Part shown: positions 1-64,000 of the stretch, piece by piece
Numbering within the stretch: the stretch's first letter is position 1
Layout: every line of letters starts with the position of its first letter
Source of the DNA: Streptomyces agglomeratus
GTDB lineage: Bacteria > Actinomycetota > Actinomycetes > Streptomycetales > Streptomycetaceae
NCBI RefSeq assembly: GCF_001746415.1
Contig: NZ_MEHJ01000001.1
Coordinates: 5,958,501 to 6,022,500, forward strand
DNA length: 64,000 nt
Direction of reading: 5' to 3'
The notes under the pieces: generated by a model
What the model saw: only the letters and a program-made list of their open reading frames with translations
Told to the model about the DNA's origin: nothing
The model's database searches: none
Made by a program: the position numbers and the translations under genes

Positions 1-581
1 CCGCAGCGCACGCCGCACGCCTGCTGGCGGTCTACCCCGCGGGCGAGTTCACCGTCCATGTCATCGATCCGGCCGGCACGGGCGCGACCGCGCTCGCGCC
101 GCTGACCGAGTCCGGAGTGCTCGACGAGCCGGCCGCAGCCGGCGCGCAGGGGGTGACGGCGGTGCTGGCCAAGCTCACCCAGCGGGTGGAGCTGGTGCAG
201 ATGGCCGTCCGCGGCGGGGCCGTGGACTCGCTCCCGCCGGACCTGGACACGGCCGAGCAGCTCCTGATCGTCAACGACTTCCCGCACGGCTTCGACGACC
301 GCGGCGTCACCCAGCTCCGGTACCTGGCGGACGAGGGCCCGTCGGTCGGCGTCCACCTGATGATGGTCGCGGACCGCGAGGGCGCGACCGCGTACGGGCC
401 CGTCCTCGACCCACTGTGGCGGTCGCTGCTGCGCGTCACCCCGGTGCCCGACAACCACCTGATCGACCCGTGGGTCGGTCACACGTGGACGTTCGAGCCG
501 CTGCTGCCGCCGCCGGGCAGCCAGGTCGTACGGCAGGTGCTCGCGCAGGTGGCCGCGGCGCGGCGGGCACTGCCCCGCTGA
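1..581 (+). CDS. FtsK/SpoIIIE-like ATP-binding protein, C-terminal fragment
   Basis: The 5' end lies outside the window; the open frame is read from base 3 and gives about 192 residues up to the stop at 579-581. A Walker B-like hydrophobic strand ending in NDFP is followed by a Leu-rich helix and a segment (GVHLMMVADRE) that resembles the C-terminal motor of FtsK/SpoIIIE or EccC-type ATPases, where Walker B precedes a GIHLVLATQRP-like strand. No Walker A is visible in this piece. It ends about 250 bp before the TerC-family gene. In related actinomycetes, large FtsK-like proteins near TerC/TerD genes are often called tellurium-resistance or export-associated, but the role is not established. 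Family assignment rests on this fragment alone. Confidence 0.55.
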   Translation, partial: AAHAARLLAVYPAGEFTVHVIDPAGTGATALAPLTESGVLDEPAAAGAQGVTAVLAKLTQRVELVQMAVRGGAVDSLPPDLDTAEQLLIVNDFPHGFDDRGVTQLRYLADEGPSVGVHLMMVADREGATAYGPVLDPLWRSLLRVTPVPDNHLIDPWVGHTWTFEPLLPPPGSQVVRQVLAQVAAARRALPR

Positions 582-641
582 GCCACTGCGGTCAGTCCCT
601 GACGCGCTGACCGGTGCTTTTGGTAGTGCTTTACCCATCCC

Positions 642-671
642 TTTACCTTCTCTTGGGTGTTCCTGTACCCT
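642..671 (+). promoter_or_regulatory. Candidate promoter for the terC leader
   Basis: TTTACC (642-647) and TACCCT (666-671) are separated by 18 bp, an acceptable housekeeping sigma (HrdB-type) arrangement. A start about 7 nt downstream, near 678, would begin the transcript just before helix P1 of the riboswitch at 681. The match is visible in the sequence; its use is inferred. Confidence 0.45.
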
Positions 672-674
672 TCG

Positions 675-836
675 AGGAGCGGAGGGGAGTACTCCCGGCT
701 GCGACGTACCCGTCAATACGGACCGCCATCGGTCCCGGGGCGTCGGCCCGAGTCGCGCGGATACGCACTCGGGTGGAAGAGACCTCCGGCAGCGACGACG
801 CTGAGTGAGATGCCGTAGCTATCTGCCGGAGGCGCA
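675..836 (+). promoter_or_regulatory. yybP-ykoY (manganese) riboswitch controlling terC translation
   Basis: The leader contains the conserved aptamer elements of the yybP-ykoY family: GGGGAGTA (684-691), CGTCAATACGG (711-721) and AGACCTCC (780-787). Helix P1 is GGAGG 681-685 with CCTCC 783-787. Internal hairpins are GGACC 720-724/GGTCC 731-735 and CCCGAGT 747-753/ACTCGGG 767-773. This class senses Mn2+ and often precedes TerC-like exporters. The 3' P1 strand 783-792 is perfectly complementary over 10 bp to 823-832, which contains the terC Shine-Dalgarno GGAGG (828-832). Ligand-bound P1 would therefore free the ribosome-binding site, and the alternative pairing would hide it. That mechanism is inferred from the complementarity. 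Confidence 0.85.
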
Positions 837-1844
837 GTGGACGTATCAATGACCCTTTGGGCGCTGACCATTCTTGGTCTGATCGCCCTGATCGCAGTCG
901 ACTTCCTCATCGGCCGCAAGCCGCATGACGTGTCGATCAAGGAAGCCGGAATCTGGACGGTCGTCTGGATCGTCCTGGCCGTGCTGTTCGGCCTGGGACT
1001 GCTGACCTTCGGTACCGCACAGGCATCGGGCGAGTTCTTCGCCGGCTTCATCACCGAGAAATCGCTGAGCGTCGACAACCTCTTCGTCTTCGTCCTGATC
1101 ATGGCGAAGTTCTCGGTACCGAGCCACCTCCAGCAGCGCGTGCTGCTCGTCGGGGTGCTCATAGCCCTGGTGCTGCGTGCGATCTTCATCGCGGCCGGTG
1201 CCGCGGTCATCGCCAACTTCTCCTGGGTCTTCTACATCTTCGGCGCGTTCCTGATCTACACCGCCTGGAAGCTCATCCAGGAGGCGCGGGCCGACGAGGA
1301 GGAAGAGGCGTTCGAGGAGAACCGTCTCCTCAAGTCGATCGAGAGCCGCTTCGGTGTCGCCGACAGGTACCACGGCACCAAGCTTTTCATCCGGAACAAC
1401 GGCAAGCGCGTCCTGACGCCGCTCATGGTCGTCATGCTCGCCATCGGCACCACCGATGTGCTGTTCGCGCTCGACTCGATCCCGGCGATCTTCGGCCTCA
1501 CCCAGGACCCGTACATCGTCTTCACCGCCAACGCCTTCGCCCTCATGGGTCTGCGGCAGCTGTACTTCCTCATCGGCGGACTGCTCAAGAAGCTGGTCCA
1601 CCTGAGTTACGGCCTGTCGGTCATCCTGGGCTTCATCGGCGTCAAGCTGGTGCTGCACGCCCTGCACGAGTCCGGGGTGCACGTGCCCGAGATCTCCATC
1701 CCGTTCTCGCTGACCGTCATCTGCGGCGTGCTGATCGTCACCACGATCACCAGCCTCATCGCGAACAAGAAGACGGAACAGCGCGCGGCGGCCGAGGCGG
1801 CAGACGCTGCCCGGGCCGACGACAAGGAGAGCGTCGAGTCCTGA
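837..1844 (+). CDS. TerC/Alx-family integral membrane protein (probable Mn2+ exporter)
   Basis: This 335-residue polytopic membrane protein has the family hallmarks: EKSLSVDNLFVFVLIM near residue 75 and FALDSIPAIFGLT near residue 210, whose acidic residues lie in membrane helices. About nine hydrophobic segments are visible, and the C-terminus is an Ala/Asp/Glu-rich cytoplasmic tail. The GTG start at 837 is chosen because GGAGG lies 4 nt upstream; an in-frame ATG follows at residue 5. TerC proteins were named for tellurite resistance, but members under yybP-ykoY riboswitches (Alx, YkoY) export manganese, and the riboswitch here supports that role. It may also help metallate secreted enzymes, as reported for Bacillus homologues. 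The gene appears to be transcribed alone and ends at a strong terminator. Confidence 0.9.
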   Translation: MDVSMTLWALTILGLIALIAVDFLIGRKPHDVSIKEAGIWTVVWIVLAVLFGLGLLTFGTAQASGEFFAGFITEKSLSVDNLFVFVLIMAKFSVPSHLQQRVLLVGVLIALVLRAIFIAAGAAVIANFSWVFYIFGAFLIYTAWKLIQEARADEEEEAFEENRLLKSIESRFGVADRYHGTKLFIRNNGKRVLTPLMVVMLAIGTTDVLFALDSIPAIFGLTQDPYIVFTANAFALMGLRQLYFLIGGLLKKLVHLSYGLSVILGFIGVKLVLHALHESGVHVPEISIPFSLTVICGVLIVTTITSLIANKKTEQRAAAEAADAARADDKESVES

Positions 1845-1850
1845 CCGCGT

Positions 1851-1908
1851 CACGGACTCACCGGCCGGTGCGAGCGGAGCGATACCGCCCGCACCGGCCG
1901 GTTCCGTG
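1851..1908. terminator. Bidirectional terminator between terC and the transporter pseudogene
   Basis: CCGGCCGGTGCG (1861-1872) pairs with CGCACCGGCCGG (1890-1901). The helix can extend through CACGGA (1851-1856) with TCCGTG (1903-1908). It sits between two convergent genes, so it can serve both strands. There is no U-tract, which is common in Streptomyces. Confidence 0.75.
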
Positions 1909-1922
1909 TGTACGGCCCGGGG

Positions 1923-3223
1923 TCAGGCAGTGGCGGGTTCCGCCACCGGATCGGCCACCGGCCTGGTCTCCGGCAGCAGCGCGAAGCAGCCCAGGCTCAG
2001 CAGCGCGATGGCGGTGAGATACAGGCCGACACCCCACGGCGGCCCTTCGCCGTCCGCCACCGCCGTCGCGACGAGGGGGGTCAGCGCGCCGCCGAGCACC
2101 CCCGCGAGGTTGTAGCCGACGGCCGCGCCCGTGCACCGCACCCTGGGCTCGTACAGCTCCGGCAGATACGCGGCGACCACCGCGAACATGGTGATGAAGG
2201 CCAGCTGCGCCCCGAGGAAGCCCAGGAACATCAGCAGCGGTTCCGCGGTGTGCAGCAGCGCGACCATCGGGAACATCCACAGCGCTGTCGCCGCGCAGCC
2301 CGCCAGGCACAGCGGCTTGCGCCCGTACCGGTCACTGAGCATCGCGGCGAACGGAGTGGCCGCTCCCTTGATCGCCACGGCGGCCATGATGCAGGTGAGC
2401 ATCACCGTGCGGCTCACACCCAGGTGCTCGGTCGCGTACGACAGGGACCAGGTCGTCACGGCGTAGAACACGGCGTATCCGACGGCGAGCGCGCCGGCCG
2501 TGAGCAGGACGAGCCGCCAGTGGTCGCGTACGACCTCGGCGAGCGGGACGCCCGCGCGCTCGCCCGTCTCGGCGAGCTCCTTGAACTGCGGGGTCTCGGA
2601 CAGGGACGTACGCAGCAGGAGTCCGGCCGCTGCCAGCAGCCCGGCCGCCCAGAACGGCACACGCCACCCCCAGGCCGCGAACTGCGCGTCGGTCAGCGAG
2701 GCCGACAGGGCCAGCATGACGCCGTTGGCCAGGAGGAAACCGACGGCGGGACCGATCTGGGGAAACTCGCCCACAGTCCGCGGCGGTTCGCGGGGGCGTG
2801 CTCGGCGGTCAGCAGTACCGCGCCGCCCCACTCGCCGCCGAGCCCCAGACCCTGGAGAAAGCGCAGCACCAGGAGGAGTGCGGGCGCGGCCACTCCGATC
2901 GACCCGTACGTCGGTACGCAGCCGACCGCGACGGTCGCGATTCCCGTGAGCAACAGTGAGGCGAACAGGACAGGACGGCGTCCGTAACGGTCGCCGATGT
3001 GCCCGAAGACGACAGATCCGAGCGGTCGTGAAATGAAACCGACTGCGAAGGTGCCGAACGCCGCGAGCGTTCCCGCGAGCGGTGAGAAGGTCGGGAAGAA
3101 GAGAGGCCCGAGAACGAGCGCGGCGGCCGTTCCATAGACAAAGAAGTCGTAGAACTCGATGGCTGTTCCGGCGAGCGACGCGGTGGCGAGGCGGGCCATG
3201 GAGGGAGGTCGTTCCTGGTGCAT
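1923..3223 (-). pseudogene. MHS-family MFS transporter, frameshifted
   Basis: Two overlapping frames together make one metabolite:H+ symporter (ShiA/ProP-like MFS). The N-terminal frame begins at 3223 (MHQER; a start at 3199, MARLAT, is possible) and shows EFYDFFVYGTAAAL and the motif GHIGDRYGRR. It runs to APANRRGLWASFP. The downstream frame continues as QIGPAVGFLLANG to the stop at 1923, with about eight further helices. The break falls at a run of four G at 2759-2762 on the + strand. One extra G would restore a single protein of about 433 residues. This is either a real one-base deletion or a homopolymer sequencing error. The substrate is unknown; relatives carry organic acids, betaines or shikimate. 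Confidence 0.85.
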
Positions 3224-3302
3224 GCGGCCACAACTACCCGGCACGAACCATGGTTACGGGGCGCGCGGAAGCAGTCGTACCGGCTGCCGCGGGCCCCGTG
3301 CT

Positions 3303-3959
3303 CTACCAGCCGCGCTCGCGCCACTCCGGCAGGTGCGGGCGCTCGTTCCCCAGGGTGGTGTCGTTGCCGTGCCCGGGGTAGACCCAGGTCTCGTCGGGGA
3401 GTTGTCCGAAGAGCTTGTCCTCGACGTCACGGATGAGGCTCGCGAACGCCTCCGGGTCCTCCCACGTGTTGCCCACCCCTCCCGGGAAGAGGCAGTCCCC
3501 GGTGAAGACGTGCGGGTGCCCGTGCGGGTCGTCGTAGACGAGGGCGATGGAGCCCGGGGTGTGACCCACCAGGTGACGTGCGGTGAGCTCGACGCGCCCG
3601 ACGCGGACCGTGTCGCCGTCGTCCAGCAGGACGTCGGTCGGGACCGGGATGCCCTCCGCGTCGTACCGGCCCGCGTACGTACGGGCCCCGGTCGCCTCGA
3701 CGACCTCGGCGAGGGCCTGCCAGTGGTCGCCGTGGCGGTGGGTGGTGACGACGGACGCGATGCCGTCGTCACCGATCAGCCTCAGGAGGGTCCGCGGCTC
3801 GGCGGCCGCGTCGATCAGCAGCTGCTCTCCGGTGGCCCGGCAGCGCAGCAGGTACGCGTTGTTGTTCATGGACCCGACCGCGACCTTGGAGATCATCAGG
3901 TCCGCGAGCTCGTGCACGTTCGCAGGACCGCCGACCTTGACCGCTCCGCTGTACGTCAT
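3303..3959 (-). CDS. Metallo-beta-lactamase-fold hydrolase (glyoxalase II-like)
   Basis: This 218-residue cytoplasmic protein has the complete dinuclear metal signature: H74-x-H76-x-D78-H79, H133 in GHTPGS, D155 in TGDCLFP and H197 in PGHGND. Domain order and length match glyoxalase II-like thioesterases. In mycothiol-containing actinomycetes such enzymes may cleave thioesters of mycothiol, but the substrate cannot be read from sequence. The start at 3959 gives a short N-terminal extension before the first beta-strand (ISKVAVGSMNNNAY). It lies 9 bp downstream of the mycothiol-dependent isomerase-family gene on the same strand. The two probably form an operon, which weakly supports a thiol-linked role. 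Confidence 0.88.
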   Translation of the reverse strand: MTYSGAVKVGGPANVHELADLMISKVAVGSMNNNAYLLRCRATGEQLLIDAAAEPRTLLRLIGDDGIASVVTTHRHGDHWQALAEVVEATGARTYAGRYDAEGIPVPTDVLLDDGDTVRVGRVELTARHLVGHTPGSIALVYDDPHGHPHVFTGDCLFPGGVGNTWEDPEAFASLIRDVEDKLFGQLPDETWVYPGHGNDTTLGNERPHLPEWRERGW

Positions 3960-3968
3960 GGGGTCAGC

Positions 3969-4655
3969 CTATAGCGGCGGCAGTGCGGGCAGCGGGGCGC
4001 CGGCGGTGTCGAGAGCGGCGCCGTCACGCCGCCCCGCGAGCCACCCCAGAAGGTCGGGAGCGGTCCCGGTGACGTTCACGGGAACGCCTTCGGCGCTTCC
4101 CGTACGCCACTGGCCTCCGCCGGTGGCCGTCAGCGCGATCGCGGGTACGCCGGGGTGCCCCGCGAAGCGGTCCGCGAGGAACTCGATCTCGCGTCCGGTG
4201 AACTCCTCCGGCAGGTCCTCCAGCTCGTAGCCGATGCCCAGGTCGACGTGGTGCAGCTCGACCTCGACGAGGCGGCGGAAGGGGATGCGGGACGCGGAGT
4301 CCGTGACGCCGTTGCGCAGGGCGACCGTACGGGACCAGTCGGCGGGGGCGGCGGCCGTTTCGTCGAAGCGGGCCGCACTGTCGCGCACGTCCTCCAGCTG
4401 TACGGCGAGCGGGCGCGGGGCGTCGCGCTCGATGTCGGCGTCCCGGACCTCGGCACTGGCGTACATGGGCCGGCCGGCCAGGACGTTCACCAGAGCGTCC
4501 GCGTTACGGGCCACGTGGGCCAGTACGTGGCCCCGGGTCCAGCCGGGCAGCCGTGACGGTTGCGTCACGTCGGCGTTGTCCAGTTTGCCGGTCGCGGCGA
4601 GGAGCCGGTCGGTCGCTTCGCGTACAGAGGCCAGGTCGCGCACGTGATCGTTCAT
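3969..4655 (-). CDS. Maleylpyruvate isomerase-family mycothiol-dependent protein
   Basis: This 228-residue protein has an N-terminal DinB/MDMPI four-helix-bundle domain, recognised by LPGWTRGHVLAHVARNADAL, where HxxxH-type histidines bind divalent metal in the family. A C-terminal domain begins near residue 150. The family includes mycothiol-dependent maleylpyruvate isomerase and many members of unknown substrate. No gentisate-pathway genes are nearby, so the specific isomerase reaction is not supported. It is the first gene of a likely two-gene unit with the MBL hydrolase. It is divergent from uvrA across a 187-bp gap. Confidence 0.8.
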   Translation of the reverse strand: MNDHVRDLASVREATDRLLAATGKLDNADVTQPSRLPGWTRGHVLAHVARNADALVNVLAGRPMYASAEVRDADIERDAPRPLAVQLEDVRDSAARFDETAAAPADWSRTVALRNGVTDSASRIPFRRLVEVELHHVDLGIGYELEDLPEEFTGREIEFLADRFAGHPGVPAIALTATGGGQWRTGSAEGVPVNVTGTAPDLLGWLAGRRDGAALDTAGAPLPALPPL

Positions 4656-4842
4656 GGCGCCGACGATAGTCCTGTCACACGATCGGGTGAAGCCGATCGG
4701 GCGAGGCCGTAATTCGAATGCACGTGCTATACGCTCGTCAGAGGCATCAGGAATCCTTACAACATCGCTGTGGTTACCCCCATAGTCTGAGAACCGGGGG
4801 GCTCAGTCCTCTCTGCCTCTCTCAAGAAAGGTGCGGACCGGC

Positions 4843-7800
4843 GTGGCCGACCGTCTCATCGTTCGTGGCGCTCGCGAGCACAACCTCAAGAACGTCTCGC
4901 TCGACCTCCCGCGTGACTCCCTCATCGTGTTCACCGGGCTGTCGGGGTCGGGCAAGTCCTCCCTCGCGTTCGACACGATCTTCGCCGAGGGGCAGCGCCG
5001 GTACGTCGAGTCGCTCTCCTCCTACGCCCGTCAGTTCCTGGGCCAGATGGACAAGCCCGATGTGGACTTCATCGAGGGCCTGTCGCCCGCGGTGTCCATC
5101 GACCAGAAGTCGACCTCGCGCAACCCGCGCTCGACGGTCGGCACGATCACCGAGGTCTACGACTACCTCCGCCTGCTGTTCGCCCGCATCGGCAAGCCGC
5201 ACTGTCCCGAGTGCGGCCGGCCGATCGCGCGGCAGTCGCCGCAGGCCATCGTCGACAAGGTGCTGGAGCTGCCCGAGGGCAGCCGCTTCCAGGTCCTGTC
5301 CCCGCTCGTGCGCGAGCGCAAGGGCGAGTTCGTGGACCTCTTCGCCGACCTCCAGACCAAGGGCTACAGCCGTGCCCGGGTGGACGGCGAGACCATCCAG
5401 CTGAGCGAGCCGCCCAAGCTCAAGAAGCAGGAGAAGCACACCATCGAGGTGGTCATCGACCGCCTGACGGTGAAGGACAGCGCCAAGCGCCGGCTCACCG
5501 ACTCGGTGGAGACCGCCCTCGGGCTGTCCGGCGGCATGGTCATCCTCGACTTCGTCGACCTGCCCGCGGACGACCCCGACCGTGAGCGGATGTACTCCGA
5601 GCACCTCTACTGCACGTACGACGACCTGTCGTTCGAGGAGCTGGAGCCCCGGTCCTTCTCCTTCAACTCGCCCTTCGGTGCCTGCCCGGACTGCACCGGC
5701 ATCGGCACGCGCATGGAGGTCGACCCGGAGCTGATCGTCCCGGACGAGGACAAGTCCCTCGACGAGGGCGCGATCAACCCCTGGTCGCACGGCCACACCA
5801 AGGACTACTTCGCACGCCTGGTCGGCGCGCTCTCCGACGCCCTCGGCTTCCGTACGGACATCCCCTGGGCGGGGCTGCCGCAGCGCGCCAAGAAGGCGCT
5901 GCTGCACGGCCACAAGACGCAGATCGAGGTCCGCTACCGGAACAGGTACGGACGTGAGCGGGCTTACACCACCTCTTTCGAGGGCGCGGTGCCGTTCGTC
6001 AAGCGGCGGCACTCCGAGGCGGAGAGCGACTCCAGCCGCGAGCGCTTCGAGGGCTACATGCGCGAGGTGCACTGCCCGACCTGCGAGGGCACCCGCCTGA
6101 AGCCGCTGGTCCTCGCGGTCACGGTCATGGAGAAGTCCATCGCCGAGGTCGCCGCGATGTCCATCAGCGACTGCGCGGAGTTCCTGGGCCGGCTGACGCT
6201 GAACGCCCGTGACAAGAAGATCGCCGAACGGGTGCTCAAGGAGGTCAACGAGCGGCTGAGGTTCCTGGTCGACGTCGGTCTCGACTACCTGTCGCTCAAC
6301 CGGGCGGCCGGCACGCTGTCCGGCGGTGAGGCGCAGCGCATTCGGCTCGCCACCCAGATCGGCTCCGGCCTCGTCGGGGTGCTGTATGTCCTGGACGAGC
6401 CGTCCATCGGCCTGCACCAGCGCGACAACCACCGCCTGATCGAGACCCTGGTCCGCCTGCGCGACATGGGCAACACCCTGATCGTCGTCGAGCACGACGA
6501 GGACACCATCAAGGTGGCCGACTGGATCGTCGACATCGGCCCGGGCGCCGGTGAGCACGGCGGCAAGGTCGTCCACAGCGGCTCGCTGAAGGAGCTGCTG
6601 GACAACAAGGCGTCCGTCACCGGCCAGTACCTGGCCGGCAAGCGGTCCATCGCGATGCCGGACATCCGCCGCCCCGCGCACCCGACGCGGCAGCTCACCG
6701 TCCACGGCGCCCGCGAGAACAACCTGCGCGACGTCGACGTGTCCTTCCCGCTCGGTGTGCTGACGGCCGTCACCGGCGTCTCCGGATCGGGCAAGTCGAC
6801 GCTGGTCAACGACATCCTCTACACGCACCTGGCGCGCGAACTGAACGGCGCCCGTACGGTGCCGGGGCGCCACACGCGCGTGGAGGGCGACGACCTCGTC
6901 GACAAGGTGGTCCACGTCGACCAGTCGCCCATCGGCCGTACACCCCGGTCCAACCCGGCGACGTACACCGGTGTCTTCGACAACGTGCGCAAGCTGTTCG
7001 CGGAGACGATGGAGGCGAAGGTGCGCGGCTACCTGCCGGGCCGCTTCTCCTTCAACGTCAAGGGCGGCCGCTGCGAGAACTGCTCGGGCGACGGCACCAT
7101 CAAGATCGAGATGAACTTCCTGCCGGACGTGTACGTCCCGTGCGAGGTCTGCCACGGCGCGCGCTACAACCGGGAGACCCTGGAGGTGCACTACAAGGGC
7201 AAGTCCATCGCCGAGGTGCTGGACATGCCCATCGAGGAGGCCCTCGACTTCTTCGAGGCCGTCCCGACGATCGCCCGTCACCTGCGGACGCTCACCGAGG
7301 TGGGCCTCGGGTACGTCAGGCTCGGTCAGTCCGCGCCGACGCTGTCGGGTGGTGAGGCGCAGCGCGTGAAGCTCGCCTCCGAGCTCCAGAAGCGGTCCAC
7401 GGGGCGCACGGTGTACGTCCTGGACGAGCCGACCACGGGCCTGCACTTCGAGGACATCTCGAAGCTCATCAAGGTGCTGTCCGGACTGGTCGACAAGGGC
7501 AACTCGGTGATCGTCATCGAGCACAACATGGACGTCATCAAGACGGCCGACTGGGTCATCGACATGGGTCCCGAGGGCGGCAACGGCGGTGGCCTGGTCG
7601 TCGCCGAGGGCACGCCCGAGCAGGTGGCCGCCGTCCCGGCGAGCCACACGGGCAAGTTCCTCCGGGACATCCTGGGCGACCGGGTGAGCGACGCGACGCC
7701 GGTGAAGAAGGCCGCCAAGAAGGCGCCGGCCAAGAAGGCGGTGGCGGCGGCGAAGTCCACCCCGGCGCGGAAGACCGCGACCGCCAGGGCCACGGCGGCG

Positions 7801-7857
7801 AAGAAGGCTCCGGGCTCGACCGCTCCGGCGAAGGCGGCGCGCTCCCGCAAGGCCTGA
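4843..7857 (+). CDS. uvrA: UvrABC excinuclease subunit A
   Basis: UvrA is the damage-recognition ATPase of nucleotide excision repair and acts as a dimer with UvrB on DNA. Two ABC ATPase modules are visible: Walker [10 protein letters not shown] near residue 31 and GVSGSGKST near 645, each with an LSGGEAQR signature. Zinc-finger cysteine pairs occur in [25 protein letters not shown] and CEVCHGARY. The start is placed at GTG 4843 ([14 protein letters not shown], the usual N-terminus), with AAAGG 11 nt upstream; the in-frame GTG at 4831 has no room for a ribosome-binding site. The 1004-residue protein ends in a 55-residue Lys/Ala/Pro-rich tail (950-1004) resembling histone H1. No clear LexA box was found upstream. 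Confidence 0.98.
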
Positions 7858-7894
7858 CATGTGGGTGCGCTCTGCGGCCCCTTACCCGTGTTCC

Positions 7895-7943
7895 GGGTGG
7901 GGGGCCGCTCGCGTGAGCCGCTCGCCCGGGGCGGGCCCCACCC
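7895..7943 (+). terminator. Possible uvrA terminator hairpin
   Basis: GGGTGGGG (7895-7902) can pair with CCCCACCC (7936-7943) across a GC-rich loop, 38 bp after the uvrA stop. It has no U-tract. It lies just before the 17-bp repeat patch. Confidence 0.45.
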
Positions 7944-7954
7944 GTCGGGCACGA

Positions 7955-8100
7955 CCACGGACCAGGCACGGCCACGGACCAAGACAGCCACGGACCAGAG
8001 ACGGACCGGGCACGTATTCGGACCGGGCACGTATGCGGACAGGGCGCGGATACGGATCCGGGCCGGGCGCGGACACCGCCCGGACGCGGATACGGCCACG
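7955..8100. repeat. Degenerate 17-bp tandem repeat, about nine units
   Basis: Contiguous units start at 7955, 7972, 7988, 8005, 8022, 8039, 8056, 8073 and 8090. All are 17 bp except the second, which is 16 bp. The centre is best conserved (ACCGGGCACGTATTCGG, then the same with ATGCGG), and both flanks have drifted. Each unit ends in CGG or a close variant. The period is not a multiple of three and no gene covers it, so it is non-coding. It fills the gap between the convergent genes uvrA and the sugar kinase. It may be a decayed minisatellite; function unknown. Confidence 0.8.
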
Positions 8101-8106
8101 CCCGCT

Positions 8107-9021
8107 TTACCCTGCGAGCTCCGTCGCGTACGGCGGGTCCGCGCCGGGGCGCGAACACGTGACCGCGGCCGCACGGGCCGCGAAGGTGAGGATGTCTGTC
8201 CACGCGGCCGGGTCGAGCGCCCCCACGGCCGGCGCGGACAGCGCGTCGTGCTCCGAAAGCCGGTGCAGCAGCGCCGCGTTCACCGTGTCGCCCGCACCGA
8301 TCGTGTCGGCCACCCCCACCCGAACCGCCGGAACGCCCACATCGGCCCCGGAGCCCCGTGTCCGTACGGTCATCCCCTCCTCGCCCCGCGTCAGCACCAC
8401 CGCCGCGGGACCGGCCGCCAGCCATTCCTCCACCGACCCGCCGAGCCACGCCGCGTCCTCCTGCGACACCTTGAGCAGCGTGACGTACGGCAGCCAGCTC
8501 CTGAAGCGGGCCCGGTAGCCGTCCCGATCCGGGATCAGGCCGGCCCGGATGTTCGGGTCGAGCAGGGTGAAGACCCCGCGCCCCGCCTCACGTCGCAGCA
8601 GCGCCTCGTACGCGCTCGCGCCCGGCTCCAGCACCAGGGAACAGGTCCCGAGCGCCAGGGCCCGTACACCGTCCGGGAGAGCCGAGGCGGGGAGCTCGAA
8701 GAGCCGGTCCGCCGTGCCCTGCGCGTAGAAGCCGTATCCGGCCGATCCGTCGGTGCCGACCGTCGCCACCGCCAGCGTCGTGGGCTCCGTACCGCGCTGC
8801 ACCAGCGAGGTGTCCACCCCGGCTGTCCGCAAGCCGTCGAGCAGTGCCTCGCCGAAGCCGTCCGCCGAGATCCGGGAACAGAACGACGTACGGGAGCCGA
8901 GCCGCCCCAGGGCCACAGCGGTGTTGTACGGGCCCCCGCCGGGCCGCGGAGACAGGGGCGCCAGCGCGCCCGTCCCTTGCGGCACCAGGTCGATGAGGGA
9001 CTCTCCGGCGACGACGATCAC
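8107..9021 (-). CDS. PfkB-family carbohydrate kinase (fructokinase-like)
   Basis: This 304-residue protein belongs to the ribokinase/PfkB fold. The N-terminal substrate-binding motif is PGGGPYNTAVALGRLG (residues 27-42). The C-terminal signature DTIGAGDT spans 239-246, with D245 as catalytic base and the anion hole formed by GAGD. The length fits fructokinases. It would phosphorylate a sugar such as fructose using ATP in the cytoplasm; the exact sugar is not determined. It is a single gene, divergent from the Rieske lipoprotein gene and convergent with uvrA. Confidence 0.88.
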   Translation of the reverse strand: MIVVAGESLIDLVPQGTGALAPLSPRPGGGPYNTAVALGRLGSRTSFCSRISADGFGEALLDGLRTAGVDTSLVQRGTEPTTLAVATVGTDGSAGYGFYAQGTADRLFELPASALPDGVRALALGTCSLVLEPGASAYEALLRREAGRGVFTLLDPNIRAGLIPDRDGYRARFRSWLPYVTLLKVSQEDAAWLGGSVEEWLAAGPAAVVLTRGEEGMTVRTRGSGADVGVPAVRVGVADTIGAGDTVNAALLHRLSEHDALSAPAVGALDPAAWTDILTFAARAAAVTCSRPGADPPYATELAG

Positions 9022-9139
9022 GGGCCCGAACGTAACCCATCACCGCCCGCCGGGACAGCCCCCGCGAGAGCCGCCGATGTCCGCCGGTATCGTCGGGTCT
9101 GTCATACGTACATCACATCCCCTGACCAGTGGAGAACGC

Positions 9140-9604
9140 ATGTCCGGCCAGTCAGCCCCCCGCCGCACCGTGCTGAAGGGCGCAGTCCTCGCCGGCGCGG
9201 CCGGACTGGGGGTGGCGGCCTGCTCCACCGAGTCGAAGCTCGGCCACGCCAAGCCGCTGCCGTCCACGCCCGTGAACCTCGGGACGGCCGACGCGGTCCC
9301 GGTCGGGAGCGCCAAGCTCTACCGGGAGCAGCGGATCATCGTGAGCTGCCCGGCCGAGGGGAAGTACACGGCCTTCAGCGCGCAGTGCACGCACGCGGGC
9401 TGTGTCCTGGACAAGATCGTGGAGGGCGAAGGCAACTGCCCCTGTCACGGCAGCCGCTTCGACGTCACGACAGGTGAGGTCCTCCAGGGCCCGGCGACCG
9501 TGCCGCTGCCCGCCATCCCGGTCAGGGCCGAGGGCGGCGAACTCATCACCGGTACGGGCACAGGCAAGGACGCCGGCGCGGCTTCCGAGGGCCCGAACGC
9601 CTGA
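9140..9604 (+). CDS. Rieske [2Fe-2S] lipoprotein
   Basis: This 154-residue secreted Rieske protein begins with RRTVLKGAVLAG, a twin-arginine-like signal followed by lipobox GVAAC (C28). It is probably exported folded by Tat and then lipid-anchored. Cluster motifs are C83-T-H85-A-G-C88 and C100-P-C102-H103-G-S. C83, H85, C100 and H103 would bind the 2Fe-2S cluster, and C88-C102 would form the stabilising disulfide of high-potential Rieske proteins. ATG 9140 is preceded by GGAGAA at a good distance. The C-terminus is a Gly/Ala-rich tail. The electron-transfer partner is unknown, and no oxidase or cytochrome subunits are adjacent. Confidence 0.92.
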   Translation: MSGQSAPRRTVLKGAVLAGAAGLGVAACSTESKLGHAKPLPSTPVNLGTADAVPVGSAKLYREQRIIVSCPAEGKYTAFSAQCTHAGCVLDKIVEGEGNCPCHGSRFDVTTGEVLQGPATVPLPAIPVRAEGGELITGTGTGKDAGAASEGPNA

Positions 9605-9628
9605 CCCGGGCGGATCCGACCGCGCGGA

Positions 9629-10684
9629 TCACTCCCAGTCCCAGTCGATCCCGAGGATCCCGGCCCGCACCCCCTGCTCCACCAGGTGCACCGTCCCGTG
9701 CCGGCCGCTCAGCGTGAGGTCCCCGCGGGCGCCGCGCGCCGCGCCCGCCGAGGTCTGTGTGAAGCGCCGGCACCGTACCGGAAGCGCTTGTTCGTCGAAG
9801 TGCACCTGGAGGACGTACTGGCCGCCGGTGAAGCGGAAGCCACGCACGTACTCACTGCTGGGGCCGGCTGTGCCGTCCTCGACCGAGTAACCGAAGAGGT
9901 ACGTCTCTCCCGCCCGCAGCCGCGCGTCGAAGAGCAGCTCGGCCACGAGGACCCCCGATTCCTCGTCCCACCGCACACGGCCCGTTCGGCAGTTCTCCCG
10001 CGCCCGCACCACCACCCGGGAGGGGTCGCAGCCGGGGTCCCCGTGGTGGATGGCCAGGTACCGGTCGATGCCGTCGCGGTGGGCCCGTACGACATGCTGC
10101 GAATCGCGGCCGATCAGTTCCCGGCCCGCTCCGATCCGTACCCGCTCGTGATGGCCCACGGTGTGCAGCCCCCCGTCCGCCGGGAACTCCAGCTCGGAGA
10201 GCAGCGCTTCCAGGGCGTCCGAGGGCTCTACGAGGGCGCGGTACGAGCGCGAGGCGGGGCGCTCGGTTTCAATGTGCGTGCTCCCGGGGCCCAGCAGCCG
10301 GATCAGCGCGTCACCGGGCAGCCGCAACAGCTCTTCCAGCGCGCGTACGGCGCGCAGCGACTCGGGGCGCTGCGGGCGCCGCGCGCCCTGCTGCCAGTAA
10401 CTGAGGCTTGTGACACCGACCTTGATGCCGCGGCCCGCCAGATGATGCTGTACGCGCTGCAAGGGCAGCCCGCGCGCGGCGAGGGCGGCACGCAGCGCCA
10501 GGTGGAACGGGCCGGTGCGCAGAGCCTGCTCCAGATCGGCCGCCGCGCCGGGGTCCGGTTCGCCGGGCGCCCGGCCTTCCGCGGCCCGGCCTCCCGGCGC
10601 CCGGCCGCCTGGCGCCCGGCCTCCTGGCGTCCGGCTGCCCGTCGGGAAGCGGCCTCCTGCCGCCTGCTGCGTGATCTGCGGCAT
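9629..10684 (-). CDS. XRE-like helix-turn-helix transcriptional regulator
   Basis: This is a 351-residue protein. After a low-complexity N-terminus with five R-x-P-G-G-type pentapeptides (residues 18-42) comes a helix-turn-helix region: GIKVGVTSLSYWQQGARRPQ and following helices, about residues 85-135, typical of Cro/C1-type DNA-binding domains. The remaining 200 residues are a mostly beta effector domain of unknown function (GRELIGRDSQHVVRAHRDG, TGGQYVLQVHF). ATG 10684 is preferred over GTG 10708 because TGGAGG lies 6 nt upstream. The perfect palindrome GTGAACGTTCAC sits directly upstream, suggesting autoregulation. It is divergent from the secreted protease gene, which it may control. The effector and targets are not known. 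Confidence 0.7.
   Translation of the reverse strand: MPQITQQAAGGRFPTGSRTPGGRAPGGRAPGGRAAEGRAPGEPDPGAAADLEQALRTGPFHLALRAALAARGLPLQRVQHHLAGRGIKVGVTSLSYWQQGARRPQRPESLRAVRALEELLRLPGDALIRLLGPGSTHIETERPASRSYRALVEPSDALEALLSELEFPADGGLHTVGHHERVRIGAGRELIGRDSQHVVRAHRDGIDRYLAIHHGDPGCDPSRVVVRARENCRTGRVRWDEESGVLVAELLFDARLRAGETYLFGYSVEDGTAGPSSEYVRGFRFTGGQYVLQVHFDEQALPVRCRRFTQTSAGAARGARGDLTLSGRHGTVHLVEQGVRAGILGIDWDWE
10559..10633 (-). repeat. Five 15-bp repeats encoding R-x-P-G-G units
   Basis: Within the regulator gene, five consecutive 15-bp units encode RTPGG, RAPGG, RAPGG, RAAEG and RAPGE. The unit keeps the reading frame, so copy number could vary without breaking the gene. It probably forms a flexible N-terminal extension. 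Confidence 0.8.
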
Positions 10685-10696
10685 GGGGAACCTCCA

Positions 10697-10795
10697 GTGA
10701 ACGTTCACGGCGTGACCGGTGCGGCGCGCGCAGACGGGGCCGGTGGGCCAGGTCGGCGGAGCGAGGAATGTTCACTCATGGGTCGCACCGTTCAC
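10697..10795. promoter_or_regulatory. Candidate operator boxes (GTTCAC) between regulator and protease
   Basis: A perfect 12-bp palindrome GTGAACGTTCAC lies at 10697-10708. Two further GTTCAC half-sites lie at 10770-10775 and 10790-10795, exactly 20 bp apart (two helical turns). They fill the space between the divergent regulator and protease genes. I infer binding by the adjacent HTH protein; another regulator is possible. Confidence 0.45.
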
Positions 10796-10910
10796 AGCGC
10801 TGTGTCACCCGCATTGAAGCGTGTTGACCTGCCCGCGACAACACCCTGATGCTCCTCAACAGCGTCCGGACGCGCTCCTCCACCCCCCCCCCCGCCTCGG
10901 GAGGAACGCG

Positions 10911-11579
10911 ATGCGCAACCGAAAGAGACGGCTCTCCCCGGCCGTCGTGACCGCCGCAGTCCTGCTCTGCGTCCCCGCCACTACGACCAGCGCCATGGCA
11001 GCCACCACGGCCACCGCCACGGCCACCGGCAACGCCACCACGGCCGCCACCGCCACGGCCGTCACTGCCACCGACACCGCCGAGCCGTCGGCCGTGCTCG
11101 CCGCCAAGCGCCTCGACATCACGATGCAGGCCCAGCAGAAGACGAACTGGTGCTGGGCGGCCGGCGGCAACACCATCGCCGCCTGGTTCGGCAGGAACCA
11201 CACCCAGAACCAGTTCTGCAACGCAGCCTTCGGCCGCCAGCAGGGCACCGAATGCCCCAACAGCCAGGCCACTCTCGGGAACGTCCAGAACGGCCTCGCA
11301 TGGGCGGGCGTCAACCCCGGTACGTACGTGAGCGGCTGGCTCCGCTACCCGACCGTACAGACCGAGATCAACGCCGACCGCCCCATAGAGACCCGCATCC
11401 AGTGGCAGAGCGGTGGCGGTCACATGCACGTCGTCTACGGCTACGACACCGCGAACAGCTGGGTCTACTGGGGCGACCCCTGGGCCACCGGCGACCGCTA
11501 CAACTGGGCGTCCCACAGCTGGTACGTCAACAACAACTCCTTCTCCTGGACCCACTCGCTCTACCGGACAGGGGCGTGA
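10911..11579 (+). CDS. Secreted papain-like cysteine protease (C39-like/AvrRpt2-like)
   Basis: This is a 222-residue protein. A signal peptide (about residues 1-30, RNRKRR then a hydrophobic stretch ending SAMA) is followed by a Thr/Ala-rich linker (31-56) and a papain-like core. The nucleophile is C81 in QQKTNWCWAAGG with Q75/Q76 as oxyanion-hole candidates; H171 or H173 (GGGHMHVVYGYD) and D189 (YWGDP) complete the triad. C103 and C115 could form a disulfide. The pattern matches the Peptidase_C39_2/C70 papain-like families. ATG 10911 follows GGGAGGAAC, a strong ribosome-binding site. A run of ten C lies just upstream. The next gene follows within 5 bp and is probably co-expressed. The substrate is unknown. 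Confidence 0.8.
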   Translation: MRNRKRRLSPAVVTAAVLLCVPATTTSAMAATTATATATGNATTAATATAVTATDTAEPSAVLAAKRLDITMQAQQKTNWCWAAGGNTIAAWFGRNHTQNQFCNAAFGRQQGTECPNSQATLGNVQNGLAWAGVNPGTYVSGWLRYPTVQTEINADRPIETRIQWQSGGGHMHVVYGYDTANSWVYWGDPWATGDRYNWASHSWYVNNNSFSWTHSLYRTGA

Positions 11580-11584
11580 CAGCG

Positions 11585-12421
11585 ATGACCGCCGCACATG
11601 TCACCAGGGCCGCCGTCGCCGCGGCGGCCGCGACCCTCCTCCTGGGCCTCGCCCCGCTCGCCCGCGCCGACGTGAACCCGGTGCCTCCTGCCCCGGCGGC
11701 GCCCTCCGCCGAGCACCTGGCCGCCGCTCACAAGGCGGCCGCCGCACCCGCCGTCCGCGCCACCCTCGCGCGCTTCTTCGCCCGTGAGGCAGCCGTCACC
11801 GAGGCGGCGGCCGCCCCCCGTGTCGGCGACGCCACCGTGCCCGTCCACACGCTCGCCCCCGACTTCGTGGCGGGCCGCGAGGGCGCTCCGGTGGCGGAAC
11901 TGGAGTACCTGGCGGGAACAGCCGTCTCCGCGGACGGGCAGAAGGCGTCGCTGTGGACCGTTCCCGGGAACGGCCCGGACGGCTCCTGGCAGGTGGTGAA
12001 CATCGCCACAGGCGACGACGAGGCGCGCTTCGCCGCGAAGGGCGCCCGCACGCTCCCGGGAGGCACCGTTTTCCGCGAGCCGCAGATCGACGCCTGGTAC
12101 GTGCAGCGCCACGCGCGCGTGCTGCCCCTGGACGAGGACGCCGTACGCGCGGTGGGCGCCGGCGGCACCACGCTCGCCGCCTACCGGGACCGCGTCCGGA
12201 AGGCGTACGGCGACAAGCTCCCCGGCTCGGCGTACGCGAAGAAGGGCGGCGCCGGCGGTTACGGTGCGCCGGCGCCGGCAGCCACCGGTTCCGGCGCCGC
12301 CGCGTCTTCCGCCGAACCGTCGCCCGTCGCCCCTGTGGCCGCGGGCGCCGGGGGACTCGCCGCCCTGGCCCTGGCCGCGACGGCACTGCGGATGCGCCGC
12401 CGCACGGCTCCGGGCGGCTAG
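11585..12421 (+). CDS. Secreted membrane-anchored protein, partner of the cysteine protease
   Basis: I do not recognise this 278-residue protein. It has an N-terminal signal peptide (residues 1-28, cleaved after ARA), an Ala-rich helical segment (40-80), a central extracytoplasmic domain (85-215; [19 protein letters not shown]) and a Gly/Ala/Pro linker. It ends with one C-terminal membrane helix (251-269) followed by RRR. It should thus be tethered outside the cell with a short cytoplasmic tail. ATG 11585 has AGGGG 10 nt upstream; GTG 11576 overlaps the preceding stop but sits too close to that site. Tight coupling to the protease suggests it could be a propeptide-like inhibitor, anchor or substrate; this is inference. 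Confidence 0.75.
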
Positions 12422-12425
12422 CGAA

Positions 12426-12460
12426 GCGGGGGCGGGAGGCCGAGTGCCCCCCGCCCCCGC
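12426..12460 (+). terminator. Terminator after the protease unit
   Basis: GCGGGGGCGGG (12426-12436) pairs perfectly with CCCGCCCCCGC (12450-12460), five bases after the stop of the anchored protein gene and upstream of uvrC. Confidence 0.65.
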
Positions 12461-12548
12461 ACCGGGCCCCTGCCGGGCGTCCCGGCACCCGCGCGTCCGG
12501 GCCCCGGCCGCACCCGCGTTGTCACCGCCCGCAAGTAGGGTGTGTGGC

Positions 12549-14609
12549 ATGGCAGACCCCTCCAGCTACCGCCCCAAGCCGGGACAGATCCCCGACTCGC
12601 CGGGGGTCTACAAATTCCGCGACGAGCACCGCCGGGTGATCTACGTCGGGAAGGCGAAGAGCCTGCGCCCGCGCCTGTCCTCGTACTTCCAGGACCTGGC
12701 CAATCTCCACCCGCGTACCCGCACCATGGTCACCACGGCCGCGTCCGTCGAGTGGACGGTGGTCTCCACCGAGGTGGAGGCGCTCCAGCTGGAGTACTCC
12801 TGGATCAAGGAGTTCGACCCCCGCTTCAACGTCAAGTACCGGGACGACAAGAGCTATCCGTCTCTCGCCGTGACGCTCAACGAGGAGTTCCCGAGGGTCC
12901 AGGTCATGCGCGGCCCCAAGAAGAAGGGCGTGCGCTACTTCGGTCCGTACGGTCACGCCTGGGCCATCCGCGAGACCGTCGACCTGATGCTCCGCGTCTT
13001 CCCCGTACGCACCTGCTCGGCCGGCGTCTTCAAGAACGCCGCCAGGACCGGCCGGCCCTGCCTCCTCGGCTACATCGGCAAGTGCTCCGCCCCCTGTGTG
13101 GGCCGCGTCACGCCCGGCGAGCACCGGGAACTGGCCGAGGAGTTCTGCGACTTCATGGCCGGCCGCACGGGCCAGTACCTCAAGCGCATCGAGCAGCAGA
13201 TGCACGAGGCCGCCGAGGACATGGAGTACGAGAGGGCCGCCCGCCTGCGCGACGACATAGGGGCGCTGCGCCGCGCCCTGGAGAAGAACACGGTGGTGTT
13301 CAACGACGCCACCGACGCCGACCTGATCGCTCTCGCCGAGGACGAGCTGGAAGCCGCCGTGCAGATCTTCCACGTACGCGGCGGACGGGTGCGCGGCCAG
13401 CGCGGCTGGGTCACCGACAAGGTCGAGGCCGTCGACACGGCCGGCCTCGTCGAGCACGCCCTCCAGCAGCTGTACGGCGAGGAGCAGGGCGACGCGGTGC
13501 CCAAGGAGGTCCTCGTCCCGGCCATGCCCGAGGACGCCCCGGCGGTCTCCCAGTGGCTCGCGGAGCGGCGCGGGGCGAACGTGTCGCTGCGCATCCCGCA
13601 GCGCGGCGACAAGAAGGACCTCATGGCGACGGTCCAGCGCAACGCCCAGCAGGCCCTCGTCCTGCACAAGACCAAGCGCGCGTCCGACCTGACCACCCGT
13701 TCCCGCGCCCTGGAGGAGATCGCGGAGGCGCTCGGCCTGGACTCCGCCCCACTGCGCATCGAGTGCTTCGACATCTCCCACCTCCAGGGCGACGACGTGG
13801 TGGCCTCCATGGTCGTCTTCGAGGACGGGCTGCCGCGCAAGAGCGAGTACCGCCGCTTCCAGATCAAGACCTTCGAGGGCCAGGACGACGTCCGGTCCAT
13901 GCACGAGGTGCTCACCCGCCGCTTCCGACGCTATCTCCAGGAGAAGGAGAGGACGGGGGAGTGGATCCAGGAGAACGGGGCCACGGAGGTGTCCGCCGAG
14001 CCGGACCCGAACGGGGAGGACGACGGCAGGCCCAAGCGTTTCGCGTACCCGCCGCAGCTCGTCGTCGTCGACGGCGGACAGCCCCAGGTGGCCGCCGCCC
14101 AGCGCGCCCTCGACGAGCTGGGCATCGACGACATCGCCGTCTGCGGCCTCGCCAAGCGGCTCGAAGAGGTCTGGGTGCCCGGCGAGGACGACCCGGTCGT
14201 CCTGCCCCGCACCAGCGAGGGCCTCTATCTGCTCCAGCGCGTCCGTGACACGGCTCACGACTTCGCCATCCGCTACCAGCGCACCAAGCGCGCCAAGCGC
14301 TTCAGGGCGGGCCCGCTGGACGAGGTGCCCGGCCTCGGTGAGACGCGCAAGCATGCCCTGATCAAGCACTTCGGTTCGGTGAAGAAGCTCCGGTCCGCGA
14401 CAATCGACCAGATCTGCGAGGTTCCGGGGATAGGCCGGAAGACGGCCGAGACGGTCGCCGGGTTCCTCGCACAAGCGGCACCCGCCGCACCCGCCGTGAA
14501 CACGGCGACAGGAGAGATCATTGAGTACGACGAGGACACCGCGAACGCCGCGGAAGCCGCGGCGGTCTCGCCCGCGGTCTCCCCGTCGGATCGGGGGCAG
14601 CAGGAATGA
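12549..14609 (+). CDS. uvrC: UvrABC excinuclease subunit C
   Basis: UvrC makes the dual incisions of nucleotide excision repair with UvrB. The 686-residue protein has, in order: a GIY-YIG nuclease domain (PGVYKF, then [18 protein letters not shown], residues 17-50), a Cys-containing segment, the UVR UvrB-binding motif ([15 protein letters not shown] near 225), the RNase H-like 5' nuclease domain ([11 protein letters not shown] and VVVDGGQPQ) and two C-terminal helix-hairpin-helix units ([25 protein letters not shown]). ATG 12549 has only GTAGGG at 12535-12540. This could be a weak ribosome-binding site or, as TAGGGT, a -10 hexamer for a near-leaderless transcript. It overlaps rapZ by 4 bp (ATGA). 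Confidence 0.97.
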
Positions 14610-15586
14610 CTGAGCACCACGGAGACGGAGCAGACGTGAGTACGGGCACCACCGGGGACAACGGGGATACCGGCCAGAACGGCCTCAGCGGGAACAACGG
14701 CAACAACGGCGACGCGGCCGAGCAGCCCATCCCCGAGCTGGTGATCATCTCGGGCATGTCGGGAGCGGGCCGCAGCACCGCCGCGAAGTGCCTCGAAGAC
14801 CTCGGCTGGTTCGTCGTCGACAACCTGCCGCCCGCGCTGATCCCCACCATGGTGGAGCTCGGCGCCCGCTCGCAGGGCAACGTCGCCCGTATCGCCGTCG
14901 TGGTCGACGTCCGGGGCCGGCGCTTCTTCGACAACCTCCGCGAGTCCCTGGCCGACCTGGACGCCAAGGAGGTCACCCGGCGGATCGTCTTCCTGGAGTC
15001 CTCCGACGACGCCCTCGTGCGGCGTTTCGAATCCGTACGCCGCCCCCACCCGCTCCAGGGCGACGGCCGGATCACCGACGGCATCGCGGCCGAGCGCGAC
15101 CTCCTGCGCGAGCTGCGCGGCGACGCCGACCTGGTCATCGACACCTCCAGCCTCAACGTCCACGAGCTGCGCGCCAAGATGGACGCCCAGTTCGCGGGCG
15201 ACGACGAGCCGCAGCTGCGCGCCACGGTCATGTCGTTCGGCTACAAGTACGGCCTGCCGGTCGACGCCGACCTCGTCGTCGACTGCCGCTTCCTGCCGAA
15301 CCCGCACTGGGTCCCGGAGCTGCGCCCCTTCACCGGCCTCAACGAAGAGGTCTCCGGGTACGTCTTCAACCAGCCGGGCGCCAAGGAGTTCCTCGACCAG
15401 TACACCGAGCTGCTCCAGCTCATCGCGGCCGGTTACCGCCGTGAGGGCAAGCGCTACGTCACCATCGCCGTCGGCTGTACGGGCGGCAAGCACCGCAGTG
15501 TCGCCATGTCGGAGAAGCTGGCCGCCCGGCTGTCCTCCGCGGGCGTGGAGACCGTCCTCGTCCACCGGGACATGGGGCGCGAGTGA
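14606..15586 (+). CDS. rapZ: RNase adapter protein RapZ / P-loop nucleotide-binding protein
   Basis: The 326-residue protein carries a P-loop (GMSGAGRST, residues 50-58) and the C-terminal RapZ domain with [10 protein letters not shown]. In E. coli RapZ directs RNase E to the GlmZ small RNA; in Gram-positives (YvcJ) it is a nucleotide-binding protein of less clear role. Length exceeds the usual 285-290 because of a Gly/Asn/Asp/Thr-rich N-terminal extension (residues 1-40). A GTG at 14636 is an alternative start that would remove ten residues. The ATGA overlap with uvrC and GTGA overlap with yvcK show translational coupling in the conserved uvrC-rapZ-yvcK-whiA operon. Confidence 0.95.
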
Positions 15587-16617
15587 CCGGACGCAACTTC
15601 CGCCTGCGGCGGCTGCGCGGCAATGACGCCGCGCGGCCGCAGCGCAAGCGCGGCGCCCAGCCCAAGGTGGTCGCTCTCGGCGGCGGCATGGGGCTTTCCG
15701 CGTCGCTCACGGCGCTGCGGCGCATCACCGGCGACCTGACCGCCGTGGTCACGGTCGCCGACGACGGCGGCTCCAGCGGGCGGCTGCGCGACGAGCTGGG
15801 CGTTCTGCCCCCGGGTGACCTGCGCAAGGCGCTCGCGGCGCTGTGCGGGGACGACGACTGGGGCCAGACCTGGTCACGCGTCATCCAGCACCGCTTCTCC
15901 AGCCGGGGCGACCTGCACGACCACGCCGTCGGCAATCTGCTGATCGTCGCCCTGTGGGAGCAGCTCGGGGACCACGTCCAGGCCCTGGACCTGGTCGGCC
16001 GGCTCCTCGGAGCGCACGGCCGGGTGCTGCCCATGTCCGCCGTGCCCCTGGAGCTCCAGGCGCTCGTACGGGGGCACGACCCTCTGCGGCCGGACGACGT
16101 GGACACGGTCCGCGGCCAGGCCACCGTGGCGCTCACCCCCGGTGAGGTGCAGTCCGTACACCTCGTCCCGCAGGGCCCGCCGGCCGTCCCCGAGGCTGTC
16201 GCCGCCGTGCTCGACGCGGACTGGGTGGTGCTCGGTCCCGGCTCCTGGTTCTCCTCGGTGATTCCGCACCTCCTGGTGCCCGAGCTGCTCGACGCGCTCG
16301 TCGAGACGAAGGCCCGCCGGGTCCTGTCGCTCAACCTCGCGCCGCAACCCGGAGAAACCGATGGGTTCTCTCCGCAGCGTCATTTGGAGGTTTTGGGACG
16401 ACACGCCCCTAAACTCGCCCTGGACGTGGTGTTGGCCGACGAGGCTGCCGTGCCCGATCGCGAGTCCCTCGCCGATGCCGCCAAGCGGCTCGGAGCCGCG
16501 GTCGAGCTGGCGCCGGTCGCCGCGCCCGATGGCTCCCCGAAGCACGACCCGGAGCTGTTGGCCGCCGCGTACGACCGTATTTTTCGGATGCATGGAAGGA
16601 TCGGCCCATGGCGATGA
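15583..16617 (+). CDS. yvcK: Gluconeogenesis factor YvcK/CuvA family protein
   Basis: The 344-residue protein shows the 2-phospho-L-lactate transferase-like fold of Yvc[11 protein letters not shown] near residue 30, [12 protein letters not shown] near 60 and HDHAVGNLL near 110. The family binds UDP-sugars and links cell-wall synthesis and carbon metabolism in Bacillus, Listeria and mycobacteria. A basic N-terminal extension ([10 protein letters not shown]) precedes the core. GTG 15583 overlaps the rapZ stop, and the end overlaps whiA by 10 bp, so translation is coupled on both sides. Confidence 0.93.
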
Positions 16618-17597
16618 CGGCAGCGGTGAAGGACGAAATCTCCCGGCTTCCCGTCACCCGGACCTGCTGCAGGAAGGCGGAGGTCTCGGCGATTCTTCGG
16701 TTCGCGGGCGGGCTGCACCTGGTGAGCGGCCGGATTGTGATCGAGGCGGAGCTGGACGTGAGCTTCGCGGCCCGCAGGCTCAAGAAGGACATCCTGGAGA
16801 TTTTCGGGCACCACTCCGAGCTGGTGGTGATGGCGCCGAGCGGTCTGCGACGCGGCTCCCGTTACCTCGTACGGGTGGTCGCGGGCGGCGACCAGCTGGC
16901 ACGCCAGACCGGGCTGGTCGACGGCCGCGGCCGCCCCATCCGCGGTCTGCCCCCGCAGGTCGTCTCCGGCGCCACGTGTGACGCCGAGGCCGCCTGGCGT
17001 GGCGCGTTCCTCGCGCACGGCTCGCTCACCGAGCCCGGCCGTTCGTCCTCGCTGGAGGTCACCTGTCCGGGCCCCGAGGCCGCCCTCGCCCTCGTCGGCG
17101 CCGCCCGCAGACTCTCCATCGGCGCCAAGGCGCGCGAGGTGCGCGGCGTGGACCGTGTCGTCGTACGGGACGGAGACGCCATTGGCGCGCTGCTGACCCG
17201 CCTCGGCGCGCACGAGTCGGTGCTGGCCTGGGAGGAGCGGCGGATGCGCCGCGAGGTCCGCGCCACCGCGAACCGCCTCGCCAACTTCGACGACGCCAAC
17301 CTGCGCCGCTCCGCGCGGGCCGCGGTCGCCGCGGGTGCCCGGGTCGGACGCGCGCTGGAGATCCTCGGCGAGGAGGTGCCCGAGCACCTCGCCGCCGCCG
17401 GACGGCTGCGCATGGACCACAAGCAGGCATCCCTGGAGGAGCTGGGCGCGCTGGCCGACCCGCCGCTCACGAAGGACGCCGTGGCGGGCCGTATCCGCCG
17501 CCTGCTCGCCATGGCCGACAAGCGGGCCCAGGACCTCGGCATCCCCGGCACGGAGTCCACGATCACCGAGGAGATGGCCGACGGCCTGGTCGGCTGA
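16608..17597 (+). CDS. whiA: Sporulation transcription regulator WhiA
   Basis: WhiA works with WhiB to start sporulation-septation genes in Streptomyces aerial hyphae. The 329-residue protein has the inactive LAGLIDADG homing-endonuclease-like N-terminal domain (from [13 protein letters not shown] through about 200) and a C-terminal helix-turn-helix domain ([20 protein letters not shown], near 270-305). Length matches the family. ATG 16608 lies inside the end of yvcK, consistent with coupled translation. A perfect 34-bp palindrome follows as terminator. In S. coelicolor whiA is reported to be autoregulated from within this operon; no WhiA box was identified here. Confidence 0.97.
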
Positions 17598-17623
17598 TCC
17601 GCCTCACCCGCGCGACTCGTTTC

Positions 17624-17657
17624 CGCCGTCGGTGCCTCCCGGGAGGCACCGACGGCG
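17624..17657 (+). terminator. Terminator of the uvrC-whiA operon
   Basis: A perfect palindrome with 17-bp arms and no spacer (17624-17640 and 17641-17657; it opens CGCCGTCGG) lies 27 bp after the whiA stop. It is followed by ATTTCGTG. Without a loop the tip must open, but the GC-rich stem is a convincing terminator. Confidence 0.75.
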
Positions 17658-17682
17658 ATTTCGTGTACCCCTGTAGGCGCTA

Positions 17683-17711
17683 TTGACATGACCATGGACT
17701 GTCATGAGCCT
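17683..17711 (+). promoter_or_regulatory. Promoter with overlapping dyad for the M14 carboxypeptidase
   Basis: TTGACA (17683-17688) is a perfect -35 hexamer. Overlapping it is the inverted repeat CATGAC (17687-17692) / GTCATG (17701-17706). The -10 is less clear (GAGCCT near 17706). The dyad placed over the -35 region suggests control by a repressor or activator, by inference. Confidence 0.4.
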
Positions 17712-17754
17712 GTCGTCTGTTCACTTACGTGGCAGGCAACAGCAAGGGGGGCTC

Positions 17755-20715
17755 ATGAGACGCAGAGCGAGATCGATCCTCGCAGCGGGCGCGTTACTGA
17801 TCGGCGGCGCGACGGTGGCACCTGCCGCCCAGGCCGAGGGGCCGCGCGCGGGCGGAGCCGAGGCAGGCACCGACGCCGTCAAGGTGTTCAGCGCGGACGT
17901 CACGAAGGAGCAGATACCCCTGCTCCTGGCGGCCGGCCAGGACGCCCACGAGATGGGCGAACGCGCACCCGAGAAGGGCACGGCGCGCGTCGAGCTGTTC
18001 CTCACCGACGCACAGGCCCGGGAACTGGCCGCCAAGGGCGTCAGGAACCTCGCCGAGCGCAAGGTCTCCGCGAAGACGGAATCCCGTATCGCCGCCGCCG
18101 GGGACGACGTCTACCGCCCGTACAGCGGCAAGGGCAATCTCCAGGAGGAGATCGTCAGGACCGGTCACGCCCACCCGGACCTGACCAAGGTCGTCTCCCT
18201 CGGCAAGACCGTCCAGGGCAAGGACATCCTCGCCCTCAAGGTCAGCAAGGGCGCGAAGAAGACCAAGGACGGCGCCAAGCCCTCCGTGCTGTACCTGTCC
18301 AACCAGCACGCCCGTGAGTGGATCACCCCGGAGATGACGCGGCGGCTGATGCACCACTACCTGGACCGGTACGGCAAGGACCGCCGCATCACGAAGATCG
18401 TGGACTCCACCGAGCTCTGGTTCGTGCTCTCCGCCAACCCGGACGGATACGACTGGACCCACGACCCGGCCGGCGACCGCCTCTGGCGCAAGAACATGCG
18501 CGACACCGACGCGGACGGCAAGTACACCGCGAGCGACGGCGTCGACCTCAACCGCAACTTCGCCTACAAGTGGGGCTACGACAACGAGGGTTCGTCGCCC
18601 AACCCCGCAAGCTCCACGTACCGCGGCGCTTCCCCCATGTCCGAGCCCGAGACCCGGGCGCTGGACCGCCTCCAGAAGCGCATCGGTTTCGAGTACGGCA
18701 TCAACTACCACTCCGCCGCCGAACTGATCCTCTACGGAGTCGGCTGGCAGGTCGCGACGCCCACCCCGGACGACGTGCTCTACAAGGCGCTCGCGGGAAC
18801 GCCCGAAAAGCCGGCCGTTCCCGGGTACTACCCGCAGGTCTCCTCCGAGCTCTACACCACCAACGGCGAGGCCGACGGACACGCGGCCAACGTCAACGGC
18901 ACGATGATGTTCACCCCCGAGATGACCACCTGCCAGACGGCGTCGAACATCGACCCCGACGACCGGTGGAAGCCCGAGGACTGCCAGTCCGGGTTCAACT
19001 TCCCCGACGACGAGAAGCTGATCCAGGCGGAGTTCGCCAAGAACGTCCCCTTCGCGCTCTCCGTCGCGGAGACCGCCGCGCACCCCGACCGGCCGTCCTC
19101 GGCCGTCGGCATGGAGGCACCCGACTTCACCGTCGACCCCTTCACGACGTCGTACGCGCGGTGGGCCGACCAGGAAATCTCCGTCACCGCCCGTAAGTCG
19201 GTGCGCGACAAGGAGCTCAGGTACCGCGTCAACGGCGGCCGCGTCCACGACCAGAAGCTGCGCCCCTGGAAGGGCGGCGAGACCTTCGGCGGCGAGGACA
19301 ACCTGCACTTCGACGAGTACCGCGCCAAGGTCCAGGACGGCGACGTCGGCGACAAGGTCGAGGTCTGGTTCACCGGGCGCACCAAGGCCGGCGAACGCGT
19401 CTCCAGCGAGCACTTCACGTACACCCTCGCCGACCGCCCCAGGGCGGACGTCCTGGTGATCGCCGAGGAAGGGGCCCCCGCACATCACACCCGGACCTAC
19501 GTCGACGCGCTCGCGACCACCGGACACAGGGCCGCCGTGTGGGACGTCGCCACCCAGGGCGCCCCGCACGCCCTCGGCGTGCTCTCCCACTTCCGTACGG
19601 TCGTCCACTACACCGGCGCGAAGGCCCCCACCGGCCCCACCCAGCTCGCCCTGCGCGCCTTCCTCAACGAGGGCGGCAAACTCCTGGAGGCCGGTGAACT
19701 CACGGGCGGCAACGCGGTGGTGGGCCGCGCCTCGACGAACGACTTCAGCCAGTACTACCTCGGTGCCTACGGACGGAGCAGCGCGCCCGGAGCCACCGCT
19801 TTCAGCGGCCTCGGCCCGCTGGCCGGTACGGCCGGTCCGCTGGCCGGCGCGCCCGGCAACCCGCTGGACGCCCCGGGAGCGTACATCTCCACGTCGTCGG
19901 TGCTGCCGGCCGCGCAGTTCCCCCAGTTCGCCAGTGAGCAGGCGGGCCGCTACACCGGCGCCGTCAACCCGTACGCCCCGTACGCCGGTCAGGGCATGGC
20001 GGCCGCGACCCACGAGGACAACGACTGGAAGCGGCTCACCAGGACCTTCGACCTCACCGCGGTGAGCGCCGCCGACAAACCGGAGCTGCGCCTCGCCCTG
20101 AACTGGAACACCGAGGCCGATTACGACCACGCCGTCATGGAGGCCCGCACCGACGGCGGCGAGGACTGGACGACGCTGCCGGAGGCGGGCGGCGCCACCA
20201 CCGCCACCGTCCCGGCGGAGTGCGAGCAGGGCTACCTGCTCAGCGGTCACCCGTTCCTGAGGCACTACCTGACCCAGGAGTCCGACGCCTGCAAGGCCAC
20301 CGGCACCTCCGGGGCGTGGAACAGCTTCACCGGCTCCTCCGGCGGCTGGAAGCAGCTCTCCTTCGACCTGAGCGCCTACGCGGGCAAGAAGGTCGAGCTC
20401 TCGCTCAGCAGCATCACCGACCCGGGCTCCGGCGGCCGCGGTGTCTTCGCGGACGACGCACGGCTCGTCGTGGGCGGCGCGGAGAAGGAGACGGAGGGCT
20501 TCGAGACGTCGCTCGGCACCTGGACGGTGCCCGGCGCACCGGCGGGCAGCCCCGCCGTGGCGGGCGACTGGACCCGCACGGGAGAGCTCTTCGTCCCGTA
20601 CGGCGCGATCACGACCGGCGACACCGTGCTCCTCGGCTTCGGCCTGGAGCAGGTACCCGGCGCGGTCGAGCGGGCGGAGCTGCTCGGCAGGGTGCTGGGT
20701 GTCCTGCACGACTGA
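17755..20715 (+). CDS. Secreted M14 zinc carboxypeptidase, large multidomain
   Basis: This 986-residue exoenzyme has a signal peptide (MRRRARSILAAGALL to about residue 30), a propeptide-like segment and an M14 carboxypeptidase domain (about 120-450). Zinc ligands are H185 and E188 (HAREW) and H319 (YHSAAE). The substrate-binding GVDLNRNF follows, and general base E439 (VAETAAH) closes the domain. Downstream are a beta-rich region (about 460-560), a domain like those of peptidase M6/immune inhibitor A tails (DWKRLTRTFDLTA, SFDLSAYAGKKVELSLS) and a C-terminal end without anchor. ATG 17755 follows AAGGGGGG. It should trim C-terminal residues from extracellular peptides. The gene is single, between two terminators. 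Confidence 0.92.
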   Translation: MRRRARSILAAGALLIGGATVAPAAQAEGPRAGGAEAGTDAVKVFSADVTKEQIPLLLAAGQDAHEMGERAPEKGTARVELFLTDAQARELAAKGVRNLAERKVSAKTESRIAAAGDDVYRPYSGKGNLQEEIVRTGHAHPDLTKVVSLGKTVQGKDILALKVSKGAKKTKDGAKPSVLYLSNQHAREWITPEMTRRLMHHYLDRYGKDRRITKIVDSTELWFVLSANPDGYDWTHDPAGDRLWRKNMRDTDADGKYTASDGVDLNRNFAYKWGYDNEGSSPNPASSTYRGASPMSEPETRALDRLQKRIGFEYGINYHSAAELILYGVGWQVATPTPDDVLYKALAGTPEKPAVPGYYPQVSSELYTTNGEADGHAANVNGTMMFTPEMTTCQTASNIDPDDRWKPEDCQSGFNFPDDEKLIQAEFAKNVPFALSVAETAAHPDRPSSAVGMEAPDFTVDPFTTSYARWADQEISVTARKSVRDKELRYRVNGGRVHDQKLRPWKGGETFGGEDNLHFDEYRAKVQDGDVGDKVEVWFTGRTKAGERVSSEHFTYTLADRPRADVLVIAEEGAPAHHTRTYVDALATTGHRAAVWDVATQGAPHALGVLSHFRTVVHYTGAKAPTGPTQLALRAFLNEGGKLLEAGELTGGNAVVGRASTNDFSQYYLGAYGRSSAPGATAFSGLGPLAGTAGPLAGAPGNPLDAPGAYISTSSVLPAAQFPQFASEQAGRYTGAVNPYAPYAGQGMAAATHEDNDWKRLTRTFDLTAVSAADKPELRLALNWNTEADYDHAVMEARTDGGEDWTTLPEAGGATTATVPAECEQGYLLSGHPFLRHYLTQESDACKATGTSGAWNSFTGSSGGWKQLSFDLSAYAGKKVELSLSSITDPGSGGRGVFADDARLVVGGAEKETEGFETSLGTWTVPGAPAGSPAVAGDWTRTGELFVPYGAITTGDTVLLGFGLEQVPGAVERAELLGRVLGVLHD

Positions 20716-20747
20716 CGTGCCCGGCGTCCCGCACGACTGACACCGCA

Positions 20748-21943
<1,196 letters not shown>

Positions 21944-21978
21944 CCCGTACGGCAGGCACCTCGATGTGAGCACACGGT

Positions 21979-22006
21979 CCGGGCAGCGCAACGCGGCGCT
22001 GCCCGG
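21979..22006 (+). terminator. Hairpin between gap and pgk
   Basis: CCGGGCAGCGC (21979-21989) pairs perfectly over 11 bp with GCGCTGCCCGG (21996-22006) around a 6-nt loop, followed by TTGTCACGTGTTTTGTG. It is probably a terminator or attenuating/stabilising structure that sets gap mRNA above pgk. Confidence 0.7.
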
Positions 22007-22048
22007 GCCTTGTCACGTGTTTTGTGTCCCAAGGAGTCCAGGAAACAG

Positions 22049-23260
22049 ATGAAGACGATCGACGAACTTCTCGCCGAAGGGGTCGCCGGCAAGCGGGTAT
22101 TCGTCCGCGCCGACCTCAATGTGCCGCTCGAAGGCACCACCATCACCGACGACGGCCGTATCCGCGCCGTCCAGCCGACGATCGAGAAGCTCGCCGCCGC
22201 GGGTGCCCGGGTCGTCGTCGCGTCGCACCTCGGCCGCCCCAAGGGTGCCCCGGACCCGGCCTTCTCGCTGGCCCCCGCCGCCGCGCGCCTCGGTGAACTC
22301 CTCAAGACCGACGTCGCCTTCGCGACCGACACGGTCGGCGAGTCCGCCAGGGCCGTCGTCGCCGGCCTGGCCGACGGCGAGGTCGCCGTCATCGAGAACC
22401 TGCGCTTCAACGCCGGTGAGACCTCGAAGGACGACGCCGAGCGCGGCGCCTTCGCGGACCAGCTGGCCCAGCTCGCCGACGTGTACGTCGGCGACGGCTT
22501 CGGCGCCGTGCACCGCAAGCACGCGTCGGTCTTCGACCTCCCGGCCCGCCTGCCGCACGCCGCCGGCGGCCTCATCGCCACCGAGGTCGGCGTCCTGAAG
22601 AAGCTCACCGAGGAAGTCGAGCGGCCGTACGTCGTCGTCCTCGGCGGTGCCAAGGTCTCCGACAAGCTCGGCGTGATCGACCACCTGCTGGAGAAGGCCG
22701 ACCGCATCCTGGTCGGCGGCGGCATGGCGTACACCTTCCTCAAGGCCCAGGGCCACGAGGTCGGCATCTCGCTGCTCCAGGAGGACCAGGTCCCCACGGT
22801 CCTGGAGTACCTGAAGCGCGCCAAGGAGAAGGGCGTGGAGTTCGTGCTCCCCGTCGACGTCCTGGTCTCCGCGGAGTTCCCGGACCTCAAGACGAAGGCT
22901 CCGGCCAACCCGACGACGGTCGCCGCGGACGCCATCCCGGCCGACCAGGAGGGTCTGGACATCGGTCCCGAGACCCGCAAGCTGTACGCATCGAAGCTCG
23001 CCGACGCGGCCACCGTCTTCTGGAACGGTCCGATGGGCGTCTTCGAGCACCCCGACTACGCCGAGGGCACCAAAGCGGTCGCCCAGGCCCTCGTCGACAG
23101 CCCGGCCTTCACCGTGGTCGGCGGTGGCGACTCCGCCGCCGCGGTCCGCATCCTGGGCTTCGACGAGAACGCATTCGGCCACATCTCGACCGGTGGCGGC
23201 GCCAGCCTCGAATACCTCGAGGGCAAGACGCTTCCCGGCCTCGCCGCACTGGAGGACTGA
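22049..23260 (+). CDS. pgk: Phosphoglycerate kinase
   Basis: The enzyme transfers phosphate from 1,3-bisphosphoglycerate to ADP. The 403-residue two-domain protein shows RVFVRADLNVPL near residue 15, the basic patch region SHLGRPKG, VLGGAKVSDKLGVI and the nucleotide-binding VVGGGDSAAAVR. ATG 22049 follows AAGGAG and AGGAAAC. It is followed 6 bp later by tpiA, so the two are cotranscribed. Confidence 0.98.
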   Translation: MKTIDELLAEGVAGKRVFVRADLNVPLEGTTITDDGRIRAVQPTIEKLAAAGARVVVASHLGRPKGAPDPAFSLAPAAARLGELLKTDVAFATDTVGESARAVVAGLADGEVAVIENLRFNAGETSKDDAERGAFADQLAQLADVYVGDGFGAVHRKHASVFDLPARLPHAAGGLIATEVGVLKKLTEEVERPYVVVLGGAKVSDKLGVIDHLLEKADRILVGGGMAYTFLKAQGHEVGISLLQEDQVPTVLEYLKRAKEKGVEFVLPVDVLVSAEFPDLKTKAPANPTTVAADAIPADQEGLDIGPETRKLYASKLADAATVFWNGPMGVFEHPDYAEGTKAVAQALVDSPAFTVVGGGDSAAAVRILGFDENAFGHISTGGGASLEYLEGKTLPGLAALED

Positions 23261-23266
23261 CCCTCA

Positions 23267-24055
23267 ATGACTGCTCCTACCCAAGGGCGCACCCCGCTGA
23301 TGGCGGGCAACTGGAAGATGAACCTCAACCACCTCGAGGCCATCGCGCACACCCAGAAGCTCGCCTTCGCGCTCGCCGACAAGGACTACGACGCCGTAGA
23401 GGTCGCGGTCCTGCCCCCCTTCACGGACCTGCGGTCCGTGCAGACGCTGGTGGACGGCGACAAGCTCAAGATCAAGTACGGCGCCCAGGACGTCTCCGCG
23501 CACGAGTCCGGTGCCTACACCGGTGAGATCTCGGGCGCGATGCTCGCCAAGCTCAAGTGCACGTACGTCGCCGTCGGGCACTCCGAGCGCCGGCAGTACC
23601 ACAATGAGAGCGACGAGCTCTGCAACGCCAAGGTCAAGGCCGCGTACAAGCACGGCCTGACCCCGATCCTGTGCGTCGGCGAGGGCCTGGACATCCGCAA
23701 GGCGGGCAACCAGGTCGCTTACACCCTCGCTCAGCTCGACGGTGGCCTGAAGGACATCCCGGCCGAGCAGGCCGAGTCCATCGTGATCGCGTACGAGCCG
23801 GTGTGGGCCATCGGCACCGGCGAGGTCGCCACGCCCGAGGACGCGCAGGAGGTCTGCGGGGCGATCCGCGGGCGTCTCGCGGAGCTGTACTCGCAGGAGC
23901 TGGCCGACAAGGTCCGCATCCAGTACGGCGGCTCGGTCAAGTCCGGGAACGTCGCCGCGATCATGGCGCAGCCGGACGTCGACGGGGCCCTGGTGGGCGG
24001 CGCGGCGCTGGACGCGGACGAGTTCGTCAAGATCGTCCGGTTCCGCGACCAGTGA
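23267..24055 (+). CDS. tpiA: Triosephosphate isomerase
   Basis: The enzyme interconverts dihydroxyacetone phosphate and glyceraldehyde 3-phosphate. The 262-residue TIM barrel shows GNWKMNLN (catalytic Lys), VGHSERRQ (catalytic His) and [11 protein letters not shown] (catalytic Glu), and the phosphate loop [11 protein letters not shown] 23267 starts 6 bp after the pgk stop. A stable hairpin (CGGGGGCC 24088-24095 with GGCCCCCG 24120-24127) lies in the gap before secG. Confidence 0.98.
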
Positions 24056-24171
24056 GTAGGCCGTAGGGCCGATCCGTCGTACCCTGGCGGGGGCCGTGGT
24101 GGCTGCGCAGCAGCTGTCCGGCCCCCGTTGTCCGTCTCCGAAGTCCGAAGTCCGAGGAAGTTGGTCCAGCC

Positions 24172-24408
24172 GTGGTTATGGGGTTCTCGATCGCCCTGAT
24201 CGTCTTCAGCCTGCTGCTGATGCTGCTGGTTCTGATGCACAAGGGGAAGGGCGGCGGTCTCTCCGACATGTTCGGTGGCGGCATGCAGTCCTCCGTCGGT
24301 GGGTCCTCGGTCGCCGAGCGCAACCTCGACCGCATCACGGTGGTAATCGGTCTGATGTGGTTTGCCTGCATTATCGTGCTCGGTCTGCTGATGAAGCTGG
24401 ACAGCTGA
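24172..24408 (+). CDS. secG: Preprotein translocase subunit SecG
   Basis: This 78-residue membrane protein has two helices (GFSIALIVFSLLLMLLVLM and VVIGLMWFACIIVLGLLM). Between them is the conserved Gly-rich cytoplasmic loop GKGGGLSDMFGGG. SecG assists SecYE/SecA during protein export. GTG 24172 is used, with GAGGA about 13 nt upstream; ATG 24178 is an in-frame alternative. Placement after tpiA is conserved in actinobacteria. Confidence 0.95.
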   Translation: MVMGFSIALIVFSLLLMLLVLMHKGKGGGLSDMFGGGMQSSVGGSSVAERNLDRITVVIGLMWFACIIVLGLLMKLDS

Positions 24409-24603
24409 CCCGTCGTCCGGTACGGAGGCGGGTACGCGGCTTATCATGGGGCCCGCGGCTCGCTCGCGGTGGTAACTCCGGTTACTGGACGCGCGTTGGG
24501 CCCTACGTAAAACTGGGGCGCTCGCGGCTGAGCTGTTTGACGACTCCGCGGCGGTAGCCGCTGATTGATGCCGTGCAGCACCATCACGCAGGGAGTTACG
24601 ACC

Positions 24604-24939
24604 GTGGCAAGTGGCAACGCGATCCGGGGAAGCCGGGTCGGAGCGGGGCCGATGGGCGAGGCTGAGCGCGGCGAGTCCGCGCCCCGCCTCCGCATCTCCT
24701 TCTGGTGCTCGAACGGGCACGAGACGCAGCCGAGCTTCGCCAGTGACGCTCAGGTCCCGGACACCTGGGACTGCCCGCGCTGCGGGTTCCCGGCCGGACA
24801 GGACCGGGACAATCCGCCGGCTCCGCCGCGCACCGAGCCGTACAAGACGCACCTGGCGTACGTACGGGAACGGCGCAGCGACGCGGACGGCGAGGCGATT
24901 CTCGCCGAGGCGCTCGCGAAACTGCGCGGCGAAATCTAG
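24604..24939 (+). CDS. RbpA-family RNA polymerase-binding protein (RbpA paralogue)
   Basis: This 111-residue protein has the RbpA layout: N-terminal AIRGSRVGAG, a zinc-ribbon-like core with C35, H39, C57 and C60, then a C-terminal helix region KTHLAYVRERR. RbpA binds RNA polymerase and the principal sigma factors and stabilises the open complex. Canonical RbpA has THWDMLxERR in the sigma-interaction segment; here WDML is replaced by LAYV while the ERR arginines remain. This suggests the second, divergent paralogue known in streptomycetes rather than the main RbpA. GTG 24604 follows GGGAG. The 195-bp upstream gap holds a hairpin GTAAC-TCCG-GTTAC (24472-24485) and no clear SigR promoter. Confidence 0.85.
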   Translation: MASGNAIRGSRVGAGPMGEAERGESAPRLRISFWCSNGHETQPSFASDAQVPDTWDCPRCGFPAGQDRDNPPAPPRTEPYKTHLAYVRERRSDADGEAILAEALAKLRGEI

Positions 24940-24948
24940 GCTCACGAT

Positions 24949-24978
24949 CCGGCCGGACACCTTCGGGTGACCGGCCGG
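24949..24978 (+). terminator. Terminator with TTCG tetraloop after the RbpA paralogue
   Basis: CCGGCCGG (24949-24956) pairs with CCGGCCGG (24971-24978), and CACC 24958-24961 pairs with GGTG 24966-24969, closed by a TTCG tetraloop with one A-A mismatch. It begins 10 bp after the stop codon. Confidence 0.75.
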
Positions 24979-25152
24979 ACCGCGTTTACGGGTGCCTTCC
25001 CCGCCGGCGTCCGGATTCCGCTCCCGACTTCGCCCCGGATGCCGTCCGGGCACCTTCCCCGAGCCCGCTCGGACGCCGTCCGGATGCCGCCGCGGGCCGA
25101 TTGTCAGTGGCACCGCCTACGGTCTGGAAAGACAGCGGACCGAGGGGGAGTT

Positions 25153-26385
25153 GTGGCGACGAGCGAGGACACGGCCGCCGGGCAGGCACCGACGGACGTG
25201 CGGGCTCCGGCCTGGCGCGGGGGGTTCGGACGGCTGTGGACAGCGGCTGTCGTCTCGAAGTTCGGCGATTCGCTGCGCACGGCCGCGATGCCGCTGCTGG
25301 CCGCCTCGCTGACCTCCGACCCGGTGCTGGTGGCGCTGGTGACGGCGTGCGGTTATCTGCCGTGGCTGCTGTTCGGGCTGCTCGGCGGCGCGGTGGCGGA
25401 CCGGGTCGACCAGCGCCGGGCCATGTGGGCCGTGGATCTGGTGCGGGCGGTCCTGATGGCCGCGTTCGCGGTGGCGGTAGCCCTGGGCCACGCCTCCATC
25501 GCGCTGCTGATCGCGCTCGCCTTCGCGCTCACCACCCTCCAGACGCTCTTCGACAACGCGGCCACGGCCCTGCTGCCCTCGCTGGTGCCCAAGGCCGCGC
25601 TCGGCAGTGCCAATGCCCGGCTGCTGACCGGGCAGCAGATCGCGGGCGGCTTCCTGGCGGCGCCGCTGGTGCCGGTGCTGCTGCTCGCGGGCGCCGCCGT
25701 TCCGTACGCCGCGGACGCCGCGACGTACGTCCTGGGGGCCGTGCTGATCGCCTCGCTGCGGGTGACGGCGCCCGAGCAGGCGCCGAGACCGGCCGGCAGC
25801 ACACTGCGCGGGGACATCGCCGAGGGCCTGCGGCAGCTGTGGCGCGACCGGGTGCTGCGCGGGATCTGCGTCGCCACCACGCTCTGCAACATCGGGATGG
25901 CGGCGCTCATCGCCACCCTGGTCCTCCACGTCACCGGCTGGCTCGACGCCGGCCAGGGCGGTTACGCGGCGGCCATCATGGCGTACGGCGTGGGCAGCGT
26001 GGCGGGCGGGCTGCTGGCCGCGAGGCTTTCCACGCGCCTGGGGCGGGTGCGCAGTGTGTTCACGGCCGGTGCCGTGCAGATCGGCTGCCTGGTCGCGATG
26101 GGCCTGGTCCGCGAGGTGTGGGTGACGATCGCGGCGATGGCGCTGTTCGGACTCATGGGGCTGGTGTGGAACACGAATCAGGTGACGCTGATGCAGGAGC
26201 GCAGCCCGGCGGCCATGCTGGGGCGCGTCGGGTCGGCGTTCCGTACGCTCGCGGTCGCCGGCGCACCGCTCGGTGCGCTGCTGGGCGGCGCGGCGGCGGC
26301 CACCTGGGGGCTGAACGCCCCCGCCCTGCTGGCGGCGGCGCTCTTCGCGGCGGCCATAGCATCGCTGGCCGCTCTGATCAATTAG
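25153..26385 (+). CDS. MFS transporter (EntS/MFS_3-like exporter)
   Basis: This 410-residue integral membrane protein has about 12 helices in two six-helix bundles. The N-half loop GGAVADRVDQRR is the MFS motif A. The overall pattern (WTAAVVSKFGDSLRTAAMPLLA at the start, VWNTNQVTLMQERSPAAMLGRVGSAFR in the second half) matches the MFS_3/enterobactin-exporter-like group. GTG 25153 follows GGGGGAG. It would expel small molecules using the proton gradient; the substrate is unknown. The GC-rich gap before it (24979-25152) holds imperfect CCGTCCGGATG-like repeats. Confidence 0.85.
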   Translation: MATSEDTAAGQAPTDVRAPAWRGGFGRLWTAAVVSKFGDSLRTAAMPLLAASLTSDPVLVALVTACGYLPWLLFGLLGGAVADRVDQRRAMWAVDLVRAVLMAAFAVAVALGHASIALLIALAFALTTLQTLFDNAATALLPSLVPKAALGSANARLLTGQQIAGGFLAAPLVPVLLLAGAAVPYAADAATYVLGAVLIASLRVTAPEQAPRPAGSTLRGDIAEGLRQLWRDRVLRGICVATTLCNIGMAALIATLVLHVTGWLDAGQGGYAAAIMAYGVGSVAGGLLAARLSTRLGRVRSVFTAGAVQIGCLVAMGLVREVWVTIAAMALFGLMGLVWNTNQVTLMQERSPAAMLGRVGSAFRTLAVAGAPLGALLGGAAAATWGLNAPALLAAALFAAAIASLAALIN

Positions 26386-26442
26386 GTTGGAGGAGCAGCG
26401 GGGCATGCACGCAGGTACGAGAAGAAGTGGGCTGATGTCCGG

Positions 26443-28122
26443 ATGAACGCAGAAGGCCGTACGAGGCTCAATCAGATGCCCGAGTGGGCCGCGCTCGCGA
26501 AGCACCGCGAGCAGCTTGGCCAGACGCATCTGCGAGAACTGTTCGCAGCCGACCCGGAGCGGGGCGCCGGGTACACGCTCAGGGTCGGCGACCTCCATCT
26601 CGACTACTCCAAGCACCTGGTGACGGACGAGACACTGGGGCTGCTGCGCGAACTGGCCGGAGCGGCCGGGGTCGCGGAGCTGCGGGACGCCATGTTCCGC
26701 GGCGAGAAGATCAACACCACCGAGGACCGGGCGGTGCTGCACACCGCCCTGCGGGCCCCGCTCGACGCGGTGATCGAGGTCGACGGGGAGAACGTGGTCC
26801 CCGTCGTGCACGAGGTGCTCGACAAGATGGCCGCCTTCGCCGACCGGGTGAGGTCCGGGCAGTGGACGGGCCACACCGGAAAGCGCATCAAGAACATCGT
26901 CAACGTCGGCATCGGCGGATCCGACCTCGGGCCCGCCATGGCCTACGAGGCGCTGCGCTCGTTCACCGACCGGGACCTCACGGTCCGCTTCGTGTCGAAC
27001 GTGGACGGGGCGGATCTGCACGAGGCCGTGCGGGACTTGGACGCGGCCGAGACGCTGTTCGTCATCGCGTCCAAGACGTTCACGACGATCGAGACCATCA
27101 CCAACGCCACATCGGCGCGGAACTGGCTGCTCACGAACCTGCGCGCGGACAACGACGCCGTCGCCAAGCACTTCGTCGCGCTGTCCACCAACGCCGAGAA
27201 GGTCGCCGACTTCGGCATCGACACCGCCAACATGTTCGAGTTCTGGGACTGGGTCGGCGGTCGCTACTCGTACGACTCGGCCATCGGCCTGTCGCTGATG
27301 ATCGCCATCGGCCCGGACCGCTTCCGCGAGATGCTCGACGGCTTCCACCTCGTCGACGAGCACTTCCGCACCGCGCCCGCCGCCGAGAACGCGCCGCTGC
27401 TCCTCGGCCTGCTGGGCGTCTGGTACGGCGCGTTCTTCGACGCGCAGGCACACGCGGTGCTGCCGTACTCGCACTACCTCAGCAAGTTCACGGCGTACCT
27501 CCAGCAGCTGGACATGGAGTCCAACGGCAAGTCCGTGGACCGCGAGGGCAATCCGGTCGACTGGCAGACGGGCCCCGTCGTCTGGGGCACGCCGGGCACC
27601 AACGGTCAGCACGCCTACTACCAGTTGCTGCACCAGGGCACGAAGATGATCCCCGCGGACTTCATCGGGTTCGCCCGCCCGGTCGCCGATCTGCTGCCCG
27701 GCCTGGAGGCCCAGCACGACCTGCTCATGGCGAACTTCTTCGCACAGACGCAGGCGCTGGCCTTCGGCAAGACGCCCGAGGAGGTGCGCGCGGAAGGGGT
27801 GGCGGAGGACCTGGTGCCGCACAAGACGTTCCGCGGCAACCACCCGACGACGACGATCCTCGCGGACGAACTCACACCCTCCGTGCTGGGCCAGTTGATC
27901 GCGCTGTACGAGCACAAGGTGTTCGTCCAGGGCGCCGTCTGGGACATCGACTCGTTCGACCAGTGGGGCGTCGAGCTCGGCAAGGTCCTCGCGAAGAAGA
28001 TCGAGCCGGTACTGACCGGGACGGTGACATCGACCGCCGGCGCGGCGGGTGGTGGCGGCGACCGGCTGGACAGCTCGACGGCCACCCTGGCGGCCAAGTA
28101 CCGCGCACTGCGCGGTCGCTGA
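26443..28122 (+). CDS. pgi: Glucose-6-phosphate isomerase
   Basis: The enzyme interconverts glucose 6-phosphate and fructose 6-phosphate. The 559-residue protein shows [18 protein letters not shown] near residue 150, the phosphate-loop SKTFTTIET, the signature [12 protein letters not shown] and the catalytic-region Lys near the C-terminus ([10 protein letters not shown]). ATG 26443 yields the expected N-terminus ([10 protein letters not shown]); the ribosome-binding site is weak. A Gly/Ala-rich stretch (TAGAAGGGG) interrupts the C-terminal helix region. It links the glycolytic cluster upstream with the pentose phosphate operon further on. Confidence 0.97.
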
Positions 28123-28148
28123 GACGACGGACGGGGAGGCCGGGGACG

Positions 28149-28652
28149 ATGACCGGGGGGACGGGGAACGTGCGGCTCAGGCCGCCGAACAACTCGCTCG
28201 ACCGGCGGGTCGTCGGCTGGTGGCGGGCCCAGTGCCTGCTGCTGACCGCGGTGCCGGCTGCCGTACCGGCCGTGGTGGGCGCTTTCGTGGCGCCCGCACG
28301 GCCGTGGCTGCTGCTTGCCGCCGGCGTGGTCGCGGTCCTCGGACTGGCCTGCACGGTGTTCCTGCCGCTGTGGTGGTTCCGGGTACACCGCTGGGAGGTC
28401 ACGGACGACGCGGTGTACGTACGCACCGGCTACTTCTGGCAGGAGTGGCGGATCGCGCCGATGTCGCGGATCCAGACCGTCGACACCATACGCGGCCCGC
28501 TGGAACAGGCGTGGGGACTCGCCACGGTCATCGTCACCACCGCGTCGTCCAAGGGGGCGGTGAAGATCGAAGGGCTCGACCACGAGCTGGCCGCCCGGCT
28601 CGCCGAGCAGCTGACCCTGATCACACGGGCCACGCCCGGGGACGCGACGTGA
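28149..28652 (+). CDS. Bacterial PH domain membrane protein (YdbS-like)
   Basis: This 167-residue protein has two N-terminal membrane helices (about 28-75) and one bPH_2 domain (HRWEVTDDAVYVRTGYFWQEW through GLATVIVTTASSKGAVKIEGL). YdbS/YdbT pairs occur together in many Gram-positives and in Bacillus contribute to bacteriocin resistance; their biochemical role is unclear. ATG 28149 lies 26 bp after pgi with GGGGAGG upstream. The gene overlaps the next by 4 bp (GTGA). Confidence 0.8.
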   Translation: MTGGTGNVRLRPPNNSLDRRVVGWWRAQCLLLTAVPAAVPAVVGAFVAPARPWLLLAAGVVAVLGLACTVFLPLWWFRVHRWEVTDDAVYVRTGYFWQEWRIAPMSRIQTVDTIRGPLEQAWGLATVIVTTASSKGAVKIEGLDHELAARLAEQLTLITRATPGDAT

Positions 28653-30220
28653 ACGTTCCCGCGGGCCCGCCGCCTTCGGGAGGCGGCTCGGCGGACGGGA
28701 CGCGGCCCGCCAGCGGCGACGGCTGGCGGCGGCTCGCCCCGCGCACTGTCCTGGTCGCCGCTCTCGTCATGGCGGGCGTCGCGACGGGCGCGGGGCTGCC
28801 CGCCTTCATCGGGCTGGCGGGCGGCAGGCCGGTGTGGCAGGCGTTCGCCTGGGTGCTCGGCGGAGCCGCGCTGCTGGTGGTGGGCGGCTCCGCGCTCGAC
28901 TACGTCCGGTGGCGCCGGACGCGCTACCGCATCGGCGCCGACCGCGCCGAACTCCACACCGGCCTGCTGCTGGTCAAGCGCCGTTCGCTGGCGCGCGAGC
29001 GCATCCGCAGCGTCGACCTGACGGCGGATGTGCTGCTGCGGGTCCTCGGGCTGGTGAAGGTCCGTATCGGTACGGGCGAGAACACCGGCGCCGGCGAGTC
29101 GACCCTCGAACTGGACGCCGTCACGCGCGAAGAGGGCGAACGGCTGCGCAGGGAACTGCTGGACCGGGTGGCGGCAACCGCCGTGCCGGGCGCCCACCGT
29201 GAGGGCGAACTGGCGGTGCTCGACCCCGCCTGGATCAGATACGCCCCGGTGTCCTTCGTCGCCCCGGCGCTCGGAGGCGCCGCGGTGGGCGCGCTGCTCC
29301 AGGTCAGCGACTGGTTCGGCGCGCAGGGGAAGGTGATCGGCTGGGTGCGGGACCGGTTCCTGGACACACCGGTGGTCTGGGTGATCGTGGCGCTTGTCGC
29401 GGGGGCGTGCGCGGCGGGAGTGGTGGGGGCGCTCGGTCTGTGGATCGAGATGTGGTGGAACTACCGGCTGGAGCGGGAGCCCGGCGGCACGCTGCGGGTC
29501 CGCCGTGGCCTGTTCACCACGCGGTCCCTCTCCATCGAGGAGCGCAGGCTGCGGGGTCTGGAGCTGGTCGAGCCGCTCGGCGTACGGACCATGGGCGCCG
29601 CGCGGGTGGACGCGGTCGCCACCGGACTGGCCGCGGGGGAGGACAGCGGCCACGCGGATCACAGGACGCTCCTGCCGGCCGCGCCCCGGGATACGGCGGA
29701 GGCCGTGGCGGCGTACATCCTGCGCGAGGCCGCCTCGCCGACGCGCACGGCCCGCCTCACGCCGCACCCGCCCGCCGCGCGCACGCGCCGGCTGCGCTGG
29801 GCGGTGGGCGCGGCGCTGGCCCCGGTGCTTGTTCTCGCCCTTCTCGGTGTCCTGCTGACCGACGTCCTGCTGTACGTCGCGGCGGGGTGCGCGGTGGTGG
29901 TGCTGCCGGTGGCCGTGCTGCTGGGCAGGGACGCGTACCGGAGCCTGGGGCACGGCATGAGCGGCGGGTACCTGGTGGCGCGGTCGGGGTCGGTCCGGCG
30001 TGCGACGGTCGCGTTGCAGCGCGGCGGGGTGATCGGCTGGACGGTCAAGCAGTCCGTCTTCCAGCGCCGGGCCGGGCTGGTCACGCTCACCGCGACCACC
30101 GCCGCCGGGGCCGGGGCGTACTCCGTCTACGACGCCGGGGAGAGTGAGGGGCTGGGCTTCGCCGACGACGCGGTGCCGGGGCTGCTGGGCCCGTTCCTGG
30201 ACCGCCGCGCGGAGGGCTGA
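28649..30220 (+). CDS. Bacterial PH domain membrane protein (YdbT-like)
   Basis: This 523-residue membrane protein has repeated modules of paired helices followed by a bPH_2 domain: RTRYRIGADRAELHTGLLLVKRRSLARER near 95, NYRLEREPGGTLRVRRGLFTTRS near 275, and a third module near 430-500. The basic segments RSLARERIRSVD and RSLSIEERRLRGLE are typical bPH_2 edges. It starts at GTG 28649 within the stop of the YdbS-like gene, indicating coupled translation and a two-protein membrane complex. The direct function is unknown. It ends 96 bp before a convergent ABC permease. Confidence 0.8.
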   Translation: MNVPAGPPPSGGGSADGTRPASGDGWRRLAPRTVLVAALVMAGVATGAGLPAFIGLAGGRPVWQAFAWVLGGAALLVVGGSALDYVRWRRTRYRIGADRAELHTGLLLVKRRSLARERIRSVDLTADVLLRVLGLVKVRIGTGENTGAGESTLELDAVTREEGERLRRELLDRVAATAVPGAHREGELAVLDPAWIRYAPVSFVAPALGGAAVGALLQVSDWFGAQGKVIGWVRDRFLDTPVVWVIVALVAGACAAGVVGALGLWIEMWWNYRLEREPGGTLRVRRGLFTTRSLSIEERRLRGLELVEPLGVRTMGAARVDAVATGLAAGEDSGHADHRTLLPAAPRDTAEAVAAYILREAASPTRTARLTPHPPAARTRRLRWAVGAALAPVLVLALLGVLLTDVLLYVAAGCAVVVLPVAVLLGRDAYRSLGHGMSGGYLVARSGSVRRATVALQRGGVIGWTVKQSVFQRRAGLVTLTATTAAGAGAYSVYDAGESEGLGFADDAVPGLLGPFLDRRAEG

Positions 30221-30316
30221 CCACGCGTAGCCCTGCCAAACCTTCCCCACGCCCGCCCCTTCCGGTGGTGGGCCTGGGCCGCTGTGGTAACGGTCTTCCT
30301 CGGCCGGCGGCGGGGC

Positions 30317-32632
30317 TCAGGCCGCTGTGGTCAAGGTGTCCGCCGGGCGGCGGTGGGTCGCCCGCGTGGCGGGGAGGGCGGAGGCCGCCATCGCTCCCAG
30401 GACCGCTGTCGCCACCACCACGAGCAGGGCGGGCACGGACGGGGCCTGGGCGATGCCCGCGCCGATCCCGCTCGACCGCCCCTGTGCGTCGATCAGCCCG
30501 CCGCCCAGCAGTACGCCCAGCGCCGTACCGGCCAGCGCGGCGGCCAGCGCCGTCAAGGCGGCGGACGTCACGATCATCGACGTGACCTGGCGCGGGGTCA
30601 GCCCCATCGCCTTCAGCGCGAGCAGATCCCGCTCACGCTCGCGCACGCCCGCACCGATCATGGTCAGCAGCTCCGTCAGGCCGATCAGCGCCAGCACCGC
30701 GATCAGGCCGACGACCACCCCCCGTGCGGGACTCAGCCCGTCGCCCGGCCCGGTCGCCCGGGCGGCATCCAGGCGGCCGCCCAGAGCGAGCGACAGCTGT
30801 TCGCCCACCGCCGCCGTGTCCGCGTCCGGGCGCAACCGCAACTGGTAGAAGGCGGGTTCCAGCGAGGGGTCGCGCTCCCGGAGCGTGTCGAGGTCCGTGG
30901 TGACCACCCGGCCGGCGTTCTCCGGCTCGATGGACCGGCCCACGATGTGCAGGATCTGTGGCCGGCCGCCGACCGTCATCCGCACCCAGTCACCGACCCC
31001 GATGTCGAGGTGGTCGAGCAGCCCCTGGCCCGCGACCGCCTCGTCCGGACCCTGCGGCGCCCGCCCCTCGACGGGAGCGAAGGGGTACGGGTCCGCCCGC
31101 GTACCGAGACCGCGCAGGGCTATCGTGCCCGTCTGGCCCGGAACCAGCGCGGCGACCTCCACGCCCGGGTGCACCGCGGCGATGCCCGGCTCCGCGTCCA
31201 GGACGGTCCGTACCTCGCGGTCCTTCAGACCGTCCGCCGCGCGAGCCGTCAGTTCCCCCGCCGCACCGTTGCCTCCCGCCCTGCCCTGGAAGCTGTCCAA
31301 CGTGGACCAGGCGCTCAGCGCGACCGTGACCAGCAGGACCGGCAGCGCCAGCCGGACGACCGAGGCCAGCGAACGGGCCCGGTGACCGAACGCGTTGTGC
31401 CAGGCCAGTACGGCGGCGGGCGGGACGTTCAGCCGCAGCGCGCGCCGGGCCACGCCCGGCAGCCCGCCGCCCACCGGCCCGGCACCCCGCAGCGCCGGTA
31501 CGGGCGGCACGCGCCCCGCCCGCCACGCGGCGAGGCCGGTCGCGGCGCCGATGAACAGGAGAGTGGCGGCGGGGAGGGCCAGGAGCACCGCGGTGTGGCC
31601 GGGGAGGTCCCGCCACACGCCGACCGCTTCGCCGATCCGGCCCGGAGTCCGGGCGCCCAGTGCCTCCACGAGCGCCGTCCCGAGGACGACACCGGACAGG
31701 GCGAAGGCGAGGTGCTGGACCAGGAAGATGCGTACCACCTGCCCGGGAGTGAAGCCGATCGCCTTCAGGACGGCGATGTCCCGCAGGTGGCCGCGCACCC
31801 GGGTGCTGATCGCGCCGGTCACCGCCAGCGCGGCGGCCAGCAGTGCGCCGAGGCCGAAGACGCCCAGGAGCAGGCCGAGCAGCCGGCTGTCGCTCTGCGC
31901 CTCGGCCCGTGCCTGGTGCCAGTTGGAGACCTCCGTGACCTCGTCGGCGCCGAGCGCGGTGACCGCCCGCTGCACGGCGAAGTCCGTGTCGTCCGGATGG
32001 TCGAGCCGTACGCCGACGACCTGCCCGGTGCGCTCGTCCGGCGCGTCCGTGAGCGCCGGTTCGCCGGGCAGCACCCAGCCGGTCCCCGGCCGGTCGCCCG
32101 GCCGGTACGGCGACTCCGCGCTGTCCGCGACACCGACCACGGTGAGGCGGCGTACGGACGCCCCGTCGGCAGCCGGCAGCGAAAGGGTGTCCCCGGGCCC
32201 GGCCCACAGGGCGCGGGCCACGCTGCTCTCCAGGACGATGCCGCCCGCCGTGCCCGGGTCGAGCCAGCGCCCCGAAGCGACCAGGGGGCGGCCCGTCTCC
32301 GGGCGGTCCGGGGCGGCGCCGCGCAGCTCGACAGCGGCCTCGGCGCCCTGCGACCGCACGGTCGTACGTGCGGTGCGATACGGACCGGAGAGCGCGTCGA
32401 CACCGTCGAGTCGGGCCAGCCGCGCCACGTCGGCGGACGGGCTGGTGTGGATCCACACGTGGGCGCCGCGCGACTCGTTGAACACGCGCTGCCAGGGGTT
32501 GGCGGCGTAACTGAGGAGCGCGCCCGCCAGGAGCAGCGAGACGATGATCCCGGCGGTCGCGAGAACGATGAAAAGCGCCTCGCCGCGGTGCGTGCGCAGA
32601 TCGGCGTGTGCCCAGCGCAAGGTGGCCCGCAC
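30317..32632 (-). CDS. FtsX-like ABC transporter permease (MacB type)
   Basis: This 771-residue protein has an N-terminal helix (EALFIVLATAGIIVSLLLAGALL), a long extracytoplasmic domain (about 45-245) and a first FtsX core with three helices (LLGLLLGVFGLGALLAA, LVQHLAFALSGVV, LLFIGAATGLAAW). A second extracytoplasmic domain and a second FtsX core end at about 760. This duplicated layout marks mechanotransmission ABC exporters that act on envelope lipids, peptides or antibiotics. The start at 32632 is 5 bp after the ATPase stop on the same strand. It is part of the PadR-ATPase-permease operon. Confidence 0.9.
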   Translation of the reverse strand: MRATLRWAHADLRTHRGEALFIVLATAGIIVSLLLAGALLSYAANPWQRVFNESRGAHVWIHTSPSADVARLARLDGVDALSGPYRTARTTVRSQGAEAAVELRGAAPDRPETGRPLVASGRWLDPGTAGGIVLESSVARALWAGPGDTLSLPAADGASVRRLTVVGVADSAESPYRPGDRPGTGWVLPGEPALTDAPDERTGQVVGVRLDHPDDTDFAVQRAVTALGADEVTEVSNWHQARAEAQSDSRLLGLLLGVFGLGALLAAALAVTGAISTRVRGHLRDIAVLKAIGFTPGQVVRIFLVQHLAFALSGVVLGTALVEALGARTPGRIGEAVGVWRDLPGHTAVLLALPAATLLFIGAATGLAAWRAGRVPPVPALRGAGPVGGGLPGVARRALRLNVPPAAVLAWHNAFGHRARSLASVVRLALPVLLVTVALSAWSTLDSFQGRAGGNGAAGELTARAADGLKDREVRTVLDAEPGIAAVHPGVEVAALVPGQTGTIALRGLGTRADPYPFAPVEGRAPQGPDEAVAGQGLLDHLDIGVGDWVRMTVGGRPQILHIVGRSIEPENAGRVVTTDLDTLRERDPSLEPAFYQLRLRPDADTAAVGEQLSLALGGRLDAARATGPGDGLSPARGVVVGLIAVLALIGLTELLTMIGAGVRERERDLLALKAMGLTPRQVTSMIVTSAALTALAAALAGTALGVLLGGGLIDAQGRSSGIGAGIAQAPSVPALLVVVATAVLGAMAASALPATRATHRRPADTLTTAA

Positions 32633-32637
32633 CGTCG

Positions 32638-33443
<806 letters not shown>

Positions 33444-33447
<4 letters not shown>

Positions 33448-33950
33448 TCCAGCTCCTCCTGACAGCGTTCCAGCCAGTCGAGGTCGGCTTGCAGATGCAG
33501 CATCGCGCCCTCGATCAGCAGCTGGGAGATCCGGTTGTCCCGGTCCTCGGTCGCGGCGAGTTTCGACAGATCCCGCAGGGTGTTGAGGTACTGACGCCGC
33601 TGTTTGTTGATGAGAGTGATCTGGTCGGCCATGCCGGACGCCGGTGCGAGGGCGAGCTTCATGAAGAACTCGTCCCGTACGCGGGGCTCGTCGGTCGGGT
33701 CCTCGAACCAGACATGCAGCGCTTCCCGCCCGGCGTCGGTCAGCCGGTAGATCTTCTTGTTGGGCCGGTTCGACTGGGCGATCTCCTCGCCCTCGATCAG
33801 GCCCGACTTCTCCAGCCGGCCGAGCGTGACATAGATCTGGCCGACGTTCGGCTGAGGGTACGCGGCACCCAGCAGTTGCTCAAGCCCCTGCTTGAGCTCG
33901 TATCCGTGGGCGGGCCCGCGGGCGAGGAGGGCGAGAAGGGGCAGGCGCAC
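33444..33950 (-). CDS. PadR-family transcriptional regulator
   Basis: This 168-residue protein has an N-terminal winged helix (LLALLARGPAHGYELKQGLEQ, then NVGQIYVTLGRLEKSGLIEGE) and a C-terminal coiled-coil dimerisation region (ADQITLINKQRRQYLNTLRDL). PadR proteins repress adjacent transporter or detoxification genes and release DNA on binding a ligand. GTG 33950 follows GGAGGAGGAGA. It leads the ABC exporter operon and is divergent from the solute-binding protein gene. Direct and inverted GTATCGCCC/GGGTATAC boxes lie in the shared upstream region. Confidence 0.92.
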
Positions 33951-34033
33951 GCGTGCTCTCCTCCTCCCCGCTCCGTACGTCTTCGCGTACCTGCTCGTCG
34001 CGGCCGGACCCGACCGCCGTCGGAGTGTGGCCC

Positions 34034-34090
34034 GTATCGCCCTGGTGTTGATGGTCGGGCTCTAGTATCGCCCATGCCTAACGGGTATAC
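34034..34090. promoter_or_regulatory. Candidate PadR operator
   Basis: GTATCGCCC occurs at 34034-34042 and again at 34065-34073, 31 bp apart (about three helical turns). The inverted element GGGTATAC follows at 34083-34090. They lie between divergent padR and the solute-binding protein gene. Binding by PadR is inferred. Confidence 0.45.
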
Positions 34091-34142
34091 ATGGCCCCTG
34101 ACGCCACTCAAGGACGAATGACGCCGGTCAAGGAGCGAACCT

Positions 34143-35420
34143 ATGCGGTGGATACGAGCCGCCGGTAGGGGGCTCCTCGTCGTCGCCGTGATCATGGCCG
34201 GTTACGCGGGTGGTGGCGCGCGAGCCGGAGGGCCGCCGGACGGCCGGGACGGGCGCGGTCCCATGACGCTGGCCACGGCGGGTGATCTGACCGGTTATCT
34301 GGGGCCGTTGCTGGACGGCTGGAACCGTACACATCCGGACGAAAAGGTCACCCTCGTCGAGCTGCCGGACGCGGCCGACGAGACCCGTGCGCAGATGATC
34401 ACCGAACTGCGCGCCGGCCGTGGCCGGTTCGACGTGCTCAACATCGACGTGGCCTGGACCACGGAGTTCGCGGCCGCCGGGTGGATCGCCCCGGTCGAGC
34501 GCGGACGCTTCCCGCTGGACGCCTTCCTGCCTCCGGTGGTGGACACCGCCACTTTCGACGGGCAGCTGTACGCCGTCCCTTATGTCACCAATGCCGGGTT
34601 GCTCTACTACCGCAAGGACCTCCTCCGGCGTGCGGGCGAGCAGCCGCCGCGCACATGGGCGGACCTGGAGCGGCAGGCCCGGACGATCGCCCCGAAGTAC
34701 GGAATCGACGGGTACGCCGGACAGTTCCTGCCGTACGAGGGGCTCGCCGTCAATGTCACCGAGGCGGTGCATTCGGCGGGCGGGTCGTTCCTCCGGGACG
34801 AGGGCGAGCGCGTCACCGTGGACTCCGCCGCCGCCCGCGCCGGTCTGGGCTTCCTGGCGCGGGGCGTGCGGGACGGCTGGATTCCGCAAGAGGCGCTGCG
34901 CTTCAAGGAAGAGGAGTCGCGGCAGGCTTTCCAGGACGGCCGGCTGCTCTTTCTGCGCAATTGGCCGTACGTGCACTCCGCGGCCGGCGGCAAGGACTCC
35001 GGCGTCGCCGGGAGGTTCGGCGTGACGCCGCTGCCGGGGCCCGACGGTCCGGGCGCGAGTGTGCTGGGCGGCTCCAATCTCGCGGTCAACGCCCACTCAC
35101 GGCACCAGCGGTCGGCCACCGACCTGATGGCCTACCTGACCAGCGAACCCGTGCAGCGCAAGGTGCTCACCGAAGGGTCGCTGCCGCCGGTGCGGGCCGC
35201 CCTGTACGACGATCCGCGACTGGTGCGCGCGTACCCGTACCTGCCGACCCTGCGCAGGAGCGTGCTGGCCGCCGAGCCCCGGCCCAAGAGCCCGCGCTAC
35301 GACCAGGTGAGCCTGGCGGTGCAGGCGGTGGCCCATGACGTGCTGGCGCTGCGCCAGAGCCCGGAGCAGGCCGTCGAACGGCTGGCCCGGGAGCTTCGGG
35401 CCGTGGCCCGCAGGGGCTGA
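34143..35420 (+). CDS. ABC-type sugar solute-binding protein with degenerate lipobox
   Basis: This 425-residue family-1 extracellular binding protein (maltose/oligosaccharide type) shows DVLNIDVAWTTEFAAAGW, YAVPYVTNAGLLYYRKDLL and the C-terminal LMAYLTSEPVQRKVL. The signal peptide ends VIMAGYAGGG: Y21 stands where the lipobox Cys is expected (AGC to AGY; codon TAC at 34203-34205). The protein may therefore be secreted free rather than lipid-anchored. ATG 34143 follows AAGGAG. No permease or ATPase genes are attached; the nearest sugar permeases belong to the next operon, which has its own binding protein. The substrate is unknown. Confidence 0.85.
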   Translation: MRWIRAAGRGLLVVAVIMAGYAGGGARAGGPPDGRDGRGPMTLATAGDLTGYLGPLLDGWNRTHPDEKVTLVELPDAADETRAQMITELRAGRGRFDVLNIDVAWTTEFAAAGWIAPVERGRFPLDAFLPPVVDTATFDGQLYAVPYVTNAGLLYYRKDLLRRAGEQPPRTWADLERQARTIAPKYGIDGYAGQFLPYEGLAVNVTEAVHSAGGSFLRDEGERVTVDSAAARAGLGFLARGVRDGWIPQEALRFKEEESRQAFQDGRLLFLRNWPYVHSAAGGKDSGVAGRFGVTPLPGPDGPGASVLGGSNLAVNAHSRHQRSATDLMAYLTSEPVQRKVLTEGSLPPVRAALYDDPRLVRAYPYLPTLRRSVLAAEPRPKSPRYDQVSLAVQAVAHDVLALRQSPEQAVERLARELRAVARRG

Positions 35421-35443
35421 AGCTCTCTCCACTCGGCGTCTCT

Positions 35444-35560
35444 AGTTACGTGTTAGGTATCTGAGGCGTATCGATTATCGGGACATACATACGTAACTCC
35501 GGGCAGCTTTCTGTCTCATCGTTGACACCCTCTCGTCATGCCTACTTAACATGCATGCAT
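35444..35560 (+). promoter_or_regulatory. Regulatory region before the alpha-glucosidase operon
   Basis: This patch is rather AT-rich for the genome. AGTTACGT (35444-35451) and ACGTAACT (35491-35498) form an 8-bp inverted repeat 39 bp apart. TTGACA (35522-35527) with CTTAAC (35545-35550) at 17 bp makes a plausible promoter. The palindrome ATGCATGCAT (35551-35560) sits directly downstream of the -10, a typical repressor position. No regulator gene is adjacent. Confidence 0.45.
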
Positions 35561-35618
35561 AACGGGGGGCCTGCTCTGGGTGCTCCCGCACGCACAAGTA
35601 GGAACAGGTCCACGGGTG

Positions 35619-37286
35619 ATGCTCACTGCCCCGGCCGACAACGGCCTCCCCCTTCGCCTCGCGCCCCACTGGTGGCGCGACGCGGTGATCTACCAGGTGT
35701 ACGTCCGCAGCTTCCTGGACAGCACCGGCGACGGCATCGGCGACCTGGCCGGCGTACGGGCGGGGCTGCCGTACCTCAAGAAGCTCGGGGTCGACGGCAT
35801 CTGGCTGAGCCCGTTCTACCCCTCGCCGCAGCACGACCACGGCTACGACGTCGCCGACTACTGCGACGTCGACCCCGTCTTCGGCGACCTGGACGAGTTC
35901 GACCTGCTGATCACGGCGGCCCGGCGGCTCGGCGTCAAGGTGCTGCTCGACATCGTCCCCAACCACTGCTCCAGCGAGCACGCCTGGTTCCGCGAGGCAC
36001 TGGCCGCCGCACCCGGCAGCCCGGCCCGCGCCCGCTTCCACTTCGCCGACGGCCGGGGTCCGGGCGGCGAGGAGCCGCCCAACAACTGGCGGGCGATGTT
36101 CGGCGGCCCGGCCTGGTCGCGCGTCGTCGAGGAGGACGGCACGCCCGGCCAGTGGTACCTCCACATGTTCACCCCCGAGCAGCCCGACCTGAACTGGCGC
36201 AACCCGGAGGTCGGCGCCCACTTCGACCACGTCCTGCGCTTCTGGCTGGACCGGGGCGTCGACGGCTTCCGCATCGACGTCGCGGCGGGACTCTTCAAGC
36301 ACCCCGACCTCCCCGACTCCCCGGACCCCGAGGCCGACGAGCGGACCCGCGACTCCGTCAACCCGCTCGCCTGGAACCAGCCCGAGGTGCACGACGTGTG
36401 GCGCCACTGGCGGGCGGTCTGCGAGGAGTACGCCGCCGTGGACGGCCGGGACCGGCTGCTGGTGGGGGAGGTCTCCGTACCCACCCCCCGGGAGCACGCC
36501 CAGTACGTACGCCCCGACGAGCTGCACCAGGCGTTCTTCTTCGACCTGCTCGGCGCCCCCTGGGACGCCGACGCCTTCCAGAAGATCATCTCCGGGGCCA
36601 TGCAGGACATCGCGGGCACCGGCTCCACCGTCACCTGGGTCCTCAACAACCACGACCAGGTACGCACCGTCACCCGCTACGGCGAGTCCGGTACCGGGGG
36701 CAGCGGCCTCGGCTCCGCGCGCGCCAGGGCGGCCGCGCTGCTGATGATGGCGCTGCCCGGATCGGCGTACATCTACCAGGGCGAGGAACTGGGCCTGCCC
36801 GAGGTCGTCGACCTGCCGGACGACGTCCTCACCGACCCCATATTCCGCCGCACGGGCAGCCGCAAGCGCATCCGTGACGGCTGCCGGGTCCCGCTCCCGT
36901 GGTCCGGACACGCCTCACCGTTCGGCTTCAGCTCCGGTGCGGAAGGCGCCAGGCCGTGGCTGCCGCAGCCCGAGTGGTTCGCCGAGCACGCCACCGACCG
37001 GGCACTGGCCGACACCCGCTCGTTCTGGCACCTGTACCGCGACGGACTGCAACTGCGGCGCGGACTGCCGCAGTTCGGCGAAGGCGGCCTGCGCTGGCTG
37101 GAGAGCCCGCCCGAGGTGCTCGCCTTCGTCCGGGGCGACGGACTGGTGTGCGCCGTCAACTTCGGCACCGGCCCCGTCCCCGCCCCGGTCGCCGGAACCC
37201 CGCTGCTGGCCAGCGGCCCCTGCCTCAACGGTGTGCTGCCCGGATCCACCGCCGCCTGGTGGATCAGCGACAGTGCCACCGTGTGA
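35619..37286 (+). CDS. GH13 alpha-glucosidase
   Basis: This 555-residue cytoplasmic GH13 enzyme opens with WWRDAVIYQVYVRSF (family hallmark). Catalytic residues are nucleophile D220 (GFRID), acid/base E284 (LLVGEV) and transition-state stabiliser D346 (NNHDQ). The architecture fits oligo-1,6-glucosidase/alpha-glucosidases that cut imported malto- or isomalto-oligosaccharides to glucose. No signal peptide is present. ATG 35619 is chosen; GTG 35616 or 35580 would add residues without a better ribosome-binding site. It is first in an operon with a binding protein and two permeases, so import and hydrolysis are coupled. Confidence 0.92.
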   Translation: MLTAPADNGLPLRLAPHWWRDAVIYQVYVRSFLDSTGDGIGDLAGVRAGLPYLKKLGVDGIWLSPFYPSPQHDHGYDVADYCDVDPVFGDLDEFDLLITAARRLGVKVLLDIVPNHCSSEHAWFREALAAAPGSPARARFHFADGRGPGGEEPPNNWRAMFGGPAWSRVVEEDGTPGQWYLHMFTPEQPDLNWRNPEVGAHFDHVLRFWLDRGVDGFRIDVAAGLFKHPDLPDSPDPEADERTRDSVNPLAWNQPEVHDVWRHWRAVCEEYAAVDGRDRLLVGEVSVPTPREHAQYVRPDELHQAFFFDLLGAPWDADAFQKIISGAMQDIAGTGSTVTWVLNNHDQVRTVTRYGESGTGGSGLGSARARAAALLMMALPGSAYIYQGEELGLPEVVDLPDDVLTDPIFRRTGSRKRIRDGCRVPLPWSGHASPFGFSSGAEGARPWLPQPEWFAEHATDRALADTRSFWHLYRDGLQLRRGLPQFGEGGLRWLESPPEVLAFVRGDGLVCAVNFGTGPVPAPVAGTPLLASGPCLNGVLPGSTAAWWISDSATV

Positions 37287-37323
37287 CCCCTCGTCCCCCT
37301 CCACCCCTTCGGAAGGAACAGCC

Positions 37324-38658
37324 ATGATGAGACTGCAACGACGGACCGTGGCCGCCTGCTCCTCGGCGCTCGCCCTCGCTCTCGGCGCGACCGCCTGCGG
37401 CGGCGGTGACGTCGCCCCCGCCGGCAGCGGCGGCAAGAACCTCGACGGCAGCAAGGTGGCCGTCGCCGGTGTCTGGTCCGGCACCGAACAGAAGAACTTC
37501 CGCAAGGTGCTCGACGCCTTCTCCGAGAAGACCGGCGCCAAGGTCGAGTTCATCTCCACCGGCGACAACGTCTCCACCGTCATCGGCAGCAAGATCGAGG
37601 GCGGCAACGCCCCCGACGTGGTGATGGTCCCTCAGGTCGGCGTGCTCAAGCAGTTCGCCCAGAAGGGCTGGCTCCAGCCGCTCGGCAAGAAGACCGAACA
37701 GACGGTCACCGACAACTTCGCCCCGGTCTGGAAGAACTACGGAACCGTCGACGGCACCTTCTACGGCCTCTACTTCAAGGCCGCCCACAAGTCGACGGTC
37801 TGGTACAGCCCGGACGCCCTCGACCAGGCGGGCGTGAAGCCGCCGAAGACGTACGCCGAGCTGCTGAAGAGCTCCGCCACGGTCGCCGACTCCGGACTGC
37901 CCGCCTTCGCGGTGGCCGGAGAGGACGGCTGGACGCTCACCGACTGGTTCGAGAACATCTACCTCTCCCAGGCGGGACCCGAGAAGTACGACGCACTCGC
38001 CGCCCACAAGCTGCCGTGGACCGACCCCAGCGTCGTACGGGCGCTCACCACCCTGGGCGAGCTGTTCGCCGGCAAGGACCTCCTCGCGGGCGGCCGGCCG
38101 GGCGCGCTGAGCACCGACTTCCCCAGCTCCGTCGGCCAGGTCTTCGGCGACGACCCCGAGGCCGCGATGGTCTTCGAGGGCGACTTCGTCGGCTCCATAG
38201 CGAAGGAGGAGTACGGCAGGAAGATCGGGGAGGACGCCACCTTCTTCCCCTTCCCTGCGGTCGACGGCGGCAAGGCGCCCGTGGTCAGCGGCGGGGACGC
38301 CGCGGTGGTGCTGAAGGACGGCCGCAACCGCAAGGCCGCCATGGCGCTCATGGACTTCCTCGCCACCCCCGAGGCGGCCGAGGTCTGGGCTGCCGAGGGC
38401 GGCTTCCTCTCGCCCAACAAGAAGACCGACCCGTCCGCCTACGGCGACGACACCGCGCGCGAGATCGCCGAGTCGCTCGTCGAAGCAGGTGACACCGTCC
38501 GCTTCGACATGTCCGACCAGGCTCCGGCGGCCTTCGGCGGCACCAAGGGCATGGGCGAGTGGAAGATCCTCCAGGACTTCCTGCGCGACCCCGCCGACCC
38601 GAAGGACACCGCGGCAGCGCTCGAAGCCGCGGCGGCCAAGGCCTTCAAGAAGAACTGA
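37324..38658 (+). CDS. Sugar ABC transporter solute-binding lipoprotein
   Basis: This 444-residue family-1 binding protein has a signal peptide (MMRLQRRTVAACSSALALALGA) and lipobox GATAC with Gly-rich linker. The body shows FSEKTGAKVEFISTGDN and GNAPDVVMVPQ near the N-terminus, VWYSPDALDQAGVKPPKTYAEL in the middle and MDFLATPEAAEVWAAEGGFLSPNK near the end. ATG 37324 follows GGAAGGAA. It delivers an alpha-glucoside to the two following permeases. The intact Cys here contrasts with the Tyr in the upstream orphan binding protein. Confidence 0.93.
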   Translation: MMRLQRRTVAACSSALALALGATACGGGDVAPAGSGGKNLDGSKVAVAGVWSGTEQKNFRKVLDAFSEKTGAKVEFISTGDNVSTVIGSKIEGGNAPDVVMVPQVGVLKQFAQKGWLQPLGKKTEQTVTDNFAPVWKNYGTVDGTFYGLYFKAAHKSTVWYSPDALDQAGVKPPKTYAELLKSSATVADSGLPAFAVAGEDGWTLTDWFENIYLSQAGPEKYDALAAHKLPWTDPSVVRALTTLGELFAGKDLLAGGRPGALSTDFPSSVGQVFGDDPEAAMVFEGDFVGSIAKEEYGRKIGEDATFFPFPAVDGGKAPVVSGGDAAVVLKDGRNRKAAMALMDFLATPEAAEVWAAEGGFLSPNKKTDPSAYGDDTAREIAESLVEAGDTVRFDMSDQAPAAFGGTKGMGEWKILQDFLRDPADPKDTAAALEAAAAKAFKKN

Positions 38659-38669
38659 GGGCGACCGCG

Positions 38670-40043
38670 ATGACCGCCCTCACCACCCCCGCGCCGGGCC
38701 GGGCCGGCCCGGCCCCGGCCGGCCCGCCGCCCACCGCTCCCCGGCGCAGCGCCACCCGCCGCCGCTGGTTCGTGGCCGTGGTGTTCGCCCTGCCCGCCCT
38801 GCTGCTGCTCGGCGTACTGGTCGTCTACCCGATGCTGTTCTCCGTAGGGCGCAGCTTCTTCGACGCCACGGGCACCCGCTTCGTCGGCGGCGACAACTAC
38901 ACCGAGATGTTCCGCGACCCGGCGACGCTCAAGGCCATCCGCAACAGCACCCTCTGGGTGGTCGTCGCGCCCACCCTGCTGACCGGCCTCGGCCTGATCC
39001 TCGCCGTACTCACCGAGAAGGTCCGCTGGGCGACCGCCTTCAAGCTGCTGCTCTTCCTGCCGATGGCGGTCTCCTTCCTCGCCGCGGGCATCATCTTCCG
39101 GCTCGCGTACGAGGAGGACCCCGACCGGGGCGTCCTCAACGCGGTGGCCGTCGGCGTCCACGACACGTTCCAGGACTCCTCGTCCTATCCCACCGCCCGC
39201 GCCCGCGACGGGCAAGGACTCGCGAAGGCCGGTGACGGATCGTTCCGTACGACCGGTGAGAGCCGTCCCGGGCACACCGTCGCCCTCGGACTCGTCGGCG
39301 TACGGCCCGGCGAACTGCCCGCGGGCGCCGCACCCGCTCTGGGCGCGGCGGGCGCCGAAGCCGGCCCGGACGAGCTGCGCGGTGTCGTCTGGCTCGACTT
39401 CACCCCCGGCGGGGGCGGCGAACAGGGCAAGGTCGACGCGAAGGAGAGCGGCCTGCCGCACATGGAGGTCGAGGCGGTACGGGACGGCAAGGTGGCCGCG
39501 CGGGCCACCACCGCGGCCGACGGCTCGTTCCGCTTCGCCGGCCTGGCCGCCGGTTCGTACGGACTCCGGCTGCCCGCAGAGAACTTCGCCCCGCCGTACG
39601 AGGGCATCTCCTGGCTCGGCCCCGCACTGGTCACGCCCGCCGTCATCGGCGCGTACCTGTGGATCTGGACCGGCTTCGCGATGGTGCTCATCGGCGCCGG
39701 GCTCTCCGCACTGCCCCGGGAGACCCTGGAGGCGGCCCGGATGGACGGCGCGAACGAGTGGCAGATCTTCCGCCGGATCACGGTGCCGCTGCTCGCCCCC
39801 GTGCTGACCGTGGTCTTCGTGACCCTCGTGATCAATGTGATGAAGGTCTTCGACCTCGTCTACATCATCGCGCCCGGCCCGGTGCAGGAGGAGGCCACCG
39901 TACTGGCCACCCAGATGTGGCTGGTGTCCTTCGGCGGCGGCCAGGACCAGGGTCTCGGCAGCGCGCTCGGCGTGCTGCTGCTGGTGCTCGTCGTGCCCGC
40001 CATGCTCTTCAACGTCCGCCGCTTCCGCAGGAGTCAGTCATGA
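38670..40043 (+). CDS. Sugar ABC permease (MalF-like) with inserted extracytoplasmic domain
   Basis: This 457-residue permease has an N-terminal Pro/Ala-rich cytoplasmic tail. TM1 spans about residues 34-58, then the TM block 95-145, and the final helices run 318-450. The EAA loop ETLEAARMDGANEWQIFRRI (351-370) contacts an ATPase. The usual length is about 300. The excess is an insert of about 143 residues (166-308; bases 39165-39593) in the loop after VLNAVAVG. It includes a beta-domain like carboxypeptidase-regulatory/SdrD-B repeats (ELRGVVWLDF through DGSFRFAGLAAGSYGLRL, 235-301). It is coupled by ATGA to the next permease. No ATPase gene follows; a shared MsiK-type ATPase is the likely partner. 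Confidence 0.9.
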   Translation: MTALTTPAPGRAGPAPAGPPPTAPRRSATRRRWFVAVVFALPALLLLGVLVVYPMLFSVGRSFFDATGTRFVGGDNYTEMFRDPATLKAIRNSTLWVVVAPTLLTGLGLILAVLTEKVRWATAFKLLLFLPMAVSFLAAGIIFRLAYEEDPDRGVLNAVAVGVHDTFQDSSSYPTARARDGQGLAKAGDGSFRTTGESRPGHTVALGLVGVRPGELPAGAAPALGAAGAEAGPDELRGVVWLDFTPGGGGEQGKVDAKESGLPHMEVEAVRDGKVAARATTAADGSFRFAGLAAGSYGLRLPAENFAPPYEGISWLGPALVTPAVIGAYLWIWTGFAMVLIGAGLSALPRETLEAARMDGANEWQIFRRITVPLLAPVLTVVFVTLVINVMKVFDLVYIIAPGPVQEEATVLATQMWLVSFGGGQDQGLGSALGVLLLVLVVPAMLFNVRRFRRSQS

Positions 40044-40915
40044 CCGTCATCACTGACAAGCGGCCCCGGACCTGGCCCGCGCGGCTGACCCGCAGGCTGA
40101 GCAGCGGAGTCGTCCAGGCGGTGCTCGTCGTCACAGGGCTGATCTGGATCACACCGCTGGCCGGTCTCTTCCTGTCCTCGCTGCGCACCGAGCGGGACAA
40201 CGCGGGCAGCGGCTGGTGGACCGCACTGGCCGAGCCGGGGCAGCTCTCGCTCGACAACTACAGCACGCTGCTGGCCGATACGGGCATCACGCAGGCGTTC
40301 TGGAACACCGTGCTCATCTCGGTGCCCGCCACCACACTGGTCGTCGTACTGTCCGCGCTGGCCGCGTACGCCTTCGCCTGGCTGGAGTTCCCGGGCCGGG
40401 ACGCGCTCTTCCTCGTGGTGGTGGCCCTGCTCGTGGTGCCGGTCCAGGTCGGACTGCTGCCGGTGGCCAAGCTGTTCGGGCAGCTCGGACTCTTCGGCAC
40501 CATCCCGGGCGTCGTGCTCTTCCACGTCGCGTACGGGCTGCCCTTCGCCATCTTCCTGCTGCGCAACTACTTCGCCGAGATCCCGCGCGAGATGCTGGAG
40601 GCGGCGCGGATGGACGGCGGCAGCGAATGGCGGATCTTCGCCCAGCTGGTGCTGCCGGTGGGCCGGCCGGCGATCGCCAGCCTGGCCATCTTCCAGTTCC
40701 TGTGGGTGTGGAACGACATGCTGGTCGCGCTGCTCTTCGCGGACAGCGCCTCGCAGCCGCTCACCGTGGCACTCCAGTCGCAGATACGCCAGTTCGGCAG
40801 CAACATCGACGTACTGGCGCCCGGCGCGTTCCTCTCCCTGGTCGTGCCGGTGGCCGTGTTCTTCGCCTTCCAGCGCCACTTCGTGCAGGGCGTCATGGCG
40901 GGCTCGGTGAAGTAG
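40040..40915 (+). CDS. Sugar ABC permease (MalG-like)
   Basis: This 291-residue protein has six predicted helices and the EAA loop EMLEAARMDGGSEWRIFAQLVLP (near 183-205). Its conserved C-terminus is FVQGVMAGSVK. It pairs with the preceding permease to form the membrane channel for the alpha-glucoside importer. ATG 40040 overlaps the previous stop (ATGA). A perfect 18-bp stem terminator closes the operon. Confidence 0.95.
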   Translation: MTVITDKRPRTWPARLTRRLSSGVVQAVLVVTGLIWITPLAGLFLSSLRTERDNAGSGWWTALAEPGQLSLDNYSTLLADTGITQAFWNTVLISVPATTLVVVLSALAAYAFAWLEFPGRDALFLVVVALLVVPVQVGLLPVAKLFGQLGLFGTIPGVVLFHVAYGLPFAIFLLRNYFAEIPREMLEAARMDGGSEWRIFAQLVLPVGRPAIASLAIFQFLWVWNDMLVALLFADSASQPLTVALQSQIRQFGSNIDVLAPGAFLSLVVPVAVFFAFQRHFVQGVMAGSVK

Positions 40916-40923
40916 CCGCCGTA

Positions 40924-40970
40924 CATGACGAGGGCCCGGCCGCCGTCAGGCGGGCCGGGCCCTCGTCATG
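40924..40970. terminator. Bidirectional terminator, perfect 18-bp stem
   Basis: Bases 40924-40941 (CATGACGAGGGCCCGGCC) pair without mismatch with 40953-40970 around an 11-nt loop. It lies between the convergent permease gene and pgl and can stop transcription in both directions. Confidence 0.9.
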
Positions 40971-40987
40971 TCTTCGCCGGGTCCCCG

Positions 40988-41782
40988 TCAGGGGGACGCC
41001 GGCGGATACAGATCGCGCGGCAGCCGGGACGCCGCCGCGTCGTCCAGCAGCCACAGCGTGCGGCGACGGCCGTACGCCCCCGCCGCCGGGGCCTGGATCT
41101 CCCCGGCGCCCGACAGCGCGACGGCCGCGGCCCTCGCCTTGTCCTCGCCCGCCGCCAGCAGCCACACCTCGCGCGCCGCGCGGATCGCGGGCAGCGTCAG
41201 GGTGACCCGGGTGGGCGGGGGCTTGGGGGCGCCGTGGACGCCCACCACCATGCGCTCCGTCTCACGGACCGCCGGCAGCTCCGGGAACAGGGAGGCGACA
41301 TGGGTGTCGGGACCCACACCCAGCATCAGCACGTCGAACGTCGGTACCGGGCCGTGGTCCTCCGCCCCCGGGCCGGACCTCGCGGCCGAGGCCAGCTCGG
41401 CGGCGTACCCGGCCGCCGCAGCGTCCGCGTCGTCGCCGTACGGACCGTCCGAGGCCGGCATCGCGTGCACCCGGGAGGGGTCCAGCGGCACCGCGTCCAG
41501 CAGCGCCTCGCGCGCCTGGGTGACGTTGCGCTCCGGGTCCCCCTCGGGGAGGAAGCGCTCGTCGCCCCACCACAGGTCCAGCCGGGACCAGTCGATCGCG
41601 TCCCGCGCCGGGGACGAGGCCAGCGCGGCCAGCAGACCGTTGCCGTTGCGGCCACCGGTCAGTACGACCGACGCCGAGCCGCGCGTGGCCTGCGCGTCCA
41701 CGACCTTGGTGATCAGCCGGGCCGCGGCGGCCTGTGCCATCAGCTCCTTGTCGTGGTGGACGACAAGCTGAGGTGCTCTCAC
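40988..41782 (-). CDS. pgl: 6-phosphogluconolactonase
   Basis: The enzyme hydrolyses 6-phosphogluconolactone in the oxidative pentose phosphate pathway. The 264-residue protein has the DevB/NagB-like pattern: VVLTGGRNGNGLLAAL near residue 40, LWWGDERFLPEGDPERN near 70 and LGVGPDTHVASLFP near 155. The usual family Gly-Gly-Ser/Thr phosphate loop is GGRNGN here. The GTG start at 41782 overlaps the opcA stop (GTGA). It is the last gene of the tkt-tal-zwf-opcA-pgl operon. Confidence 0.93.
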   Translation of the reverse strand: MRAPQLVVHHDKELMAQAAAARLITKVVDAQATRGSASVVLTGGRNGNGLLAALASSPARDAIDWSRLDLWWGDERFLPEGDPERNVTQAREALLDAVPLDPSRVHAMPASDGPYGDDADAAAAGYAAELASAARSGPGAEDHGPVPTFDVLMLGVGPDTHVASLFPELPAVRETERMVVGVHGAPKPPPTRVTLTLPAIRAAREVWLLAAGEDKARAAAVALSGAGEIQAPAAGAYGRRRTLWLLDDAAASRLPRDLYPPASP

Positions 41783-42813
41783 TTCGACGCCGCCTTCTTG
41801 GCGGCCGAAGAGGCAGCGGACTTCTTCGCGGCGGCGGGCCTGTCCGCCTCCGGCTTGGCCTTCTCCGCGCTTTTCTCCGCGCCGCTCTGCTCACTGAGCC
41901 GCTCGACCCCGAACCTCAGCGCCGACGCGTAGGTGTCGTCCGGGTCCAGCCTGCGCAGCTCCTCGGCGATCAGCTCCGCGGTGTCCCGCCTCTTGAGCGC
42001 CACCGCGCGGTCCGGCTGCCCCTCGATGGACAGGGACGCCAGCGAACCGTCCGCCCGGCCGAGCTTGATCGGCCCGCAGTTGGTCTCCATCAGCACGCCC
42101 GTCAGGCCCGGACCGGAGGACACGGAACGCTTCACCGGTACGCTCAGCCGGTCCGCCAGCCACATGCCGAGCAGCTCCACGCTCGGGTTGAACTCCTCGC
42201 CCTCCACCTCGACCGAGGTGACTTCGCACTCCACCTGGTCCAGGGCGGCCGCGAGCATCGAGCGCCACGGCGTGATGCGCGTCCACGACAGGTCGGTGTC
42301 CCCGGGCGTGTACGCGTCGGCACGCGCCGACAGCTCCTCGACCGGGTGCTCGGCGGCGTAGGTGTCCGTGACCCGGCGCTGCGCGAGCGCGCCGAGCGGG
42401 TCGTTCGCCGGGTCGAGCGGCGCGTTGGCCGCCCACCACACCACCACGGGTGCGTCGGGCAGCAGCAGCGGAAGCACCACCGACTGGGCGTGGTCGATGA
42501 CCTCGCCGTACAGCCGCAGGACGACCGTCTCGCCGGTGCCCGCCGCCGTACCCACCCGCACCTCGGCGTCGAGGCGCGCCTTGGCACGGTCGCGCGGCGA
42601 GCGCGAGACCCGCTTGATGACCACGAGGGTGCGCGAGGGGTGCTCGCGGGACGCCTCGTTCGCCGCCTTGAGCGCGTCGTACGCGTTCTCCTCGTCGGTG
42701 ACGATGACCAGCGTCAGGACCATGCCGACGGCCGGCGTGCCGATGGCGCGGCGGCCCTGCACCAGAGCCTTGTTGATCTTGCTGGACGTGGTGTCCGTCA
42801 GGTCGATTTTCAT
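41779..42813 (-). CDS. opcA: Glucose-6-phosphate dehydrogenase assembly protein OpcA
   Basis: OpcA is needed for assembly or redox-linked activation of G6PDH in actinobacteria and cyanobacteria. The 344-residue protein shows MKIDLTDTTSSKINKALVQ at the start and the family core VLPLLLPDAPVVVWWAANAP. Its last 35 residues (310-344) are a Lys/Ala-rich tail similar in composition to the UvrA tail. It overlaps zwf by 4 bp (ATGA) and pgl by 4 bp (GTGA), consistent with stoichiometric expression. Confidence 0.95.
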   Translation of the reverse strand: MKIDLTDTTSSKINKALVQGRRAIGTPAVGMVLTLVIVTDEENAYDALKAANEASREHPSRTLVVIKRVSRSPRDRAKARLDAEVRVGTAAGTGETVVLRLYGEVIDHAQSVVLPLLLPDAPVVVWWAANAPLDPANDPLGALAQRRVTDTYAAEHPVEELSARADAYTPGDTDLSWTRITPWRSMLAAALDQVECEVTSVEVEGEEFNPSVELLGMWLADRLSVPVKRSVSSGPGLTGVLMETNCGPIKLGRADGSLASLSIEGQPDRAVALKRRDTAELIAEELRRLDPDDTYASALRFGVERLSEQSGAEKSAEKAKPEADRPAAAKKSAASSAAKKAASK

Positions 42814-44333
42814 GGCCGACGCCAGCTCCGTCCGTCTCGTGCGAGCATTTCGTCCGCCTCGACCGGGCCCCAGGTACCGGCCTGGTACTGCGCGGGCTTG
42901 CCGTGCTTGTCCCAGAACTCCTCGATCGGGTCGAGGATCCGCCAGGACTGTTCGACCTCCTCCAGACGCGGGAAGAGGTTGGCGTCGCCGAGCAGGACGT
43001 CCAGGATCAGGCGCTCGTACGCCTCCGGGCTGGACTCGGTGAAGGACTCGCCGTACGCGAAGTCCATCGACACGTCCCGCACCTCCATCGCGGTCCCCGG
43101 CACCTTCGAGCCGAACCGGACCGTGACGCCCTCGTCCGGCTGGACCCGGATGACCAGGGCGTTCTGCCCCAGCTCCTCGGTGGCCGTGTGGTCGAAGGGG
43201 GAGTGCGGGGCGCGCTGGAAGACGACCGCGATCTCGGTGACGCGGCGGCCGAGGCGCTTGCCCGTACGGAGGTAGAAGGGGACGCCCGCCCAGCGGCGGT
43301 TGTCGATCTCCAGTTTGATGGCCGCGTAGGTGTCGGTCTTCGACTTGGGGTCGATGCCGTCTTCCTGGAGGTAGCCGACGGCCTTCTGGCCGCCCTGCCA
43401 GCCCGCCGCGTACTGCCCGCGCACGGTCTCCGCGCCCAGGTCCTTGGGAAGCTTGACCGCGCCCAGCACCTTGGTCTTCTCGGCGACCAGCGCGTCGGCC
43501 TCGAAGGAGGCCGGCTCCTCCATGGCGGTCAGGGCGAGCAGCTGGAGGAGGTGGTTCTGGATGACGTCGCGGGCGGCGCCGATGCCGTCGTAGTAGCCGG
43601 CGCGGCCGCCGATGCCGATGTCCTCGGCCATGGTGATCTGTACGTGGTCGACGTACGACCGGTTCCAGAGCGGCTCGAACATCTGGTTGGCGAACCGCAG
43701 CGCCATGATGTTCTGGACCGTCTCCTTGCCCAGGTAGTGGTCGATCCGGAAGACCTCGTTGGCCGGGAAGACCTCGTGGACGATCCGGTTCAGCTCCTGC
43801 GCGGAGGCCAGGTCGTGCCCGAAGGGCTTCTCGATGACGGCCCGGCGCCAGGAGCCCTCCTTCTGGTCGGCGAGCCCGTGCTTCTTGAGCTGCTGGACGA
43901 CCGCGGGGAAGAACTTCGGCGGCACGGACAGGTAGAAGGCGAAGTTGCCGCCGGTGCCCTGCGCCTTGTCGAGCTCCGCGATCGTCGACTTCAGCGTCTC
44001 GAACGCGTTGTCGTCGTCGAAGTCGCCCTGGACGAACCGCATGCCCTGGATGAGCTGCTGCCAGACCTCCTCGCGGAAGGGCGTACGGGCGTGCTCCTTG
44101 ACGGCGTCGTGGACGACCTGCGCGAAGTCCTCGTTCTCCCAGTCGCGACGGGCGAAGCCGATGAGCGAGAAGCCCGGCGGCAGCAGGCCGCGGTTGGCCA
44201 GGTCGTAGACGGCAGGCATCAACTTTTTACGTGACAAATCGCCCGTGACGCCAAAGATGACCAGGCCCGACGGCCCCGCGATACGCGGGAGCCGTCGGTC
44301 CTGTGCGTCACGCAGCGGATTGCTGCTGGACAA
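42810..44333 (-). CDS. zwf: Glucose-6-phosphate dehydrogenase
   Basis: The enzyme oxidises glucose 6-phosphate with NADP+. The 507-residue protein shows the Rossmann motif VIFGVTGDLSRKKLMPA near residue 25, the active-site RIDHYLGKE near 197 and EKPFGHDL near 168. The start codon is TTG at 44333, placed by GGAGG 8 nt upstream inside the tal stop region and by the usual SSSNPLRDAQDRR N-terminus. The gap from the tal stop is only 3 nt. The weak start may tune translation against tal. The end overlaps opcA by 4 bp. Confidence 0.97.
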   Translation of the reverse strand: MSSSNPLRDAQDRRLPRIAGPSGLVIFGVTGDLSRKKLMPAVYDLANRGLLPPGFSLIGFARRDWENEDFAQVVHDAVKEHARTPFREEVWQQLIQGMRFVQGDFDDDNAFETLKSTIAELDKAQGTGGNFAFYLSVPPKFFPAVVQQLKKHGLADQKEGSWRRAVIEKPFGHDLASAQELNRIVHEVFPANEVFRIDHYLGKETVQNIMALRFANQMFEPLWNRSYVDHVQITMAEDIGIGGRAGYYDGIGAARDVIQNHLLQLLALTAMEEPASFEADALVAEKTKVLGAVKLPKDLGAETVRGQYAAGWQGGQKAVGYLQEDGIDPKSKTDTYAAIKLEIDNRRWAGVPFYLRTGKRLGRRVTEIAVVFQRAPHSPFDHTATEELGQNALVIRVQPDEGVTVRFGSKVPGTAMEVRDVSMDFAYGESFTESSPEAYERLILDVLLGDANLFPRLEEVEQSWRILDPIEEFWDKHGKPAQYQAGTWGPVEADEMLARDGRSWRRP

Positions 44334-44336
44334 TTT

Positions 44337-45455
44337 TTAGCCCTCCGAAGGGGCGAGGCGCTTGAGCTCCGCCTCGGTCGACTTGAGCAGGTCGTTCCAG
44401 GACGCCTCGAACTTGTCGACGCCCTCGTCCTCGAGGAGCTGCACCACGTCGTTGTACGAGATGCCGAGCTTCTCGACGGCGTCGAGCTCGGCGCGCGCCT
44501 GCTCGTACGTACCGGCGATCGTGTTGCCCGTGATCCGGCCGTGGTCGGCGGTCGCTTCCAGCGTCGCCTCGGGCATGGTGTTCACCGTGCCGGGGGCGAC
44601 GAGGTCCTCGACGTACAGGGTGTCCTTGTACGACGGGTCCTTGACGCCGGTCGAGGCCCACAGCGGACGCTGCTTGTTGGCGTTGGCCTTGTCCAGTGCG
44701 GCCCAGCGGTCGCTGCTGAACACCTCTTCGTACGCCTGGTACGCGAGCCGGGCGTTGGCCAGCGCGGCCTTGCCCTTGAGGGCCTTGGCCTCGTCCGTGC
44801 CGATGCCGTCCAGACGCTTGTCGATCTCGCTGTCCACACGGGACACGAAGAACGACGCCACCGAGTGGATCTTCGAAAGGTCCAGGCCCGCGGCCTTCGC
44901 CTTCTCCAGACCGGCCAGGTAGGCGTCCATGACCTCGCGGTAGCGCTCCAGCGAGAAGATCAGCGTCACGTTGACGCTGATGCCCAGACCGATGGTCTCG
45001 GTGATCGCCGGGATGCCCGCCCTGGTGGCCGGGATCTTGATGAGGGTGTTCGGACGGTCCACCAGCCAGGCGAGCTGGCGGGCCTCGGCCGTCGTCGCCC
45101 TGGTGTTGTGCGCCAGCCGGGGGTCGACCTCGATCGACACCCGGCCGTCCTGGCCACCGGTCGCGTCGAAGACCGGCCGCAGGATGTCGGCGGCGTCCCT
45201 CACGTCAGCCGTCGTGATCATGCGGATGGCCTCTTCGACGGTGACCTCACGGGCGGCCAGGTCGCCGAGCTGCTGGTCGTAACCGTGGCCCTCGGAGATC
45301 GCCTTCTGGAAGATCGAAGGGTTGGTCGTGACGCCCACGACGTGCTGCTGGTCGATCAGCTCGGCGAGGTTGCCGGACGTGATCCGCTGGCGCGAAAGGT
45401 CGTCAAGCCAGATCGCGACGCCTTCGTCGGAGAGGCGCTTGAGTGCGTCTGTCAT
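44337..45455 (-). CDS. tal: Transaldolase
   Basis: The enzyme transfers dihydroxyacetone units between sugar phosphates in the non-oxidative pentose phosphate pathway. The 372-residue protein has [13 protein letters not shown] (41-53), the Schiff-base lysine K140 in TLIKIPAT and [12 protein letters not shown] near 165. ATG 45455 follows AGGAGA at a good distance. It lies 36 bp after tkt and directly before zwf. Confidence 0.96.
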
Positions 45456-45491
45456 GAGAGTTGCATCTCCTACTTGTCGTATATACCGGCG

Positions 45492-47561
45492 TCAGCGCGC
45501 TGCGGCAGCCAGGGATTCCCGGGCCGCAGCCGTGACCGCGTCCGCGGTGAAACCGAACTCCCGGAAGAGCACCTTGGCGTCCGCGGAAGCTCCGAAGTGC
45601 TCCAGCGAGACGATGCGGCCGGCCTCACCGACGTACCGGTACCAGGTCAGGGCAATGCCCGCCTCGACCGCGACACGGGCCTTGACGGACGGCGGCAGCA
45701 CGCTGTCGCGGTACCCCTGGTCCTGCTCCTCGAACCACTCGATCGAGGGCATCGACACCACACGGGTCGGAATACCGGCCGCCTGGAGCTGCTCGCGCGC
45801 CTCGACGGCGAGCTGGACCTCGGAACCGGTGCCGATCAGCACGACCTGCGGCTGACCGCCCTCGGCCTCGGCGAGCACGTATCCGCCACGCGCGGCGTCC
45901 TCGTTGGCCTCGTACGTCGGCACACCCTGGCGGGTCAGCGCCAGACCGTGCGGAGCGTCGTTGCGGCGGAGGATCTCGCGCCAGGCGATCGCCGTTTCGT
46001 TGGCGTCGGCCGGGCGGACCATGTTCAGGCCGGGAATGGCGCGCAGCGCGGCCATGTGCTCGACCGGCTGGTGCGTCGGGCCGTCCTCGCCCAGACCGAT
46101 GGAGTCGTGCGTCCAGACGTACGTCACGGGCAGCTTCATCAGCGCGGCGAGGCGGACGGCGGGGCGCATGTAGTCGGAGAACACCAGGAAGGTGCCGCCG
46201 TAGATGCGGGTGTTGCCGTGCAGCGCGATGCCGTTCATCGTCGAGCCCATGGCGTGCTCGCGGATGCCGAAGTGGACCGTACGGCCGTACGGGTCCGCCT
46301 CGGGCAGCGGGTTGCCGACGGGCAGGAACGACGACGTCTTGTCGATCGTCGTGTTGTTCGAGCCGGCCAGGTCGGCGGAGCCGCCCCACAGCTCGGGGAT
46401 GACCGCGCCGAGCGCCTGAAGGACCTTGCCGGACGCGGCACGCGTCGCGACGGCCTTGCCGGGCTCGAAGAGGGGGAGCGACTTCTCCCAGCCCTCGGGC
46501 AGCTTGCCCGCGGCGATGCGGTCGAACGTGGCGGCGCGCTCGGCGTTGGCGTTGCGCCACTCCTGGAACTGCTTGTCCCAGGCGGCGTGCGCCTCACGGC
46601 CGCGCTCGGCCGCCTTGCGGACGTGCGCGAAGACGTCGTCGTCGACCTGGAAGTGCTGCTCGGGGTCGAAGCCCAGCACGCGCTTGGTGGCCGCGATCTC
46701 GTCCTCGCCCAGCGCCGAGCCGTGCGAGGCCTCGGTGCCCTGCGCGTTCGGGGCGGGCCAGGCGATGATCGTGCGCGCCGCGATGATCGACGGGCGCTCG
46801 GTCTCGTCCTGCGCCGCCTTCAGCGCCGCGTACAGCGCCTTGACGTCGAAGTCGCCGTTGGCGTTCTGCTCGACGCGCTGCACGTGCCAGCCGTACGCCT
46901 CGTACCGCTTCAGCACGTCCTCGGAGAAGGCGGTCTCGGTGTCGCCCTCGATCGAGATGTGGTTGTCGTCGTACAGGGCGACGATGCTGCCGAGCTTCTG
47001 GTGGCCCGCGAGCGAGGACGCCTCGGCCGAGATGCCCTCCTCCAGGTCGCCGTCGGAGACGATCGCCCAGATGGTGTGGTCGAACGGGGAGGCGCCCTCG
47101 GCGGCCTCCGGGTCGAACAGACCGCGCTCGTAGCGGGCGGCCATCGCCATGCCCACGGCGTTGGCGATGCCCTGGCCCAGCGGGCCGGTCGTCGTCTCCA
47201 CACCGGTCGTGTGCCCGTACTCGGGGTGACCCGGTGTCAGGCTGCCCCAGGTGCGGAACGCCTTCAGGTCGTCCAGCTCCAGGCCGTAGCCGGCCATGTA
47301 GAGCTGGATGTAGAGCGTCAGGCTGGAGTGACCGGGAGAGAGGACGAATCGGTCGCGGCCGGTCCAGTTCGCGTCACTGGGGTCGTGGCGCATCAGCTTC
47401 TGGAACAGCACATACGCGGCCGGGGCGAGGCTCATGGCCGTACCAGGGTGGCCGTTGCCGACCTTCTGTACGGAATCCATGGCCAGGACGCGGACGGTAT
47501 CGACAGCCCGCTGGTCCAATTCGGTCCACTCGAGATCTGTGGTGGTCGGCTTGGTGCTCAC
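45492..47561 (-). CDS. tkt: Transketolase
   Basis: The enzyme moves two-carbon ketol groups using thiamine diphosphate. The 689-residue protein has GNGHPGTAMSLAP near residue 36, the ThDP/Mg2+ motif SDGDLEEGISAEASSLAG near 168 and the transketolase signature FGIREHAMGSTMNGIALHG near 440. The C-terminal domain ends FRPR-lessly with AARESLAAAAR. GTG 47561 follows AGGAG at 12 nt. It is the first gene of the minus-strand pentose phosphate operon and is divergent from ctaB. Confidence 0.97.
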   Translation of the reverse strand: MSTKPTTTDLEWTELDQRAVDTVRVLAMDSVQKVGNGHPGTAMSLAPAAYVLFQKLMRHDPSDANWTGRDRFVLSPGHSSLTLYIQLYMAGYGLELDDLKAFRTWGSLTPGHPEYGHTTGVETTTGPLGQGIANAVGMAMAARYERGLFDPEAAEGASPFDHTIWAIVSDGDLEEGISAEASSLAGHQKLGSIVALYDDNHISIEGDTETAFSEDVLKRYEAYGWHVQRVEQNANGDFDVKALYAALKAAQDETERPSIIAARTIIAWPAPNAQGTEASHGSALGEDEIAATKRVLGFDPEQHFQVDDDVFAHVRKAAERGREAHAAWDKQFQEWRNANAERAATFDRIAAGKLPEGWEKSLPLFEPGKAVATRAASGKVLQALGAVIPELWGGSADLAGSNNTTIDKTSSFLPVGNPLPEADPYGRTVHFGIREHAMGSTMNGIALHGNTRIYGGTFLVFSDYMRPAVRLAALMKLPVTYVWTHDSIGLGEDGPTHQPVEHMAALRAIPGLNMVRPADANETAIAWREILRRNDAPHGLALTRQGVPTYEANEDAARGGYVLAEAEGGQPQVVLIGTGSEVQLAVEAREQLQAAGIPTRVVSMPSIEWFEEQDQGYRDSVLPPSVKARVAVEAGIALTWYRYVGEAGRIVSLEHFGASADAKVLFREFGFTADAVTAAARESLAAAAR

Positions 47562-47896
47562 CCTGAGTCAGGGCTCCTCTCCACATGTCGAATCCCGGCG
47601 ACTGGTAGCGCACCGGGCGTAGTCGAGCCTACCCCCGCGAGAACACGCCTCTTTTCGAGTCCAGGGCTTGGACGGCCTCGGGCAAAAACGGACACAGCCC
47701 AGCGTGCGGGCGGGTGGGAGACTTCGCCTCCCGGTGTTCACGTCCTGTTGTACGGACCCCGTCCCGGCGCTGCTCAACACGACCCCACCCCGGCGGAGAT
47801 CGACGTCTGGGCAACGTCTAGAGTGGCGTGGTACGCGCAAGTCTTTACCGGGCCTTCACGCCCGGAGCTTGCTGGATTTCTCTGTCAGGGGTGTGC
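47562..47896. other. Divergent intergenic region between tkt and ctaB
   Basis: These 335 bp hold no convincing gene. On the minus strand TAGGCT (complement of 47626-47631) could be a -10 for tkt, without a good -35. On the plus strand TAGAGT (47819-47824) could be a -10 for ctaB. AGGGG at 47887-47891 is the ctaB ribosome-binding site. I see no strong hairpin or repeat. Confidence 0.5.
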
Positions 47897-48844
47897 GTGA
47901 CGGCCGTCGAGTCCCGACCCGCAGGGGTCGCCTTGACTCACAGCCCGGGGGGCCATCGGCCGTTCGGAGCCCGGGTCAAAGCGTTCGTGGCACTGACCAA
48001 GCCTCGGATCATCGAACTGCTGCTGATCACCACCGTCCCGGTGATGTTCCTGGCCGAGCAGGGCGTTCCCGACCTGTGGCTGGTCCTGGTGACCTGCCTC
48101 GGCGGCTACCTGTCGGCCGGCGGTGCCAACGCGCTGAACATGTACATCGACCGCGACATCGACGCGCTGATGGACCGCACGTCGCAGCGGCCGCTCGTGA
48201 CCGGCATGGTCAGCCCCGCCGAATGCCTCGTCTTCGGCATCAGCCTGGCCGTGATCTCCACCCTGTGGTTCGGGCTGCTCGTCAACTGGCTGTCCGCCGC
48301 GCTCTCGCTCGGAGCGCTCCTCTTCTACGTCGTCGTCTACACGATGATCCTCAAGCGGCGCACCGCGCAGAACATCGTCTGGGGCGGCATCGCGGGCTGC
48401 CTGCCGGTCCTCATCGGCTGGTCCGCCGTCACGAACTCGATTTCCTGGGCCGCCGTCATCCTCTTCATGGTCATCTTCTTCTGGACGCCGCCGCACTACT
48501 GGCCGCTGTCGATGAAGGTGAAGGAGGACTACGCGCGGGTGGGCGTTCCCATGCTCCCCGTCATCGCCACCAACACGGTCGTGGCCCGCCAGATCGTCGC
48601 CTACAGCTGGGTGATGGTCGCCGTCTCGCTGCTGCTGACCCCGCTGGGCTACACCGGCTGGTTCTACACGACGGTCGCCGTCGTGGCCGGTGGCTGGTGG
48701 CTCAAGGAGGCGCACGGGCTCCAGGCCCGCGCGAAGGCCGGCGTGACCGGTGCCAAGCTCAAGGAAATGCGGCTGTTCCACTGGTCGATCACCTACGTCT
48801 CGCTGCTCTTCGTCGCCGTCGCGGTGGACCCCTTCCTTCGGTAG
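47897..48844 (+). CDS. ctaB: Protoheme IX farnesyltransferase (heme O synthase)
   Basis: The enzyme attaches a farnesyl chain to heme B to make heme O for cytochrome oxidase. The 315-residue UbiA-family membrane protein has about nine helices and the prenyl-diphosphate motifs [18 protein letters not shown] (near 85) and a second acidic loop. [19 protein letters not shown] marks the first helix. GTG 47897 follows AGGGG at 5 nt, giving a 35-residue N-terminal tail. The pairing with ctaA 1.6 kb downstream on the opposite strand is typical of actinobacteria. Confidence 0.95.
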
Positions 48845-48870
48845 TGACCAGCGCCGCGCGGACTGCTGTA

Positions 48871-48904
48871 GACCCCCGATCTACCCGTCGGTAGCATCGG
48901 GGTC
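48871..48904 (+). promoter_or_regulatory. Hairpin covering the ribosome-binding site of the next small gene
   Basis: GACCCC/GAT (48871-48880, one bulged C) pairs with ATCGGGGTC (48896-48904), and CTACC 48881-48885 pairs with GGTAG 48890-48894 around a CGTC loop, about 14 bp in all. The 3' arm contains GGGG 48899-48902, the only candidate ribosome-binding site for ATG 48905. It may act as ctaB terminator, translation control, or both. Confidence 0.55.
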
Positions 48905-49264
48905 ATGGCAGACACCAAGCAGGCAGAGCGCAAGGCGGCGAAGCTCGCCAAGGAGATCACCGCCTTCGCCAAGCGGCACGGCGGCGCCGAGGGACAGCTC
49001 GCGTACCTCGGCCAGATGGGCACCCGCATCGTGCTCGTCGGTGAGGACGGCGGCTGGGGCGACCTCGTCGCCCCGACCCACGCCGTCGCGCAGAACGCGG
49101 CCGAGAAGGCCGGGATCACCCTCCACGAGTCCTTCGACGGCGAGTTCGCCGCCAAGGTGCGCACGGGGCCGTACGAGTGGAGCCGGATGGCCGGCATTCA
49201 GGTCGGCGGCCCGTCCAACGGCCCGGCCGACACGCCCACGCCGAGCGCTCAGCCGTCCGCCTAG
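48905..49264 (+). CDS. Conserved hypothetical protein (119 aa)
   Basis: I do not recognise a named family. The 119-residue cytoplasmic protein begins with a Lys/Ala-rich helix (DTKQAERKAAKLAKEITAFAKRHGG). It continues with short strands (TRIVLVGEDGGWGDLVAP) and a helix/strand region (AVAQNAAEKAGITLHESFDGE), then ends in a Pro/Ser/Thr-rich tail. There is no signal peptide and no Cys. Coding potential is clear from third-position GC and compactness. It lies between the heme genes ctaB and ctaA, so a link to heme or oxidase assembly is possible but unproven. Translation may be limited by the hairpin immediately upstream. Confidence 0.75.
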   Translation: MADTKQAERKAAKLAKEITAFAKRHGGAEGQLAYLGQMGTRIVLVGEDGGWGDLVAPTHAVAQNAAEKAGITLHESFDGEFAAKVRTGPYEWSRMAGIQVGGPSNGPADTPTPSAQPSA

Positions 49265-49295
49265 CAACACCTGACGCGGGGGTCACCCGTTAGAA

Positions 49296-49320
49296 CCTGT
49301 GGAAGTACGTCCACCACAGG
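49296..49320 (+). promoter_or_regulatory. Hairpin at the ribosome-binding site of the amidohydrolase gene
   Basis: CCTGTGG (49296-49302) pairs with CCACAGG (49314-49320). An alternative stem is GTGGA 49299-49303 with TCCAC 49310-49314. The AGG at the end of the stem is part of AGGAG, the ribosome-binding site for ATG 49329. Confidence 0.4.
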
Positions 49321-49328
49321 AGCCCCGG

Positions 49329-50465
49329 ATGATCGAAACGCCTTCCCTGGTGGATCAGTACTGCCATGGAGTGCTCCGTACGGAGCTGGGTCTCGGCACC
49401 TTCGAGACCTACCTCGGCCGGACCCCCGCGCTGCCCGCACCCGGCACCACGTTCTTCGACACCCAGACGGGTTTCGCCGTACGCCGCTGGTGCCCGCCGC
49501 TGCTCGGCCTCGAACCGCACTGCCCGCCCGCCCACTACCTCGCGCGGCGCAGGGAGCTGGGCGTGGTGGAAACCGGCAGACGGCTGCTCAGAGGCAGCGG
49601 TATCTCCACCTATCTGGTGGACACCGGGCTGCCGGGCGACCTCACGGGGCCCGGTGAGATCGCGGCGGCCGGCGCCGCCGAGGCCCGCGAGATCGTGCGC
49701 CTGGAACTCCTCGCGGAACAGGTCGCCGACACCTCCGGCACCGTCGACGGCTTCCTCGCCAACCTCGCCGAGGCCGTGCACAGCGCGGCACGGTCCGCCG
49801 TGGCCTTCACCTCCGTGGCAGGCGTACGGCACGGACTCGCCCTCGCGCCGCATCCGCCGGGGCCAGGCGAGGTGCGGGGCGCGGTGGGGCGCTGGCTGGC
49901 CGGGCGCCGGGCCGGCGGCACACTCACCGATCCCGTGGTGCTGCGTCATCTGCTGTGGATCGCCGTCGCCTCCGGGCTGCCGCTGCAACTCCAGGCGGGA
50001 ACGGCCGGCCCCGGCCTGCGGATCGACCGTACCGATCCGATGCTGCTCACCGACTTCGCCGCCGCGACCGCGGGCCTCGGCACCGACCTGGTGCTGCTGC
50101 ACGGCTATCCGTACCACCGGCACGCCGCGCACCTCGCGAGCGTCTTCCCGCACGTGTACGCCGACCTCGGCCCCGCACTCGCGCACACCGGGGCGCGGGC
50201 GGCTGCCGTACTCGCCGAGATCCTTGAGCTGGCGCCCTTCGGCAAGCTGCTCTTCTCCAGCGGCGCCCGCGGACTGCCCGAGCTGCACGTGGTGGGAGCA
50301 CGGCTGTTCCGCGAGGCGCTGAGCAGGGTGCTCGGCGGGTGGGTCGGCGACGGTGCCTGGTCGCGGGTGGACGCCGAACGGGTCGCCGGGCTGATCGCGG
50401 CGGGCAACGCCCGCCGCGTCTACGGACTGGTGGACGGCTCCTCAGACGGTGGCGGACACCGCTGA
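49329..50465 (+). CDS. Amidohydrolase-family TIM-barrel protein
   Basis: This 378-residue protein resembles the amidohydrolase_2/metal-dependent hydrolase barrel. It has SLVDQYCHGVLR at the start where the family usually has the first HxH strand, LVLLHGYPYHRHAAHLASVFPHVYADLG near 250-280 and LLFSSGARGLPELH near 305. The first metal motif is reduced to a single H (DQYCHG), so catalytic competence is uncertain. Relatives include glutamine-synthetase-linked and nodulin-like hydrolases. ATG 49329 follows AGGAG. Its last 24 bp overlap the end of the convergent ctaA gene. The substrate is unknown. Confidence 0.7.
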   Translation: MIETPSLVDQYCHGVLRTELGLGTFETYLGRTPALPAPGTTFFDTQTGFAVRRWCPPLLGLEPHCPPAHYLARRRELGVVETGRRLLRGSGISTYLVDTGLPGDLTGPGEIAAAGAAEAREIVRLELLAEQVADTSGTVDGFLANLAEAVHSAARSAVAFTSVAGVRHGLALAPHPPGPGEVRGAVGRWLAGRRAGGTLTDPVVLRHLLWIAVASGLPLQLQAGTAGPGLRIDRTDPMLLTDFAAATAGLGTDLVLLHGYPYHRHAAHLASVFPHVYADLGPALAHTGARAAAVLAEILELAPFGKLLFSSGARGLPELHVVGARLFREALSRVLGGWVGDGAWSRVDAERVAGLIAAGNARRVYGLVDGSSDGGGHR

Positions 50466-51416
50466 GCCGGACTGGACGGGCACCGGGGCCGGGGCTTCGA
50501 GCGGGCGCTCGCGCAGGCTCAGGGCCAGGCGCACGACCGCGATCCACATCAGGGCCGAACCGAGCATGTGGGCGCCGACCAGGATCTCGGGGACCCCGGT
50601 GAAGAACTGGACGTAACCGATGCCGCCCTGCGCGAGCAGGACGATCAGCAGGTCGCGGGCGCGCGCCCGGGTGTCGTCCGGGGCGTCCACCACGCGCAGC
50701 ACCAGCCACATGGCGACGGCCAGCGCGCAGACGACCCAGGCGGCCGCGGCGTGCAGGTGGGCCGCGTCGGCCCAGTCCCACGGCATGCGCGGTACGTCGC
50801 TGCTGTCGCCGGCGTGCTTGCCGGAGCCGGTCACCGTCGTACCGAGGGTGATCAGCAGGCCCGAGGTGACGAGGAGGGCCCAGGACAGCTTCCGTACGGG
50901 GCGTGGGACGCGCGGGCGGGGCGCGGTGTCGCCCTCGCGGGTGCGCTGCCAGGTGATCACGGCCACCGTGAGCAGGGCGTTCGCCAGGAGGAAGTGACCG
51001 GCGACGGTCCAGGGGTTCAGCCCCGCCCAGACCGTGATGCCGCCGAGGACGGCGTTGCCCATCACGACCCAGAACTGGACCCAGCCGAGGCGGGTGAGAC
51101 CGCGCCGCCACGGCTTCGTGGAGCGCGCCGCGATGATCGCCCAGCCGACCGCCGCCGACAGGACGTACGTCAGCAGGCGGTTGCCGAACTCGATCGCGCC
51201 GTGGAGGCCCTGCTCGGGCGTCGCGAAGAGGCTGTCGTCGGTGCACTTGGGCCAGGTGTCGCAGCCGAGGCCGGAGCTGGTCAGGCGTACCGCACCACCG
51301 GTGACGATGATGAGGACGCTCATCACGACGGCGGAGAGCGCGGCGCGCCGGAGCGTACGGGGGGTGGGCGTCCAGCGCCGCGCGATGAGGGCGAGGGGGG
51401 TCAACACGGGAACCAT
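50442..51416 (-). CDS. ctaA: Heme A synthase (COX15/CtaA family)
   Basis: The enzyme oxidises heme O to heme A for aa3-type cytochrome oxidase. The membrane protein of about 324 residues has eight helices. LIIVTGGAVRLTSSGLGCDTWPKC marks the first helix and the conserved cysteine pair region, GLHGAIEFGNRLLTYVL carries a heme-ligand His, and the second half repeats the pattern (DAAHLHAAAAWVVCALA). ATG 51416 is favoured over the upstream TTG 51458, which lacks a ribosome-binding site. The 3' end overlaps the amidohydrolase gene by 24 bp in convergent orientation. The closing Pro/Ala-rich tail is variable. Confidence 0.92.
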   Translation of the reverse strand: MVPVLTPLALIARRWTPTPRTLRRAALSAVVMSVLIIVTGGAVRLTSSGLGCDTWPKCTDDSLFATPEQGLHGAIEFGNRLLTYVLSAAVGWAIIAARSTKPWRRGLTRLGWVQFWVVMGNAVLGGITVWAGLNPWTVAGHFLLANALLTVAVITWQRTREGDTAPRPRVPRPVRKLSWALLVTSGLLITLGTTVTGSGKHAGDSSDVPRMPWDWADAAHLHAAAAWVVCALAVAMWLVLRVVDAPDDTRARARDLLIVLLAQGGIGYVQFFTGVPEILVGAHMLGSALMWIAVVRLALSLRERPLEAPAPVPVQSGSAVSATV

Positions 51417-51499
51417 CGTAGGACGGGGCTTGTGCAGGAATTCACGAGGGGGGCCCAAACGGGGCGTATCTCACTGCCCGCGCCGGCCGCCGGCCCGTC

Positions 51500-52285
51500 T
51501 CACTCCCAGCGGAAGAAGCGGGCCGCCGCGCCGAGCCCCAGGACCGCCCACACCGAGAGGATTCCGAGCGCCCCCCACGGGACGGCCGCGCCGTGCTGGA
51601 GCACGTCGCGCAGGCCGTCCGACAGGGCCGAGATCGGCAGCAGCCCGAGGACCGCCTGGGCCGCGTCCGGGAACTTGTCGAGCGGCACGATCACGCCGCC
51701 GCCCACCAGGAGCAGCAGGAAGACGAGGTTGGCGGCGGCCAGCGTCGCCTCCGCCTTGAGCGTGCCGGCCATCAGCAGGCCGAGGCCCGAGAAAGCCGCC
51801 GTACCGAGAACGAGGAGGAGAAGGACGGAGAACGGGCTGCCGTGCGGGGACCAGCCGAGGCCGAACGCGATCACCGTCAGCAGGACGACCTGGAGCACCT
51901 CGGTCACCAGAACCGACAGCGTCTTCGCCGTCATCAGTGCCCAGCGGGGCAGGGGAGAGGTGCACAGCAGCTTCAGCACGCCGTACCGGCGCTCGAATCC
52001 CGTCGCGATGGCCTGCCCGGTGAACGCGGTGGACATGACGGCCAGCGCGAGGATGCCGGGGGCCAGGAAGTCGACGGCCTCGCCGGAGCCGCCCGCCGTC
52101 TCCACGGGCACGGTGATGATGTCGACGGCCGAGAACAGCACCAGCAGCAGCGCCGGGATGATCACCGTGAGCAGGAGCTGCTCGCCGTTGCGCAGCAGCA
52201 TCTTCGTCTCGAAGAGGGTCTGCGCCGTGATCATCCGGAGCAGCGGTGCCGCTCCGGGCCGGGGTGTGTACGTACCGGTGCTCAT
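51500..52285 (-). CDS. ABC-2 type transporter permease
   Basis: This 261-residue protein has six helices (LLLTVIIPALLLVLFS, FLAPGILALAVMSTAF, VVLLTVIAFGLGW, VLLLLVLGTAAFSGLGLLMA, LVFLLLLVGGGVIVPL and a last helix). The layout matches DrrB-like ABC-2 exporters. It overlaps the ATPase gene by 4 bp (ATGA) and forms a two-gene unit. Location beside the heme and suf genes is conserved in actinobacteria, but the substrate is unknown. Confidence 0.9.
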   Translation of the reverse strand: MSTGTYTPRPGAAPLLRMITAQTLFETKMLLRNGEQLLLTVIIPALLLVLFSAVDIITVPVETAGGSGEAVDFLAPGILALAVMSTAFTGQAIATGFERRYGVLKLLCTSPLPRWALMTAKTLSVLVTEVLQVVLLTVIAFGLGWSPHGSPFSVLLLLVLGTAAFSGLGLLMAGTLKAEATLAAANLVFLLLLVGGGVIVPLDKFPDAAQAVLGLLPISALSDGLRDVLQHGAAVPWGALGILSVWAVLGLGAAARFFRWE

Positions 52286-53217
52286 GAACGGAGGTCCTTA
52301 CCGGTCAGTTCGAGAAAGACGTCCTCCAGGGAGTGCCGTTCGACGGAGATGCCGTCCGGCATCACGCCGTGCTGGGCGCACCAGGAGGTGACGGTGGCCA
52401 GCAGCTGCGGGTCGACCTTGCCGGTGATCCGGTACGTCCCGGGCGTCAGCTCCGCCGCGAGGGTGTCCGTGGGCAGCGCCTTGAGCAGGGACGCGATGTC
52501 GAGGCCGGGGCGCCCGGTGAAGCGCAGGGTGTTCTCGGCGCCGCCCCGGCACAGCTCTTCGGGGCTGCCCTGGGCGATCACCTTGCCGCCGTCGATGATG
52601 GCGACGTCGTCCGCGAGCTGCTCGGCCTCGTCCATGAAGTGGGTGGTGAGGACGACGGTGACGCCGTCGGTGCGCAGCTCGCGTACGAGGTCCCAGGTGG
52701 ACCGGCGGGCCTGCGGGTCGAGGCCCGCGGTCGCCTCGTCCAGGAAGACCAGTTCGGGACGGCCGACGACGGCCATCGCCAGTGCGAGCCGCTGCTGCTG
52801 TCCCCCGGAGAGCCGCCGGTACGCCGTACGGCCGCAGCCGCCGAGCCCGAGGCGCTCGACGAGCGCGTCCACGTCCAGCGGGTGGGCGTGGAGCTTCGCC
52901 ACGTGGCGCAGCATCTCGTCGGCCCGGGCCCCCGAGTACACGCCACCCGATTGGAGCATCACCCCGATACGGGGGCGCAGCTCGGCCGCGTCGGCGACCG
53001 GATCGAGACCGAGTACGCGGACCGTCCCGGCGTCCGGCCTGCGGTAGCCCTCGCAGGTCTCGACGGTGGTGGTCTTGCCGGCCCCGTTGGGGCCGAGGAC
53101 GGCGGTGACCGCGCCCGGGCGGACGTCCAGGTCGAGGCCGTCGACCGCGGTCCTGGTTCCGTACCGCTTGACCAGTCCTGTGACCCGGACGGCGACCTCG
53201 GCGGTCTCGCTTCTCAT
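52282..53217 (-). CDS. ABC transporter ATP-binding protein (DrrA-like)
   Basis: This 311-residue ATPase has Walker A GPNGAGKTTT near residue 40, signature LSGGQQQR near 137, Walker B LVFLDEATAGLD, H-loop TTHFMDEAEQLADD and a C-terminal accessory domain (DGISVERHSLEDVFLELTGKDL) typical of DrrA-type exporters. It is divergent from sufR across a 259-bp region, which contains a TTAGGT-GT-ACCTAA dyad. It functions with the downstream ABC-2 permease. Confidence 0.93.
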   Translation of the reverse strand: MRSETAEVAVRVTGLVKRYGTRTAVDGLDLDVRPGAVTAVLGPNGAGKTTTVETCEGYRRPDAGTVRVLGLDPVADAAELRPRIGVMLQSGGVYSGARADEMLRHVAKLHAHPLDVDALVERLGLGGCGRTAYRRLSGGQQQRLALAMAVVGRPELVFLDEATAGLDPQARRSTWDLVRELRTDGVTVVLTTHFMDEAEQLADDVAIIDGGKVIAQGSPEELCRGGAENTLRFTGRPGLDIASLLKALPTDTLAAELTPGTYRITGKVDPQLLATVTSWCAQHGVMPDGISVERHSLEDVFLELTGKDLRS

Positions 53218-53390
53218 GCCAGGAAGTCTAGGGAGGGTGCCGGCGGCGGTGGCCGGGGGCTCCGGTCAAGGAGGGAAAGCGCCTGGTCAACCAGGGCGTA
53301 GTGCCGGAAAAGTCCCTTCCGTTCCCACCGTGACCGTGGGCGGCCGACGGTCGTCCGCCGACTCGGGTCTGATCGTTTCCGCAGGTCAAG

Positions 53391-53404
53391 TTAGGTGTAC
53401 CTAA
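53391..53404. promoter_or_regulatory. Iron-box-like dyad TTAGGT-GT-ACCTAA
   Basis: The half-sites TTAGGT and ACCTAA are exactly those of the 19-bp DmdR1/IdeR iron box, but they are separated by 2 bp instead of 7. It lies between the ABC exporter and sufR, 73 bp before the sufR start. It may be a shortened DtxR-family site or an unrelated operator. Confidence 0.4.
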
Positions 53405-53463
53405 GTGATGCAGCCCACCGGAGCTTGATCAGGACGCGGGTTGTCACGCTCCGGCGAATTACG

Positions 53464-53477
53464 CAACAATGACGTTG
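53464..53477 (+). promoter_or_regulatory. SufR operator CAAC-N6-GTTG
   Basis: CAAC 53464-53467, six bases, then GTTG 53474-53477. This is the palindrome I recall being reported for SufR in Streptomyces avermitilis. Its last base is the first base of the sufR GTG start, so a bound repressor would cover the transcription start. No ribosome-binding site precedes the GTG, which fits a leaderless or near-leaderless mRNA. Confidence 0.7.
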
Positions 53478-54247
53478 TGAAATACGGTGTGAGTTCGACT
53501 GAGCCTCCCCAGGAGGAGCTCGCGACCGGTGAGCGCTCGACGCGCAACCGGATCGCGCGGTCAGTCCTGGACCACGGCCCGTCCACCGCCGCCGATCTCG
53601 CGAAGCGCCTCGGGCTCACCCAGGCCGCCGTCCGCCGCCACCTCGACTCGCTCGTCGCCGAAAACGTCGTCGAGCCCCGCGAGCAGCGCGTGTACGGGAC
53701 CAGGACCAGGGGCAGGCCCGCCAAGGTCTTCGCGCTCACCGACTGCGGCAGGGACGCCTTCGACCAGTCCTACGACAAGCTCGCGGCCGACGCCCTGCAC
53801 TGGATCTCCCAGGCGGCCGGCGGCGGCGAGAAGGGCGAGGCGGCGGTCGCCGCGTTCGCCCGCGCCCGGTTCGCCGCCCAGGCCGGGGCGTACCGGGAGA
53901 CGGTCGAGGCCGCACCGCCCGAGGAGCGGACCGAGGCGCTTGCCAGGGCCTTGTCCGCCGACGGGTACGCTGCTACGGCGCGTAACGCACCGGTCGGAGA
54001 GCAGCTCTGCCAGCACCACTGCCCGGTCGCCCATGTCGCCGAGCAGTATCCGCAGCTGTGCGAGGCGGAGACCGAGTTCTTCTCCGAACTGCTCGGAACA
54101 CATGTGCAGCGTCTGGCCACCATCGCCCACGGCGACGGGGTGTGCACGACGTTCATTCCGCGCGGCTCCAGCGGCAGCAGCACAGGCCAGACCACACGTT
54201 CAGCATCTTCATCTTCTGCAAGTACGGCCGGGAGGAACCCCGCATGA
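53477..54247 (+). CDS. sufR: Fe-S cluster-sensing repressor SufR
   Basis: SufR represses the suf operon when it carries an Fe-S cluster. The 256-residue protein has a winged helix-turn-helix ([25 protein letters not shown], about 36-60) and wing ([17 protein letters not shown]). The candidate ligand cysteines are C178, C182 and C195 (CX3CX12C), with C223 (DGVCTTF) as a possible fourth. A Ser/Thr/Gly-rich tail of about 28 residues follows the conserved end. GTG 53477 overlaps the CAAC-N6-GTTG operator. It overlaps sufB by 4 bp (ATGA), so regulator and operon are cotranscribed and self-controlled. Confidence 0.93.
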
Positions 54248-55665
54248 CTCTCCCCACGGAGACTGCCCACCCCGAACTCGAGGGCCTGGGTACGTACGAA
54301 TTCGGCTGGGCCGACTCCGACACGGCAGGCGCCACGGCCAAGCGCGGCCTCTCCGAGGAGGTCGTCCGCGACATCTCGGCGAAGAAGAACGAGCCCGAGT
54401 GGATGCTGAAGCTGCGGCTGAAGGGTCTCAAGCTGTTCGGCAAGAAGCCCATGCCGAGCTGGGGCGCCGACCTGTCGGGCATCGACTTCGACAACATCAA
54501 GTACTTCGTGCGCTCCACGGAGAAGCAGGCGGAGTCCTGGGAGGACCTGCCCGAGGACATCAAGAACACGTACGACAAGCTCGGCATCCCCGAGGCGGAG
54601 AAGCAGCGCCTCGTCGCCGGTGTCGCGGCCCAGTACGAGTCCGAGGTCGTCTACCACCAGATCCGTGAGGACCTGGAGGAGCAGGGCGTCATCTTCCTCG
54701 ACACGGACACCGCGCTGAAGGAGCACCCGGAGCTCTTCCAGGAGTACTTCGGCACGGTCATCCCGGTCGGAGACAACAAGTTCGCCTCGCTGAACTCGGC
54801 CGTGTGGTCCGGCGGCTCGTTCATCTACGTACCCAAGGGTGTGCACGTCGACATCCCGCTCCAGGCCTACTTCCGCATCAACACGGAGAACATGGGCCAG
54901 TTCGAGCGGACGCTGATCATCGTCGACGAGGACGCGTACGTCCACTACGTCGAGGGATGCACCGCCCCGATCTACTCCTCCGACTCGCTGCACAGCGCCG
55001 TCGTGGAGATCATCGTCAAGAAGGGCGGCCGCTGCCGCTACACGACCATCCAGAACTGGTCGAACAACGTCTACAACCTGGTCACCAAGCGCGCCGTGGC
55101 GTACGAGGGCGCGACCATGGAGTGGGTCGACGGCAACATCGGCTCCAAGGTGACGATGAAGTACCCGGCCGTCTACCTGATGGGCGAGCACGCCAAGGGC
55201 GAGACGCTGTCGATCGCCTTCGCGGGCGAGGGCCAGCACCAGGACGCCGGCTCCAAGATGGTCCACATGGCGCCGAACACGTCCTCCAACATCGTCTCCA
55301 AGTCGGTGGCGCGAGGCGGCGGCCGGACCTCCTACCGCGGTCTCGTCGAGATCGGCGAGGGCGCCGCGGGCTCGAAGTCCAACGTGCTCTGCGACGCGCT
55401 GCTCGTCGACACGATCTCCCGCTCGGACACGTACCCGTACGTCGACGTGCGCGAGGACGACGTGTCCATGGGCCACGAGGCGACCGTCTCCAAGGTCTCC
55501 GAGGACCAGCTCTTCTACCTGATGAGCCGCGGCATGACCGAGTTCGAGGCCATGGCGATGATCGTGCGCGGCTTCGTCGAGCCGATCGCCAAGGAGCTGC
55601 CGATGGAGTACGCGCTGGAGCTCAACCGGCTGATCGAGCTTCAGATGGAGGGCTCGGTCGGCTAA
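54244..55665 (+). CDS. sufB: Fe-S cluster assembly protein SufB
   Basis: SufB is the scaffold subunit of the SufBC2D complex. The 473-residue protein shows the conserved beta-helix core ([86 protein letters not shown]) and the C-terminal [25 protein letters not shown] shared with SufD. Cysteines in EGC, RC and LCD are candidates for cluster assembly. ATG 54244 overlaps the sufR stop. Confidence 0.97.
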
Positions 55666-55735
55666 GGCCGCAAGGCCGCCGTCCCGCCCCGCAGCGACAG
55701 ATTCCTTGACCCAGAGAGAGAGCACTACGACAGCC

Positions 55736-56914
55736 ATGGCTGAGGCTCAGAACATTCCGGTGGGTTCCACGACCGCCGGGTCCATCGCGGTGGCCGCCGA
55801 GTCCACCGTCGCCACGCGCATGAGCGCCCCGCCGTCCTTCGACGTGGCGGACTTCCCCGTGCCGCACGGCCGCGAGGAGGAGTGGCGCTTCACGCCGCTG
55901 GAGCGCCTGCGCGGGCTGCACGACGGCACCGCGGAGTCCGGCGGCGTACTCACCGTCGACGTGAGCGCCCCCGAGGGCGTCACCGTCGAGACGGTGGACC
56001 GCTCCGACGCGCGGCCCGGCAAGGCCGGCACCCCGGTGGACCGCGTGGCCGCTCAGGCGTACAGCTCCTTCGAGAAGGCCTCGGTCGTCTCGGTGCCCAA
56101 GGAAGCCGTACTGACCGAGCCCATCCGGATCGCCGTCCACGGCCAGGGCGGCACCGCCTACGGCCACCAGGTCGTCGAGCTGGGTGCCTTCGCCGAGGCT
56201 GTCGTCGTCATCGACCACACCGGTGACGCCGTGCTCGCCGCCAACGTCGACTTCGTCGTCGGCGACGGCGCGAAGCTGACCGTCGTGTCCGTCCAGGACT
56301 GGGACGACACGGCCGTACACGTCTCGCAGCACAACGCGCTGATCGGCCGCGACGCCTCCTTCAAGTCGGTCGTGGTGACCTTCGGCGGCGACCTGGTACG
56401 CCTCAGCCCCCAGGTGCAGTACGCCGGAACCGGCGGCGAGGCCGAGCTCTTCGGCCTGTACTTCACCGACGCGGGCCAGCACCAGGAGCACCGCCTCCTG
56501 GTCGACCACAACACCCCGCACTGCAAGTCGAACGTCGCCTACAAGGGCGCGCTCCAGGGCGACGGCGCGCACGCCGTGTGGATCGGCGACGTGCTGATCC
56601 AGGCCGCCGCCGAAGGCACGGACACGTACGAGATGAACCGCAACCTCGTCCTCACGGACGGCGCGCGCGTCGACTCGGTGCCGAACCTGGAGATCGAGAC
56701 CGGCGAGATCGCCGGCGCCGGCCACGCCTCGGCGACCGGCCGCTTCGACGACGAGCAGCTCTTCTACCTCATGTCGCGCGGTATCCCGGCCGACGAGGCC
56801 CGCCGTCTCGTCGTCCGCGGCTTCTTCGCGGAGCTCGTCCAGCAGATCGGTCTGCCCGACGTCGAGGAACGCCTCCTCGCCAAGATCGACGCGGAGCTGG
56901 AGGCGTCCGTCTGA
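55736..56914 (+). CDS. sufD: Fe-S cluster assembly protein SufD
   Basis: This 392-residue paralogue of SufB forms the SufBD heterodimer. It shows FPVPHGREEEWRFTPLERL near residue 45, a central beta-helix (LYFTDAGQHQEHRLLVDHNTPHCKSNVAYKGAL) and the C-terminal [32 protein letters not shown] 55736 gives MAEAQNIPVG; a TTG at 55706 is possible but has no better signal. It follows sufB by 70 bp. It touches the ferredoxin gene by one base (TGATG). Confidence 0.95.
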   Translation: MAEAQNIPVGSTTAGSIAVAAESTVATRMSAPPSFDVADFPVPHGREEEWRFTPLERLRGLHDGTAESGGVLTVDVSAPEGVTVETVDRSDARPGKAGTPVDRVAAQAYSSFEKASVVSVPKEAVLTEPIRIAVHGQGGTAYGHQVVELGAFAEAVVVIDHTGDAVLAANVDFVVGDGAKLTVVSVQDWDDTAVHVSQHNALIGRDASFKSVVVTFGGDLVRLSPQVQYAGTGGEAELFGLYFTDAGQHQEHRLLVDHNTPHCKSNVAYKGALQGDGAHAVWIGDVLIQAAAEGTDTYEMNRNLVLTDGARVDSVPNLEIETGEIAGAGHASATGRFDDEQLFYLMSRGIPADEARRLVVRGFFAELVQQIGLPDVEERLLAKIDAELEASV

Positions 56915-57231
56915 TGGCCTTCGTCAAAGCCTGTGCGCTGAGTGAGCTGGAGGACGACACCCCGAAACGGGTGGAGCTCGACGGCACACCGGTGTCCGTC
57001 GTCCGTACCGAGGGCGAGGTGTACGCGATCAACGACATCTGCTCGCACGCGAACGTCTCCCTCTCGGAGGGCGAGGTGGAGGACTGCATGATCGAGTGCT
57101 GGCTGCACGGCTCCAGCTTCGACCTCCGCACCGGCAAGCCCTCCGGCCTTCCCGCGACGCGCCCCGTCCCCGTATACCCCGTCAAGATCGAAGGGGACGA
57201 TGTGCTCGTCTCCGTCACACAGGAGTCCTGA
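56914..57231 (+). CDS. Rieske-type non-heme ferredoxin of the suf operon
   Basis: This 105-residue soluble protein has one Rieske domain: ligands C43 and H45 (CSHA) and C62 and H65 (CWLHGS). The extra disulfide cysteines of high-potential Rieske proteins are absent, as in dioxygenase-type ferredoxins. It could supply electrons for cluster assembly. Position between sufD and sufC is a conserved actinobacterial feature. It starts at ATG 56914 overlapping the sufD stop, and sufC begins 7 bp downstream. Confidence 0.93.
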   Translation: MAFVKACALSELEDDTPKRVELDGTPVSVVRTEGEVYAINDICSHANVSLSEGEVEDCMIECWLHGSSFDLRTGKPSGLPATRPVPVYPVKIEGDDVLVSVTQES

Positions 57232-57238
57232 GACACCC

Positions 57239-58030
57239 ATGGCAACGCTTGAAATCCGCGACCTGCACGTTTCCGTCGAGGCCGACAACTCCTCCAAGGA
57301 GATCCTCAAGGGCGTCGACCTGACCGTGAAGCAGGGCGAGACCCACGCCATCATGGGCCCCAACGGCTCCGGCAAGTCCACCCTCGCGTACTCGATCGCC
57401 GGTCACCCCAAGTACACGATCACCAGCGGCACCGTCACCCTCGACGGCGAGGACGTCCTCGCGATGTCCGTCGACGAGCGCGCCCGCGCCGGCATGTTCC
57501 TCGCCATGCAGTACCCGGTCGAGGTCCCCGGCGTCTCGGTCTCCAACTTCCTCCGTACGTCGGCGACGGCGATCCGCGGCGAGGCCCCCAAGCTGCGTAC
57601 GTGGGTGAAGGAGGTCAAGACGGCCATGGAGACCCTCCAGATGGACCCGGCCTTCGCCGAGCGCAACGTCAACGAGGGCTTCTCCGGCGGTGAGAAGAAG
57701 CGCCACGAGATCCTCCAGCTGGAGCTCCTCAAGCCGAAGATCGCGATCCTCGACGAGACCGACTCCGGCCTCGACGTCGACGCCCTGCGCCAGGTCTCCG
57801 AGGGCGTCAACCGCGTCCACGCGAGCGGCGAGGTCGGCACGCTGCTGATCACGCACTACACGCGCATCCTGCGCTACATCAAGCCGGACTTCGTGCACGT
57901 CTTCGCCAAGGGCAGGATCGTGGCGTCCGGTGGCCCGGAGCTCGCCGACAAGCTCGAGGCCGAGGGCTACGAGGAGTACACGAAGGGCGCCCCCGTGAGC
58001 GGAGCGACCTCAGAGGAGGACGTCGCGTGA
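57239..58030 (+). CDS. sufC: Fe-S cluster assembly ATPase SufC
   Basis: This 263-residue ABC-type ATPase of the SufBC2D scaffold has Walker A GPNGSGKST near residue 41, the signature FSGGEKKRHEILQ near 150, Walker B AILDETDSGLDVDAL and H-loop ITHYTRIL. The SufC-specific ETDSGLD replaces the transporter-type D-loop. It is coupled to sufS by GTGA overlap at 58027. Confidence 0.97.
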   Translation: MATLEIRDLHVSVEADNSSKEILKGVDLTVKQGETHAIMGPNGSGKSTLAYSIAGHPKYTITSGTVTLDGEDVLAMSVDERARAGMFLAMQYPVEVPGVSVSNFLRTSATAIRGEAPKLRTWVKEVKTAMETLQMDPAFAERNVNEGFSGGEKKRHEILQLELLKPKIAILDETDSGLDVDALRQVSEGVNRVHASGEVGTLLITHYTRILRYIKPDFVHVFAKGRIVASGGPELADKLEAEGYEEYTKGAPVSGATSEEDVA

Positions 58031-59283
58031 CACAGCTGCCGGGCCTTCTCGACACCGAGGCGATCCGCAAGGACTTCCCGATCCTGGATCGCACGATCCA
58101 CGACGGCAAGAAGATCGTTTACCTGGACAACGCGGCGACTTCGCAGAAGCCGCGCCAGGTCCTCGACGCGCTGAACGCGTACTACGAGCAGAGCAACGCC
58201 AACGTCCACCGCGGCGTTCACGTGCTCGCCGAGGAGGCCACGGCGCTGTACGAGGGCGCCCGCGACAAGGTCGCCGCCTTCATCAACGCGCCGAGCCGCG
58301 ACGAGGTCATCTTCACGAAGAACGCCTCCGAGTCGCTCAACCTCGTGGCGAACATGCTGGGCTGGGCCGACGAGCCCTACCGCGTGGACGCCGAGACCGA
58401 GATCGTCATCACGGAGATGGAGCACCACTCCAACATCGTCCCGTGGCAGCTGCTCTCGCAGCGCACCGGCGCGAAGCTGAAGTGGTTCGGCATCACCGAC
58501 GACGGCCGCCTCGACCTGTCCGACATCGACGAGATCATCACCGAGAAGACGAAGATCGTCTCCTTCACGCTGGTCTCGAACATCATGGGCACGGTCAACC
58601 CGGTCGAGACGATCATCCGCCGCGCGCAGGAGGTCGGCGCGCTGGTGTGCATCGACGCCTCGCAGGCGGCGCCGCACATGCCCCTCGACGTACAGGCGCT
58701 CCAGGCCGACTTCGTGGCCTTCACCGGACACAAGATGGTCGGCCCGACCGGCATCGGCGTGTTGTGGGGACGCCAGGAGCTGCTGGAGGACCTTCCGCCG
58801 TTCCTCGGCGGCGGCGAGATGATCGAGACCGTGTCGATGAGCTCGTCGACGTACGCTCCCGCTCCGCACAAGTTCGAGGCCGGTACGCCCCCGATCGCCC
58901 AGGCCGTCGGCCTCGGCGCGGCCGTGGACTACCTCAGCGCGATCGGCATGGACAAGATCGCCGCCCACGAGCACGCGATCACCGAGTACGCGATCAAGCG
59001 CCTCTCGGAGGTCGAGGGCCTGCGGATCATCGGCCCGACGACTTCCGAGGACCGCGGCGCGACGATCTCGTTCACGCTCGGCGACATCCACCCGCACGAC
59101 GTGGGCCAGGTCCTCGACGAGCTGGGCATCGCGGTCCGGGTCGGACACCACTGCGCGCGGCCCGTCTGCCTGCGGTACGGAATTCCTGCGACCACGCGAG
59201 CGTCGTTCTATCTGTACTCCACGCCGGCCGAGGTCGACGCCCTGGTCGACGGCCTGGAGCACGTCCGGAACTTCTTCGGTTAA
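58027..59283 (+). CDS. sufS: Cysteine desulfurase SufS
   Basis: This PLP enzyme releases sulfur from cysteine as a persulfide. The 418-residue protein has VYLDNAATSQKP (31-42), the substrate-binding EMEHHSNIVPW, the PLP lysine K236 in FTGHKMVGPTG and the persulfide-bearing C376 in RVGHHCARPVC. The group II desulfurase pattern with a short Cys loop fits a partner SufU, which follows 12 bp downstream. GTG 58027 overlaps the sufC stop. Confidence 0.96.
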   Translation: MTQLPGLLDTEAIRKDFPILDRTIHDGKKIVYLDNAATSQKPRQVLDALNAYYEQSNANVHRGVHVLAEEATALYEGARDKVAAFINAPSRDEVIFTKNASESLNLVANMLGWADEPYRVDAETEIVITEMEHHSNIVPWQLLSQRTGAKLKWFGITDDGRLDLSDIDEIITEKTKIVSFTLVSNIMGTVNPVETIIRRAQEVGALVCIDASQAAPHMPLDVQALQADFVAFTGHKMVGPTGIGVLWGRQELLEDLPPFLGGGEMIETVSMSSSTYAPAPHKFEAGTPPIAQAVGLGAAVDYLSAIGMDKIAAHEHAITEYAIKRLSEVEGLRIIGPTTSEDRGATISFTLGDIHPHDVGQVLDELGIAVRVGHHCARPVCLRYGIPATTRASFYLYSTPAEVDALVDGLEHVRNFFG

Positions 59284-59295
59284 GGGCTGGGGATC

Positions 59296-59760
59296 GTGAA
59301 GCTTGATTCGATGTACCAGGAAGTCATCCTGGACCACTACAAGCACCCGCACGGGCGGGGCTTGCGGGACGGCGACGCCGAGGTGCACCACGTCAATCCG
59401 ACGTGCGGCGACGAGATCACGCTGCGCGTGAAGTACGACGGTGCGACGGTCGCCGACGTCTCGTACGAGGGCCAGGGCTGTTCCATCAGCCAGGCCAGCG
59501 CCTCCGTGCTGAACGATCTGCTGGTCGGCAAGGAGCTGGCCGAGGCCCAGAAGATCCAGGCGACCTTCCTGGAGCTGATGCAGTCCAAGGGCCAGATCGA
59601 GCCGGACGACGCGATGGAGGAGGTACTGGAGGACGCGGTCGCGTTCGCCGGTGTCTCGAAATACCCGGCGCGCGTGAAGTGTGCTCTGCTGAGCTGGATG
59701 GCATGGAAGGACGCGACGTCCCAGGCACTGGGCGACGGCGCCGAGAGGAAGACCGCATGA
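59296..59760 (+). CDS. sufU: Sulfur transfer protein SufU
   Basis: This 154-residue zinc-dependent sulfur carrier accepts persulfide from SufS. Ligands C37 and D39 (NPTCGDEI), C62 (GQGCSISQAS) and C129 (RVKCALLSW) match the SufU zinc site. The 18-20-residue insert between these motifs separates SufU from IscU, and a helix near 85-115 fits it. GTG 59296 is followed by coupling to the next gene (ATGA at 59757). Confidence 0.95.
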   Translation: MKLDSMYQEVILDHYKHPHGRGLRDGDAEVHHVNPTCGDEITLRVKYDGATVADVSYEGQGCSISQASASVLNDLLVGKELAEAQKIQATFLELMQSKGQIEPDDAMEEVLEDAVAFAGVSKYPARVKCALLSWMAWKDATSQALGDGAERKTA

Positions 59761-60107
59761 GCGAGAACGCTGCACCCACCGAGAGCGTCACGACCAAGCC
59801 CGCCTCCGAGGAGGAGGTCCGCGAGGCCCTGTACGACGTGGTCGACCCCGAGCTGGGCATCGACGTCGTCAATCTCGGCCTGATCTACGGCATTCACGTC
59901 GACGACGCGAACATCGCCACGCTCGACATGACGCTGACGTCCGCGGCCTGCCCGCTGACCGACGTCATCGAGGACCAGGCGAAGTCGGCGACCGAGGGCA
60001 TCGTCAACGAGCTGAAGATCAACTGGGTCTGGATGCCGCCGTGGGGCCCGGACAAGATCACCGACGACGGCCGCGAGCAGCTCCGCGCGCTCGGTTTCAA
60101 CGTCTGA
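59757..60107 (+). CDS. sufT: SufT/MIP18-family (DUF59) Fe-S maturation protein
   Basis: This 116-residue DUF59 protein shows the family core VREALYDVVDPELGIDVVNLGLIYG, the conserved LTSAACPLTDVIEDQ with reactive Cys, and WVWMPPWGPDKITDDGREQLRALGF. The family helps insert clusters into target proteins. It ends the suf operon, translationally coupled to sufU, and is followed by the 25-bp stem terminator. Confidence 0.93.
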   Translation: MSENAAPTESVTTKPASEEEVREALYDVVDPELGIDVVNLGLIYGIHVDDANIATLDMTLTSAACPLTDVIEDQAKSATEGIVNELKINWVWMPPWGPDKITDDGREQLRALGFNV

Positions 60108-60137
60108 GACACCTGCGACGTACGAGGCGTACGTCGA

Positions 60138-60192
60138 GCACGGCATGCGAGAGGCCCCCGGCAGTGCGCCGGGGGCCTCTCGCATGCCGTGC
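60138..60192. terminator. Perfect 25-bp stem terminator closing the suf operon
   Basis: Bases 60138-60162 pair without mismatch to 60168-60192 around the 5-nt loop AGTGC; the arm begins GCACGGCATGCG. It sits between convergent sufT and the membrane protein gene, ending 1 bp before the latter's stop codon. Confidence 0.92.
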
Positions 60193-60193
60193 G

Positions 60194-61306
60194 TCAGTGC
60201 GGTGCCCCCGCCGCCTCGGCGAGGGCCGGGGCCAGGTTCTCCCTGCGGATGCGCTGGTCGACGTAGAGCAGGCCGGTCACCACCTGCGGGTAGGTGGTGG
60301 CGATGATCTGGCTGATGATGCTGCCCAGCATGATGAACAGCAGGTAGCCGGCCATCGCGGTGAGGGCCTCCCCGGCGCTCGGGTCCGCTCCCGCCCCGGC
60401 CATACCGGGCATGCTCGTCAACATGCCGATGATCGTGAGCGGGAACTGCACGATGTAGCCGGCGACCGTGGCGATGAGCCAGGCCAGCGCGCTGATGCCG
60501 AAGATCCGCCACCAGGAGCCCTTCACTAGCCGGGCCGAGCGGCGCAGCGCGGCGACGGGCCGCTGGGACTCGAAGACGACGGCGGCCGGGGCCAGGCTGA
60601 ACGTCACCCACACCCAGACCGCCACGGGGAAGCACGCCAGCATCAGGACGAAGCCCAACGCGACCCACGCCCCGGGGACGTCGTCCGAGGTGAACGACAC
60701 GATCAGCAGGACGTAGCTGCCCAGGAAGACGCCCATGACCAACGCCGCGACGAGCCAGGGCAGCAGCATCGCGCCGATCACCGCGGGCACCCGGCCCCAG
60801 GAGCGCCGCCACACCGTGCCGAGTGTCGTACGGCGGCCGAGTATCGCGTCCTGGAGCACGGCGGGGCAGGCTGCCATGATCGCCGCGCTGGCGACCACCA
60901 TGGCCAGGACGGCGACGACGCACACGAGGGCGAACGCGACGATCAGGGGCGCCGCGACGTCGGAGCCGAACGACTCGTCGTACTCGTCGATGTCGACCAC
61001 CTTGCTCAGGGTGTCGCTCGTCGCGGAGTAGGCGACCAGCACGGCCGCCAGCGTCACCAGGAGCGCTCCGCCGTACATCAGCACGGCTATGCCGAACAGC
61101 TGCTTCCAGTAACGGCCCACCGTGCTCATGGAGCCGCCGATGACGTCCCCGAGCGAGAGCGGCGCCAGCGGGATCACCCCGGGCTTGGGCGGGGGAGGGG
61201 GCGGCATCCAGCCGCCGCCCCAGCCGGGTGGCGGGGGGTAAGGGGGTCCTGCGTGGGGTCCGCCGCCGTGGGGGCCGTTCCAGCCCGAATCGTGCGCCAC
61301 TCTCAC
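60194..61306 (-). CDS. Multi-pass membrane protein with Pro/Gly-rich N-terminus
   Basis: This 370-residue protein has a cytoplasmic Pro/Gly-rich head (GGGPHAGPPYPPPPGWGGG, then a run of six Pro) followed by about six to eight helices from residue 60. Motifs include PLSLGDVIGGSMSTVGRYWKQLFG near 48 and RSARLVKGSWWRIFGISALAWLIA near 255. This resembles the actinobacterial glycerophosphoryl-diester phosphodiesterase membrane-domain proteins, which lack the catalytic domain. GTG 61306 is the likely start; GTG 61300 is possible. The function is unknown. It is divergent from the SMR pump and ends at the suf terminator. Confidence 0.75.
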   Translation of the reverse strand: MRVAHDSGWNGPHGGGPHAGPPYPPPPGWGGGWMPPPPPPKPGVIPLAPLSLGDVIGGSMSTVGRYWKQLFGIAVLMYGGALLVTLAAVLVAYSATSDTLSKVVDIDEYDESFGSDVAAPLIVAFALVCVVAVLAMVVASAAIMAACPAVLQDAILGRRTTLGTVWRRSWGRVPAVIGAMLLPWLVAALVMGVFLGSYVLLIVSFTSDDVPGAWVALGFVLMLACFPVAVWVWVTFSLAPAAVVFESQRPVAALRRSARLVKGSWWRIFGISALAWLIATVAGYIVQFPLTIIGMLTSMPGMAGAGADPSAGEALTAMAGYLLFIMLGSIISQIIATTYPQVVTGLLYVDQRIRRENLAPALAEAAGAPH

Positions 61307-61390
61307 TCCGTTGCGTTCCAGGCCCTGACCGGGCGCTACACCGTATCCGGTGGCTGTCGCCCGGTGGAACGGAGTTGTTGCGCCCGTCGA

Positions 61391-61430
61391 TGCGTACAGC
61401 CGTACACACGTATGTGTACAGTCGTACGCA
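61391..61430. promoter_or_regulatory. 40-bp operator-like dyad before the SMR-TetR operon
   Basis: An 18-bp arm (61391-61408, starts TGCGTACAGCC) and its partner (61413-61430, ends GTCGTACGCA) match at 15 of 18 positions around the centre CGTA. The dyad ends on the first base of the SMR start codon. A possible -10 TACAGT lies inside it (61417-61422), suggesting a leaderless transcript. The TetR protein encoded in the same operon is the likely ligand. Confidence 0.65.
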
Positions 61431-61756
61431 TGCCCACGCCCTACGTCTTGCTGGCCGCCGCCATCGCGGCGGAGGTGGCCGGTACGACGGCCATGAAGTA
61501 CAGCGACGGATTCACCAGACTGTGGCCCTCACTGGGCACGGCAGCCGGTTATCTGCTCGCCTTCACCCTGCTCGCGCAGACCCTCAAGTCCATGTCCGTG
61601 GGCACCGCCTACGCGATCTGGGCGGGCGTCGGGACCGCGGCGGTGGCCGCCATCGGCATGCTCTTCCTCGGGGAGTCCGCGAACGCCGTCAAGCTGGTGG
61701 GAATCGGTCTGGTCATCGTCGGCGTAATCCTCCTCAACGTCGGCGGCGCGCACTGA
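61430..61756 (+). CDS. SMR-family multidrug efflux protein (EmrE/QacE-like)
   Basis: This 108-residue protein has four helices and the essential membrane-embedded glutamate E15 (AAIAAEVAGTTAMKYSDGFTRL). It also has the conserved AYAIWAGVGTA and the C-terminal LVGIGLVIVGVILLNVGG. It forms an antiparallel dimer that expels cationic drugs in exchange for protons. ATG 61430 has no ribosome-binding site, consistent with a leaderless start. It touches the TetR gene by one base (TGATG). Confidence 0.93.
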   Translation: MPTPYVLLAAAIAAEVAGTTAMKYSDGFTRLWPSLGTAAGYLLAFTLLAQTLKSMSVGTAYAIWAGVGTAAVAAIGMLFLGESANAVKLVGIGLVIVGVILLNVGGAH

Positions 61757-62301
61757 TGGCCCGCCGCTACGACCCCGGGCGCCGGCAACGCATCGTCGAC
61801 GCCGCGATACGGGTCGTCGCGAGCAAGGGCATCGCCGGGCTGAGCCACCGGTCCGTCGCGGCCGAGGCCGATGTGCCGCTCGGCTCGACGACGTACCACT
61901 TCACGACCCTCGACGAACTGCTGGTCGCCGCGCTGCGGCAGGCGGGCGAAGGCTTCGCGAAGGCGGTGGGCGCGCGCGGCGCGTTCGACGACCCGCGGGC
62001 CGATCTCGCCGGCGAACTCGCCGGGTTGCTGGGGGAGTGGCTGTCCGGGGACCGTACCGGCGTGGAGCTGGAGTACGAGCTCTACCTGGCCGCGCTCCGT
62101 CGGCCCGCCCTGCGCCCCGTCGCCGCCGAATGGTGCGAGGGCCTGGCCGCCCGGCTGGCGCCGCGCACGGACCCGGTCACGGCGCGGGCGCTGGTGGCAC
62201 TGATGGACGGCATCTGTCTCCAGGTGCTGCTGACGGGCGTGGAGTACGACGCGGTGTACGCGCGGGAGATGCTGGCGCGGGTCATCGCGGGCCGGACCTG
62301 A
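61756..62301 (+). CDS. TetR-family transcriptional regulator
   Basis: This 181-residue protein has an N-terminal TetR helix-turn-helix (RIVDAAIRVVASKGIAGLSHRSVAAEADVPLGSTTYHFTTLDELL, residues 12-56) and an all-helical ligand domain. It follows the SMR gene with a one-base overlap and probably represses the operon through the 40-bp dyad upstream. The inducer would be an exported drug. It ends convergent to the HxlR-peroxiredoxin gene, with a 20-bp overlap of the two coding ends. Confidence 0.92.
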   Translation: MARRYDPGRRQRIVDAAIRVVASKGIAGLSHRSVAAEADVPLGSTTYHFTTLDELLVAALRQAGEGFAKAVGARGAFDDPRADLAGELAGLLGEWLSGDRTGVELEYELYLAALRRPALRPVAAEWCEGLAARLAPRTDPVTARALVALMDGICLQVLLTGVEYDAVYAREMLARVIAGRT

Positions 62302-63169
62302 CGGTGGCCAGCGCCGTCTCGACGCCCGCCACGATGTCCGTGACCGGGTAGGCGACCTGACGGACCGTACGGTCGCGCTCCACGACCAGCGTCAGCCGCT
62401 TCAGACGGCTGACGCCCGCCGCCCGGAACGTCGGCAGGCGCAGCGCGGCCGCCAGGGTCAGGTCCGCGTCCGACAGCAGCGGGAAGTCCAGCCGCTCCGA
62501 GTCGGCGAACGCCCGCTGTTCGTCCGGGCGCTGGACGGAAACCCCGCGCACGCTCGCCCCGGCGGCGGTGAACTCGGCCGACCGGTCGCGGAACGTGCGG
62601 GATTCCAGGGTGCAGCCGGGGGCGCCGGGGATCTCGGACCAGCCGGGCGGATACGACTCGGGGCGGGCGTACGCGCCCGGGAAGCAGTACAGGACGGTGT
62701 ACGGCGTGTCCGCGACCGGGTCGCGCGAGTCGCCGTTCAGGTCGAGGAGCCGAAGCTCCGGCAGGCGCGTGCCGACGAGTCCGTGCACGCGCTCGGCCTC
62801 GCGTGAGACCTCCGCCGCTGTCGCCGTCGTCTCGCCGTCTCCGAGCAGCCAGGTGTCGCCCCAGTCCTGGAGGGAGATCAGTACGGGCAGCAGGGCTCGG
62901 CCGCGCCGGGTGAGGCGGTACTCGTACCGGACGGGCCGGTCCTGGTACGCCTCGCGCGTCAGTACGTCCGCGTCGACCAACAGCCGCAGCCGCTCGGCGA
63001 GCACCTTGCGGGACATGCCGGTCTCCGCCTGGAGCGCGTCGAAGCGGTGCACCCCGCGGGCCGCGTCGCGCACGATCAGCAGGGTCCACCAGTCGCCGAC
63101 GACGTCGAGGGCCCGGGCGATGGCGCAGTCGGCGTCGTCGAGGCGGGTGCGTTGTGCCATGGCTCTCAT
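62282..63169 (-). CDS. HxlR-type regulator fused to peroxiredoxin
   Basis: This 295-residue protein joins two domains. Residues 10-105 form an HxlR winged helix (CAIARALDVVGDWWTLLIVRDA; SRKVLAERLRLLVDADVLTRE; YEYRLTRRGRALLPVL). C15 lies at the N-terminal position where HxlR sensors such as HypR and YodB carry their redox Cys. Residues 130-290 are an AhpC/TSA peroxiredoxin of PrxQ/BCP type. TVLYCFPGAYARPESYPP carries C162 and PGAPGCTLESRTFRD carries peroxidatic C186, with an enlarged loop between them. ATG 63169 is preferred; ATG 63160 is possible. A 25-bp palindrome lies 14 bp upstream. It probably senses peroxide or electrophiles and controls itself and the divergent transporter. Confidence 0.88.
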   Translation of the reverse strand: MRAMAQRTRLDDADCAIARALDVVGDWWTLLIVRDAARGVHRFDALQAETGMSRKVLAERLRLLVDADVLTREAYQDRPVRYEYRLTRRGRALLPVLISLQDWGDTWLLGDGETTATAAEVSREAERVHGLVGTRLPELRLLDLNGDSRDPVADTPYTVLYCFPGAYARPESYPPGWSEIPGAPGCTLESRTFRDRSAEFTAAGASVRGVSVQRPDEQRAFADSERLDFPLLSDADLTLAAALRLPTFRAAGVSRLKRLTLVVERDRTVRQVAYPVTDIVAGVETALATVRSGPR

Positions 63170-63182
63170 GCTGGCATAGTCC

Positions 63183-63207
63183 AGTGAGTTCCCAAAGGGA
63201 ACGCACT
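63183..63207. promoter_or_regulatory. 25-bp palindrome between HxlR-peroxiredoxin and MFS genes
   Basis: AGTG-A-GTTCCC-AAA-GGGAAC-G-CACT: the inner arms 63188-63193/63197-63202 and outer arms 63183-63186/63204-63207 pair perfectly around AAA. Placed between divergent genes, it is the probable operator of the HxlR fusion protein. Confidence 0.7.
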
Positions 63208-63233
63208 CGTACGCACGCAGGGGGCGGGGCAGG

Positions 63234-64000
63234 TTGGGGTCACTTCGGGACGTACCCAAGGCCGTACGGCACTTGGCGTTCGGCATCTTCTTCAACAGTG
63301 CCGTCGCCTTCACCTTCATCTATCTCTTCGTGTACCTGACGGACGAGCGCGGCCTGGCCGTCGCACAGGCGGGCGTCATCAGCGGCATCGGGGGCGTGGG
63401 CCTGGTCGCGGGAAACTTCACCGCGGGCTGGTTCGGCGACCGCTTCGGCCACCGGCGCACACTGCTGACCGCATCCGTCCTCGCCGGCGCCGGGCTGGTC
63501 GCGCTGCCCGCCCTGCCGGACCCGCTCCTGTACGCCGTGCTGCCGCTGGCCCAGTACGCCCAGGGCGCCGTGCGCGCCGCGAACTCCGCACTCATCGCGG
63601 TCTCCGTGCCCGACGGCTCGCGCCGCCAGGGCTTCGCCGTGATGCGGGTGGCCGGGAACGCGGGCTTCACGGTCGGGGCGCCGCTCGGGGCGCTGGTGTC
63701 GGCCGAGTTCTCGTACACGGTGATCTTCGTCGCGGACGGCATCGGCACGTTGCTCTTCGCTCTGTACGCGGCGATGGTCCTTCCCCTGGCCCGCCCCGCC
63801 GCCCGGCGCCACGAGAGCCGGCCCGCGCCGGGTGTCTGGCGGGAGCTGCGGGCGCGCCCGGCCGTCCTCGTCCTCCTCGTGTCCGTCTTCTTCGCGGACA
63901 TCGTCTACCGGCAGCTGTTCTCCACCGTCCCGGTCTTCCTCGGCGACCACGGCATGGACACCCGCGCGTACGGCTGGCTGATCGCCGTCAACGGAGCGGT
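63234..64000 (+). CDS. MFS transporter, N-terminal part (runs off the window)
   Basis: An open frame from 63234 to the window end encodes at least 255 residues of an MFS transporter: LAFGIFFNSAVAFTFIYLFVYLTD (TM1), then the motif A loop GWFGDRFGHRR near residue 70 and six or more further helices. Upstream in the frame only TTG 63234 is a reasonable start, with AGGGGG 9 nt before it; a later start at TTG 63273 would cut into TM1. It is divergent from the HxlR-peroxiredoxin gene and shares its palindrome, so it is probably part of the same stress-responsive unit. The substrate is unknown. Confidence 0.85.
   Translation, partial: MGSLRDVPKAVRHLAFGIFFNSAVAFTFIYLFVYLTDERGLAVAQAGVISGIGGVGLVAGNFTAGWFGDRFGHRRTLLTASVLAGAGLVALPALPDPLLYAVLPLAQYAQGAVRAANSALIAVSVPDGSRRQGFAVMRVAGNAGFTVGAPLGALVSAEFSYTVIFVADGIGTLLFALYAAMVLPLARPAARRHESRPAPGVWRELRARPAVLVLLVSVFFADIVYRQLFSTVPVFLGDHGMDTRAYGWLIAVNGA

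Follow-up and report, generated by a model that had tools for sequence, protein, structure and literature searches.

The terC leader of Streptomyces agglomeratus is probably a riboswitch of the yybP-ykoY class that senses Mn2+ and turns translation on. It lies in a stretch of 64,000 nucleotides (hereafter the window), of which positions 675-836 span an aptamer (680-788) and the Shine-Dalgarno (SD) sequence and end directly 5' of the start codon. In the mechanism that we propose, the terC mRNA would start at P1 and carry a Mn2+ aptamer of this class at 680-788. At low Mn2+ the strand 783-792 would pair with 823-832, so that the SD is hidden and TerC synthesis is low. At high Mn2+ the metal would bind between L1 and L3 and lock P1 (680-685/783-788) ahead of the synthesis of the SD strand, and the locked P1 would leave the SD open and turn TerC on. 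The aptamer class, its conservation, both alternative helices and the linked gene are supported by sequence and comparison, while we infer that Mn2+ is the ligand, that the switch works in the ON direction, that the helices fold in this order and that translation rather than transcription is the controlled step.

Passages of PMC9294342 describe the yybP-ykoY class as sensing Mn2+ and acting by release of the ribosome-binding site (RBS) or by antitermination. According to a passage of PMC11647493, Mn frees the otherwise hidden RBS of Escherichia coli mntP, and this type of mechanism is therefore not new. The preliminary description had remarked that few such switches have been dissected; nothing among the literature matches listed contradicts this, but the type of mechanism was already published for mntP. 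Among those matches, which were open-licence papers, none dealt with this leader in Streptomyces, and the words yybP, manganese and terC are absent from the main text of three papers on Streptomyces transcript boundaries.

Layout of the terC leader and its transcript

For comparison, 69 leaders that precede genes for TerC homologues were gathered from the family to which the window belongs, the S. agglomeratus leader included; the set was chosen for diversity and contains paralogues, and thus gives no prevalence. A P1/L1 block is present in 48 of the 69. One of these, L043, has a much longer P4 and platform and was left out of the alignments, which leaves 47 family rows. A wider alignment has 79 rows (78 plus the E. 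coli alx leader). The label L054 stands for a 10-base dummy region and was dropped. The features of the leader are as follows.

642..671, + strand: predicted promoter, with TTTACC at 642-647, an 18-nt spacer and TACCCT at 666-671 (conserved motif)
680..685, + strand: P1 5' strand CGGAGG; pairs in 47/47 aligned family leaders, with a compensatory A-U at one pair in 2
686..691, + strand: L1 5' strand GGAGTA, metal-dock loop; identical in 47/47 family rows; 686 and 688-691 in 79/79 wider rows, 687 G in 76/79
692..695, + strand: P1.2 5' strand, partner 775-778; 85.6% of cells paired, both-side change in 1/4 pairs
702..745, + strand: P3 arm with CGACG/CGTCG, CCC/GGG, L3 GTCAATAC at 712-719 and distal hairpin GGACCG/CGGTCC; both-side changes in 10/14 pairs
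715..715, + strand: candidate Mn-site adenosine; A in 78/79 rows, gap in 1
747..773, + strand: P4 hairpin CCCGAGT/ACTCGGG; both-side changes in 6/7 pairs
779..782, + strand: L1 3' strand GAGA; 780 and 782 identical in 79/79 rows, 779 and 781 in 78/79
783..792, + strand: switching strand CCTCCGGCAG; 783-788 closes P1, or 783-792 covers the SD
790..803, + strand: small hairpin CAGCG-ACGA-CGCTG; each of 5 pairs standard in 33-35/47 family rows
823..832, + strand: CTGCCGGAGG, carries the SD and pairs with the switching strand; from direct reading and comparison of family leaders
837..1844, + strand: terC gene, GTG start, 335 aa; PF03741, E 3e-52; homologue in 148/150 family genomes

Direct reading confirms the ten-base-pair complementarity claimed in the preliminary description, with the switching strand being the exact reverse complement of 823-832 across a 30-nt loop. 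The SD, GGAGG at 828-832, lies inside this downstream strand, and the GTG start codon at 837 comes 4 nt later and opens the gene for a TerC protein. As P1 is formed by CGGAGG with CCTCCG at 783-788, the strand 783-788 is common to P1 and to the SD-covering helix, and the two helices are mutually exclusive, as in a translational riboswitch. The aptamer motifs that the same description had recognised are also present, namely GGGGAGTA at 684-691, CGTCAATACGG at 711-721 and GAGACC at 779-784. The small hairpin at 790-803 would presumably compete with the final 3 pairs in the helix that covers the SD.

A match to TTTACY-N16/19-TAnnnT occurs within 60 nt 5' of P1 in 40/48 aptamer-bearing leaders; it is found in 10/21 leaders without the aptamer and in 7/2400 shuffled upstream stretches. 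On the sequence of this motif, the RNA start would be expected at about 678-680, right at P1. If the promoter is used, a start of the mRNA at P1 would parallel the actinobacterial terC gene of Corynebacterium glutamicum (cg2157), for which Rfam predicts a yybP-ykoY element (49.13 bits). RNA-seq places the start of the cg2157 5'-UTR at a distance of 6 nt from the end of the predicted RNA, according to a passage of PMC3890552. In contrast to the S. agglomeratus leader, that of cg2157 was detected by the Rfam model of the time (same passage of PMC3890552). Two further yybP-ykoY predictions in C. glutamicum are given there as not observed, and the passage proposes no switching model. In four relatives (L041, L044, L047, L048) the promoter-like block ends 6-7 nt before the start codon, and their mRNAs may thus be leaderless.

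The switching model had been put forward without a terminator, and this agrees with a scan of 560-900 for intrinsic terminators, in which the single match (604-617) lies 5' of the predicted promoter and was rejected. Furthermore, a start codon and not a T-run follows the SD helix. A leader without an intrinsic terminator also accommodates the possible, but in our judgement rather unlikely, reading that the same aptamer acts mainly on transcription: with the SD covered and no ribosomes on the mRNA, Rho would end transcription of the leader, and control of translation would be secondary. Such a combination has a precedent within the class, since a passage of PMC11647493 reports that E. coli mntP joins RBS release with Rho-dependent termination. 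However, the strand that is conserved downstream in the terC leaders coincides with the SD and precedes the start codon, which argues for translation as the controlled step. At the far end of the gene, a long GC-rich inverted repeat (window 1853-1906) lies where terC and an MFS transporter gene converge, and is perhaps a shared terminator.

Aptamer class and linked genes

Assignment of the leader to the yybP-ykoY class, as made in the preliminary description, is carried by cross-detection with a model, R1, that we built from the 47 aligned family leaders. R1 gives the S. agglomeratus leader, a member of its training set, 111 bits, matches L043 at 50.8 bits and is found in 104/150 family genomes at E<=0.001. 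Decisive in our view is its match to the E. coli alx leader, which is absent from the training set: the score is 42.8 bits, with E 6e-8 for a search of 9.5 kb. The E. coli mntP leader is matched weakly (14.1 bits, E 0.098). Among 21 loci of the phylum found with the curated Rfam model RF00080, R1 at E<=0.02 recovers four at the same places (L073, L074, L080 and L082), including L073, the sole one of the 21 above the Rfam cut-off, and misses 17. Accepted members of the class are thus detected by an independent model. A phylum-wide search with R1, filtered strictly and limited to 15 scored candidates in each genome, gave matches at E<=0.05 in 48/246 genomes, 8 of which belong to the genus of the window and are mostly sources of training leaders.

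The curated model itself gives no match at this site. The preliminary description had named a search with the Rfam yybP-ykoY covariance model as a check and had counted a missing match against its reading; when scanned with Rfam, neither 1-3000 (E<=1) nor 640-870 (E<=10) yields a Mn-riboswitch match, and none is reached at the curated cut-off in the S. agglomeratus terC leader. Matches to mir-4018, proV and flavivirus families in these scans were dropped as far below their respective cut-offs, as were two RF00080 matches in the S. agglomeratus genome (13.1 and 10.4 bits) that lie at places other than the terC leader. RF00080 also has no match at E<=5 in 20 leaders of relatives (18 with and 2 without the aptamer), nor in the alx leader at the same threshold. 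On the mntP leader it scores 41.6 bits (E 1.2e-8) against a cut-off of 45, so that the E. coli stretches holding the mntP and alx leaders yield nothing from RF00080 at the gathering cut-off. In control searches it has a match in E. coli and is above the cut-off in 2/14 control genomes (which two is not stated). Across the 246 phylum genomes it is above the cut-off in 1 and at E<=0.1 in 20, thresholds that differ from that used for R1. Because the model also misses alx, scores mntP below its cut-off and passes 1/246 phylum genomes, its miss at the S. agglomeratus leader discriminates poorly. This pattern suggests that the curated model sees little of the clade described by R1 and that the yybP-ykoY class is under-annotated in the phylum.

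The two E. coli leaders resemble the S. agglomeratus leader in different ways. The alx leader has the same aptamer, as judged by cross-detection, and a TerC-family gene downstream, but the longest helix from its aptamer 3' strand stops short of the start region and its start codon lies 81 nt beyond the aptamer. The mntP leader shares the hiding and Mn-dependent release of the RBS described in a passage of PMC11647493, but it belongs to another gene family, is scored far lower by R1 than by RF00080, and is also acted on by Rho. In E. coli K-12 (L124:1462-1558 and L125:1876-1999) RF00080 nearly passes mntP and misses alx, and R1 does the reverse.

At the level of sequence, the L1/L3 core is conserved throughout the 79 wider rows, with 688-691 invariant and position 713 in L3 being A rather than T in 5/79. 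We take L1 GGGGAGUA and L3 GUCA to be the core that docks the two stacked helices in this class. Presuming the letters of the Lactococcus lactis aptamer, we place A715, the invariant L3 adenosine, opposite its A41. A41 is an N7 donor to Mn2+ according to a passage of PMC9190785. Helices P1, P1.2, P3 and P4 are supported; in the linker 696-701 we could not identify a hairpin of its own for P2. Within the 47 family rows, 18/31 aptamer pairs change on both sides, which 0/500 shuffles reach, and 89.8% of cells are paired, a value that falls to 40-54% once the 3' partners are slid and that is matched by 0/500 shuffles. P3 and P4 covary in this alignment. One pair of P1.2 (692-778) is C-A in the S. 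agglomeratus leader and in 26/47 family rows.

The genes 3' of the aptamer were surveyed in 53 other aptamers (47 R1 matches in other families, L128, 4 RF00080-found loci and alx), taking as the downstream gene the best match among open reading frames that start at most 330 nt downstream. These genes encode TerC in 31 cases, a P-type cation ATPase in 8, GDT1 in 4 and a Na/Ca-exchanger type protein in 4. The remainder are one M50 protease, one PGPGW protein and 4 with none, of which two (L104 and L114) end with the contig. The same counts were obtained with Pfam-checked queries. A TerC gene or one for Mn2+/cation export therefore follows the aptamer in 47/53 other cases, as TerC does here. The membrane protein TerC belongs to a family with links to Mn export or metal delivery, and TerC, P-type ATPase, GDT1 and Na/Ca-exchanger neighbours fit Mn2+ export. 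Among the exceptions, L112:1501-2825 has an R1-type aptamer (57.1 bits) followed by a gene for an M50 peptidase that carries a CBS domain, CCTTCGGC/GCCGAAGG lying a short way 5' of the peptidase start codon, and L148:307-863 has an R1-type aptamer (37.9 bits) 5' of a PGPGW small membrane protein. The genome that holds the TerC paralogue L152 (G000:C2:183535-184467, 44% identity) also holds the terC gene studied here, and R1 reports one aptamer only there.

The gene survey also bears on the ligand. A regulatory leader that senses a signal different from Mn2+, for example pH or another divalent metal, is conceivable given that alx responds to alkaline pH as well (in a passage of PMC9603457). We consider this improbable, as the core is kept, including the presumed N7-donor adenosine, and the linked genes belong to the TerC, GDT1 and cation transporter families.

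The switching strand in relatives

A complement of ten bases that includes the SD could have arisen by chance in GC-rich sequence, or could form a hairpin that only adds stability and has no tie to P1. Exact-arm hairpins (arms of at least 10, loops of 3-40) do occur at 19 places in the GC-rich window, the terC leader included, and the SD consensus by itself fixes part of the helix. Dinucleotide shuffles of 793-836 reproduced the 10-mer complement in 5/20,000 cases. Because long exact hairpins are not unique in the window, conservation is the better test of this pairing.

The pairing 783-792/823-832, which the preliminary description had proposed to look for in relatives, is kept: each of the 48 aptamer-bearing family leaders has both the 3' strand and the SD strand. 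The SD helix starting from 783 runs unbroken for 8-10 pairs in 47/47 aligned leaders and, with G-U allowed, comprises all 10 in 35/47. Covariation of both helices, also suggested there as a check, is less uniform. Family covariation in the P1/SD helix rests on two leaders, because both helices hardly vary within the family; these are L034 and L051, the only P1-variant family leaders, in which all three strands changed together (CGAAGG/CCTTCG/CGAAGG). Further coordinated three-strand sets appear in the wider sites (ACGAGG/CCTCGA/TCGAGG and CAAAGG/CCTTTG/CAAAGG). The claim that the P1 3' strand can switch between P1 and the SD is thus upheld by conservation in the family and by changes in step with P1 elsewhere.

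Two tests addressed the wider loci quantitatively, using 50 other loci (45 R1 matches in other families, L128 from the genus of the window and 4 RF00080-found loci). The E. coli locus L125 and the two that end with a contig (L104, L114) were left out of these tests and of the three-strand comparison. The 10-nt P1 3' strand paired with its own downstream strand gives a mean of -14.0 kcal/mol, versus -10.8 kcal/mol (sd 0.3) for swapped strands, and the best of 2000 strand permutations reached -11.7 kcal/mol. Locus by locus, the own strand beats at least 95% of swaps in 15/50. Against shuffled downstream sequence, the P1 3' strand reaches p<=0.05 in 30/50 other loci and in 26/26 loci of the family set. 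Both tests count related loci as they stand, so that kinship is still contained in these values. Overall, a helix of at least 6 pairs from the P1 3' strand is present in 65/76 wider sites and lacking in 11/76. With both pairings in 48/48 leaders, the swap test in favour of the own strand, and P1, its partner and the SD strand varying jointly in distant loci, an accidental hairpin is very unlikely.

The switching strand of L073 and L080 is again the 3' strand of P1, but there it forms a hairpin that has a T-run behind it and no SD, and may thus act as a terminator arm. An automatic sorting of 79 sites into SD and terminator types (60/7/7/5) proved crude, calling alx an SD type despite a helix far from its start codon and marking some T-rich start regions as terminators; no count given here rests on it.

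Metal-free folding favours the SD-covered state in 48/48 leaders, by 3.1-16.7 kcal/mol, and the mean probability that the SD is unpaired is below 0.1 in 45/48. For the S. agglomeratus leader the covered state is favoured by 6.4 kcal/mol, or about 11 with a longer stretch. Since the metal-free fold covers the SD, the default state would be OFF, and ON would have to be set during transcription. Transcripts cut before the SD strand have a mean P1 pairing above 0.5 in 31/48 leaders, but the probability of P1 in the truncated S. agglomeratus transcript is only 0.09. This low P1 pairing is the main computed weakness of the switching model, and the gap would have to be closed by binding of the metal. 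The whole leader is not unusually stable (z -1.28).

The 21/69 family leaders without the P1/L1 block, paralogues included, offer a view of loss. In the terC leaders L033, L035, L052 and L055 the aptamer is shrunken or replaced, and a pair of the CCTCCGGC/GCCGGAGG type is left. The idea that aptamer-less leaders keep an SD-freeing, P1-like hairpin was dropped, as the SD stays paired in folded L035 and L052; folding of L055 and L033 is mixed, and the four have no common state. These losses, together with the relatives predicted to be leaderless, could be taken to mean that the S. agglomeratus switch has decayed as well, with an intact aptamer and an effectively constitutive terC, but this is highly improbable as its core positions and both helices are intact and its R1 score is high, albeit for a training sequence.

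A proposed clade across the phylum

Taken together, the comparisons lead us to favour, with some reserve, a phylum-wide clade of Mn2+ switches that is poorly covered by Rfam. In this clade the P1 3' strand would be fitted to the SD or to a terminator, with three strands changing in step, and the device would have been reused for TerC, P-type ATPases, GDT1 and Na/Ca-type exchangers, with some relatives having lost the aptamer and kept the promoter. The low coverage of the clade by the curated model and the conservation of the three strands are its less expected aspects.

The contrast between 1 and 48 of 246 genomes found by RF00080 and R1, at their different thresholds, points to under-annotation of the class. 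The three-strand changes allow the switching model to be tested from sequence, and relatives without the aptamer are natural controls. The S. agglomeratus terC leader is a compact and concrete system in which to test how Mn2+ may control translation in a high-GC actinomycete.
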